36,624 nt of DNA from the NCBI GenBank assembly GCA_003247225.1, contig QKAK01000100.1, forward strand, positions 1-36,624, given 5' to 3'. Each line of letters begins with the position of its first letter. The first letter of the stretch is position 1. The notes under the pieces are model-generated. The model saw only the letters and a program-made list of their open reading frames with translations, did no database searches and was not told the DNA's origin. Shown one piece after another: positions 1 to 36,624 of this stretch. The translations under genes were made by a program, and so were the position numbers. This DNA comes from Spirochaetota bacterium. Lineage in GTDB: Bacteria; Spirochaetota; Spirochaetia; Treponematales; UBA12059.

Positions 1-1
1 C

Positions 2-124
2 GCCGCCGAGACGGTGGAAGCGGTCGTCAAGTCGGCGAGCGCCTTCGCGGGCGGGCGGCTGGACGACGATATCACGGTGGTGGCCATCGACTACGTCGGC
101 ATCCCCAAGGAGAAGAAACGATGA
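2..124 (+). CDS. SpoIIE/RsbU-type PP2C phosphatase, C-terminal end only
   Basis: Only the last 40 codons are present; the gene begins left of the window. The tail carries LDDDITVVAI, the closing metal-binding motif of SpoIIE/PP2C phosphatases, in which the paired Asp residues help coordinate the catalytic metals. The TGA stop overlaps the ATG of the STAS gene (ATGA), which suggests translational coupling. In partner-switching systems such a phosphatase dephosphorylates the STAS protein and so frees it to bind the anti-sigma kinase. The assignment rests on one short motif plus the neighbours, so the sensor domains upstream are unknown. Confidence 0.75.
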   Translation, partial: AAETVEAVVKSASAFAGGRLDDDITVVAIDYVGIPKEKKR

Positions 125-450
125 CAGGAATCAGCGTCGAGGCGACGGAGCGAGGGGCGTGGACGGTACTTTCGGTGCACGGGCCCATCAATAGCTATAC
201 GTTCAACGAGCTGCAGGAGAAGACGACGCTGCACGCCGGCCGCGTCGACATGGCCGTCGACCTGTCGGGCGTCAGCTCGATGACCAGCGCCGGCATCGGC
301 GTGCTGCTGGCGGCCATCGAGGACGCCGAGACGGCCGGCAAGCGCTTCTACGTGATCGCCCCGTCCGAGGTCGCAAGGCTGGCGATCGAGTCCACCGGCT
401 TCGCGGAGCGTTTCCCGACCCTGCCGTCGATCAAGGAGCTGCCGGTCTAG
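121..450 (+). CDS. STAS-domain anti-sigma factor antagonist (SpoIIAA/RsbV-like)
   Basis: This 109-residue protein is a single STAS domain of normal length. By family knowledge it binds an RsbW-type kinase when unphosphorylated and releases that kinase's target. The segment VDLSGVSSMTSAGIGVLLAA matches the phosphorylation loop of SpoIIAA (MDSSGLGVIL); Ser56 lines up with the phosphorylated Ser58 of Bacillus SpoIIAA. AAGGAG at about 108-113 gives a good ribosome binding site for the ATG at 121, which overlaps the phosphatase stop. The kinase gene follows 14 nt downstream, so the three genes form a compact partner-switching module. The final target (sigma factor or another output) is not visible here. 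Confidence 0.9.
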   Translation: MTGISVEATERGAWTVLSVHGPINSYTFNELQEKTTLHAGRVDMAVDLSGVSSMTSAGIGVLLAAIEDAETAGKRFYVIAPSEVARLAIESTGFAERFPTLPSIKELPV

Positions 451-464
451 CCGGAGCGCCCCCT

Positions 465-941
465 ATGCCGCTGATCGCGCCTCCGAGCCGACGAAAGACG
501 CCTCACGAACCGACCGCGGCCGAGCGGACCGCCAGGTCCAGGGTCAGGCTGTACCCCTGCGCGGCCATCTTCGACGAGTACGACGGCTTCATCCGCTCGC
601 TGGGCTTCCTGCGCGGCCGCGAGTCGGCGATGCTGATCGTCGCCGGAGACGAGGTGCTCGACAACCTGATCACGCACGGCGAGATCAGCGCCGCCGGCGT
701 CTGCGTGCTGGTCAGGCGGCGCCGGAGCGGGCTGACCCTCGCCTTCTTCGTGGACAGCCACCGCGAGTTCGGGGAATTCGCCAGGAGCGTCGGCGACCAT
801 GCCGGCGCGAGGCCGCGATTCGACCAGCGGGAGGGCCGCTGGCACGGCCTCGGCCTGACCATGTGCGGGAATATCGCCTCGAGCGTCAGCTATAGGCCCG
901 GCGACCTCGTCGACAGGGTGTTCCTGGGCTTCGACGGATAG
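465..941 (+). CDS. RsbW-like anti-sigma regulatory kinase (HATPase_c_2)
   Basis: The protein has 158 residues: about 30 basic, proline-rich residues, then a GHKL ATPase domain. The N box is GDEVLDNLITHG, with Glu63 and Asn67 as the expected base and Mg ligand, and the G2 box is GLGLTMC (residues 128-134). The G1 position reads DSHREF instead of the usual DxGxG, so ATP contacts may be altered. By homology it phosphorylates the STAS protein encoded just upstream and sequesters an output protein. GGAG at about 453-456 lies upstream of the ATG. Its stop is 1 nt from the stop of the convergent gene, leaving no room for a conventional terminator. Kinase identity is well supported by context. Confidence 0.8.
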   Translation: MPLIAPPSRRKTPHEPTAAERTARSRVRLYPCAAIFDEYDGFIRSLGFLRGRESAMLIVAGDEVLDNLITHGEISAAGVCVLVRRRRSGLTLAFFVDSHREFGEFARSVGDHAGARPRFDQREGRWHGLGLTMCGNIASSVSYRPGDLVDRVFLGFDG

Positions 942-942
942 C

Positions 943-1920
943 CTAGGCCTGCCCGGTCAGCGCCTTGACGTAATGCAGGCGCCCGTATAGCTCGGGCGCG
1001 TCTGAATTCCTGCGCGCCAGCCTTCCCCTCAGGTCCGATAGCCTCGCGACGCCGTGCGCGTCGAGCCAGGCGCCCATCTCGTCGACGGCTCCCGTGACGG
1101 CCGAGTAGCCGCGGGCGTAGATCGCCGAGCACATCTGCACAGCCTGGGCTCCCGCGGCGACGAGGCGCAGCGCCGTGGCGCCGTCGTAGACTCCGCCCGA
1201 GGCGCATAGCTCGGCTCCGACGCGGCCCTCGAGGGCGGCTATCCAGCGCAGGCTCTCGTGGTAGGCCTCGGGGCTGCTCCTCGTCGGGCCGGCCGCGAGG
1301 CTCATCGACTCGAGGTCGACGTCCATGCGGTAGAAGCGGTTGAACAGGGTAAGGCCGCGCGAGCCGGCCTTGGCCAGGCGCGACGCCAGGTTGCCGACGT
1401 TGGTGTACGAGGCGCCTATCTTGGAGCAGACGGGCACGCGCGCCCGCGAGGCGACCGACTCGACGAGGGCGACGAGCCTATCCTCGATGGCGGCGGCCGG
1501 CGTCGCCGGATCCATCGGCACGACGCCGAGGTTGAGCTCGATAGCGTCCGCGCCGGCGGCGGCGACGCGGGAGGCCAGCTCGGGCCAGAGCGAGTCGCCG
1601 GAGCAGTTCAGGCTGGCTATTATCGGGACGTCCGTCGTCGCCTTGGCCGCCTTGACGAGGGCGACGTACTCGTCCTCGCCCTCGCTGAAGCCCATGCCGG
1701 CCAGGAAGGCCTCGGCCTCGGGATGGGACTCGGTCTCGCCGGCTATCGGCGCTATCTCGGCCCGCAGCTGCTCCTCGAACAGCGACTTGAGCACGATTGC
1801 GCCGGCGCCGGCCTCGGCCGCCCTGCGGACGCCTTCCTTGGTCGAGGTCAGCCCGGACGAGGCGACTATTATAGGGTTCCGCAGTTTCAGCCCGATGAAT
1901 GATACGCTCAGATCGGCCAT
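943..1920 (-). CDS. dihydroorotate dehydrogenase-like FMN protein
   Basis: This 325-residue TIM-barrel protein starts with FIGLKLRNPIIVASSGLT, typical of the DHOD family, and ends with the FMN-phosphate-type loop ASGGVYDGATALRLVAAGA. Lys and Asn residues typical of the flavin site appear in CSKIGASYTNVG. Where class 1 and 2 dihydroorotate dehydrogenases have NLSCPN or its Ser equivalent, this protein reads ELNLGVVPMDPA, so the catalytic Cys/Ser base is absent. I therefore call it DHOD-like rather than PyrD; the substrate is unknown. No pyrimidine genes lie nearby. A good ribosome binding site (CAGGAG) and a well-formed promoter lie upstream, so it can be transcribed apart from the thioesterase gene before it. 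Confidence 0.8.
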   Translation of the reverse strand: MADLSVSFIGLKLRNPIIVASSGLTSTKEGVRRAAEAGAGAIVLKSLFEEQLRAEIAPIAGETESHPEAEAFLAGMGFSEGEDEYVALVKAAKATTDVPIIASLNCSGDSLWPELASRVAAAGADAIELNLGVVPMDPATPAAAIEDRLVALVESVASRARVPVCSKIGASYTNVGNLASRLAKAGSRGLTLFNRFYRMDVDLESMSLAAGPTRSSPEAYHESLRWIAALEGRVGAELCASGGVYDGATALRLVAAGAQAVQMCSAIYARGYSAVTGAVDEMGAWLDAHGVARLSDLRGRLARRNSDAPELYGRLHYVKALTGQA

Positions 1921-1964
1921 GATCGCTCCTGGATGGTTGAAGATGACGCGTTACCGCTATCCTC

Positions 1965-1993
1965 AGTATACGGAGCCCGCGGCCGGTCGGCAA
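1965..1993 (-). promoter_or_regulatory. sigma70-type promoter for the DHOD-like gene
   Basis: On the minus strand TTGCCG (1993-1988) and TATACT (1970-1965) are separated by 17 nt, close to the sigma70 consensus. The -10 box lies about 45 nt before the ATG at 1920, and CAGGAG precedes that ATG. It sits between the thioesterase stop and the DHOD-like start. Confidence 0.6.
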
Positions 1994-2007
1994 ATCGCGG
2001 CTAGCGA

Positions 2008-2406
2008 TTAGGGACGAGAAGCCTTCTTGGCGAGCTTATCCTTGAAGCGCTCCAGGTCGACGACGGCCCGTACGTGGGTGCCTTCGCCTATCAGTTCGGC
2101 GTCGTCGCGCGCCTCGACGCGGAACGTCAGCATGCGGCCGTCTATCCCGACGAGCTCGGCGGTCGCCGTGACGCGCATGCCGAGAGGGGTGGCCGCCAGG
2201 TGCCGCACGTCGAGGCTGACCCCGACGGTGGCCCGGCCGTCGCCGAGCAGCGGATCGACCGCGGACAGCGCGGCCTCCTCCATCGCGAGCACCATCATCG
2301 GCGTGGCGTAGACCGGTACGCCGCCGGAGCCGAGATGGCTGGCGGTATGCCGTTCCTCGACCGTGAGTTCCTTCCGTCCGGTGAGACCTACGCGTAGCTC
2401 GTCCAT
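2008..2406 (-). CDS. FlK-like hotdog thioesterase
   Basis: The protein has 132 residues, the length of single-domain hotdog thioesterases. It matches the fluoroacetyl-CoA thioesterase FlK family: Thr35 (YATPMMV), Glu43 (AMEEA) and His69 (RHLAATPLG) reproduce the Thr42/Glu50/His76 triad of FlK with identical spacings of 8 and 26 residues. It should hydrolyse an acyl-CoA, but relatives of FlK act on various acyl groups, so no claim of fluoroacetate resistance is made. Its ATG follows the stop of the alpha-glucosidase gene without any gap, so the two are almost certainly co-translated. A role linking the two is not obvious. Confidence 0.8.
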   Translation of the reverse strand: MDELRVGLTGRKELTVEERHTASHLGSGGVPVYATPMMVLAMEEAALSAVDPLLGDGRATVGVSLDVRHLAATPLGMRVTATAELVGIDGRMLTFRVEARDDAELIGEGTHVRAVVDLERFKDKLAKKASRP

Positions 2407-4011
2407 CTATGCCTCCGTCGCCGCGATCAGTATCCCGTAGGGGCCGAGCTCGCGGTCGCCCGCCGCTATCGCCTCTCCGGCCGCCGTCGGTCCGCCCGAG
2501 GCGGCCAGGACTGAGCCGCCCCGGATAGCCGCCGACTTGGGCCTCGGCTCGAAATTAAGCCATACGTCGATCTCGCGGCTCCCGAACGAGCGGCTGAAGG
2601 CCATCACGCCGGCCGGCGCGTCCAGCCAGCGCAGCTCGCCCGTTCGTAGGGCGGGCTCCGAGGCGCGGAGCCGTATCAGGCGCCTGTACCAGTTGAGGAG
2701 CGAGCCGGGATCGTCGCGCTGGGCCGCCACGTTCTTGGCCCTATAGTCGCCGTTGACCGGGAGCCATGGCTCCGCGCCGCTGAAGCCCGCGTTCGGCGAG
2801 GCGTCCCACTGCATCGGGGTGCGCTCGGCGTCGCGGCCGAGCGGTAGCGGCCAGGTGGACAGGCCGAGCGGATCGCGCAGGGCCTTCCTCGGGATGCGCT
2901 CGCAGCTCATGCCTATTTCCTCGCCGTAGTAGAGGAAGGGGGTGCCGCGGAGGCACAGGAGCATCGCCGCGGCGACGCGGGCACGGGCGTCGGAGTCGGC
3001 GCCGGAACGATAGCGGTAGTAGTGGCGCTTCTGGTCGTGGTTCGACAGCGTGAAGTTCGGCCACGCGCCGTCGGGCAATAGCCCGTACCATCGCTCGGCC
3101 GAGCGCCGGAACGGCTCGGCGCCCCAGGGGCGGAATAGGAAGTCGAAGTTGAAGGCCATGTGCAGCTCGTCGTTCCGCTCGCCGTGGCACGAGGCGGCGA
3201 GCGCGGGGTCCTGCCCGTGGGTCTCGCCTATCAGCATGCGGTCGCCGTACGAGTCGGCGATCGCCCTGAATTCCCTGAAGACGCCGTGCACCTCGGGCCG
3301 GTTGCGGTCGTAGAGGTGGCGCTGGAGCAGGTCCGGCACGAGGACGGGGCTCGGCGGGTTCGAGCGGAATTCGGCGTCCTTGAAGTAGGCCGTCGCCACG
3401 TCCATCCTGAAGCCGTCGGCGCCGAGGTCGAGCCAGAAGCGGGCTACCCGGTAGATCGCCTCGCGCAGCTCGGGGTTGCGCCAGTCGAACTCGGGCTGGT
3501 TGCGCGTGAAGGTGGCCAGGTACCACTCGCCGGTCGCCTCGTTCGGGTACCATGCCGAGCGCTGCTCGAACAGGCTGATCCAGTTGTTCGGCGGCTTCCT
3601 GCCCTCGATCGGCTTCCAGATATACCAGTCGTGCTTCGGGTCGTCCTTGGACGAGCGCGCCGCCTTGAACCAGGGGTGCTCGTCGGACGAGTGGTTGACG
3701 ACCAGGTCGACGACTATCCTGACGCCCAGGCGGTGGGCCGCGTCGAGCAGCGACCTGAAGTCGTCCAGCGAGCCGAAGATCGGGTCGACGTCCTCGTAGT
3801 CGGAGATGTCGTAGCCGAAGTCGCGCATCGGGCTCTTGAAGAACGGGCTGATCCACAGCGCGTCGACGCCGAGCCAGGCCAGGTAGTCGAGCCTGGACTC
3901 GATGCCGCGCAGGTCGCCCACGCCGTCGCCGTTCGAGTCCATGAAGCTGCGCGGATAGATCTGGTAGAAGACTGCCTCTCGCCACCAGTCGCGGCGGTTC
4001 CTGTCTATCAT
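2407..4011 (-). CDS. GH13 alpha-glucosidase (oligo-1,6-glucosidase type)
   Basis: This 534-residue GH13 enzyme should release glucose from the ends of short alpha-glucans in the cytoplasm, since no signal peptide is present. FYQIYPRSFMDSNGDGVGDL at the N-terminus holds the Ca-site pattern of the oligo-1,6-glucosidase group. Catalytic residues are the nucleophile Asp204 (GFRMDV), acid/base Glu263 (LIGETHG) and Asp326 (SNHDQKR). VVNHSSDEHPWF is the usual conserved region I. The region often written QPDLN reads QPEFDW here, so bond preference (alpha-1,4 or alpha-1,6) is open. GGAGGGGAG precedes the ATG. The diguanylate cyclase gene ends 22 nt upstream, in the same direction. Confidence 0.88.
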   Translation of the reverse strand: MIDRNRRDWWREAVFYQIYPRSFMDSNGDGVGDLRGIESRLDYLAWLGVDALWISPFFKSPMRDFGYDISDYEDVDPIFGSLDDFRSLLDAAHRLGVRIVVDLVVNHSSDEHPWFKAARSSKDDPKHDWYIWKPIEGRKPPNNWISLFEQRSAWYPNEATGEWYLATFTRNQPEFDWRNPELREAIYRVARFWLDLGADGFRMDVATAYFKDAEFRSNPPSPVLVPDLLQRHLYDRNRPEVHGVFREFRAIADSYGDRMLIGETHGQDPALAASCHGERNDELHMAFNFDFLFRPWGAEPFRRSAERWYGLLPDGAWPNFTLSNHDQKRHYYRYRSGADSDARARVAAAMLLCLRGTPFLYYGEEIGMSCERIPRKALRDPLGLSTWPLPLGRDAERTPMQWDASPNAGFSGAEPWLPVNGDYRAKNVAAQRDDPGSLLNWYRRLIRLRASEPALRTGELRWLDAPAGVMAFSRSFGSREIDVWLNFEPRPKSAAIRGGSVLAASGGPTAAGEAIAAGDRELGPYGILIAATEA

Positions 4012-4033
4012 CGCTCTCCCCTCCGTCCGGGCG

Positions 4034-5074
4034 TCAGGGCGATACGGACACCCGGTTCTTGCCCGCCTGCTTCGACGCGTACATCGCCTTGTCGGCCCTG
4101 TCGATGACCGACTTGCCGGTCAGGTCGCGGTCCTGGTCGTACTGGGCTATGCCGAGCGACAGCGTGACGACTATCCTCTGGCCCTCGTAGTCGAAGCCCA
4201 TGCCCTCGACGCTGCGGCGTATGCGATCGGCGATCAGCCGCGCGGTGGCCGCGTCCGTGTCCGGCAGGAGCATGCAGAATTCCTCGCCGCCGTAGCGCGC
4301 TGCCACGTCGACCGAGCGCGTCTGGCTCTGGATCAGCTTGGCGACGCCCTTGAGCACCTCGTCGCCGCAGCTGTGGCCGTAGGTGTCGTTGAAGCGCTTG
4401 AACGAGTCGATGTCGGCCATGATCACCGACAGCGGCTTCTCGCAGAAGGCGCTCTCCTCCATCTTCTCGAGCAGCACCGTGTAGAAGTAGTGCTTCATCC
4501 GCAGCTTGGTCATCATGTCGGTCGTCGTCATCTCGAACAGGAACGCGTTGTTTATGGCGATCGACGCCAGGATGGCTATGTTGAGGAGGTGCTCCTTCTC
4601 GTAGTCCGAGAAGTCCTCGCTGACGATCTGCTCGCCGACCAGGATCAGGCCGTTGACGACGCCCTTGGCCTTGAGCGGCACGATCAGGGTCGGCGACATC
4701 GGCTCGAGCGGCTCCAGCCCGCCGAGGTCGCCGAAGCGCTCGCGCAGCTCGGCCATGGTCCAGCACCTCGTCTCCCGCGCGAAGGCGCGCATCGCCGGCG
4801 CGTCCTCCGGGATGCTGTAATCGTGCCCGTGCTCGATCTCGAAGCCCTTATAATTGCGGTGGAGGTTGAAGCGGGTCGAGTCTATGCCCTTCTTGGCGTA
4901 GAGGGCGGCCTTGAGCACCTTCATCTGCCCCATGATCGTATAGAGGATGGATTCTATCAGGATGCCGTAGTCGAGGGTCGAGTTGAGGCTCTTCGATACC
5001 TCGAGGAGCTGCTTCAGGTCGAATACCTGCTTCTCGTATTCTTCTCGGATACGCGCGGCGTCGTCGCTAGCCAT
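4034..5074 (-). CDS. GAF-GGDEF diguanylate cyclase
   Basis: The protein (346 residues from this start) makes cyclic di-GMP from two GTP. After a short coiled stretch comes a GAF-type sensor domain (about 25-190) and then a GGDEF domain with an intact GGEEF active site (262-266). RSVD (253-256), exactly five residues before it, is the RxxD product-inhibition site, so feedback control is likely. There is no membrane segment. An in-frame ATG at 5140 would add 22 residues and overlap the upstream stop by 10 nt. I prefer 5074 because a TATACT -10-like box lies 37 nt upstream of it, inside the extra stretch, and GCGAGAG precedes it. Which start is used is uncertain. Confidence 0.87.
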   Translation of the reverse strand: MASDDAARIREEYEKQVFDLKQLLEVSKSLNSTLDYGILIESILYTIMGQMKVLKAALYAKKGIDSTRFNLHRNYKGFEIEHGHDYSIPEDAPAMRAFARETRCWTMAELRERFGDLGGLEPLEPMSPTLIVPLKAKGVVNGLILVGEQIVSEDFSDYEKEHLLNIAILASIAINNAFLFEMTTTDMMTKLRMKHYFYTVLLEKMEESAFCEKPLSVIMADIDSFKRFNDTYGHSCGDEVLKGVAKLIQSQTRSVDVAARYGGEEFCMLLPDTDAATARLIADRIRRSVEGMGFDYEGQRIVVTLSLGIAQYDQDRDLTGKSVIDRADKAMYASKQAGKNRVSVSP

Positions 5075-5130
5075 ATGATCTCTCGCATTCTGAATATGGA
5101 CGTTTCCCGTAGTATACGTCGGCATCTCGA

Positions 5131-5418
5131 TTAGCGCCATCGGATTGTCTCGCCTATCCAGCGCGCCCGGAGGCCGCGCGTCGTCTCCTCGAATCGCTCG
5201 CGGTCCTCGCGCCTTACGGCGACGAGATAGCCGATCCGTTCGGCGGCGTCTCCGGCGGCGTCGCCTGAGGCGTCGCCTACGGCGGGCCCGGCCCGTTCTA
5301 GCGCGTCGGAGCGGACCTCGACGCAGAGCTCGCCAGCGGCGGACGAGAAGGCCTCGTCGGGGGAGCCGGCCCAGGCTATCGCGGCCCGGGCCACGCGGCC
5401 GGCGGCGGCCCGGGCCAC
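5131..5418 (-). CDS. small hypothetical protein, start codon uncertain
   Basis: I do not recognise this protein. From the GTG at 5418 it has 95 residues, is Ala/Arg/Glu-rich and ends in GLRARWIGETIRWR. The open frame runs on upstream to about 5540 without any ATG, GTG, TTG or CTG, and the extra codons read like protein (GELVYLVEGDSIDAVEAAV). A strong AGGAGGG lies at 5511-5505, right after the stop of the preceding gene, yet no normal start follows it in this frame. GAGG lies 5 nt before the GTG. Possible explanations are a non-canonical start, a short form from GTG, or a frameshift. Its stop overlaps a possible start of the diguanylate cyclase. Confidence 0.5.
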   Translation of the reverse strand: MARAAAGRVARAAIAWAGSPDEAFSSAAGELCVEVRSDALERAGPAVGDASGDAAGDAAERIGYLVAVRREDRERFEETTRGLRARWIGETIRWR

Positions 5419-5507
5419 GGCCGCCTCGACGGCGTCGATGCTATCGCCCTCGACGAGGTAGACGAGCTCGCCGGCGGTCCGGAAGGTCGAGGGGAGGGGA
5501 CGCCCTC

Positions 5508-7292
5508 CTAGTAGTATAGCCGTATCTCTTCTCCCTGGACCTTATGCCGCATCTTCAGGTACATGGCCCCCGCCGCCTTCTTGTAGAAGTAGCCGGAGGC
5601 GTTGTAGTTCTCGAAGCTCGCGTCCATGTTGTAGTCGAGGCCGTACAGCTGGATCTTCACGTACGGCTTCACGCCGTAGAGGGCAATATAGTGCGACGAG
5701 CCGACCGGGTAGTCGACGGTGATCACGGTGCGCTCTGGGCTCGACTGGGCCTCGACGGACGGCGAGCAGGTCCAGGCCCAGGCGCCCGGGCCGAGCTGCC
5801 TGTACAGGCTGACGGCCCGCGGGTAGTACGGCGAGTCGACGACGACCGGGTAGACGGCGGCCGCCGCGAGCCGCTCGGGCGATTTCGTGAGCATGCCGCC
5901 GGTGACCGTGACCGAGGCGGGTATCGACCCGTCGGCCGCGGCGAGCTTGACGGCGCTCGTCACGAGGCTCTGGCCTATGCCCTCGTAGATGGCCTTGCCG
6001 GACGACTGGGACAGGCGGATCAGGGCCTTGCCGGCGTAGAGGCCGGTCAGGAGGTCGCAGCGGCCGTCCCCGTCGGTCTGCATGAAGAATCCGCCCTCGG
6101 CCTTCTTGATCGCCGGCGCTATGGTCCTGTCGACGAGCTCCACCGCCTTGACGAACGGATTGTCGGCCTCGTCGAGGTAGCCGGCCGCGTCGAGGTAGGC
6201 CTCGAGCAGCGCTACCGCCTGGGTGGCGTCGGCCTTGGAGAAGTCGGTCGACCTGGCCAGCGACATCGCCTCCTGGGCGAGAGAGTAGGGGGAGCGGTCG
6301 AACAGGAGCGGCACGATGCCTCGGCGATAGAACATCGTCCCCGCGCGGGCCTGCACGAGCCGCTCGGTCGCCTTGACCTCGGCCAGGTTGGCCGCCTCGA
6401 AGGCCGCCATCGAGGTGGCCGTCTTGCCGGCGAACGGCGCGCTCTTCCAGCTCAGGCCGTCGGCGTGCGACGATCGCGCCGCGGCGACCAGGGCCGCGGC
6501 CGCGTCGCGCTGGTCGCGGCGCATGGCCTCCGCCATGTAGAGGATGAAGGCCGGCTCGTCGAACGCGCCGGACCAGGTAGCGCTCGCCGCGTCGAAGCCG
6601 GCGCCCGATACGGAGTCCCAGGCCTTGTCGCGCCACGCGCCTAGCTCCCTCGACCAGACGGCCGGGTCCATCGGCGCCTGGGCCAGGAATTGGGCCGGGG
6701 CCTCCGGCGCGTCCTTGTTCTCGCGGATCGACGCGAAGGCCTTGAACGCCCCGCCGGTCGCCTTGAGCGACAGCGTCCGCGGCTCCGAGCCGGTCGATAC
6801 GCCGGATACCCGGTAGGTGGCGTCCCCGAAGCTCAGCCTGATCGAGCCGTCGTCGCCGGGGGCGAGCAGCGACGCGCCGTAGGCCAGTTCGTAGTACATC
6901 GTGGCGGCGGCCTTCTTGGCGCGCTTGGCGTCGAGCCGCCACGAGGCGCGTCCCTCGTCGTCGGCGTTGACGACCAGCCTCGTGCCGTCGTCGAAACGGA
7001 CGATGAAGCCGTCCTCGACCGCCTCGTAGGCTACCGGGTACAGGACGCCGTCCGGGCCGACGCCCCCGCTCAGCGTCAGCGGGTGGCGCTCCGAGAAGAC
7101 GAGCCTGAGGCCGTTCGCGACGAGCTCCGCGGACCGGACGCCGTCGCCGTCCGGAAGGCCCTTGAACGATACGCCGCCCGATATCTCGGTGATCGGCCCG
7201 CCCGACGGGAACTGGACCATCACGAGCACCACGAAGACGGCGATATAGACGAAGGCCATCGCCGCGGCCCTTCCGAACGCGCTTATTCTCAT
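5508..7292 (-). CDS. uncharacterised membrane-anchored protein, 594 residues
   Basis: The family is not recognised. The N-terminus (MRISAFGRAAAMAFVYIAVFVVLVMVQF in the native order, residues 1-28) is a single uncleaved-looking membrane anchor with basic residues first, so most of the protein should lie in the periplasm. The next 200 residues alternate beta-rich segments with conserved-looking Gly/Asp turns; the rest is helical, and the C-terminus is rich in Tyr. A TTG at 7331 would add 13 residues, but it coincides with a -35 element and I prefer the ATG at 7292. No ribosome binding site precedes it; the -10 box is 9 nt upstream, which suggests a leaderless transcript. It heads the array with the diguanylate cyclase. 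Confidence 0.75.
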   Translation of the reverse strand: MRISAFGRAAAMAFVYIAVFVVLVMVQFPSGGPITEISGGVSFKGLPDGDGVRSAELVANGLRLVFSERHPLTLSGGVGPDGVLYPVAYEAVEDGFIVRFDDGTRLVVNADDEGRASWRLDAKRAKKAAATMYYELAYGASLLAPGDDGSIRLSFGDATYRVSGVSTGSEPRTLSLKATGGAFKAFASIRENKDAPEAPAQFLAQAPMDPAVWSRELGAWRDKAWDSVSGAGFDAASATWSGAFDEPAFILYMAEAMRRDQRDAAAALVAAARSSHADGLSWKSAPFAGKTATSMAAFEAANLAEVKATERLVQARAGTMFYRRGIVPLLFDRSPYSLAQEAMSLARSTDFSKADATQAVALLEAYLDAAGYLDEADNPFVKAVELVDRTIAPAIKKAEGGFFMQTDGDGRCDLLTGLYAGKALIRLSQSSGKAIYEGIGQSLVTSAVKLAAADGSIPASVTVTGGMLTKSPERLAAAAVYPVVVDSPYYPRAVSLYRQLGPGAWAWTCSPSVEAQSSPERTVITVDYPVGSSHYIALYGVKPYVKIQLYGLDYNMDASFENYNASGYFYKKAAGAMYLKMRHKVQGEEIRLYY

Positions 7293-7301
7293 ACCGATGG
7301 G

Positions 7302-7331
7302 ACTATACACGTTGCCAGTTCTATTGCGCAA
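7302..7331 (-). promoter_or_regulatory. promoter of the 594-residue protein, near-leaderless
   Basis: On the minus strand TTGCGC (7331-7326) and TATAGT (7307-7302) are 18 nt apart. Only nine bases, CCCATCGGT, separate the -10 box from the ATG at 7292, so the 5' leader would be 0-3 nt. No Shine-Dalgarno sequence is present. Confidence 0.5.
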
Positions 7332-7435
7332 CCGCGGGAGCCCGTCCCGGCGGCCGCTCCATCGCTCCGTCGCTTGCTAAAGCGCTATAAACCGGCTACC
7401 ATGGCCGGAATCCGACCCTTCGACCGGAGAGACGC

Positions 7436-8881
7436 ATGAGAATTTCAACGGCGACGCGCCCTGCCGCCGCCCTAGCCGTTATACTCCTCGCTTCCTGCGC
7501 GGGCCTAGGGAGCCGCCCCGGGCCGGCGGAACCTCCGTCGCTGCCCGGCGCCGCCGCGGATACGAACGTCCCGGCCGAGCTGAGCGCCGAGGAGAAGGAG
7601 CGGATGGCGCTCGACGCGCTCGGCCGCTCGATGGAGTCGGGCGACTACGAGTCCGCCCTGGGGCGACTGGTCGACCTGATAGAGCTGGACCCAGGCAACC
7701 GATCCTACCCGGCGCTGCGCTCGGCGCTGTGCCTATCGCTCGGGCGCGCGGACGAGGCGCGGGCCCTGCTCGATGCCGAGCTGGCCGCCTACCCGGATAA
7801 CGTCGAGGCCATGTACGCGCTGGCCGAGCTCGAGCGTTTCTCCGGGAACGCCGACGCCCACCGAGCCGCGATCGAGGCGATCGTCGCGAAGCGGCCCGGG
7901 GACGCGAACGCCCTGACCTCGCTCGGCGATATCCACTACGAAGGAAAGAACTACCGCAAGGCCGAGGAGTCGTATAACGCGGCGCTCGCCGCCGAACCGG
8001 GCAACGTCGAGGCCCTCAAGGGGCTGGCGAGGGTCAGGTTCCGCAGGGACGACGCGAAGGGCGCGCTCGCGCTGCTCGACGAGGCCGTAGCGGCCGCCCC
8101 GGACGACGCGCTCGCCTACCTGGACCGCAGCCGCGCGCTCTACGAGCTCGGCCGCTACGCCGAGTGCGAGGCGGACATGGACAAGGCCATCGAGCTCGCC
8201 CCCGGCTCGTCCTGGAACTACGTCGAGCGCGGCCGCCTCTATATGGACACCGGCCGCCTCGAGCTGGCCGAGGCCGACTTCACCGAGTCCATCCGGCTGA
8301 ACCCCGATTACTTCCTGCCCTACGTCTACCGGGCGTCGATACGCGAGAACGCCGGCGACGACGCGGCGGCCCTCGCCGACTACAGGGCGGCGGCAGGGAT
8401 GTACCCGGAGTACTGGTACTCGTTCGAGTCGATGGGCGTGCTCGCGTACCGGCTCGGCGACTGGAAGACGGCCTTCGAGTCGTTCGACGGGGCGGCCGGC
8501 TATACCAAGGCGCATCCCGAGTACTACGTGGCCGCGGCCCTGTCGCTGTACAGGGGCGGTGACGCGAGGGCCGCCAAGGAGTACGCCGGCAGGAAGCTGC
8601 CGCTCATCGACCGCTCCAAGCATCAGCTCCAATGGCTGGCGCTGCGCCTCGTCTACGACCAGGGCGAGATGACCGCCGAGGCGGAGCTGGCCATCGGCGC
8701 CGAGAAGAGCCTCGACGCCAAGGCCGGAGCGCTGTTCTACCTGGGCTCCTACTGGATAGCCAAGGGCAGGCAGGAGCTCGGCCTCAAGTACCTGCGCCTG
8801 TCGTACGACGCCGAGCGCGTCGGAACGATAGAGCGCCGTATGGCCGAGGCGGACCTGGCGCGGCTTGCGGCCGGCGATTGA
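7436..8881 (+). CDS. TPR-repeat lipoprotein
   Basis: The protein has 481 residues. A lipoprotein signal peptide ends in the lipobox LLASC, so Cys21 should be lipidated and the protein held at a membrane on the periplasmic side. Residues from about 50 to 340 form a run of tetratricopeptide repeats, recognisable in segments such as ALAYLDRSRALYELGRYAEC and NYVERGRLYMDTGRLELAEA. TPR arrays bind partner proteins; the partner is not visible from sequence. GGAGAG lies just before the ATG. The gene diverges from the 594-residue membrane protein and is followed after 21 nt by the TraB-family gene, so the two form an operon. A TATAAA lies at 7386-7391 but lacks a convincing -35 box. Confidence 0.85.
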   Translation: MRISTATRPAAALAVILLASCAGLGSRPGPAEPPSLPGAAADTNVPAELSAEEKERMALDALGRSMESGDYESALGRLVDLIELDPGNRSYPALRSALCLSLGRADEARALLDAELAAYPDNVEAMYALAELERFSGNADAHRAAIEAIVAKRPGDANALTSLGDIHYEGKNYRKAEESYNAALAAEPGNVEALKGLARVRFRRDDAKGALALLDEAVAAAPDDALAYLDRSRALYELGRYAECEADMDKAIELAPGSSWNYVERGRLYMDTGRLELAEADFTESIRLNPDYFLPYVYRASIRENAGDDAAALADYRAAAGMYPEYWYSFESMGVLAYRLGDWKTAFESFDGAAGYTKAHPEYYVAAALSLYRGGDARAAKEYAGRKLPLIDRSKHQLQWLALRLVYDQGEMTAEAELAIGAEKSLDAKAGALFYLGSYWIAKGRQELGLKYLRLSYDAERVGTIERRMAEADLARLAAGD

Positions 8882-8902
8882 ACCCGAACGAACGGAGTAA
8901 CG

Positions 8903-10108
8903 ATGTCTGATACGATCAAGGCGCTCGAGCTATCGGGGCGCAGGATAGTGCTGGTGGGTACCGCGCACGTCTCCCGTGAGAGCGTCGACGAGGTGGCCGC
9001 GACGATACGCGACGAGGCGCCCGACGGCGTGTGCGTCGAGCTCGACGAGGCGCGCTGGCGCTCGATGACCGCGCCGGACGCCTGGGAGAAGACCGATATC
9101 GTCAAGGTGATCAAGGAGGGCAGGGCCTTCCTGCTGCTCGCGAACCTGGCGCTGTCGTCCTTCCAGCGCAGGATGGGCATGGACTCGGGCGTCAAGCCCG
9201 GCGCCGAGATGGTCGCCGCCATCCGCGCGGCCGAGGCGGCCGGCATCCCGTTCTCCTTCTGCGACCGCGACGTCCAGACGACGCTGCGCAGGGCCTGGGG
9301 CAAGTCGAACCTCTGGAACAAGTCGAAGCTGCTGGCCCAGCTCGTCGCGGCCGCCTTCTCGAACGAGAAGCCCGACGCCGCGGAGATAGAGCGGCTCAAG
9401 GTGCGTTCCGAGCTCGACGAGATGATGGGAGAGCTGGCCGACTACCTGCCGAGCGTCAAGGAAGTGCTGATCGACGAGCGCGACCGCTATATCGCCGCGA
9501 AGATCTGGACGATGCCGGGCGAGAAGCTGGTCGCGGTGATCGGGGCCGGGCACGCGCCCGGCGTCGAGGCGTGGCTCGCCCGCTTCGCCGAAGGCGCGCC
9601 TGGCAACGGCGCGGCGGGCGGCGACGCGCCCTCGACTGACGTGTCCGACCTCGAGCGCGTGCCCCCGCCCGGTATCCTGGCCAGGAGCGCCGGCTGGCTC
9701 GTGCCGGCGCTGATCGTAGGCTTCATAGTCCTCGGGTTCTTCACCTCGGGCGCCGAGGCCAGCCTGCGGCTCCTGCTGCGCTGGGTGGCGCTCAACGGCA
9801 CGCTCGCGGCCGTCGGCTCCGTCCTCTGCCTGTCCCATCCGCTGACCGTGCTGGTGTCGTTCGCCGCGGCGCCTATAGCCACCCTGAACCCCCTGGTCGC
9901 GGTCGGTTTCTTCTCGGGAATCGTCGAGGCCTGGCTGCGCAAGCCCCAGGTATCCGACTTCCAGACCCTGTCGACGGACGTGTCGAGCCTCAAGGGCTTC
10001 TACCGGAACAAGGTCACGCACATCCTGCTGGTCTTCTTCCTGTCGAGCCTCGGCGGCGCGCTCGGAAACTTCATCGCGCTGCCGTTCCTGGCGGGCGGGG
10101 CGCTCTAG
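8903..10108 (+). CDS. TraB/PrgY-family membrane protein
   Basis: The 401-residue protein has the TraB/PrgY domain in its first 230 residues: LVGTAHVSRESV (17-28) with the family's GTAH motif, CVELDEARW, and VIGAGHAPG near the domain end. The C-terminal part, from about residue 263 (GWLVPALIVGFIVLGFF), holds several hydrophobic segments and should lie in the inner membrane. The family is named for pheromone shutdown in enterococcal plasmids, and is proposed to act as a metal-dependent peptidase, but most chromosomal members, including this one, have no known substrate. Ribosome binding site ACGGAG precedes the ATG. No conjugation genes are nearby. The pairing with a TPR lipoprotein suggests an envelope role. 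Confidence 0.85.
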   Translation: MSDTIKALELSGRRIVLVGTAHVSRESVDEVAATIRDEAPDGVCVELDEARWRSMTAPDAWEKTDIVKVIKEGRAFLLLANLALSSFQRRMGMDSGVKPGAEMVAAIRAAEAAGIPFSFCDRDVQTTLRRAWGKSNLWNKSKLLAQLVAAAFSNEKPDAAEIERLKVRSELDEMMGELADYLPSVKEVLIDERDRYIAAKIWTMPGEKLVAVIGAGHAPGVEAWLARFAEGAPGNGAAGGDAPSTDVSDLERVPPPGILARSAGWLVPALIVGFIVLGFFTSGAEASLRLLLRWVALNGTLAAVGSVLCLSHPLTVLVSFAAAPIATLNPLVAVGFFSGIVEAWLRKPQVSDFQTLSTDVSSLKGFYRNKVTHILLVFFLSSLGGALGNFIALPFLAGGAL

Positions 10109-10109
10109 C

Positions 10110-10131
10110 GGGGTTCCCTTCGGGGTTCCCC
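10110..10131. repeat. hairpin between two convergent genes
   Basis: GGGG, TT, CCC, TTCG, GGG, TT, CCCC forms a stem of 4+3 bp with a TT/TT internal loop and a stable TTCG loop. It is also seen as a 12-nt direct repeat (CGGGGTTCCCTT then CGGGGTTCCCCT). It fills the 29-nt gap between the TraB-family stop and the response regulator stop. No T-run follows on either strand, so it is a candidate for 3'-end protection or weak termination. Confidence 0.45.
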
Positions 10132-10137
10132 TCGGGG

Positions 10138-10848
10138 CTACCGCTCCGGCGCGGACTCGAAGCGGTAGCCGAAGCCGCGGACGGTGACGATCCAGCGCGG
10201 GTCGGACGGATCGTCGCCGAGCTTCTGCCTGAGCGACGATACGTGGACGTCGACCGTCCTCGACGCGGTGGTCCCGTCGTAGCCCCATACCTCCTGGAGC
10301 AGGCGCGCGCGCGACAGCGTGCGGCCGTCGTTCTCCGATAGGAACTCCAGCAGCCTGAATTCCTGGACGGTCAGCGTGACCGTGACGCCGGCCTTGCGGA
10401 CCTCGGCCCGCTCCCGATCCAGCTCCACGTCCCCGAATCGTACGATCGCCTTCGGCCGATCCCGCCGGGCGGGTCCGTCCTTGGTCCTGCGCACGAGCGC
10501 CTCGATGCGGGCCAGGAGCTCGGCCGAGTCGAACGGCTTCCCGAGGTAGTCGTCGGCGCCCATCTTGAGGCCGGCGACGCGGTCGGTCACGTCCGCCTTG
10601 GCGGTCAGCACCAGGACGGGCGTCGCGTCGCCCCCGGAGCGCATGCCCTCGAGCAGGTCGAGGCCGGAACCTCCGGGCAGCATCAGGTCGAGTATGACGA
10701 CGTCATGGCCGCCCGAGGCGACGGCCGCCTTGGCCGAGGCGAAGTCGACCGCGTTCGTGACCGCGTAGCCCTTGGACGCGAGCAGGTCCGTCAGGGTCAG
10801 GACGAGGCCCGGCTCGTCCTCGATCAGCAGAATCGAGGTATCGTTCAT
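10138..10848 (-). CDS. OmpR-family response regulator
   Basis: The protein has 236 residues: a receiver domain (1-118) and a winged-helix DNA-binding domain (about 130-232). The receiver is complete, with acidic pair Glu10/Asp11, phospho-acceptor Asp54 (VILDLMLPGG), Thr82 and Lys104 (GKPF). The C-terminal domain ends in the usual RTVDVHVSSLRQKLG and VRGFGYRF. The ATG overlaps the kinase stop as ATGA, so the pair is translationally coupled and the kinase is almost surely the partner. The open frame extends far upstream without stops, but that stretch is antisense-like translation of the kinase gene, and MNDTSILLIEDE is the obvious receiver start. Confidence 0.93.
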   Translation of the reverse strand: MNDTSILLIEDEPGLVLTLTDLLASKGYAVTNAVDFASAKAAVASGGHDVVILDLMLPGGSGLDLLEGMRSGGDATPVLVLTAKADVTDRVAGLKMGADDYLGKPFDSAELLARIEALVRRTKDGPARRDRPKAIVRFGDVELDRERAEVRKAGVTVTLTVQEFRLLEFLSENDGRTLSRARLLQEVWGYDGTTASRTVDVHVSSLRQKLGDDPSDPRWIVTVRGFGYRFESAPER

Positions 10849-12521
10849 CGCCAGCTCCTGAAGGTAAGCTCGGCCACGGTCCCGCCTTCTGGCGGGAACC
10901 TCAGCCTCGCGTCTCCGCCGTGCATACGCGCGACGCGCCGCACGAGGTAGAGGCCGATGCCCGTGCCCTTGGTGCCGGCCGCGATGGCGGCGTCGCCGCG
11001 GTAGAACGGCTCGAAGAGCTGCCCTCTCTCCGGCTTCGGCACGCCCGGGCCGTCGTCGCGGCATTCTATCACTACCACGCCTCGCTTGCCGACGGTCTTC
11101 TCGTAGGACCGTATCCTCACGACGCCGCCGGCGTACGCTACGGCGTTGCGTACCACGCCCTCGAGGGCCGACTCGAGCAGCAGGGCCGAGCCTTCTATCA
11201 TCGGCTCGCCCTCGATCTCCACCGAGAACGTCGCCCCGCGGGCCAGCGCCGTCGCGCGCAGCTTGGCCAGGGCCGCCTCGACGAGGCCGGCCGCCGGGAC
11301 GGGCTCGCTGCGGGCGACGGATTCGGTCGATTGGAGGCCGGACATGACCAGGAGCCGTTCTACGGTCTCGGCCAGCCGCCTGGCTTCCTTCGCGACGACG
11401 GAACCGTACTCCGCGACGCGCCGCTGCCCGACGATGCCCTCTGCGAGGTTCTCGCCGGCCGATAGGATCACGGCGACGGGCGTCTTGAGCTCGTGCGTGA
11501 CGCTGGCCACGAAGTCCCGTTCCCGCTCGGTCAGCCGCGCCGACTTCCTGACGGCGTAGTACAGCATGATCACGCTGCCGTAGAGCAGGGCGAGGAAGGC
11601 GGCCGAGGCGATAGACCATCCGACCGCCTGGAGCCTGGCTTCCCGTACGAGCGAGCGCTTCTTGCCGGATACCGATATGGTCCATCGGCCTCGCTCGCCG
11701 CCCTCCTGGAACCTGAACCTGTCGATCGGGAACTGTTCCTCCGGCCGGTCGTCGTTCCGCGGCTGCGCCCTAGGCGCGGGCGGCTCGAGGGGGTACGGCA
11801 GCGGGTCGAGCGCGCTCAAGGCCCTGTATCCCATCGGCCAGCGATCGTCGCCCGTGAAGAACGCCTCGTAGAAGCCGGATACGTCGAAGCCCTCCGGATC
11901 CCTGAAGAGCGGGCGCTCGAAGTCGGCCTCGATCGCGTCGTCGGCGCCGCTCGAGAAGCGCCGCGCGCCGGCTGGGTCTCGCAGCGTAATCGCGTAGTCG
12001 CCGAATCCGGCGTCGGCGCCGAAATACGATTCGGTCAGGGTGGGGATGACGGTACCGGCGAGCACGTCCTGGTCGAGGACGGCGACGAGCATGCTCCGTC
12101 CGCTCTCCGAGCCGTTGCCCGGAGCCAGGCGGAGCGCGTGGGTCGCCTCGCCGTCGAGGTACGGCCCGTCGTCCTCCCCGACCTGGTAGACGGCGGCCAC
12201 GAGTAGCGGCCAGCGGGAAGCGGCCCTGTACGCCTCGAGGCCGCGGGCTATGGCCGATCCGAGGGCGGCGGCGCCGTCCGACGGCGATACATGGGCCGTG
12301 GCCGCGGCGAAGCACGAGTCGAGCAGGGTCAGCTCCAGGTCGAGGTCGAAGGCCAGGCGGTCGGCCTGGTTCATCAGCGCCGCCCGCGTCCTGTTCGCGC
12401 CGGTAGCGGCCGCCTCGGCGAACAGCCCGCCGATCACGACCCAGAAGACCAGTATCGCCGGCAGCATCGCCGCCACCAGGATCGAGAAGAAGCGCGTGAT
12501 GATCCGATTGGCCCGTCTCAT
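10845..12521 (-). CDS. sensor histidine kinase
   Basis: This 558-residue inner-membrane kinase has TM1 (about 12-35), a periplasmic domain of some 260 residues with no family I recognise, TM2 (about 300-323), a HisKA domain with His343 in FVASVTHELKTP, and a HATPase domain: Asn459 (N box), DDGPGVP (G1, 489-495) and GTKGTGIGLYLV (G2). Everything needed for autophosphorylation is present. The large periplasmic region is Asp/Glu- and Pro-containing and probably binds the signal. GGAG lies 8 nt before the ATG. The aldo/keto reductase gene ends 22 nt upstream and the regulator gene overlaps its stop, giving a three-gene unit. Confidence 0.92.
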   Translation of the reverse strand: MRRANRIITRFFSILVAAMLPAILVFWVVIGGLFAEAAATGANRTRAALMNQADRLAFDLDLELTLLDSCFAAATAHVSPSDGAAALGSAIARGLEAYRAASRWPLLVAAVYQVGEDDGPYLDGEATHALRLAPGNGSESGRSMLVAVLDQDVLAGTVIPTLTESYFGADAGFGDYAITLRDPAGARRFSSGADDAIEADFERPLFRDPEGFDVSGFYEAFFTGDDRWPMGYRALSALDPLPYPLEPPAPRAQPRNDDRPEEQFPIDRFRFQEGGERGRWTISVSGKKRSLVREARLQAVGWSIASAAFLALLYGSVIMLYYAVRKSARLTERERDFVASVTHELKTPVAVILSAGENLAEGIVGQRRVAEYGSVVAKEARRLAETVERLLVMSGLQSTESVARSEPVPAAGLVEAALAKLRATALARGATFSVEIEGEPMIEGSALLLESALEGVVRNAVAYAGGVVRIRSYEKTVGKRGVVVIECRDDGPGVPKPERGQLFEPFYRGDAAIAAGTKGTGIGLYLVRRVARMHGGDARLRFPPEGGTVAELTFRSWR

Positions 12522-12543
12522 CCGGACGGCTCCAGCCCGCGGC

Positions 12544-13680
12544 TCAGCCCAGCGCCCCGGCCGCCCTCTTGAGCATGGCCGGGATGTCTATGCCCTGGGG
12601 GCATTTCGGGACGCACTCGCCGCACTCGACGCAGGCGTCGGCGCCGTGCCCGGCTAGGTCGGTCGCGTACTGCCCGCGGGCGCCTTCGAGGTCGTCGAAC
12701 ATCGAGGCGTCGTTCCAGAGGCCGAACACGCCCTGGATCGAGACGCCGCTGGGGCAGGGGCGGCAGTAGCCGCACGCGGTGCACGGCACCGCCATGCGCG
12801 CGCGGAACCAGTCCCGCGCGGCGTCTATCGCGGCGCGCTCCGGCTTCGTTATCGAGTTCGCGCGCGCCGACGAGGCGACCGCGGCGTTCTCCCAGAGCTG
12901 GGACGACGCGCCCATGCCGGAGAGCGCCGTCACGACTTCCTGCCTGTCGAGCACGTGGCGCAGCGCCCACTCGGCCGCCATCCTCGGGGTCGGGTAGGAG
13001 GCGAAGGCCTCGCGGACGCCGTCGGGCACGTTCGCCAGCACGCCGCCGCGCAGCGGCTCCATCACGATGACGCCGAGGCCCCGCTCGGCGGCGTAGCGGA
13101 TGCCCGCGTCGCCGGCTTGGTATTCCTCGTCCATGTAATTGTACTGGACCTGGCAGAATTCCCAGTCGGGCCAGCCGTCGACGATCTCCTTGAACGAGCC
13201 GAGGTCGTCGTGGAACGAGAAGCCGACGTGGCCTATCCTGCCGTCGGCCTTGGCCTCGGACAGGAACTCCAGCGCCCCGGTCTCGAGCATCGTCTGCCAG
13301 CGCTTGCGGTTGAGCGCGTGGGCCAGGTAGAAGTCGATCCGCTCGACGCGCAGCCTCCGGAGCTGCTCGGCGAGGAAGCGCTCCCAGTCGCCGGGCTCCT
13401 TGATCAGCCAGGTCGGGGCCTTCGTCGCGATGAGCACCCTGTCGCGGCAGCCGAGGCGCTCGACTGCCCCGCCGAGCCATCGCTCGCTCCGTTCCTTATG
13501 ATAGGGCCAGGCCGTATCGAGGTAGTTGACGCCGGCGTCGAGCGCGTCGGACAGCAGGGCGTCGGCCGCGGGCTCGTCGATGGCGGCACGGTCGCCCGAG
13601 AGGGTGGGCAGGCGCATGCAGCCGAGGCCGAGCGCCGATACGTCCAGGTCGGGTATCTTGGGGAAACGTCTGTACAGCAT
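12544..13680 (-). CDS. aldo/keto reductase with C-terminal 2x[4Fe-4S] domain
   Basis: The 378-residue protein joins an NAD(P)H aldo/keto reductase barrel to a ferredoxin-like tail. The catalytic tetrad is visible: Asp55, Tyr60 (LDTAWPYHKERS), Lys87 (IATKAP) and His121 (FYLAHALNRK). The tail carries CTACGYCRPCP (Cys300, 303, 306, 309) and CVECGECVPKCP (Cys350, 353, 356, 360), enough for two 4Fe-4S clusters. Such proteins are common in anaerobes, and their electron partner is usually unknown. No Shine-Dalgarno precedes the ATG; TGCTATACT ends just 6 nt before it, so the mRNA is probably leaderless. It leads an operon with the sensor kinase and regulator, an unusual link between a metabolic redox enzyme and signalling. 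Confidence 0.9.
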   Translation of the reverse strand: MLYRRFPKIPDLDVSALGLGCMRLPTLSGDRAAIDEPAADALLSDALDAGVNYLDTAWPYHKERSERWLGGAVERLGCRDRVLIATKAPTWLIKEPGDWERFLAEQLRRLRVERIDFYLAHALNRKRWQTMLETGALEFLSEAKADGRIGHVGFSFHDDLGSFKEIVDGWPDWEFCQVQYNYMDEEYQAGDAGIRYAAERGLGVIVMEPLRGGVLANVPDGVREAFASYPTPRMAAEWALRHVLDRQEVVTALSGMGASSQLWENAAVASSARANSITKPERAAIDAARDWFRARMAVPCTACGYCRPCPSGVSIQGVFGLWNDASMFDDLEGARGQYATDLAGHGADACVECGECVPKCPQGIDIPAMLKRAAGALG

Positions 13681-13686
13681 GGGCGG

Positions 13687-13695
13687 AGTATAGCA
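13687..13695 (-). promoter_or_regulatory. extended -10 promoter of the aldo/keto reductase gene, leaderless
   Basis: Minus strand TGCTATACT is an extended -10 element. Only CCGCCC separates it from the ATG, so transcription should start at or next to the A of ATG. No good -35 is required for an extended -10. It faces away from the strong promoter at 13701-13728. Confidence 0.5.
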
Positions 13696-13700
13696 TACAC

Positions 13701-13728
13701 TTGACGTATGCCTTCAATGGTTTACAAT
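13701..13728 (+). promoter_or_regulatory. sigma70-type promoter of the DUF3798 lipoprotein gene
   Basis: TTGACG (13701-13706), a 16-nt spacer and TACAAT (13723-13728) make a strong match to the sigma70 consensus. The start codon lies 39 nt beyond the -10 box, behind AAGGAGGA. This and the leaderless promoter on the other strand are back to back, less than 10 nt apart. Confidence 0.75.
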
Positions 13729-13766
13729 GGGCGGATCGTCGGTCCGCCGACGAACAAGGAGGATTC

Positions 13767-14999
13767 ATGAAACTGTCCCGAATCTCCGCCGCGATCCTGC
13801 TCGCGGCCGTCATCGTATTCGCGGGTTGCCAGAAGGCCGAGAAGCCCGCGGCCGCCGCCGAACCGGCCAAGGCCGCCTTCCACATCGGCGTCGTGACCGG
13901 CACGGTATCGCAGTCCGAGGATGACCTCCGCGGCGCCGAGGAGCTGATCAAGCGCTACGGCAAGGTGTCCGACGGCGGCATGATCCAGCACATCACCTAT
14001 CCCGACAACTTCATGGACCAGCAGGAGACCACGATCTCCCAGATCGTAGCCCTCGCCGACGATCCGCTGATGAAGGCCATCGTGATGAACCAGGCCGTGC
14101 CCGGCGCCGCCGAAGGCTTCAAGCGCGTCCGCGAGAAGCGCTCCGACATCCTGCTGTTCGCCGGCGAGCCCCACGAGGATCCGCTCGTGATCGAGGCCGC
14201 CGCCGACCTCGCCCTCAACAGCGACTTCATCAGCCGCGGCTACACGATCATCTGGGCCGCCAAGGAGCTCGGCGCCAAGACCTTCGTCCACATCTCCTTC
14301 CCGCGCCATATGTCGTACGAGACCCTCGGCCTGCGCAGGCAGATCATGGAGCAGGCCTGCAAGGACCTCGGCCTGACCTTCGCGTTCGAGACCGCCCCCG
14401 ACCCGACCTCCGACGTCGGCGTCGCCGGCGCCCAGCAGTTCATCCTCGAGAAGGTCCCGGCCTGGATCGAGAAGTACGGCAAGGAGACCGCGTTCTTCTG
14501 CACCAACGACGCCCACACCGAGCCGCTCCTCAAGCAGCTGCTCCAGTACGGCGGATACTTCGTCGAGGCCGACCTGCCGTCGCCGCTCATGGGCTACCCG
14601 GGAGCGCTCGGCGTCGACCTGACCGCCGAGGCCGGGAACTTCCCCGCCATCCTCAAGAAGGTCGAGCAGGCCGTGGTCGACAAGGGCGGCGCCGGCCGCT
14701 TCGGCACCTGGGCCTATAGCTACGGCTTCACCGTCACCGCCGGCCTCGGCGAGTTCGCCAAGAACGTCATCGAGGGCAAGACCACGAAGGACAGCCTGGA
14801 CGGCCTGTTCGAGGCCTTCGCCGTCTATACCCCCGGCGCCAACTGGAACGGCGGCTACTACATCGACGCCAACACCGGCGTCCGCGCGAAGAACCACCTG
14901 CTCGTCTACATGGACACCTACATCCTCGGCAAGGGCTACCTGCCCACCACCAAGCAGACGGTGCCCGAGAAGTACTTCTCGATCAAGTTCAAGAAATAA
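13767..14999 (+). CDS. DUF3798-type substrate-binding lipoprotein
   Basis: This 410-residue protein is the extracytoplasmic binding component of the ABC transporter encoded downstream. The signal peptide ends in the lipobox VFAGC, with Cys21 as the lipid site. The mature part begins HIGVVTGTVSQSEDDLRGAE, the opening strand-helix of a type 1 periplasmic-binding fold, and matches my memory of the DUF3798 family found with such transporters; that label needs a profile search. The ligand is not known. The start was set at ATG 13767 because AAGGAGGA precedes it; the longer frame to 13701 would translate the promoter. Codon use is strongly C-ending, as in highly expressed genes. A terminator follows directly. 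Confidence 0.85.
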   Translation: MKLSRISAAILLAAVIVFAGCQKAEKPAAAAEPAKAAFHIGVVTGTVSQSEDDLRGAEELIKRYGKVSDGGMIQHITYPDNFMDQQETTISQIVALADDPLMKAIVMNQAVPGAAEGFKRVREKRSDILLFAGEPHEDPLVIEAAADLALNSDFISRGYTIIWAAKELGAKTFVHISFPRHMSYETLGLRRQIMEQACKDLGLTFAFETAPDPTSDVGVAGAQQFILEKVPAWIEKYGKETAFFCTNDAHTEPLLKQLLQYGGYFVEADLPSPLMGYPGALGVDLTAEAGNFPAILKKVEQAVVDKGGAGRFGTWAYSYGFTVTAGLGEFAKNVIEGKTTKDSLDGLFEAFAVYTPGANWNGGYYIDANTGVRAKNHLLVYMDTYILGKGYLPTTKQTVPEKYFSIKFKK

Positions 15000-15019
15000 G
15001 GCTCTCGCCGCTTGAAACC

Positions 15020-15051
15020 GGGCCGCCCTTCGGGGCGGCCCTTTTATTTTT
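15020..15051 (+). terminator. rho-independent terminator after the lipoprotein gene
   Basis: GGGCCGCCC (15020-15028), loop TTCG, GGGCGGCCC (15033-15041) form a perfect 9-bp stem, followed by TTTTATTTTT. It stands between the binding protein and the ATPase, and would keep the lipoprotein mRNA separate and abundant. Confidence 0.92.
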
Positions 15052-15078
15052 GACAATAAGGGAACCATCGTATATCAT
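15050..15078 (+). promoter_or_regulatory. promoter of the ATPase-permease unit
   Basis: TTGACA (15050-15055) is a perfect -35 box and begins inside the T-run of the preceding terminator. TATCAT (15073-15078) follows after 17 nt. Transcription would start near 15085, about 93 nt before the ATPase ATG. Confidence 0.7.
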
Positions 15079-15089
15079 GCTTGTCGCGC

Positions 15090-15108
15090 GCGGGCCCGCG
15101 GGGCCCGC
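15090..15108 (+). repeat. GC hairpin at the 5' end of the ATPase leader
   Basis: GCGGGCCC, loop GCG, GGGCCCGC is a perfect 8-bp stem starting about 5 nt after the predicted transcription start. No T-run follows. It could protect the 5' end or be part of a larger leader structure (15085-15177); I could not match the leader to a known riboswitch. Confidence 0.5.
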
Positions 15109-15177
15109 CGATCCAGTCAGGGCCAGCGATGCCGACGTCGCATGACGGCCGACCTCGCGCGAAAAAAGGTAGGATAC

Positions 15178-16779
15178 ATGCCCAAACCACCACCCTTGCT
15201 TTCATTAAAGCATATATCTAAGAGTTTCTACGGGAACGCCGTACTGGAGGACGTATCCTTCGACGTCGGCCCCGGGGAGATCGTCGGCCTCGTAGGCGAG
15301 AACGGCGCGGGTAAGACCACGCTGATGCGTATCCTGTTCGGCATGCCCGTGATCGCCGAGACCGGCGGCTACGGCGGCCAGATCGAGCTCGACGGGGCGC
15401 CGGTATCGTTCAAGACGCCGTTCGACGCGCTCGACGCCGGCATCGGCATGGTGCACCAGGAGTTCTCGCTGATTCCCGGCTTCACGACGACCGAGAACAT
15501 CGTGCTCAACCGGGAGCCGATGAAGGCGAACCTCGCCTGCGAGGTCTTCGGCGACAGGATGAGCGTCCTGGACCGGGCGACCATGCGCTCCGTCGCGGAG
15601 AAGGCCATCGACCGGCTCGGCGTCAAGCTCGACCCGGAGACGCTCGTCTCCGAGATGCCGGTGGGCCACAAGCAGTTCACCGAGATCGCGCGCGAGATAA
15701 TACGCGAGAACGTCCGGCTGCTGGTCCTCGACGAGCCGACCGCGGTGCTGACCGAGAGCGAGGCGGAGATCCTGCTCGAGGCGCTCAGGCGCCTGGCCGC
15801 CCAGGGCATCTCGATCATCTTCATCTCGCACCGCCTGCACGAGATCACCAAGGTCGCCGATACGATAGTCGTCCTGAGGGACGGCAAGGTCGTCAAGAGC
15901 GCGCCGTCCGAGGGTACCTCGGTACGCGATATAGCCGCCTGGATGGTCGGCCGCTCGGTCGAGACGAAGCGCCCCGACCTCGCGTCGCGGACCTTCGGCG
16001 AGGAGGCGCTGCGGGTCGAGCGGCTGTGGGTCGACATGCCCGGCGAGACGGTCCGAGACGTGTCGTTCTCCGTGCGCTCCGGCGAGATCTTCGGCATCGG
16101 CGGCCTGGCCGGGCAGGGCAAGCTCGGCGTGCCGAACGGCATCATGGGCCTCTACGCCGGCGGCGGCTCGGTGACCCTGCACGGCAAGCCCGTGCCGCTC
16201 AACGACCCGAAGGCGGCCCTCGCGATGGGCATGGCGTTCGTCTCCGAGGATAGGCGCGGCGTCGGCCTCCTCCTCGACGAGAGCCTCGAGTGGAACATCG
16301 GCTTCACCGCGATGCAGATACGCGGCGAGTACCTCAAGCGCTACCTCGGCGGGCTCCTCAAGCTGCGCGACGAGGCGGGGCTGCGCAAGCTGGCCGAGGA
16401 GTATATCGAGCTCCTATCGATCAAGTGCACGAGCCCGAAGCAGTTCGCCAAGGAGCTGTCCGGCGGCAACCAGCAGAAGATCTGCCTGGCCAAGGCGTTC
16501 GCGATGCAGCCGGACCTGCTGTTCGTCAGCGAGCCGACCCGCGGCATCGACGTCGGCGCGAAGGAGCTGGTGCTCAAGTCGCTCCGGCACTACAACCGCG
16601 ACAACGGCACGACCATCGTGATGGTCTCGAGCGAGCTCGAGGAGCTGCGGTCCATCTGCGACCGCGTCGCGATCGTCGACGAGGGCCGCATCGCCGGCAT
16701 CCTGCCGCCCGACGCGGACATAGCGGAATTCGGCCTCTTAATGGCCGGAGAGGTCAAAGAGGAGGCCGCGCGTGCGTAA
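15178..16779 (+). CDS. ABC transporter ATPase, two fused nucleotide-binding domains (RbsA/MglA type)
   Basis: The 533-residue protein powers import for the two permeases downstream. Domain 1 has Walker A GENGAGKT (40-47) and Walker B LLVLDEPTAVL, but its signature region reads MPVGHKQFTEIARE, degenerate compared with LSxGQ. Domain 2 has an atypical Walker A region (GLAGQGKLG) and an intact signature LSGGNQQK. This asymmetry is the rule in RbsA/MglA-type double ATPases, where one of the two composite sites is weak. The ATG at 15178 follows AAAAAAGGTAGG; an in-frame ATG at 15142 has no ribosome binding site. The stop overlaps the GTG of the first permease by 8 nt. Confidence 0.92.
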   Translation: MPKPPPLLSLKHISKSFYGNAVLEDVSFDVGPGEIVGLVGENGAGKTTLMRILFGMPVIAETGGYGGQIELDGAPVSFKTPFDALDAGIGMVHQEFSLIPGFTTTENIVLNREPMKANLACEVFGDRMSVLDRATMRSVAEKAIDRLGVKLDPETLVSEMPVGHKQFTEIAREIIRENVRLLVLDEPTAVLTESEAEILLEALRRLAAQGISIIFISHRLHEITKVADTIVVLRDGKVVKSAPSEGTSVRDIAAWMVGRSVETKRPDLASRTFGEEALRVERLWVDMPGETVRDVSFSVRSGEIFGIGGLAGQGKLGVPNGIMGLYAGGGSVTLHGKPVPLNDPKAALAMGMAFVSEDRRGVGLLLDESLEWNIGFTAMQIRGEYLKRYLGGLLKLRDEAGLRKLAEEYIELLSIKCTSPKQFAKELSGGNQQKICLAKAFAMQPDLLFVSEPTRGIDVGAKELVLKSLRHYNRDNGTTIVMVSSELEELRSICDRVAIVDEGRIAGILPPDADIAEFGLLMAGEVKEEAARA

Positions 16780-17815
16780 GATCAAGGAATTCGCGGCCGA
16801 CTTCGGCTGGCCGCGCATCATCATCTTCCTGTTCCTCGTGTCGCTGTTCATCGTCGCGCCCTTCGTCGGCGTGTCGATCAGCCGGTCGCTGTCGGACACC
16901 CTCAACCGCTTCGGGCAGAACGCGATACTGGTGCTGGCCCTCGTGCCCATGGTCCAGTCGGGCTGCGGGCTGAACTTCGGCCTGCCTGTAGGCATCATCG
17001 CCGGCCTGCTCGGCTCGACGATAGCGATGCAGCTCGGCCTGACCGGCTGGCTCGGCTTCATCGGCGCCGTCGCGATCTGCGTGCCGTTCGGCCTGCTGCT
17101 CGGCTGGCTCTACGGCCAGCTCCTCAACAAGGTCAAGGGCGAGGAGATGACGATAGCCATGTACGTCGGCTTCTCCATCGTCACCTTCTTCTCGATCCTG
17201 TGGCTGCTCCTGCCGTACTCGAACCCCGCGATGATCTGGGGCTACGGCGGCGCCGGCCTCCGGACGACGATCACGCTCGACAACTACTGGAGCAAGATAC
17301 TCAACGATTTCCTCGCCGTACGGATAGGCTCGGGCTTCGTCTTCCCGACCGGCATGATCCTGTTCTTCGCCCTGTGCGCCTTCTTCGTCTACCTGTTCTT
17401 CAGGACCAAGACCGGCACCGCGATGACGGCCGTGGGCTCCAATCCCGACTTCGCGCGAGCCGGCGGCGTGTCCTCCGACAAGATGCGTACCGTCAGCGTG
17501 ATGCTGTCGACCGTGCTAGGCGGCGTGGGCATCCTCGTCTACCAGCAGAGCTTCGGCTTCATCCAGCTCTACCAGGCCCCTCTGTACATGGCCTTCCCGG
17601 CCGTCGCCGCCCTGCTGATAGGCGGCGCCAGCGTCAATAAGGCCTCGATGATCAACGTGGTGGTAGGCACGCTGCTGTTCCAGGGCATCCTGACGATGAC
17701 GCCGAGCGTCATCAACAGCATCCTGCAGACCGACATGTCGGAGGTGATACGCATCGTGCTGTCCAACGGCATGATCCTGTACGCGCTGACCAGAAAGACG
17801 AAGGTGTCGAAATGA
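16772..17815 (+). CDS. ABC transporter permease 1 (BPD_transp_2 family)
   Basis: This 347-residue, highly hydrophobic protein has about eight membrane segments and belongs to the branched-chain amino acid/ribose-type permease family. SGCGLNFGLPVGIIAG near residue 68 is the conserved Gly-rich entry to the core, and the cytoplasmic loop RTKTGTAMTAVGSNPDFARA is the usual contact with the ATPase. It starts with GTG at 16772, behind GAGGAGGCC, overlapping the ATPase stop by 8 nt, and ends with an ATGA overlap with permease 2. The two permeases are different proteins and should form a heterodimer. Confidence 0.9.
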   Translation: MRKIKEFAADFGWPRIIIFLFLVSLFIVAPFVGVSISRSLSDTLNRFGQNAILVLALVPMVQSGCGLNFGLPVGIIAGLLGSTIAMQLGLTGWLGFIGAVAICVPFGLLLGWLYGQLLNKVKGEEMTIAMYVGFSIVTFFSILWLLLPYSNPAMIWGYGGAGLRTTITLDNYWSKILNDFLAVRIGSGFVFPTGMILFFALCAFFVYLFFRTKTGTAMTAVGSNPDFARAGGVSSDKMRTVSVMLSTVLGGVGILVYQQSFGFIQLYQAPLYMAFPAVAALLIGGASVNKASMINVVVGTLLFQGILTMTPSVINSILQTDMSEVIRIVLSNGMILYALTRKTKVSK

Positions 17816-18933
17816 CGAAGCGGTTCGATTTCAAGAGGTTCGTCGCCGACAACGTGGTCGTCGTCATCTTCCTCGTGCTCACGGCCATCGCGACCCCGAT
17901 CTCGGGGCTGTCGGCCAACTACATCATCCAGGACATCATCACCCGCATCGGGCGCAACTCGTTCCTGGTGTTCAGCCTGATCCTGCCGGTCATGGCCGGC
18001 ATGGGCCTGAACTTCGGCATGGTGCTCGGCGCGATGGCCGGCGAGATCGGCCTGATCTTCGCGGTCGACTGGGGCATCTCCGGCGTCTGGGGCCTCGGCT
18101 TCGCGTCGCTCGTCGGCCTGCCGATAGCGGTAGCCCTCGGCTGGCTCTGCGGCTCCATACTGAACCGGGCCAAGGGCCGCGAGATGGCCACCGGCTACAT
18201 CATCGGCTTCTTCATGGACGGCGTGTACCAGTTCGCGGTGCTGTACCTGATGGGCTCGCTGATACCGATGCGCTCGCTCGCGATCACGCTGTCGCGCGGC
18301 TACGGCATCCGCAACACCCTGAACCTCGACTCCGTCAGGCAGAGCCTGGACAACCTTGCGATGGTCAAGGTCTTCGGCTTCAACGTACCGGTGGCCACCT
18401 ATCTCGTGGTGGCGGCGCTCTGCGTGTTCATCGTCTGGTTCAGGAAGACCAAGCTCGGCCAGGACATGCGCGCGATCGGCCAGGACCAGGGCGTTTCGAA
18501 CGCCTCCGGCATCCCGGTGGAGAAGACGCGCATCATCGCCATCGTCGTATCGACGGTGCTCGCGATGGTCGGGCAGATCATCTTCCTCCAGAACATGGGT
18601 AACATGGCCACCTACAACGCGCACCGGCAGACCGGCTTCTTCGCCGTCGCCGCCATCCTCGTCGGCGGCGCCTCGGTGACCAAGGCGACGATCCCGAACG
18701 TGTTCGTCGGCGTCGTGCTGCTGCACCTGATGTACATCGTGATGCCGCGCGCCGGCGCCGAGCTGTTCGGCTCCGCGCAGATAGGCGAGTACTTCCGCGA
18801 CGCGTTCAGCTACGGCGCGATAGCGCTGGCCCTCGTGCTGCACGCCTGGCGTAAGCGCCGCGGCGTCGAGATCGACCGGGCCGGGCTCAGGCGGAATACC
18901 GTCAGCCCGGACGCCAAGGGAGGCCAGGCATGA
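17812..18933 (+). CDS. ABC transporter permease 2 (BPD_transp_2 family)
   Basis: The 373-residue permease has about nine hydrophobic segments. Its core shows GMGLNFGMVLGAMAGEIG, parallel to the motif in permease 1, and the ATPase-facing loop RKTKLGQDMRAIGQDQGVS. AILVGGASVTKATIPNVFVG near the C-terminus resembles LLIGGASVNKASMINVVVG in permease 1, so the two arose by duplication. The ATG overlaps the previous stop (ATGA). The C-terminal tail is basic and cytoplasmic, and its stop overlaps the next ATG by 4 nt. It partners permease 1 in the transmembrane pore. Confidence 0.9.
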   Translation: MTKRFDFKRFVADNVVVVIFLVLTAIATPISGLSANYIIQDIITRIGRNSFLVFSLILPVMAGMGLNFGMVLGAMAGEIGLIFAVDWGISGVWGLGFASLVGLPIAVALGWLCGSILNRAKGREMATGYIIGFFMDGVYQFAVLYLMGSLIPMRSLAITLSRGYGIRNTLNLDSVRQSLDNLAMVKVFGFNVPVATYLVVAALCVFIVWFRKTKLGQDMRAIGQDQGVSNASGIPVEKTRIIAIVVSTVLAMVGQIIFLQNMGNMATYNAHRQTGFFAVAAILVGGASVTKATIPNVFVGVVLLHLMYIVMPRAGAELFGSAQIGEYFRDAFSYGAIALALVLHAWRKRRGVEIDRAGLRRNTVSPDAKGGQA

Positions 18934-19397
18934 GCGCTAACGGGACCAACGGTATATCGCCGGCGCTCAGGCGCAGGCGCCTCGTCGTCCGCGCCTGCCT
19001 GGTCGCGCTGTACCTCGCCGTCGGCGCGTGGGTGATGCTCAGCGGCCGCGAGCATACGCTCCTGTTGGACAACAAGGCGCTGGCCGACGGCTCGGCGCCG
19101 GCGTTCAGGCGCGTCAAGGTCTATGTCGACCGGCATGACCCGATAGAGCTGTACGCGCGCGACCGCGACATGATAAAGGTGCGCGGGCAGGGCCACAAGA
19201 TCCGGATAGAGACGAACGAAGGCGCCGAGCGCCTCGAGGCGAGCTTCCGACTGGCTTTCGGCGAGGATATGTTCCTCGTGTCGGTGCCCGCGATGGCCAA
19301 GGGCGACGACGGCTTCTGCGAGGTATTCAAGACGGCCGACGAGGCGCCGAGGGCAGAGCCTTCGGCCGACGAGGCGACGCCCGAGCCGACCTTCTAG
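18930..19397 (+). CDS. small membrane-anchored accessory protein of the ABC unit (possibly DUF6672)
   Basis: The protein has 155 residues. After a basic start comes one membrane segment (LVVRACLVALYLAVGAWVML, about 13-32), then a predicted periplasmic beta-rich domain of about 100 residues with VKVYVDRHDPIELYARDRD and FEDMFLVSVPAM-like strands, and an acidic Pro-rich tail. It overlaps permease 2 by ATGA, so it belongs to the transporter operon. From memory, a family called DUF6672 occurs in this position beside DUF3798 transporters; I could not confirm this. It may help the lipoprotein dock to the permeases, but that is a guess from position. Confidence 0.65.
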   Translation: MSANGTNGISPALRRRRLVVRACLVALYLAVGAWVMLSGREHTLLLDNKALADGSAPAFRRVKVYVDRHDPIELYARDRDMIKVRGQGHKIRIETNEGAERLEASFRLAFGEDMFLVSVPAMAKGDDGFCEVFKTADEAPRAEPSADEATPEPTF

Positions 19398-19441
19398 GCG
19401 GCTCGCCAGGGCGGGCTGGCGCGGTCGCCGCGGCTCCGCGC

Positions 19442-19471
19442 TTGTCTCGTTTCTACGTATTGCGATAGTAT
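19442..19471 (+). promoter_or_regulatory. candidate promoter of leuS
   Basis: TTGTCT (19442-19447) and TAGTAT (19466-19471) are 18 nt apart. Transcription would start near 19478, just before the leader hairpin at 19485. The match is moderate. Confidence 0.5.
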
Positions 19472-19484
19472 AGCGTCAACCTGA

Positions 19485-19518
19485 CGACGAGGCGGTCCCG
19501 CGAGGGTCCGCCTCGTCG
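19485..19518 (+). promoter_or_regulatory. leuS leader hairpin with GNRA-type loop
   Basis: CGACGAGGCGG (19485-19495) pairs fully with CCGCCTCGTCG (19508-19518). Inside, a T-T mismatch is followed by CCC/GGG closing a GCGA tetraloop. No T-run follows, so it is not a simple terminator; it lies in the 5' leader, 25 nt before the leuS ATG. No leader peptide or T-box features were found. Confidence 0.65.
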
Positions 19519-19543
19519 CATTCAAGCATCGGAGCGACAGCGT

Positions 19544-21982
19544 ATGGCTAAATACCCGTTCAGCGAGATCGAGCCCAAGTGGCAGAGGCACTGGGAGGAG
19601 CACCATAGCTTCAGGGCCGAGGAGGACGCTTCCTTCCCCAAGGAGAAGCGGCGCTACGTGCTCGATATGTTCCCGTACCCGTCCGGGGCCGGCCTGCACG
19701 TCGGCCACCCCGAGGGCTATACGGCCACCGATATCTACTGCCGCTACCTACGCATGAACGGCTACAACGTGCTGCACCCGATGGGCTTCGACTCGTTCGG
19801 CCTGCCCGCCGAGAACTACGCCATCCAGACCGGCACGCACCCGGCCGTGACGACCCGCGCGAACATCGACCGCTTCAGGAAGCAGATCAAGAGCCTCGGC
19901 TTCTCGTACGACTGGGACCGAGAGGTATCCACCTGCGAGGCCGACTACTATAAGTGGACCCAGTGGATCTTCGTCCAGCTGTATAAGCGCGGCCTGGCCT
20001 ACGAGTCGGACGCGCCGATCAACTGGTGCCCGTCCTGCAAGACCGGCCTGGCCAACGAGGAGGTCAAGGACGGCGAGTGCGACCGCTGCGGCACCAAGGT
20101 GACGCGCAAGCGCATCAGGCAGTGGATGCTCAGGATCACCGCCTACGCCGACCGCCTGCTCGAGGACCTCGACGGCCTCGACTGGCCGGAACCGGTCAAG
20201 CAGATGCAGCGCAACTGGATCGGCCGCTCCGAGGGCGCGAGCGTCGTGTTCACCGTGGACGGCCGCGGCGACGCGCTCGAGGTGTTCACGACCAGGCCCG
20301 ACACGCTGTTCGGCGCCACCTACATGGTGCTCGCGCCGGAGCACGCCCTCGTCGCCGCGATAACGAGCCCCGGCCAGAAGGCCGCGGTCGAGGCCTACGT
20401 CGACGGCGCGGCCAAGAAGAGCGACCTGGAGCGCACCGACCTGGCCAAGGACAAGACCGGCGTCTTCACCGGCGCCTACGCGATCAACCCCGTCAACGGC
20501 GCGCGGATCCCGATCTGGATCTCCGACTACGTGCTCGCGTCCTACGGCACCGGCGCCATCATGGCGGTGCCCGCCCACGACGAGCGCGACTGGGACTTCG
20601 CCAAGGCCTTCGGCCTGCCCATCGTCGAGGTGGTCGCCAAGCCCGGCCCCGACGGCAAGGCCGCGCCGCGCGCCGGCGAGCCGGCCGAGTGCACCGCCGC
20701 CGACGGCGTCGCGGTCAACTCGGGCTTCCTCGACGGCCTCGGCACCGAGGCCGCCAAGAAGGCGATGACCGCCTGGCTCGAGGAGAAGGGCCTCGGCAAG
20801 GGCACCGTCAACTATAAGCTCCGCGACTGGCTGTTCAGCCGCCAGCGCTACTGGGGCGAGCCGATACCGGTGGTCCATTGCCCGAAGTGCGGCGTCGTGC
20901 CCGTACCCGAGGACCGGCTGCCCCTGACCCTGCCCGAGGTGTCGAGCTACGAGCCCTCCGGCACCGGCGAGAGCCCGCTGGCCAATATCGACGACTGGGT
21001 GGGCACGACCTGCCCGACCTGCGGCGGCCCGGCCAGGCGCGAGACCAATACCATGCCCCAGTGGGCCGGCTCCTGCTGGTACTATCTCCGCTACCTCGAT
21101 CCTTCGAATCCGGACGCCTTCGTCGGCCGCGACAAGATCGACTACTGGATGCCGGTGGACCTCTACGTCGGCGGCGTCGAGCACGCGGTGCTCCACCTGC
21201 TGTACGCCCGGTTCTGGCACAAGGTCCTCTTCGACCTGGGCCTGGTCAACACCAAGGAGCCGTTCCAGCGCCTGGTGAACCAGGGCATGATACTCGGCGA
21301 GGACAACCAGAAGATGTCCAAGAGCCGCGGCAACGTGATCAACCCGGACGATATCGTCTCCGAGTACGGCGCCGACGCCCTCAGGCTCTACGAGATGTTC
21401 ATGGGCCCGCTCGAGGTCTCCAAACCCTGGATGACCGCCGGCCTCGTCGGCGTGACGCGCTTCCTCGAGCGGATGTACGCGCTCGGCGAGAAGCCCGTCG
21501 TCGACGCGGCGCCGTCCGCGGACCTGCTCAAGCTGATGCATAGGACCGTCAAGAAGGTCGACGCCGACACCTCCAGCCTGAACTTCAACACGGCGATCTC
21601 CGCGATGATGGTGCTGTCCACCGAGCTCGCGAGGCTCGAGGCCCTGCCTCGGGCCGCGTACGAGTCGCTCGTGCTGACGCTCGCCCCGTACGCCCCGCAC
21701 CTCGCGGAGGAACTATGGGAGAGGCTCGGGCACCGGGAGAGCCTCGTCAAGGCCGCCTGGCCCGCCTACGACCCGGCCCTCTGCGAGGACGACGAGGACA
21801 CGATCATCGTGCAGGTCAACGGCAAGCTGCGCGGCGACTTCAAGGCCGCCAAGGGCGCCGCCAAGGACGCCCTCGAGAAGGCCGCCCGCGCCGTGCCCAA
21901 GGTAGCAGAGCACCTGGACGGCAAGGACGTCGTCAAGACGATCGTCGTGCCGGGCAAGCTGGTCAATTTCGTGGTCAGGTAG
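19544..21982 (+). CDS. leuS: leucyl-tRNA synthetase
   Basis: The 812-residue class I synthetase charges tRNA-Leu in the cytoplasm. The HIGH-type motif is HVGH (52-55) within [16 protein letters not shown], and KMSKS is at about 590-594 ([10 protein letters not shown]). Between them lie the editing domain, with [15 protein letters not shown], and Cys pairs typical of the zinc modules (CPSCKTG...CDRCG, CPKCG, CPTCGG). The C-terminus ends in the usual tRNA-binding domain ([11 protein letters not shown]). Length and order are normal for bacterial LeuS. A structured leader precedes it. GGAG lies about 11 nt before the ATG. The acetyltransferase gene follows after 32 nt, before the shared terminator. 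Confidence 0.97.
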
Positions 21983-22014
21983 GCGGAGCTGAGCTGTTCC
22001 ATAAGGGATCGTCG

Positions 22015-22521
22015 ATGACTATTCGTTTCGAGGCGCTGAGCGAGAAGCACAGAAGGCCGGTGATAGATATCTTCAACTACTACGTTGAGAATTCTACCGC
22101 CGCCTACAGGGCGGAACCGGTGGACTACGGGTTCTACGATAATTTCCTCGAGGACGCGAAGGACTATCCCGGGTACGCGATGATCGATCAGGATGATACG
22201 GTCGTCGGGTTCTGTACCCTCGAGGCGTTCATGCCTATCAAGACGTTCAGCGCGGCCGCGGAGGCGACGTACTTCATTCATACCGCATATACCGGTAAGG
22301 GAATCGGTAAGAAGGCCTTGGATAGGCTAGAGGAAGACGCCGGGCGAATGGGGATCGGGAAGATCGTCGTGAACGTTTCCGACGATAATGATCGGAGCAT
22401 CGGCTTCCATAGGCGTAACGGATTCACCGAGTACGGCCGCTTGGGCCGCGTGGGGCTGAAGCTAGGCAAGAGTTTCGGGATCGTATACATGGAGAAGACG
22501 CTAAGGCGCGAGACCTCGTAG
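22015..22521 (+). CDS. GNAT acetyltransferase, phosphinothricin acetyltransferase-like
   Basis: The 168-residue protein is a complete GNAT domain and should transfer acetyl from acetyl-CoA to an amine. The acetyl-CoA loop is YFIHTAYTGKGIGKKAL (about 86-102), and NSTAAYRAEP plus NVSDDNDRSIGFHRRNGF resemble the phosphinothricin/methionine-sulfoximine acetyltransferase group; the substrate is unproven. AAGGGA precedes the ATG at 22015. Hand counting of 22021-22500 gives about 56% GC, against 70% for a sample line of leuS (20041-20100), and codons ending in A or T are frequent. That suggests recent transfer. It lies between leuS and a strong terminator and probably shares the leuS transcript. Confidence 0.85.
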   Translation: MTIRFEALSEKHRRPVIDIFNYYVENSTAAYRAEPVDYGFYDNFLEDAKDYPGYAMIDQDDTVVGFCTLEAFMPIKTFSAAAEATYFIHTAYTGKGIGKKALDRLEEDAGRMGIGKIVVNVSDDNDRSIGFHRRNGFTEYGRLGRVGLKLGKSFGIVYMEKTLRRETS

Positions 22522-22553
22522 CCGAGCCCCTAGATCCATTCGGCCCGACGATA

Positions 22554-22590
22554 GGCCGCGGGTAGCTGTTACCCGCGGCCCTTTTTTTTT
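22554..22590 (+). terminator. rho-independent terminator after the acetyltransferase
   Basis: GGCCGCGGGTA (22554-22564), loop GCTGT, TACCCGCGGCC (22570-22580) form a perfect 11-bp stem, followed by nine T (22582-22590). The T-run and right arm overlap the end of the convergent Lnb/DUF4105 coding region, where they encode its Lys-rich C-terminus and stop. Confidence 0.93.
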
Positions 22591-23819
22591 GCTCGTGGAC
22601 GGCGAACGAGCCGCTCCGCCGCGGCCCGCGCCCCGGCCCTGTCGGCCCAGCGTATCGCGAGCGCCAGCGCGACGAGCCGGGCGGCGGGCTGGACCGACTG
22701 GGCGCCGAACCCGCCGGCTACGGCCACGAGCGCCGCGCAGGCGGCCGAGACCGCGTACAGCGCCGCGGACGCCGATCGCGCCTTTGCGGGCAGGCGACGG
22801 CCGCCGAGTATCAGGGCCAGGAGCGGCAGCGCGCTCGCCCAGAGCAGGTTCAGGTTCCAGGCGGCCTCGCCGTAGTCTGCGCACAGCCAGAAGAGCAGGA
22901 TCGCGGCTCCGACGACGAGGGCCATCGAGGCTAAAACCGCGTCGAAGGCCGCTGCGAGCGGCTTGAGCCGGCCTCGGAGGGCGGTAACGGCTATCGAGGC
23001 GGCCGCGAGCAACGCCGCGAAGGCGCTAGGGCCGAGGCCTGTCCGTTTCGCCGTCGGCTTGGCCTCGTACAGGGTCCTCGTCGCCGAGACGAAGGGCTCG
23101 GAGCGCTCCGAAGGCTCGGCCGCCCCGCCGTTGGACGCGTCGGCCGCCCAGTCCATCAGGTGCCCCGGCAGGAAGATAGGGTCGCCGGTCCTCGCCTCGC
23201 GATCGACGGTAGGCCCCATCAGCAGGTTGACGACGAAGGTCAGCCAGGGCCTGCCGGCGAGCGTGCCGTTGACCGAGGCGCGCACCGTCATGGACGGATC
23301 GACCGCCCTGGAGCCCGGATCCTCGCCGGCCGTCCTCTGCAGCATCACCGCGACGCGGGTCGTGCAGTTATCGCTGAAGTATCGGTAGTTGTAGACGCGG
23401 TTCTCCGGCCTGGCGTCGTGCCTGAGCGCGGCCACCAGCGCGGCGGCCTGGGCGTCGTCGAGACCCAGGTCCTGCTCGACGATGGTGCGGTTCTCGACGC
23501 CGCTGTAGAAGCCGAGCACGCTCGAGGTGGAGCCTGCGCCGACCATGAACTCCATGCGTCCGGCGAACATGCCGAGCGCGAACTTGGCGTCGAAAGGGTG
23601 GGCCGACAGGCCGTAGTTATAGAACAGGTCCCGGCCGGAACGCGTATCGACGACGCGCAGGCCCGAATGCCCGAAGGACGAATAGAGGGCCTCTCCGGGC
23701 AGTATGGTTATGAGCGAGACCTTGTAGGGGGAGGCGGTCGGGGCGGGCTCGGCCAGGGCCGGCAACGCGGCCGCCAGCGCGAGCGCGGCCGCCGCGAGCC
23801 ATCGCGATAGAGTTTTCAT
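22569..23819 (-). CDS. Lnb N-terminal-domain (DUF4105) envelope protein
   Basis: The 416-residue protein has a Sec signal peptide (about 1-24, ending PALAEPAP), then an Lnb_N/DUF4105 domain: SFGHSGLRVVD with a conserved His, and YNYRYFSDNCTTR with the family's D-N-C-x-T, a likely His/Cys site. Four hydrophobic segments make up the C-terminal half (from about residue 270), so the domain faces the periplasm on a membrane base. The function of the family is not settled; a chaperone role is known for one relative and a cysteine-hydrolase fold is suspected. The ATG at 23819 lacks a ribosome binding site and is 6 nt from a TATACT box. The last codons are shared with a terminator on the other strand. 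Confidence 0.85.
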   Translation of the reverse strand: MKTLSRWLAAAALALAAALPALAEPAPTASPYKVSLITILPGEALYSSFGHSGLRVVDTRSGRDLFYNYGLSAHPFDAKFALGMFAGRMEFMVGAGSTSSVLGFYSGVENRTIVEQDLGLDDAQAAALVAALRHDARPENRVYNYRYFSDNCTTRVAVMLQRTAGEDPGSRAVDPSMTVRASVNGTLAGRPWLTFVVNLLMGPTVDREARTGDPIFLPGHLMDWAADASNGGAAEPSERSEPFVSATRTLYEAKPTAKRTGLGPSAFAALLAAASIAVTALRGRLKPLAAAFDAVLASMALVVGAAILLFWLCADYGEAAWNLNLLWASALPLLALILGGRRLPAKARSASAALYAVSAACAALVAVAGGFGAQSVQPAARLVALALAIRWADRAGARAAAERLVRRPRAKKKGRG

Positions 23820-23825
23820 GGACGG

Positions 23826-23831
23826 AGTATA
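23826..23831 (-). promoter_or_regulatory. -10 box placed for leaderless transcription of the DUF4105 gene
   Basis: Minus strand TATACT is followed by CCGTCC and then the ATG. The 15-nt block TATACTCCGTCCATG differs by one base from TATACTCCGCCCATG at the aldo/keto reductase gene. No clear -35 and no ribosome binding site are present. Confidence 0.45.
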
Positions 23832-23846
23832 CAACGGCCGGGGCGA

Positions 23847-25976
23847 TCAGGTCTTGAACTGCCCGACCTCGGCCGACGCGTTCTTGACGCTCGCCGACGC
23901 GGCTATCGTCAGCTCGTTCGTGTCCTGGGCGGCGCGGCGTATCTCCTCGGCCCCGGCGGCCATCTCGCTCATGCCGTTCTCCAGCTCGCTCGCCAGCTGC
24001 AGGAGCTGGCGCATCTCGGTCAGTACCGCGTTCGAGCCCTCCTGCATCTCCTGGGCCGAGTTCCTGACGTCGGCTGTCACCTCGTTGATGCTCGACAGGG
24101 ACTCGAGTATCTGCGACGAGCCGGCGCTCTGCTCCTGCATCGAGTACTTGACCTCCTCCTCGAGCCTCGAGAGTATCCGGATCTGTTCCAGGATCTCCTC
24201 GAAGGTCGAGGCGCTCTGGCCGGAGCTGGAGACCACGGCGTCGATGACGCCGCGTATGCCCTTGATCGTCTGCCCGATGGTCTTGGACTGCACCGCGGCG
24301 TTCTCGGCGAGCTTGCGGATCTCGTCGGCCACGACCGCGAAGCCCATGCCCGCCTCGCCGGCGTGGGCCGCCTCGATGGCGGCGTTCATCGCGAGCAGGT
24401 TCGTCTCGGCCGCGATGCCGGCTATCAGCTGGTTCGCCGCCTGCAGGTTCTCGGACTGCGCGTCGATCTCGCGGACCTGCGTAACGACCGTCTCGATCGC
24501 GCCGCGGCCGGCCTCGGACTTGCCGAGCAGCTTCTCGTAGTACGAGCCCATGCGCTCGATGTTCGCGGTGACCGACTGGATGCTGGCGACCATCTGCTCG
24601 ATGGAGCTCGACGACGACGATACGCCCTCCGACTGGCGCTCGATCAGCCGGTACAGCTGCTCGATGTTCTTGGCTATCTGCTCGACCGTCGCGCTCGACT
24701 CCGTGACCGACGCGCTCTGGTTGATGCTCTGCAGCTTGAGGCTCTCGATGTTCGCGGTGATCTGCCTGATGGCGCCGGCGGTCTCCTCCGTGTTCGAGGC
24801 GAGCTGGACCATGCCGTCGCCGAGCGATCCGATCTCCTTCTTGACCCGCACCATGATGCCCGCGAGCTTGTCGACGAAGGTGTTGAAGAAGCCGGCCATC
24901 TGCCCGAGCTCGTCCTGCGTCCGCGACTCGATGCGCCTGCTCAGGTCCGCGTCGCCTGACGAGACGTTCTGCATGCCGGACGAGACCTCCCGCATGCGCG
25001 CCGTCACGTTCGACAGGATCAGCAGCGATATCGCCAGCACGAGCAGGTCCGCGGCGCCGAGCGAGGCTATGATCAGCACGATGCGCTTCGTCAAGCTGGC
25101 GGCGCGCTCGGCGAACCATGCGTCGGTCTCGTTCATCACGATATCGATGGTTTCCTGGATCTTGTCGGAGACGGGCGCGGTGGCGTTGTAGAACTCGAGG
25201 CCGTCGCGGCCGTAGCCGCCGTACTGGGCCTTGCCGAGGATGTTCAGCACCGCGTCCTGGAGTTCGTACCACTCCGGGCTGAGCTCGAGCTCCGACAGCG
25301 ATACCGATGCGAGCTCGCCGCAGTGCTCGCCGGCGTTAGCCAGGTTCACGGCGATGCCGGCGTTCGTGTCTATCAGCTCTATGGTCTTGGTGTACTGGAT
25401 GCCCAGGTCGAGCGAGAAGATGGAACTGGCCAGGCACTGGATACGGGACGCGTTCTCCTTGGCCTTCTCGAGGAACACGATGGACTGGAGCTGCCGTGAC
25501 GCCTCCGCCGCCTCGGTGTCGGAGAGCGCCACGTACTCGGCCATGATCAGGTCGAGGACTTCCGAGTAGCCGGTGTAGGCCGACTGGGCCATCATCGAGC
25601 GTTCGTCGACCTGCCTGCGCAGCTGCTGGAACTGCGCGACGGCCGAGGAAAGGACGGTCTCTAGGCTCTCGGGCGCCTCTACGGCGTCGAACGTCTCCTG
25701 CACCGCTTCCCAGGCGCTACCGGTCCCGTTCCGCGTCGACATGATCCTATCGGCGGCCGCGGTACCCGACAGGTACAGGTACGCTATGCCGCGTTCGTCC
25801 TGGGCGGCCGATAGCATAGCGCTGAGCGACTTCATGATGGCCAGGTTCGACTCGGCGTCGTCGACGGCGTTCTTATCCCCTATCGACGATTGTATGAGCA
25901 GGGCGCCCATTCCCGCGACTATGGCCAGCGGCACGATTATGAGCACGAGCAGCTTGTTTCTCAGAGAAAAAGCCAT
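23847..25976 (-). CDS. methyl-accepting chemotaxis protein with NIT sensor domain
   Basis: The 709-residue receptor has TM1 at about 8-28, a periplasmic region of about 270 residues, TM2 at about 298-320, a HAMP domain, and a long methyl-accepting signalling domain whose tip reads [21 protein letters not shown]. The periplasmic part begins LSAAQDERGIAYLYLSG, the ERG-type helix of the NIT (nitrate/nitrite-sensing) domain, so a small oxyanion is a possible ligand; NIT domains do not all bind nitrate. AGAGGT precedes the ATG. The gene ends 27 nt before the DUF4105 start. No che genes lie nearby, so it must work with a distant chemotaxis cluster. Confidence 0.9.
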   Translation of the reverse strand: MAFSLRNKLLVLIIVPLAIVAGMGALLIQSSIGDKNAVDDAESNLAIMKSLSAMLSAAQDERGIAYLYLSGTAAADRIMSTRNGTGSAWEAVQETFDAVEAPESLETVLSSAVAQFQQLRRQVDERSMMAQSAYTGYSEVLDLIMAEYVALSDTEAAEASRQLQSIVFLEKAKENASRIQCLASSIFSLDLGIQYTKTIELIDTNAGIAVNLANAGEHCGELASVSLSELELSPEWYELQDAVLNILGKAQYGGYGRDGLEFYNATAPVSDKIQETIDIVMNETDAWFAERAASLTKRIVLIIASLGAADLLVLAISLLILSNVTARMREVSSGMQNVSSGDADLSRRIESRTQDELGQMAGFFNTFVDKLAGIMVRVKKEIGSLGDGMVQLASNTEETAGAIRQITANIESLKLQSINQSASVTESSATVEQIAKNIEQLYRLIERQSEGVSSSSSSIEQMVASIQSVTANIERMGSYYEKLLGKSEAGRGAIETVVTQVREIDAQSENLQAANQLIAGIAAETNLLAMNAAIEAAHAGEAGMGFAVVADEIRKLAENAAVQSKTIGQTIKGIRGVIDAVVSSSGQSASTFEEILEQIRILSRLEEEVKYSMQEQSAGSSQILESLSSINEVTADVRNSAQEMQEGSNAVLTEMRQLLQLASELENGMSEMAAGAEEIRRAAQDTNELTIAASASVKNASAEVGQFKT

Positions 25977-26027
25977 GTGAAACCTCTGCGTACCTGGATG
26001 TCGCCCGCGGAGAAGTCGGGCCGCTTT

Positions 26028-26666
26028 TTATCTGATGAGCAGCGACGCCGCCGCGGCGAGCGCGACGGCGGCTAGGGCCGGATCGCCGCGCCTCGGCGAG
26101 GTCGGACGTCCCCTATATCCAGTATCGGCGCGATCGCCGCCGGACTGGAACCCATCATAGACCGAAATCAGGATCTCGTCGATGCTCTTCATGAAGCCTT
26201 CGAGCTTGACCGAGCCCTTGCGCTCGAGGATGCGGTCGTAGCCGCGGAGGGCGTCGGCGAAGAACGAGCCGAAGCGTCCCGGCAGCCTGAGCGACGGTCC
26301 GAGGCAGGCCTTGGAGATGAACATCAGAGCCTCGAAGGTCACGGCCTTCTCTATGCCGGTTAGCAGGGCCGTCTCCGTAATCACGAGGGGGCCGATGGTC
26401 GCGAGGCGCCTGCCTATCGGCACGAGCAGGTTCGCCGCGACGATGCCGGCCATGACGACGACCGTCGTGATGGGCGATAGCCTGCGGCCCGAGGCCCAGG
26501 CCGCCGCGGCGGCCGCCGCGAGCATGGCCAGGCGGCCGTACAGCGTCGGCTGGAACAGGAGGACGACCGACAGCAGTACCCCCGTCATCGCCAGCCTGGC
26601 CGGGTCGAAGGCCCCTTCCCAGCGCTCGCGTCGCGCGGCCCGCCCGGCCGCCCCCGGCCGGCTCAT
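26028..26666 (-). CDS. EcfT/CbiQ-like membrane protein
   Basis: The 212-residue protein has about four to five hydrophobic segments in the first 130 residues, then a charged cytoplasmic stretch (FFADALRGYDRILERKG) and a last hydrophobic segment at the C-terminus. The run GPLVITETALLTGIEKAVTF resembles the conserved helix of ECF transporter T-components, where the coupling helices that meet the ATPase follow. The match is by eye and partial. Its ATG overlaps the stop of the Gx gene (ATGA). No ATPase gene is next to it, so either it borrows a shared ATPase or it works in another way. Confidence 0.5.
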   Translation of the reverse strand: MSRPGAAGRAARRERWEGAFDPARLAMTGVLLSVVLLFQPTLYGRLAMLAAAAAAAWASGRRLSPITTVVVMAGIVAANLLVPIGRRLATIGPLVITETALLTGIEKAVTFEALMFISKACLGPSLRLPGRFGSFFADALRGYDRILERKGSVKLEGFMKSIDEILISVYDGFQSGGDRADTGYRGRPTSPRRGDPALAAVALAAAASLLIR

Positions 26667-27247
26667 TCGGCGCCTCCGGCCGAGGCCCCGGCGGCGCTCG
26701 GCGAGGAGAGTATACCGGCCAGCCAGGCCGACTTGGACGCGAAGGCCTGGGTAAAGGCTCCGAGGGCCAGGCCCGAGGCCAGGCCGAGCCCGACGAAGGC
26801 CGGCGCCATGAACCTGGCGCTGTCGCCGAAGACGAACACCCTGGCCAGCGCGACCTGGGCCAGGTTCGACGACACGGCCCCGGCGACGCAGAGGCCGACG
26901 TACGACAGCGAGCGCGGCCCTGCCAGGGCCCTGAGGCCGCGCATGACCAGCGCGCTGGCGAGCGTGCCGGCGAGCGAGAACAGCGCGACGTAGGAGAACA
27001 GCGAACCGGTCAGCACGCTCATACCGACGACCTTGACCAGGGCGAGCGCGATATACGAACCGAAGGGCAGGAGGTCGACGGCGAGCAGGAGCGGCAGGTT
27101 GGCCAACCCTAGCCGCATGAAGGGCACGGGCCTCGGCAGCATGTACTCCACCGTGGACAGGAAGAAGGCCAGCGCCGCCAGGAAGGCGGCGAGCCTGCGG
27201 CCGCCGTCGGGAAGGGCTGGCCTAGCGTACGAACGCGTCGAACTCAT
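26663..27247 (-). CDS. Gx transporter family protein (ECF S-component-like)
   Basis: The 194-residue integral membrane protein has about five to six segments. The sequence PRPVPFMRLGLANLPLLLAV is typical of the family once annotated as heptaprenyl diphosphate synthase component I and now placed in the Gx-transporter clan with ECF S-components. It probably binds a small substrate within the membrane, but none has been named. The ATG at 27247 overlaps the NusG-domain-II gene by 26 nt and the stop overlaps the EcfT-like gene by 4 nt. A longer open frame from 27388 reads like out-of-frame translation and was rejected as the start. Confidence 0.8.
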   Translation of the reverse strand: MSSTRSYARPALPDGGRRLAAFLAALAFFLSTVEYMLPRPVPFMRLGLANLPLLLAVDLLPFGSYIALALVKVVGMSVLTGSLFSYVALFSLAGTLASALVMRGLRALAGPRSLSYVGLCVAGAVSSNLAQVALARVFVFGDSARFMAPAFVGLGLASGLALGAFTQAFASKSAWLAGILSSPSAAGASAGGAE

Positions 27248-27632
27248 CTTGAATTTCCTCGCCCTCGATCCGGATGAACACGCCGTTGGGAAGGCAGGCC
27301 GCCCATTCGCCCGGCCGGCGGATCGGCTGGGAGGCGACGCAGGTCCTGTTCGCGCACGGCGAGTCGTCGATGTGGGCCTCGCCGTCATGGATACCGACTA
27401 TGGATACGCCGATAAGGCCCGGAACCTCGATGACCCTATCCTGATTCAACTGGTATATCCATTCATCGCCGCCCGAGGTGATGACCAGGACGGACGAGGG
27501 CGGCCCCCCGTAGACGGAGACCGCCAGGCATACGAACAGGGCCGCCGAGAGCGCCACGATCAGGGCGTCGAGCCACCTGACCTTGAACCCCCCGCGGCCC
27601 CCTCGCGCGCCGGCGCGTCGGATCAGTGGCAT
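27222..27632 (-). CDS. NusG domain II-containing membrane protein
   Basis: The 136-residue protein has a basic N-terminus, one membrane segment (about 20-42) and a small outer domain of the NusG_II type. Its three Cys are at 93, 98 and 113 in SPCANRTCVASQP and AACLPNGVFIRIEG, the hallmark pattern of this domain in Gx-transporter operons. The Cys residues may hold a metal or disulfide; the function is unknown. It is not the transcription factor NusG. I chose ATG 27632, which overlaps the slyD stop by 10 nt, over a longer frame starting at 27683 that would merely read the slyD Cys-rich tail in another frame. Confidence 0.82.
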   Translation of the reverse strand: MPLIRRAGARGGRGGFKVRWLDALIVALSAALFVCLAVSVYGGPPSSVLVITSGGDEWIYQLNQDRVIEVPGLIGVSIVGIHDGEAHIDDSPCANRTCVASQPIRRPGEWAACLPNGVFIRIEGEEIQDEFDAFVR

Positions 27633-28168
27633 CCGCCGCAGCCGCATCCGCCTTCGTCGTCGCAGTCGCCGTCGCCGCAGCATCCGTCGCCGCAGCCGCA
27701 GCCGCCCTCGGCGTGCACGTGGCCGTGCTCGAGCTCCTCGGGGCTGGCCTCGCGCACGTCCTTGACGGTCACGTCGAAGTGCAGCGACTTGCCGGCGAGC
27801 GGGTGGTTGGCGTCGATCTTGACCTCGTCGCCCTCGATGCCGACCACCGTGACGATGTGGGCGCCGCTGGCGTCCTGGGCCTGGAACTGCATGCCGACCT
27901 CGATCTTCTCGGGCTCGGCGAAATCGCTCTTGGCGACCTTGAAGATCATCTCCTCGTCGAGCTCGCCGTAGGCGTCGGCCGGGGCGATGACGCAGCTGAT
28001 CCTGTCGCCGGCGACCTTGCCGTGCAGCTCGCGCTCGAGGCCGGGGATCAGGTTGTCGTTGCCGTGGAGGTAGGTGAGCGGCTCGCCGTCGGAACGGTCG
28101 ATGATCTGTCCCTGGTCGTCCTTGAGCATGTAGTCTATCGAGACGACGCGATCCTTCTGGATTTCCAT
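27623..28168 (-). CDS. slyD: SlyD-type FKBP peptidyl-prolyl isomerase
   Basis: The 181-residue protein isomerises Xaa-Pro bonds and acts as a metal-binding chaperone in the cytoplasm. VVSIDYMLKDDQGQIIDRSD starts the FKBP domain, GNDNLIPGLERELHG (36-50) is its active-site strand, and the IF (chaperone) insert lies at about 70-120. The tail from residue 149 (HGHVHAEGGCGCGDGCCGDG and on to the C-terminus) is rich in His, Cys and Asp, as in SlyD proteins that carry nickel or other metals. AAGGATGG precedes the ATG. The gene starts a run with NusG_II, Gx and EcfT-like genes; a metal-related substrate for that membrane module is therefore worth considering. Confidence 0.93.
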   Translation of the reverse strand: MEIQKDRVVSIDYMLKDDQGQIIDRSDGEPLTYLHGNDNLIPGLERELHGKVAGDRISCVIAPADAYGELDEEMIFKVAKSDFAEPEKIEVGMQFQAQDASGAHIVTVVGIEGDEVKIDANHPLAGKSLHFDVTVKDVREASPEELEHGHVHAEGGCGCGDGCCGDGDCDDEGGCGCGGCH

Positions 28169-28313
28169 GTAGCCATCCTTACAAAGAGAGAGTGTGTATC
28201 GACGGGCGGGGCCGAACGGAACGATGCGAACCATGATGCGTCTAGAGCGGCTAAGCCCTGCCTGGAAGCTCCAGGATATCACGTCCGTAAAGGAACGCCT
28301 TATCGTCTATGAT

Positions 28314-28342
28314 AGGGTACCTATTGGAATGGAGATTTTCAA
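28314..28342 (-). promoter_or_regulatory. weak candidate promoter of the slyD operon
   Basis: Minus strand TTGAAA (28342-28337), 17 nt, TACCCT (28319-28314). The leader to the slyD ATG would be about 140 nt and contains the short hairpin CCTGGA-AGC-TCCAGG (28261-28275). The 28169-28373 interval holds nothing else I can name. Confidence 0.35.
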
Positions 28343-28373
28343 GTAGCGTAGGATAAAGAACGGGCATCCGGCG

Positions 28374-28402
28374 TTGAAGGCCCGTCGGGATGGTGCTATA
28401 GT
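28374..28402 (+). promoter_or_regulatory. sigma70-type promoter of uppP
   Basis: TTGAAG (28374-28379), 17-nt spacer, TATAGT (28397-28402). The uppP ATG is 18 nt beyond the -10 box, behind CCGGAGGG, so the leader is very short but includes a ribosome binding site. Confidence 0.7.
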
Positions 28403-28420
28403 CCGCTCCCGGAGGGCATC

Positions 28421-29218
28421 ATGACACTCATCCAGGCCGCTATCCTCGGGCTTTTCCAGGGAATCGCCGAATTCCTTCCCATTTCGTCGAGCGGGCACCT
28501 GCTCATATTCAAGGACATCATGGGCCTGGCCGAGGTCCCGGCGCTGTTCGACGTGACGCTGCACGTCGCGACGCTCGGCTCGATCGTCGTGGTCTTCCGT
28601 AGGCGCGTCGGCGGCATCATCGCGTCGGTGGCCCGCTGGATAGTACGCAGGCACGGCGACGGCGACGCGGAGAACCTGTCCATCGTCGTGCCGGCCGTCG
28701 TCGCGACGGCGCTGACCGGCGCCCTCGGGCTGGCGATCGACAGGATAGACTTCTCGGGCAGCCCTAAGGTCGCCGCGGGCCTCCTGATCGTCACCGCGCT
28801 GATCCTGATCGCGGGCTCGCGCCTGAAGCCCGGCTCGACCGGCTTCCGCGGCATGACCGTCAGGCACGGCGTGATCGTCGGCCTGGCCCAGGGCGTCGGC
28901 GTGCTGCCCGGCATCAGCCGCTCCGGCATATCGATCAGCGCCGGCCTCGCCTCCGGGCTCGAGCGCCAGGCCGCCGGCGAATTCTCGTTCCTGCTGGCCA
29001 TACCCGCCATCCTCGGCGCGCTCGCGCTCAAGCTCGACGACCTGCCGGCCATGGCGGGCAGCGTCGCTGCCCTGCCGTTGGCCGTCGGCTCGATCGTCGC
29101 CTTCGCCGCCGGCGTCGGGGCGCTCCTCCTGCTGATGCCGCTGGTCAGGAAGGGCAAGCTGGCCTGGTTCGCCGCCTACCTGATACCCGCGGGACTCATC
29201 GGGCTTTTTATCCTTTGA
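28421..29218 (+). CDS. uppP: undecaprenyl-diphosphatase
   Basis: The 265-residue inner-membrane enzyme removes a phosphate from undecaprenyl diphosphate, recycling the lipid carrier for peptidoglycan and other envelope polymers. Both signature motifs are present: EFLPISSSGH (17-26) with Glu17, and PGISRSGISISAGL (163-176) with Arg167. About seven hydrophobic segments are visible and the length is standard for BacA/UppP. The Thr commonly found after SRSG is replaced by Ile-Ser, a mild change. The stop codon overlaps the candidate -35 box of ftsK, which follows after 42 nt. Confidence 0.95.
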   Translation: MTLIQAAILGLFQGIAEFLPISSSGHLLIFKDIMGLAEVPALFDVTLHVATLGSIVVVFRRRVGGIIASVARWIVRRHGDGDAENLSIVVPAVVATALTGALGLAIDRIDFSGSPKVAAGLLIVTALILIAGSRLKPGSTGFRGMTVRHGVIVGLAQGVGVLPGISRSGISISAGLASGLERQAAGEFSFLLAIPAILGALALKLDDLPAMAGSVAALPLAVGSIVAFAAGVGALLLLMPLVRKGKLAWFAAYLIPAGLIGLFIL

Positions 29219-29241
29219 CGTTTAGCCGATACAGGTAAATA
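29215..29241 (+). promoter_or_regulatory. candidate promoter of ftsK
   Basis: TTGACG (29215-29220) overlaps the uppP stop; TAAATA (29236-29241) follows after 15 nt. The spacing is short, so this is only a moderate match, and readthrough from uppP is equally possible. Confidence 0.4.
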
Positions 29242-29260
29242 AGGATCGGAGTCTACGTCA

Positions 29261-32101
29261 TTGGATAGAGTTCACGCTTCTCGACCGACTATAATCGTTT
29301 CATCGCTCGGCCTCGCGCTCGCGGGGGCGGCCCTGTTCGCGTCGCTCGTCGCGGCCTCTCTCGGGGCGGCTGACGGCTTCGGCGGCTTCCTGCTCGACGG
29401 CCTGTCGTGGGCCGCGTACGCGCTACCGGCGTACCCATGGCTGGGCGCCGTGATCATCGCGATGCCCGGTTTCAGGTACGACCTGCTGATCGGGCTCCTC
29501 CTGAGCCTGTTCCCGTTCGCGTCGCTCTCCGCCACCGCCCGTTTCCTCGACGATCCGACGCGCGCCCTGGCTTCCTTTCCGGCGCTCGAGCCTCTCGGCA
29601 TACTCGGCGTCGCCGTCGCCGGGCTCTGCCTGACCCTCGGCTCAGGCGCCCTGGCCTGCCTGGCGGTCGCCCGCGCGCGATCCGTCGCGCTCGGCGCCGC
29701 GGAATCCGAGCCCGAGGGCCTGGCCGACGATAGGCCGGCTCCGGCGGTCCCGCCGGCGTCGCGCCGCGTAGGGGCGCGAGCCGAGCGGGAAGCGGCCCGC
29801 GAAGCGGATCGGGCCGCCCGCGCGGCCGCGAAGGCCGCGCCGGAGCCGCCGGCCGATACGGCCGACGACGACTTCGAGACGCGCACCTTCGACCTGAGCT
29901 ATCCCGACCTGCCTCCGGTGCCCTTCCTGGCGTCGATGACCGCCCCCGAGCCGGCTCCCGAGGCCGCGGATTCCGGGATGGCCGATCCATCGCTCGACGA
30001 TAAGCCCGCGCCCGTGGGCCATGACGGCGCCTCGGGCGACGACGGCGCCGCGGGCGACGATGAGCCCGAATTGCTCGTCGACCTCGACGACGCCCATCCC
30101 GAGGCCGACGAGCCGATACCGCTGATGTTCGGCCGGCCCGAGCCGAGGGACGACGTCCGGGCCGACCTGGTCGCCAGCGATCCCGCCCTCGACGCCGACT
30201 TCTGGGCCGACGCCGGCCTCGTCGACGCCGAGCCCGCGGCCGACGATCCGGCTGCCGACGAGCTAGCGGCCGAAGAACCGGCCGCCGCTGACCGACGCGC
30301 TCACGACGCCCCGGACGATAGGCGGCCGTCCCTGCTGCCGAGGGTCGAGGTGTTCCAGGACGGCGAGCACGCCGAGGCGCTGCGAACGAACGGCGAGGCC
30401 AGGCGGGACTTCGACCCGGCCGCCGTGACCCCGGCCGCGACGCTGGTCAAGGCGGCCAGGCCCGTGCCCGAGGAGTCGTCGACGCCGCCGGCCAAGCCGG
30501 CCGCCGCGCCGCCCGAAGGCGAGCCCGCCGCCGCGAAGCCCCGCCTGCCCGGCCGCAAGCCGGTCGTCGCGTACTCGATGCCGACAGAGGGCATCCTGAC
30601 CGACTATCCCGACGGCCAGTACTGGATCATCGACGATAAGACCAGGAAAGCCGCCGAGGTCCTCCGCGAGACGCTCCAGGAGTTCGGCATCGAGGCCGAG
30701 GTCACCGGCATACGCAAGGGCCCGGTCATCACCATGTTCGAGATACTGCCCGCGCCGGGCGTGCGGCTCTCCAAGATAGCCAACCTCTGCGACAACATCG
30801 CGCTCAGGCTCGCCGCCTCGAGCGTGCGCATCGTCGCCCCGATACCGGGCAAGCACGCCGTCGGCATCGAGGTGCCGAACGAGCGCCGGGCCATCGTGTC
30901 GTTCAAGGAGATCGTCGAGAGCGAGACCTTCAAGAACGCCAAGATGGAGGTCCCGGTCGTGCTGGGCAAGGACATCACCGGCGACGTGCAGGTCGTCGAG
31001 CTGACCCATACGCCGCACCTCCTGATAGCCGGCGCCACCGGCTCGGGCAAGTCCGTCTGCGTCAACTCGATCATCCTGTCCATCCTGTACCGGCGCTCCT
31101 TCAACGAGGTCAAGCTGATCCTGATCGACCCGAAGATCGTCGAGCTCAAGCTGTACAACGGCATACCCCACCTCCTGACCCCGGTCATCACCGAGCCGAA
31201 GCGGGCGTTCCAGGCCCTCCAGTACTGCATCTGCGAGATGGAGCGGCGCTACAGCCTGCTCGACGCGATGGGCGTGCGCGACATCAAGAGCTACAACAAG
31301 AAGATCGTCGAGAAGAGCATGGCCACCGACAAGCTGCCGTACATCGTCGTGATCATCGACGAGTTCGCGGACCTGATGGCCACCACCGGCAAGGAGCTCG
31401 AGTCGACGCTGGCCAGGCTCGCGGCGATGAGCCGCGCGGTCGGTATCCACCTCGTGCTCGCGACCCAGCGGCCGAGCATCGACGTGATCACCGGCCTGAT
31501 CAAGGCGAACATCCCGAGCCGCATCGCGTTCATGGTCGCCGGCAAGTTCGACTCGCGCATCATCATCGACATGGTCGGCGCCGAGAAGCTCCTCGGGCGC
31601 GGCGACATGCTGTTCTCCGGCTCTACCGACGCCTTCCCCGTACGCATGCAAGGCGCCTTCGTCTCGGACGACGAGGTGGAGCGCGTCGTGGCCCACGTCA
31701 AGACCCTCGGCGAGCCCGACTACATCGACGAGGAGATATTCGTCGACGACGACGACGACGAGGGGCCTTCGCTGTTCGACGACGAGGACGACGACCCGCT
31801 GTACGAGAAGGCCCTCGAGATCGTGCTGTCCCAGGGCAAGGCGAGCGCCAGCTTCCTCCAGCGCAAGCTCAAGATAGGCTATAACCGCGCCGCCCGCATC
31901 GTCGAGCTGATGGAGGAGAAGGGCATCGTCGGCAAGGCCCAGGGCTCGAAGCCCCGCGACCTCGTGCATAACCCCGACCTCGGCTCGCGGCCCCCGAACC
32001 CGCGCGCCCGCTACGTGCCGGACTTCTCGGCTGACGACGACGACGACGACGGCGAAGCCGACGCGGACCCGGGCGAAGGCGACGATCCGAGCGACGACTG
32101 A
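29261..32101 (+). CDS. ftsK: DNA translocase FtsK
   Basis: The 946-residue protein pumps DNA at the division septum. Residues 1-140 hold about four membrane segments. A low-complexity linker of about 300 residues, rich in Ala, Asp, Glu and Pro, leads to the motor: Walker A GATGSGKS (591-598), Walker B VVIIDEFADL (about 696-705), and LVLATQRPSIDVITGLIK. The gamma winged helix that reads orientation sequences lies at about 845-905 (LSQGKASASFLQRKLKIGYN). The tail is very acidic (runs of Asp). It starts with TTG at 29261 behind GGAG; no in-frame ATG precedes the first membrane segment. It ends facing the soluble receptor gene with a 36-nt gap. Confidence 0.95.
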   Translation: MDRVHASRPTIIVSSLGLALAGAALFASLVAASLGAADGFGGFLLDGLSWAAYALPAYPWLGAVIIAMPGFRYDLLIGLLLSLFPFASLSATARFLDDPTRALASFPALEPLGILGVAVAGLCLTLGSGALACLAVARARSVALGAAESEPEGLADDRPAPAVPPASRRVGARAEREAAREADRAARAAAKAAPEPPADTADDDFETRTFDLSYPDLPPVPFLASMTAPEPAPEAADSGMADPSLDDKPAPVGHDGASGDDGAAGDDEPELLVDLDDAHPEADEPIPLMFGRPEPRDDVRADLVASDPALDADFWADAGLVDAEPAADDPAADELAAEEPAAADRRAHDAPDDRRPSLLPRVEVFQDGEHAEALRTNGEARRDFDPAAVTPAATLVKAARPVPEESSTPPAKPAAAPPEGEPAAAKPRLPGRKPVVAYSMPTEGILTDYPDGQYWIIDDKTRKAAEVLRETLQEFGIEAEVTGIRKGPVITMFEILPAPGVRLSKIANLCDNIALRLAASSVRIVAPIPGKHAVGIEVPNERRAIVSFKEIVESETFKNAKMEVPVVLGKDITGDVQVVELTHTPHLLIAGATGSGKSVCVNSIILSILYRRSFNEVKLILIDPKIVELKLYNGIPHLLTPVITEPKRAFQALQYCICEMERRYSLLDAMGVRDIKSYNKKIVEKSMATDKLPYIVVIIDEFADLMATTGKELESTLARLAAMSRAVGIHLVLATQRPSIDVITGLIKANIPSRIAFMVAGKFDSRIIIDMVGAEKLLGRGDMLFSGSTDAFPVRMQGAFVSDDEVERVVAHVKTLGEPDYIDEEIFVDDDDDEGPSLFDDEDDDPLYEKALEIVLSQGKASASFLQRKLKIGYNRAARIVELMEEKGIVGKAQGSKPRDLVHNPDLGSRPPNPRARYVPDFSADDDDDDGEADADPGEGDDPSDD

Positions 32102-32137
32102 GGCCTGAGCGATAGGCGGGGCGGCCCGGCGCGCGCG

Positions 32138-33754
32138 TCAGACCTTGACCAGGCCCTCGACCATCGACCTCGTGCCGGGCAGCGCGAGCCAGGCGTCCAT
32201 GCGGTCGCGCAGGCCCTCGTCCCCCGCGCGGAGCAGGAACACGACCGAGGTCTCCGCTCCCGCCTGGAAGCAGGGCACCAGCCTGCCGGAGAACTGGGAA
32301 TCGGACAGGAACGACCCGACGAGGCGCTCGGTTATGGCGCAGTCCGCGCGCTTCCATACGACAGCGGCGAAGGCCTCGAGGTCGTTCGCCACGACGACCG
32401 CGCTACAGCCCGTTCCCTTCAGGCAGTCGTTCACGTACGAGCCCTCCTGGGCGGCGACGCGCTTCCCGCGCAGGTCGGCCAGGCTCGCGTAGCCGGCTAC
32501 GTCCCGACGGAGCGCGAACACCGTCGGCTTGAACGACGCGATCGGGGCGGTCGGCAGCACCGGCTTGCCGTCGAAGAACGCGTTCGGCCAGCCGACGTTG
32601 GCTATCATGCGTATGGCGCCCGAGAACAGGTCCTCGAGGGCCGCGGCGAACTGGCCCGGCCTGAATATCGCCTTGGCCGCGGCGCTCTTGGCGAAGGCCC
32701 TGGCTACGTCGATGGCGATGCCCGCCGAGTGGCCTCCCTTGATATGCGCCCACGGCGGATAGGTGACGTCGTGGCCGATCGCGATAGCGCCGTCTTCGGC
32801 GGATCCGGCGGGGCCCCCGAGCGCGCGCTCGACGCCGTTGATGGCTTCCTTGAGCCGGCCTGAGGCGAGGAGCACCTCGTCGGCCGACGCGCGCTGACGC
32901 TCCAGCGTGCCCATGATCAGCTCGGAGCTCTCCGCGAGGAGGTCCGTCGCGCCGGTCAGGCTGGCCATCGACGCGGTTATATGCCCGACGCTCCGGGTCT
33001 GCCCCTCGAGGGCGGCCTGGATGTCGCGCATGTTGGCCGCGGCGCCGGCCATGGCGTCGGAGCTGCGGCCCTGTTCCTCGCGCGACGCCGTCATGCGGTC
33101 GGCGAGCTCCGCCTCGGCGGCCTGTATCGTCTCCAGCCCCGCCTCGGCGTCGGCCATCCCGGAGCGCAGCTCGCGGAGGACGCCCGAGCCGGCGTCGGTC
33201 AGCTCCTTGCTCGTGCCCGCCAGGCGCTTGACCTCGTCGGCGACCACCTTGAAGCCCTTGCCGTGCGCCCCGGCCCGGGCGGCCTCGATCGCGGCGTTCA
33301 TGGACAGCAGGTTGGTCATCTCGGATATCTCGTCGATGGACGCGAGCGTGCCCTCGATGCGGTCGATCGCCTCGGCGAGGCGGCGATAGACGTTCAGGAA
33401 GCCGTTTACGCTCCTGTCCATGCGCTCCAGGGCCGCGCTTCCGGACGCTAGCGACGATAGCGACGCCCTGAACGCGCCGTCCGCCGCGTCGAGCGACGTT
33501 CCGGCCTCTGCGGCCGAGCCGGCGATCGCGATGGATCCGGCCTCGAGGGACGATAAGTCCGAGCCTATCGCGCGGGCCGCCTCCACGTTGGCCGCGTTGG
33601 CGCGTATCGTCTCCGCGAAGAAGTCGGCGGTCAGGTTCGACTCCATCGTCAGCGACCAGAGGTGGTCGGCCAGGCTCAGGTGCCTGTCCTTTAGCTCGCC
33701 CGCGAGGCCCGCGATGGTCGCGGTATCGTTCGTTCCGTCGCGCTCGCCGTCCAT
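32138..33754 (-). CDS. soluble chemotaxis receptor: MCP signalling domain fused to a C-terminal SBP_bac_3 domain
   Basis: The 538-residue protein has no signal peptide or membrane segment. Its N-terminal half is an MCP signalling coiled coil with the tip [20 protein letters not shown] and [11 protein letters not shown]. From about residue 318 comes a domain starting [20 protein letters not shown], the opening strand of family 3 solute-binding proteins, with the later lobe in [19 protein letters not shown]. Such binding domains usually lie in the periplasm, so here a cytoplasmic ligand would be sensed. The domain order is also reversed compared with ordinary receptors. GGAGG precedes the ATG. 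Confidence 0.88.
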
Positions 33755-33882
33755 TCAGCGATACCTCCGTGACGCGCCTTCCGCGCTTCGAGATTCTGCC
33801 GTCGGGGCGGCCGCGATCCATCCGCGCATCCCCGCGCGCCGGCTACTACCGGCAGTATCGCACGATATCCGCCGGAACGGAA

Positions 33883-33898
33883 GCGCCGATAGCGGCGC
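33883..33898. repeat. short inverted repeat in the 33755-34029 divergent region
   Basis: GCGCCG-ATAG-CGGCGC is a perfect 6-bp palindrome with a 4-nt loop. It lies between the divergent receptor and methyltransferase-like genes, upstream of the promoter at 33927. A second small stem, GCCGG-CTACTA-CCGGC, lies near 33838-33853. Apart from these and that promoter I see nothing in the 275-nt gap. Confidence 0.35.
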
Positions 33899-33926
33899 GC
33901 GGAGGCTCCCGGGACCGGGCGCCGCC

Positions 33927-33955
33927 TTGAAATCCTGGCCGTTTTCGTGTAATAA
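33927..33955 (+). promoter_or_regulatory. promoter of the methyltransferase-like gene
   Basis: TTGAAA (33927-33932), 17-nt spacer, TAATAA (33950-33955). The start codon is 74 nt beyond, behind TAGGAG. Confidence 0.6.
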
Positions 33956-34029
33956 TAATGGCCTACCCGAACAAGACCATCATCTTCTCGCGGCGAGGCA
34001 AATCTCCCTTCATCGAATAGGAGTTTTGC

Positions 34030-35067
34030 ATGAGTACCATCGACGACGCGCGTTCCGTTCCCGAACCGAATAAGAAACCAGGCGTAATGTACGCATTCGC
34101 GCCGAACGGCCTGGAGCTGCCGGTCATCGACGTCGAGCACCCGGCGTTCACGGTGGACCCGGCCGCCCTCGAGGCCGCGACGCGGCCCGGCGCCATGAGG
34201 AAGCCTTCCCGTATCCAGGCCATGATGATGCGGCCGATGCTGAGAGGGTCCATGCTGGCGAACGCTATCTCCGGCGCCGGCGGCGGCTGCGCGAGCGGCC
34301 TCGGCACCTATATGCTGAAGCTCGGACCGGGCAACCTGGGCGACGGATGGGCCAAGCCGATCGACCGAGCCATCGCCTCGTCCTTGCCCTGCCTGTCCGC
34401 CCGACTGCGCCTGGAACTAACCGCCCGCCTCGAGGCGGACGCTATCCTCGCCCTCCTGAGGCCTCGCGGCGGGCGTTCCCGGCTGCGTATCGTCAACATA
34501 GCCGGAGGGCCGTCGGCGGATACCCTCAATGCGCTGATGTTAGCGCGCAGGCGCGAACCCGGCGCGCTCGACGGCGCGGACGTCGCTATAGAGATCCTGG
34601 ACGCCGACGACGAGGGGCCGGGCTTCGCCGTCAGCGCCTTGGACGCGCTGACGGCCGCGGGCGGGCCGCTCGCCGGGCTCCGCGTCAGCCTGGAGCGCCG
34701 ACCCTACGACTGGAACGACGCCGCGTCGCTAGCGCGCCGGCTCCGCTCCATCGCCGATTCCGACGACGATAGCGTCGGCGCGGTGATAGCGTCGGAAGGA
34801 GGGCTGTTCGAGTACGCGTCCGACGACGCGATACGGGCGAACCTCGACGCCGTACGGGACTTCGCGCCCCGGGACGCCGTCGTCGTCGGGACCGTAAGCG
34901 AGGCGGCCGGGCCCGCCGGCTCGGTAAACGAGGCGACCGGCACCGCCGCCAGGCTGCGCGGCCTCGACGCCTTCCTCGGAGTAGCCGGATCGGCGGGCTG
35001 GGAGCTAGCCTCGAGCGTCGCTTGCCCCTTAAGCCGATGCGTGGCGCTCCGCCGAGCGGCATCGTAG
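34030..35067 (+). CDS. putative SAM-dependent methyltransferase-like protein
   Basis: I do not recognise the family of this 345-residue protein. The central region has RIVNIAGGPSADTLNAL at about 151-167, which resembles a class I methyltransferase motif I (Gly-rich loop after a beta strand), followed about 30 residues later by IEILDADDEG, where an acidic residue would bind the SAM ribose. The stretch AVIASEGGLFEYASDDAIRA may correspond to motif IV. The N-terminal 100 residues have no visible match and contain a Met-rich segment (IQAMMMRPMLRGSML). TAGGAG precedes the ATG. It stands alone between its own promoter and the regulatory region of bcp. The methyltransferase call is only suggestive. 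Confidence 0.5.
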   Translation: MSTIDDARSVPEPNKKPGVMYAFAPNGLELPVIDVEHPAFTVDPAALEAATRPGAMRKPSRIQAMMMRPMLRGSMLANAISGAGGGCASGLGTYMLKLGPGNLGDGWAKPIDRAIASSLPCLSARLRLELTARLEADAILALLRPRGGRSRLRIVNIAGGPSADTLNALMLARRREPGALDGADVAIEILDADDEGPGFAVSALDALTAAGGPLAGLRVSLERRPYDWNDAASLARRLRSIADSDDDSVGAVIASEGGLFEYASDDAIRANLDAVRDFAPRDAVVVGTVSEAAGPAGSVNEATGTAARLRGLDAFLGVAGSAGWELASSVACPLSRCVALRRAAS

Positions 35068-35128
35068 GGCGGCTTGCCTCTCGGGTCGTTTCGCGGACGC
35101 CCTAACCCTAGCCGTTCCTGAACGCTAC

Positions 35129-35184
35129 GTGTTACGAACCTTGTTGACGAAGTACGATCGACGGACCCATAAAGTTCGTAACAC
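35129..35184. repeat. 11-bp inverted repeat bracketing a promoter
   Basis: GTGTTACGAAC (35129-35139) and GTTCGTAACAC (35174-35184) are perfect inverted copies 34 nt apart. The promoter-like pair TTGACG/CATAAA lies exactly between them. It may be a two-site operator or a large stem-loop. The rest of the 35068-35316 gap holds only a short tandem repeat (ACGCGGT twice, 35230-35243). Confidence 0.6.
35144..35173 (+). promoter_or_regulatory. candidate promoter upstream of bcp
   Basis: TTGACG (35144-35149), 18-nt spacer, CATAAA (35168-35173). The -35 is good and the -10 weak, which is common in regulated promoters. The leader to bcp would be about 135 nt. Confidence 0.4.
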
Positions 35185-35316
35185 TATCACCGCTATGCCG
35201 GCCGAACGATCGCTTATTATATTGTCGATACGCGGTACGCGGTACGAAGCCGACGCTTTCGACGCGGGAGAGCCCCGCGCTGACCGACGGACCGATCCGG
35301 CCATAAGGAGGCCTAC

Positions 35317-35769
35317 ATGCTCGAAGAAGGATCGATAGCGCCCGATTTTACGCTCGACGACGACGCCGGGAAGCCCGTGAGCCTATCGTCGTTCAGGGGC
35401 AGGAAAGTCGTGCTGTACTTCTACCCGAAGGACGACACCTCGGGCTGCACCAAGGAGGCCTGCGGCTTCCGCGACGCCTACGGCTCGTTCATCGAGAAGG
35501 GCGCCGTGGTCGTCGGCGTCAGCCCGGACGAGAGCGGCTCCCACGCGCGCTTCAAGGCCAAGTACGGCCTGCCCTTCGTCCTGCTGGCCGACCCTGAGCA
35601 CCGCGCGCTCGAGGCCTACGGGGTCTGGGCCGAGAAGTCGATGTACGGCCGCAAGTATATGGGCGTCGTCCGCTCGACCTACGTCATAGGCGAGGACGGC
35701 GTCATACTCAAGGCCTTCCCTAAGGTATCGCCCGAGGGCCACGCCGCAGAGATCCTGGCCGCGCTGTGA
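35317..35769 (+). CDS. bcp: thioredoxin-dependent thiol peroxidase (Bcp/PrxQ peroxiredoxin)
   Basis: The 150-residue cytoplasmic enzyme reduces hydrogen peroxide and organic hydroperoxides. VVLYFYPKDDTSGCTKEACG holds the peroxidatic Cys44 and, five residues on, Cys49, the resolving Cys of the PrxQ Cx4C type; an intramolecular disulfide reduced by thioredoxin is expected. RSTYVIGEDGVI is the conserved later strand. Length is standard. AAGGAGG lies 6 nt before the ATG, an optimal site. The upstream region has a promoter inside an inverted repeat, so the gene is probably under specific, perhaps redox-responsive, control; the regulator is unknown. Confidence 0.95.
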   Translation: MLEEGSIAPDFTLDDDAGKPVSLSSFRGRKVVLYFYPKDDTSGCTKEACGFRDAYGSFIEKGAVVVGVSPDESGSHARFKAKYGLPFVLLADPEHRALEAYGVWAEKSMYGRKYMGVVRSTYVIGEDGVILKAFPKVSPEGHAAEILAAL

Positions 35770-35789
35770 CCGTAGCTGCGGGCCTCGGC

Positions 35790-35818
35790 TTGCGCCTCGA
35801 CCGCATCGGGCGTATCAT
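35790..35818 (+). promoter_or_regulatory. promoter of a short leader transcript
   Basis: TTGCGC (35790-35795), exactly 17 nt, TATCAT (35813-35818). Transcription would start near 35825, shortly after the bcp stop, and meet a terminator at 35922. Confidence 0.55.
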
Positions 35819-35847
35819 ACCGCCTAGAAACACGGAAGGAGGCGCCT

Positions 35848-35898
35848 ATGCGTAGCGACGCCAGCGCTCCGATCCATGGCTCGCGGTCGGTAACCTGA
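35848..35898 (+). CDS. 16-codon leader ORF
   Basis: ATG at 35848 follows GGAAGGAGG, one of the best ribosome binding sites in the window, and the frame closes at TGA 35896-35898. The peptide is MRSDASAPIHGSRSVT, with four Ser. It starts about 23 nt after the predicted transcription start and ends 23 nt before a terminator stem. I take it as a possible leader peptide for the deoxyribosyltransferase-like gene. Its sequence need not matter if only ribosome position is sensed. Too short to judge by coding statistics. Confidence 0.45.
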   Translation: MRSDASAPIHGSRSVT

Positions 35899-35921
35899 TC
35901 TCATCCGGCTGCTAACGATAC

Positions 35922-35954
35922 GCCGGGGCCTTCCTGGGGCCCCGGCCTTTTTTT
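35922..35954 (+). terminator. terminator, possible attenuator, before the deoxyribosyltransferase-like gene
   Basis: GCCGGGGCC (35922-35930), 7-nt loop, GGCCCCGGC (35938-35946), then C and seven T. The next gene's ribosome binding site (AAGGAC) begins directly after the T-run. TCCGGC at 35904-35909 can pair with the left arm (GCCGGG, one G-U) and would compete with the terminator stem. Confidence 0.88.
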
Positions 35955-35965
35955 AAGGACGCACT

Positions 35966-36421
35966 ATGAAGTTCTATTTCGCCGCTCCCCTGTTCTGCGA
36001 AGCCGAGCGGCGCTATAACGCCGACCTCGCCGGGAAGGTGGAATCCCTCGGTTTCGAGGTATTCCTGCCGCAACGCGACGGCGTGGTCGGCGCTTCCGAG
36101 ACGGACGACGGCGGCGACGCCGCCATGCGGCGGGCAAGGGTCATCTTCGAGCTTGACCTCGAACGCATCAAGGCTACCGACATATTCTTCTACCTGCTCG
36201 ACGGCAGGGTACCGGACGAGGGGGCCGCGGTCGCTCTCGGCATAGCCTACGCCGACAAGGCGGCGCGACGGCCGGATCGGCTGCTCCTCGGGCTCCATAC
36301 CGACGGCCGCGCCGCGTTCCCGGACGCCGCCCTGAATCCGATGCTCGCCGCGTCTCTCGACCGCGTCTTCGCAGACGAACGCTCGCTCCTGGCCTACCTC
36401 GACGGGCTACCGCGCCGATGA
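35966..36421 (+). CDS. nucleoside 2-deoxyribosyltransferase-like protein, nucleophile missing
   Basis: The 151-residue protein matches the nucleoside 2-deoxyribosyltransferase family: KFYFAAPLFCEAERRYNADL at the N-terminus, the conserved DIFFYLLDGRVPDEG (72-86), and LGIAYADK. Family enzymes swap bases on deoxynucleosides through a Glu nucleophile in the pattern D-x-G-x-x-x-E-L-G. Here the same pattern reads DEGAAVALG, with Ala90 (codon GCT) where Glu is expected. Either catalysis differs, or the protein binds nucleosides without the usual reaction. AAGGAC precedes the ATG, right behind a terminator. The stop overlaps the ATG of the amidohydrolase gene (ATGA). Confidence 0.82.
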   Translation: MKFYFAAPLFCEAERRYNADLAGKVESLGFEVFLPQRDGVVGASETDDGGDAAMRRARVIFELDLERIKATDIFFYLLDGRVPDEGAAVALGIAYADKAARRPDRLLLGLHTDGRAAFPDAALNPMLAASLDRVFADERSLLAYLDGLPRR

Positions 36422-36624
36422 CGCTGATACGCGGAGGCCTGGTCGTCGACGGTACCGGGGCGCCCGCGAGGCGCGCCGACGTACTGGTCGATGGCGACCG
36501 GATCGCGGCTATAGGCGCGATACCGAACCCGCCCCCTGGCGCCGCCGCGATCGACGCCGCCGGGGCGGTCGTCGCGCCCGGCTTCATAGACGCTCATACC
36601 CATGACGACGTCGCGGCGCTCGAC
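36418..36624 (+). CDS. D-aminoacylase-type amidohydrolase, N-terminal part
   Basis: The first 69 codons are present and the gene runs off the window. LIRGGLVVDGTGAPARRADV and the metal-site motif PGFIDAHTHDD (the two His in HTH) identify the amidohydrolase superfamily; the Asp pair after HTH is typical of N-acyl-D-amino-acid deacylases. It would remove acyl groups from D-amino acids or related amides using zinc. The ATG overlaps the previous stop by 4 nt, so both are translated from the same message and lie under any attenuation at 35922-35954. Specificity cannot be judged from this fragment. Confidence 0.78.
   Translation, partial: MTLIRGGLVVDGTGAPARRADVLVDGDRIAAIGAIPNPPPGAAAIDAAGAVVAPGFIDAHTHDDVAALD

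Follow-up and report, generated by a model that had tools for sequence, protein, structure and literature searches.

A predicted soluble chemoreceptor of Spirochaetota with a C-terminal family 3 solute-binding domain

The window (the whole stretch of 36,624 nt that was analysed) carries a leftwards-transcribed gene for a 538-residue protein in which an MCP coiled-coil hairpin is followed by a short linker and a solute-binding domain (Table 1). The TGA at 33757–33755 abuts the ATG in frame, so a longer N-terminus is impossible in that frame; a missed export signal 5′ of the ORF, the outcome that would have undone the cytosolic assignment in the initial annotation, is excluded on this ground. 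The gene lies outside any che operon in the window and no transporter gene adjoins it there; it thus differs from transport solute-binding proteins in having neither an export signal nor an adjoining ABC transporter gene. An ordinary MCP of 709 residues with HAMP and MCPsignal domains is encoded ~6 kb away (23847–25976, minus strand) and is directly adjoined by a gene for an Lnb-like protein (PF13387 and PF25221; 22569–23834, minus strand). A 345-residue ORF (34030–35067, plus strand) is divergent from the receptor gene and has no Pfam match at E 1e-5.

Table 1. Features of the receptor gene and its start region. Positions are those of the window; residues are those of the receptor.
Feature	Position	Strand	Basis
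Cytosolic MCP/SBP_bac_3 receptor gene, 538 aa, including stop codon	32138..33754	-	ORF, translation, Pfam, orthologues
GGAGG, ribosome-binding-like, 9 nt 5′ of ATG	33764..33768	-	Direct sequence reading
In-frame TGA abutting receptor ATG (33754)	33755..33757	-	Direct sequence reading
MCP coiled-coil hairpin, residues 1–312, predicted helical 7–312	32819..33754	-	Pfam MCPsignal, AlphaFold, Thermotoga MCP 2ch7
Hairpin tip, residues 138–185, CheW/CheA contact region, around [33 protein letters not shown]	33200..33343	-	Family conservation
Linker, residues 313–321, family-variable	32792..32818	-	pLDDT <50 at 314–321; alignment gaps
C-terminal two-lobed solute-binding domain (SBP_bac_3, Venus-flytrap), residues 318–538	32141..32803	-	Pfam, structure comparison, profile match
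First pocket motif GHDVTYPPW, residues 327–335	32750..32776	-	Family alignment
Family-specific NVGWPN, residues 386–391, at the S/T..R carboxylate-clamp site of amino-acid binders	32582..32599	-	Family alignment, profile

Pfam assigns residues 100–267 to MCPsignal (E 1e-24; 87.8 bits, cut-off 34.6) and residues 324–386 to SBP_bac_3 (E 1e-6; 29.0 bits, cut-off 26.4), the latter alignment spanning the first lobe only. The initial annotation had joined an MCP coiled coil to a family 3 binding domain in reversed order, and had staked this beforehand on a profile search finding SBP_bac_3 within residues 318–538; the search places it there above cut-off, and the reversed order is borne out by the Pfam positions. 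No CZB domain accompanies these two Pfam matches in the window protein, which sets it apart from TlpD-type CZB chemoreceptors. The AlphaFold model (built from 36 sequences; mean pLDDT 82.3, pTM 0.52) is helical over residues 7–312, where Thermotoga MCP 2ch7 matches residues 21–304, and has a low-confidence linker at ~314–321 followed by a two-lobed alpha/beta domain that runs to the C-terminus. As modelled, residues 318–538 form a complete two-lobed flytrap (VIA-align Z 23–25; 205–221 residues aligned), with structural matches over the whole domain length to amino-acid binding proteins, GluR0 and BvgS flytraps.

The receptor-family profile matches AncQR (4zv1; E 7e-22) and AncCDT-1 (5t0w; E 4e-20) over the whole domain, and by profile match the closest solved relatives of the binding domain include arginine/glutamine binders. 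Ancestral cyclohexadienyl dehydratases are matched too (5jos; E 4e-12), as would be expected if the C-terminal domain were an enzyme of that type and not a sensor; the non-enzymatic 4zv1 and 5t0w nevertheless score far better, and a domain that is joined to an MCP hairpin in all members found is more likely to sense, so that an enzymatic role appears very improbable.

No 19-residue window of the receptor exceeds a Kyte-Doolittle value of 1.41, so it has no membrane-length hydrophobic segment, and a check of the protein sequence finds no export signal. The analysis thus confirms that a complete family 3 solute-binding domain stands behind an MCP hairpin, with neither membrane segment nor export signal. 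Soluble, and with its sensor after the signalling domain, the protein belongs with the cytosolic chemoreceptors that have C-terminal sensors. Family 3 binding proteins mostly act outside the cytoplasm, and the receptor or its C-terminal domain might be exported by an unrecognised route and sense there; against this, the protein has no signal peptide or membrane segment and a stop directly before its start, its relatives are alike in this, and an MCP tip meets CheA only in the cytosol. We give export almost no credence. Transmembrane-like segments are absent from the relatives, except for one above-threshold hydrophobic window each in L026 (and its duplicate L062), where it falls in the core of the binding domain, and in L034, where it falls in a dubious N-terminal extension.

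The same architecture recurs in other genomes, a point left open by the initial annotation. Thirty-six full-length orthologues were aligned, nearly all of them labelled Spirochaetota, with 25–76% identity to the window protein. Both Pfam families are present in 36/36, with the binding domain C-terminal in each and a near-constant spacing (175–177 residues from tip N153 to H328 of the binding domain in most members). Such independent full-length orthologues rule out a chance or assembly fusion. Receptor orthologues occur in 11 of the 23 genomes of the source organism's own family; ten are nearly whole-length and the other (L067) is truncated where its contig stops. A search with two peptide motifs of the binding domain found 36 GTDB loci with orthologues, all labelled as Spirochaetota or with a spirochaete name save two labelled only ‘bacterium’, which fall inside the spirochaete tree; since the search relied on motifs of this subfamily, more distant MCP–SBP_bac_3 fusions in other phyla are possible. 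Among 393 genomes sampled across Spirochaetota, the full-length profile matches at least nine, a lower bound since only a few candidates were scored in each genome. A profile of the binding domain alone finds the same nine, always in the fused protein, and at E 1e-25 the subfamily is not seen outside the MCP fusion in these 393 genomes. A phage or mobile origin was considered and rejected: a search of viral contigs gave no relative, and among plasmid records none matched over 80% of the query.

Purifying selection acts on both halves of the receptor. Comparison with the closest relative (76% identical) gives dN 0.16 and dS 1.7 overall, and dN 0.19 and dS 2.1 for the binding domain, so that constraint is similar in the two halves; dS is near saturation, and only the sign of the difference between dN and dS is to be trusted.

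Gene neighbourhoods were also considered as a clue to the ligand and rejected, as no neighbour is common to more than a small group of relatives; none of the relatives' neighbourhoods contains a conserved gene that points to a ligand or pathway. The neighbours include clpS/clpA-like, mraZ/rsmH-like and isopropylmalate-dehydrogenase-like genes, named from reading their translations. Two groups of relatives (L044, L045, L048 and L050; L043, L047, L052, L053 and L055) have stable neighbourhoods, one near mraZ/rsmH-like genes and the other near clpS/clpA-like genes. In L026 BLAST groups an ORF beside the orthologue (843–2639, minus strand) with the receptor family; it is probably another MCP.

Conservation in the family is highest at the hairpin tip, with a mean column identity of 0.66 for residues 125–200. 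Residues ~N153–F168 are invariant or nearly so in the family alignment, and the receptor tip, [19 protein letters not shown], matches the canonical one; the kinase-coupling tip is intact. In the genome from which the window comes, five ORFs have a CheA dimerisation domain; there are 12 matches to the CheW domain and five to CheR, together with about 30 other MCP-like places. Its MCPsignal domain and conserved tip, with CheA and CheW present in the genome, mark the protein as a probable chemoreceptor, and we infer that it reports to CheA. Methylation sites flanking the tip are common in chemoreceptors, though neither universal nor required. In several ordinary MCPs of this genome, motifs that fit the methylation consensus lie at -80 and +95 relative to the tip; neither position has one in the window protein, whose single match is at +65, and in the family alignment most or nearly all of the relatives have no such motifs. 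Without typical methylation sites, adaptation of the receptor is likely to be weak, different in kind or supplied by neighbouring receptors.

Conservation in the sensory half is concentrated in the cleft. In 35 aligned sequences H328, D329, Y332, P333, P334 and W335 are invariant, as are N386, G388, W389, P390, N391, S439 and T475, and residue 476 is E or D across the family; these invariant residues cluster at cleft positions. Alignment through AncQR equates D329, Y332 and E476 with D11, Y14 and D161 of LAOBP. In family 3 amino-acid binders an Arg at the R77 position of LAOBP and a Thr or Ser at the T121 position clamp the alpha-carboxylate of the ligand. Both are missing family-wide in the aligned sequences: the R77 position (395) is mostly D, E, A or S, with K in 3/35, and the T121 position (440) is Tyr or Phe. 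The pocket wall between them is filled by the NVGWPN-type motif, whose N, G, W, P and N are invariant in the 35 sequences.

These observations bear on the amino-acid ligand that the initial annotation had proposed, which stands in part: acidic residues are kept at the D11 and D161 positions, but the Arg and Thr of the clamp are lost. The receptor could still work as proposed with an ordinary cytosolic L-amino acid as its ligand. That would accord with the retained acidic residues, with the arginine/glutamine binders among the closest solved relatives, and with the prediction that SBP_bac_3 members bind amino acids almost exclusively (PMC9602780); yet position 395 is rarely basic, an aromatic residue stands at position 440 and the motif in that wall is unusual, and we consider such a ligand unlikely. 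A small ligand is favoured by the strong constraint on the pocket, and the loss of the clamp suggests that it is held otherwise than the usual alpha-amino acid.

BvgS flytrap domains signal in the unliganded state. They are also close structural matches of the receptor domain, and with the canonical carboxylate clamp lost this domain could be a protein-docking or structural module that binds no small molecule, the receptor answering a partner protein instead. The most conserved residues, however, occupy ligand-holding cleft positions (D11, Y14, S120 and D161), which surface docking would not predict, and a docking role seems decidedly unlikely.

The initial annotation also knew of no characterised example of the architecture, though it allowed for such fusions in databases. 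The reversed domain order does have precedents, being that of a known, though poorly studied, class of chemoreceptor. Ligand-binding domains of at least 17 types have been noted at the C-terminus of chemoreceptors (PMC7390727), and the same paper calls the receptors with such sensors a poorly characterised subfamily; TlpD of Helicobacter pylori (a PAS-like N-terminus, MCP and C-terminal CZB) has been characterised (PMC12871147). SBP_bac_3 may or may not be among the 17 types, and our literature search, mainly of open papers, brought up neither a study of a receptor with SBP_bac_3 in this place nor a description of this receptor family. Like TlpD, the receptor is a soluble MCP whose sensor follows the hairpin and lies opposite the kinase-binding tip, and canonical methylation sites are lacking from both (PMC12871147 for TlpD). 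Unlike TlpD, it has a two-lobed family 3 flytrap and not a four-helix bundle with zinc, a PAS domain was not found at its N-terminus, and the family is confined to spirochaetes as far as searched.

With LAOBP, GlnH, ArtJ, AncQR and AncCDT-1 the sensor shares fold, Pfam family and an acidic residue at each of positions D11 and D161, but it is fused, cytosolic and free of an export signal, and its clamp is replaced by NVGWPN and an aromatic residue. Family 3 flytraps are likewise used as sensors of signalling proteins in the sensor histidine kinase of PDB 3h7m and in VFT2 of BvgS; those, however, are N-terminal, lie outside the membrane and are borne by transmembrane kinases. Solute-binding Pfam profiles also match sensor domains of cytosolic signalling systems (PMC9602780). 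In Treponema denticola the array component CheWS is reported to sense cytosolic S-adenosylmethionine (PMC10653840), and spirochaete arrays can therefore read an internal metabolite. The receptor would resemble CheWS as a spirochaete chemotaxis component sensing an internal metabolite; CheWS is a CheW fused to a CheR-like domain and has no domain in common with it.

We therefore favour, with a probability of about 0.65, a soluble receptor inside the cell whose C-terminal flytrap senses a small cytosolic metabolite and is coupled to CheW/CheA. The flytrap would bind the metabolite, which probably bears an amine or some other polar group; closure of the two lobes would alter the end of the coiled coil remote from the tip, the site of HAMP in membrane receptors, and the change in the coil would alter the activity of CheA bound through CheW at the hairpin tip. 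The direction of this signal may be either, and any of the five CheA-type kinases may be the partner. With a low-confidence linker at 314–321 and a pTM of 0.52, the model is silent on how lobe closure would reach the coil. The flexibility of the linker speaks against a stiff helical joint between flytrap and coil, and changed packing or dimer geometry at the coil end would be the more plausible route. Also counted against the mechanism are the partial loss of the residues that mark amino-acid binding, the lack of a conserved neighbour that names a ligand or pathway, and the position of the gene outside a che operon in the window.

A broader reading, which we hold tentatively and at somewhat less than even odds, is that these chemoreceptors are a phylum-specific cytosolic class whose flytrap, of a periplasmic type, was converted into a sensor of internal metabolites, with a rebuilt pocket and a ligand other than an alpha-amino acid, and which feed the metabolism of the cell into spirochaete motility without classical methylation adaptation. 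The receptors form a conserved family with a sensor from a superfamily for which ligand assays are established, and the action of a C-terminal flytrap on the coil of a chemoreceptor can be studied in them directly. The family also lets one ask what condition inside the cell is signalled to the motility apparatus of spirochaetes.
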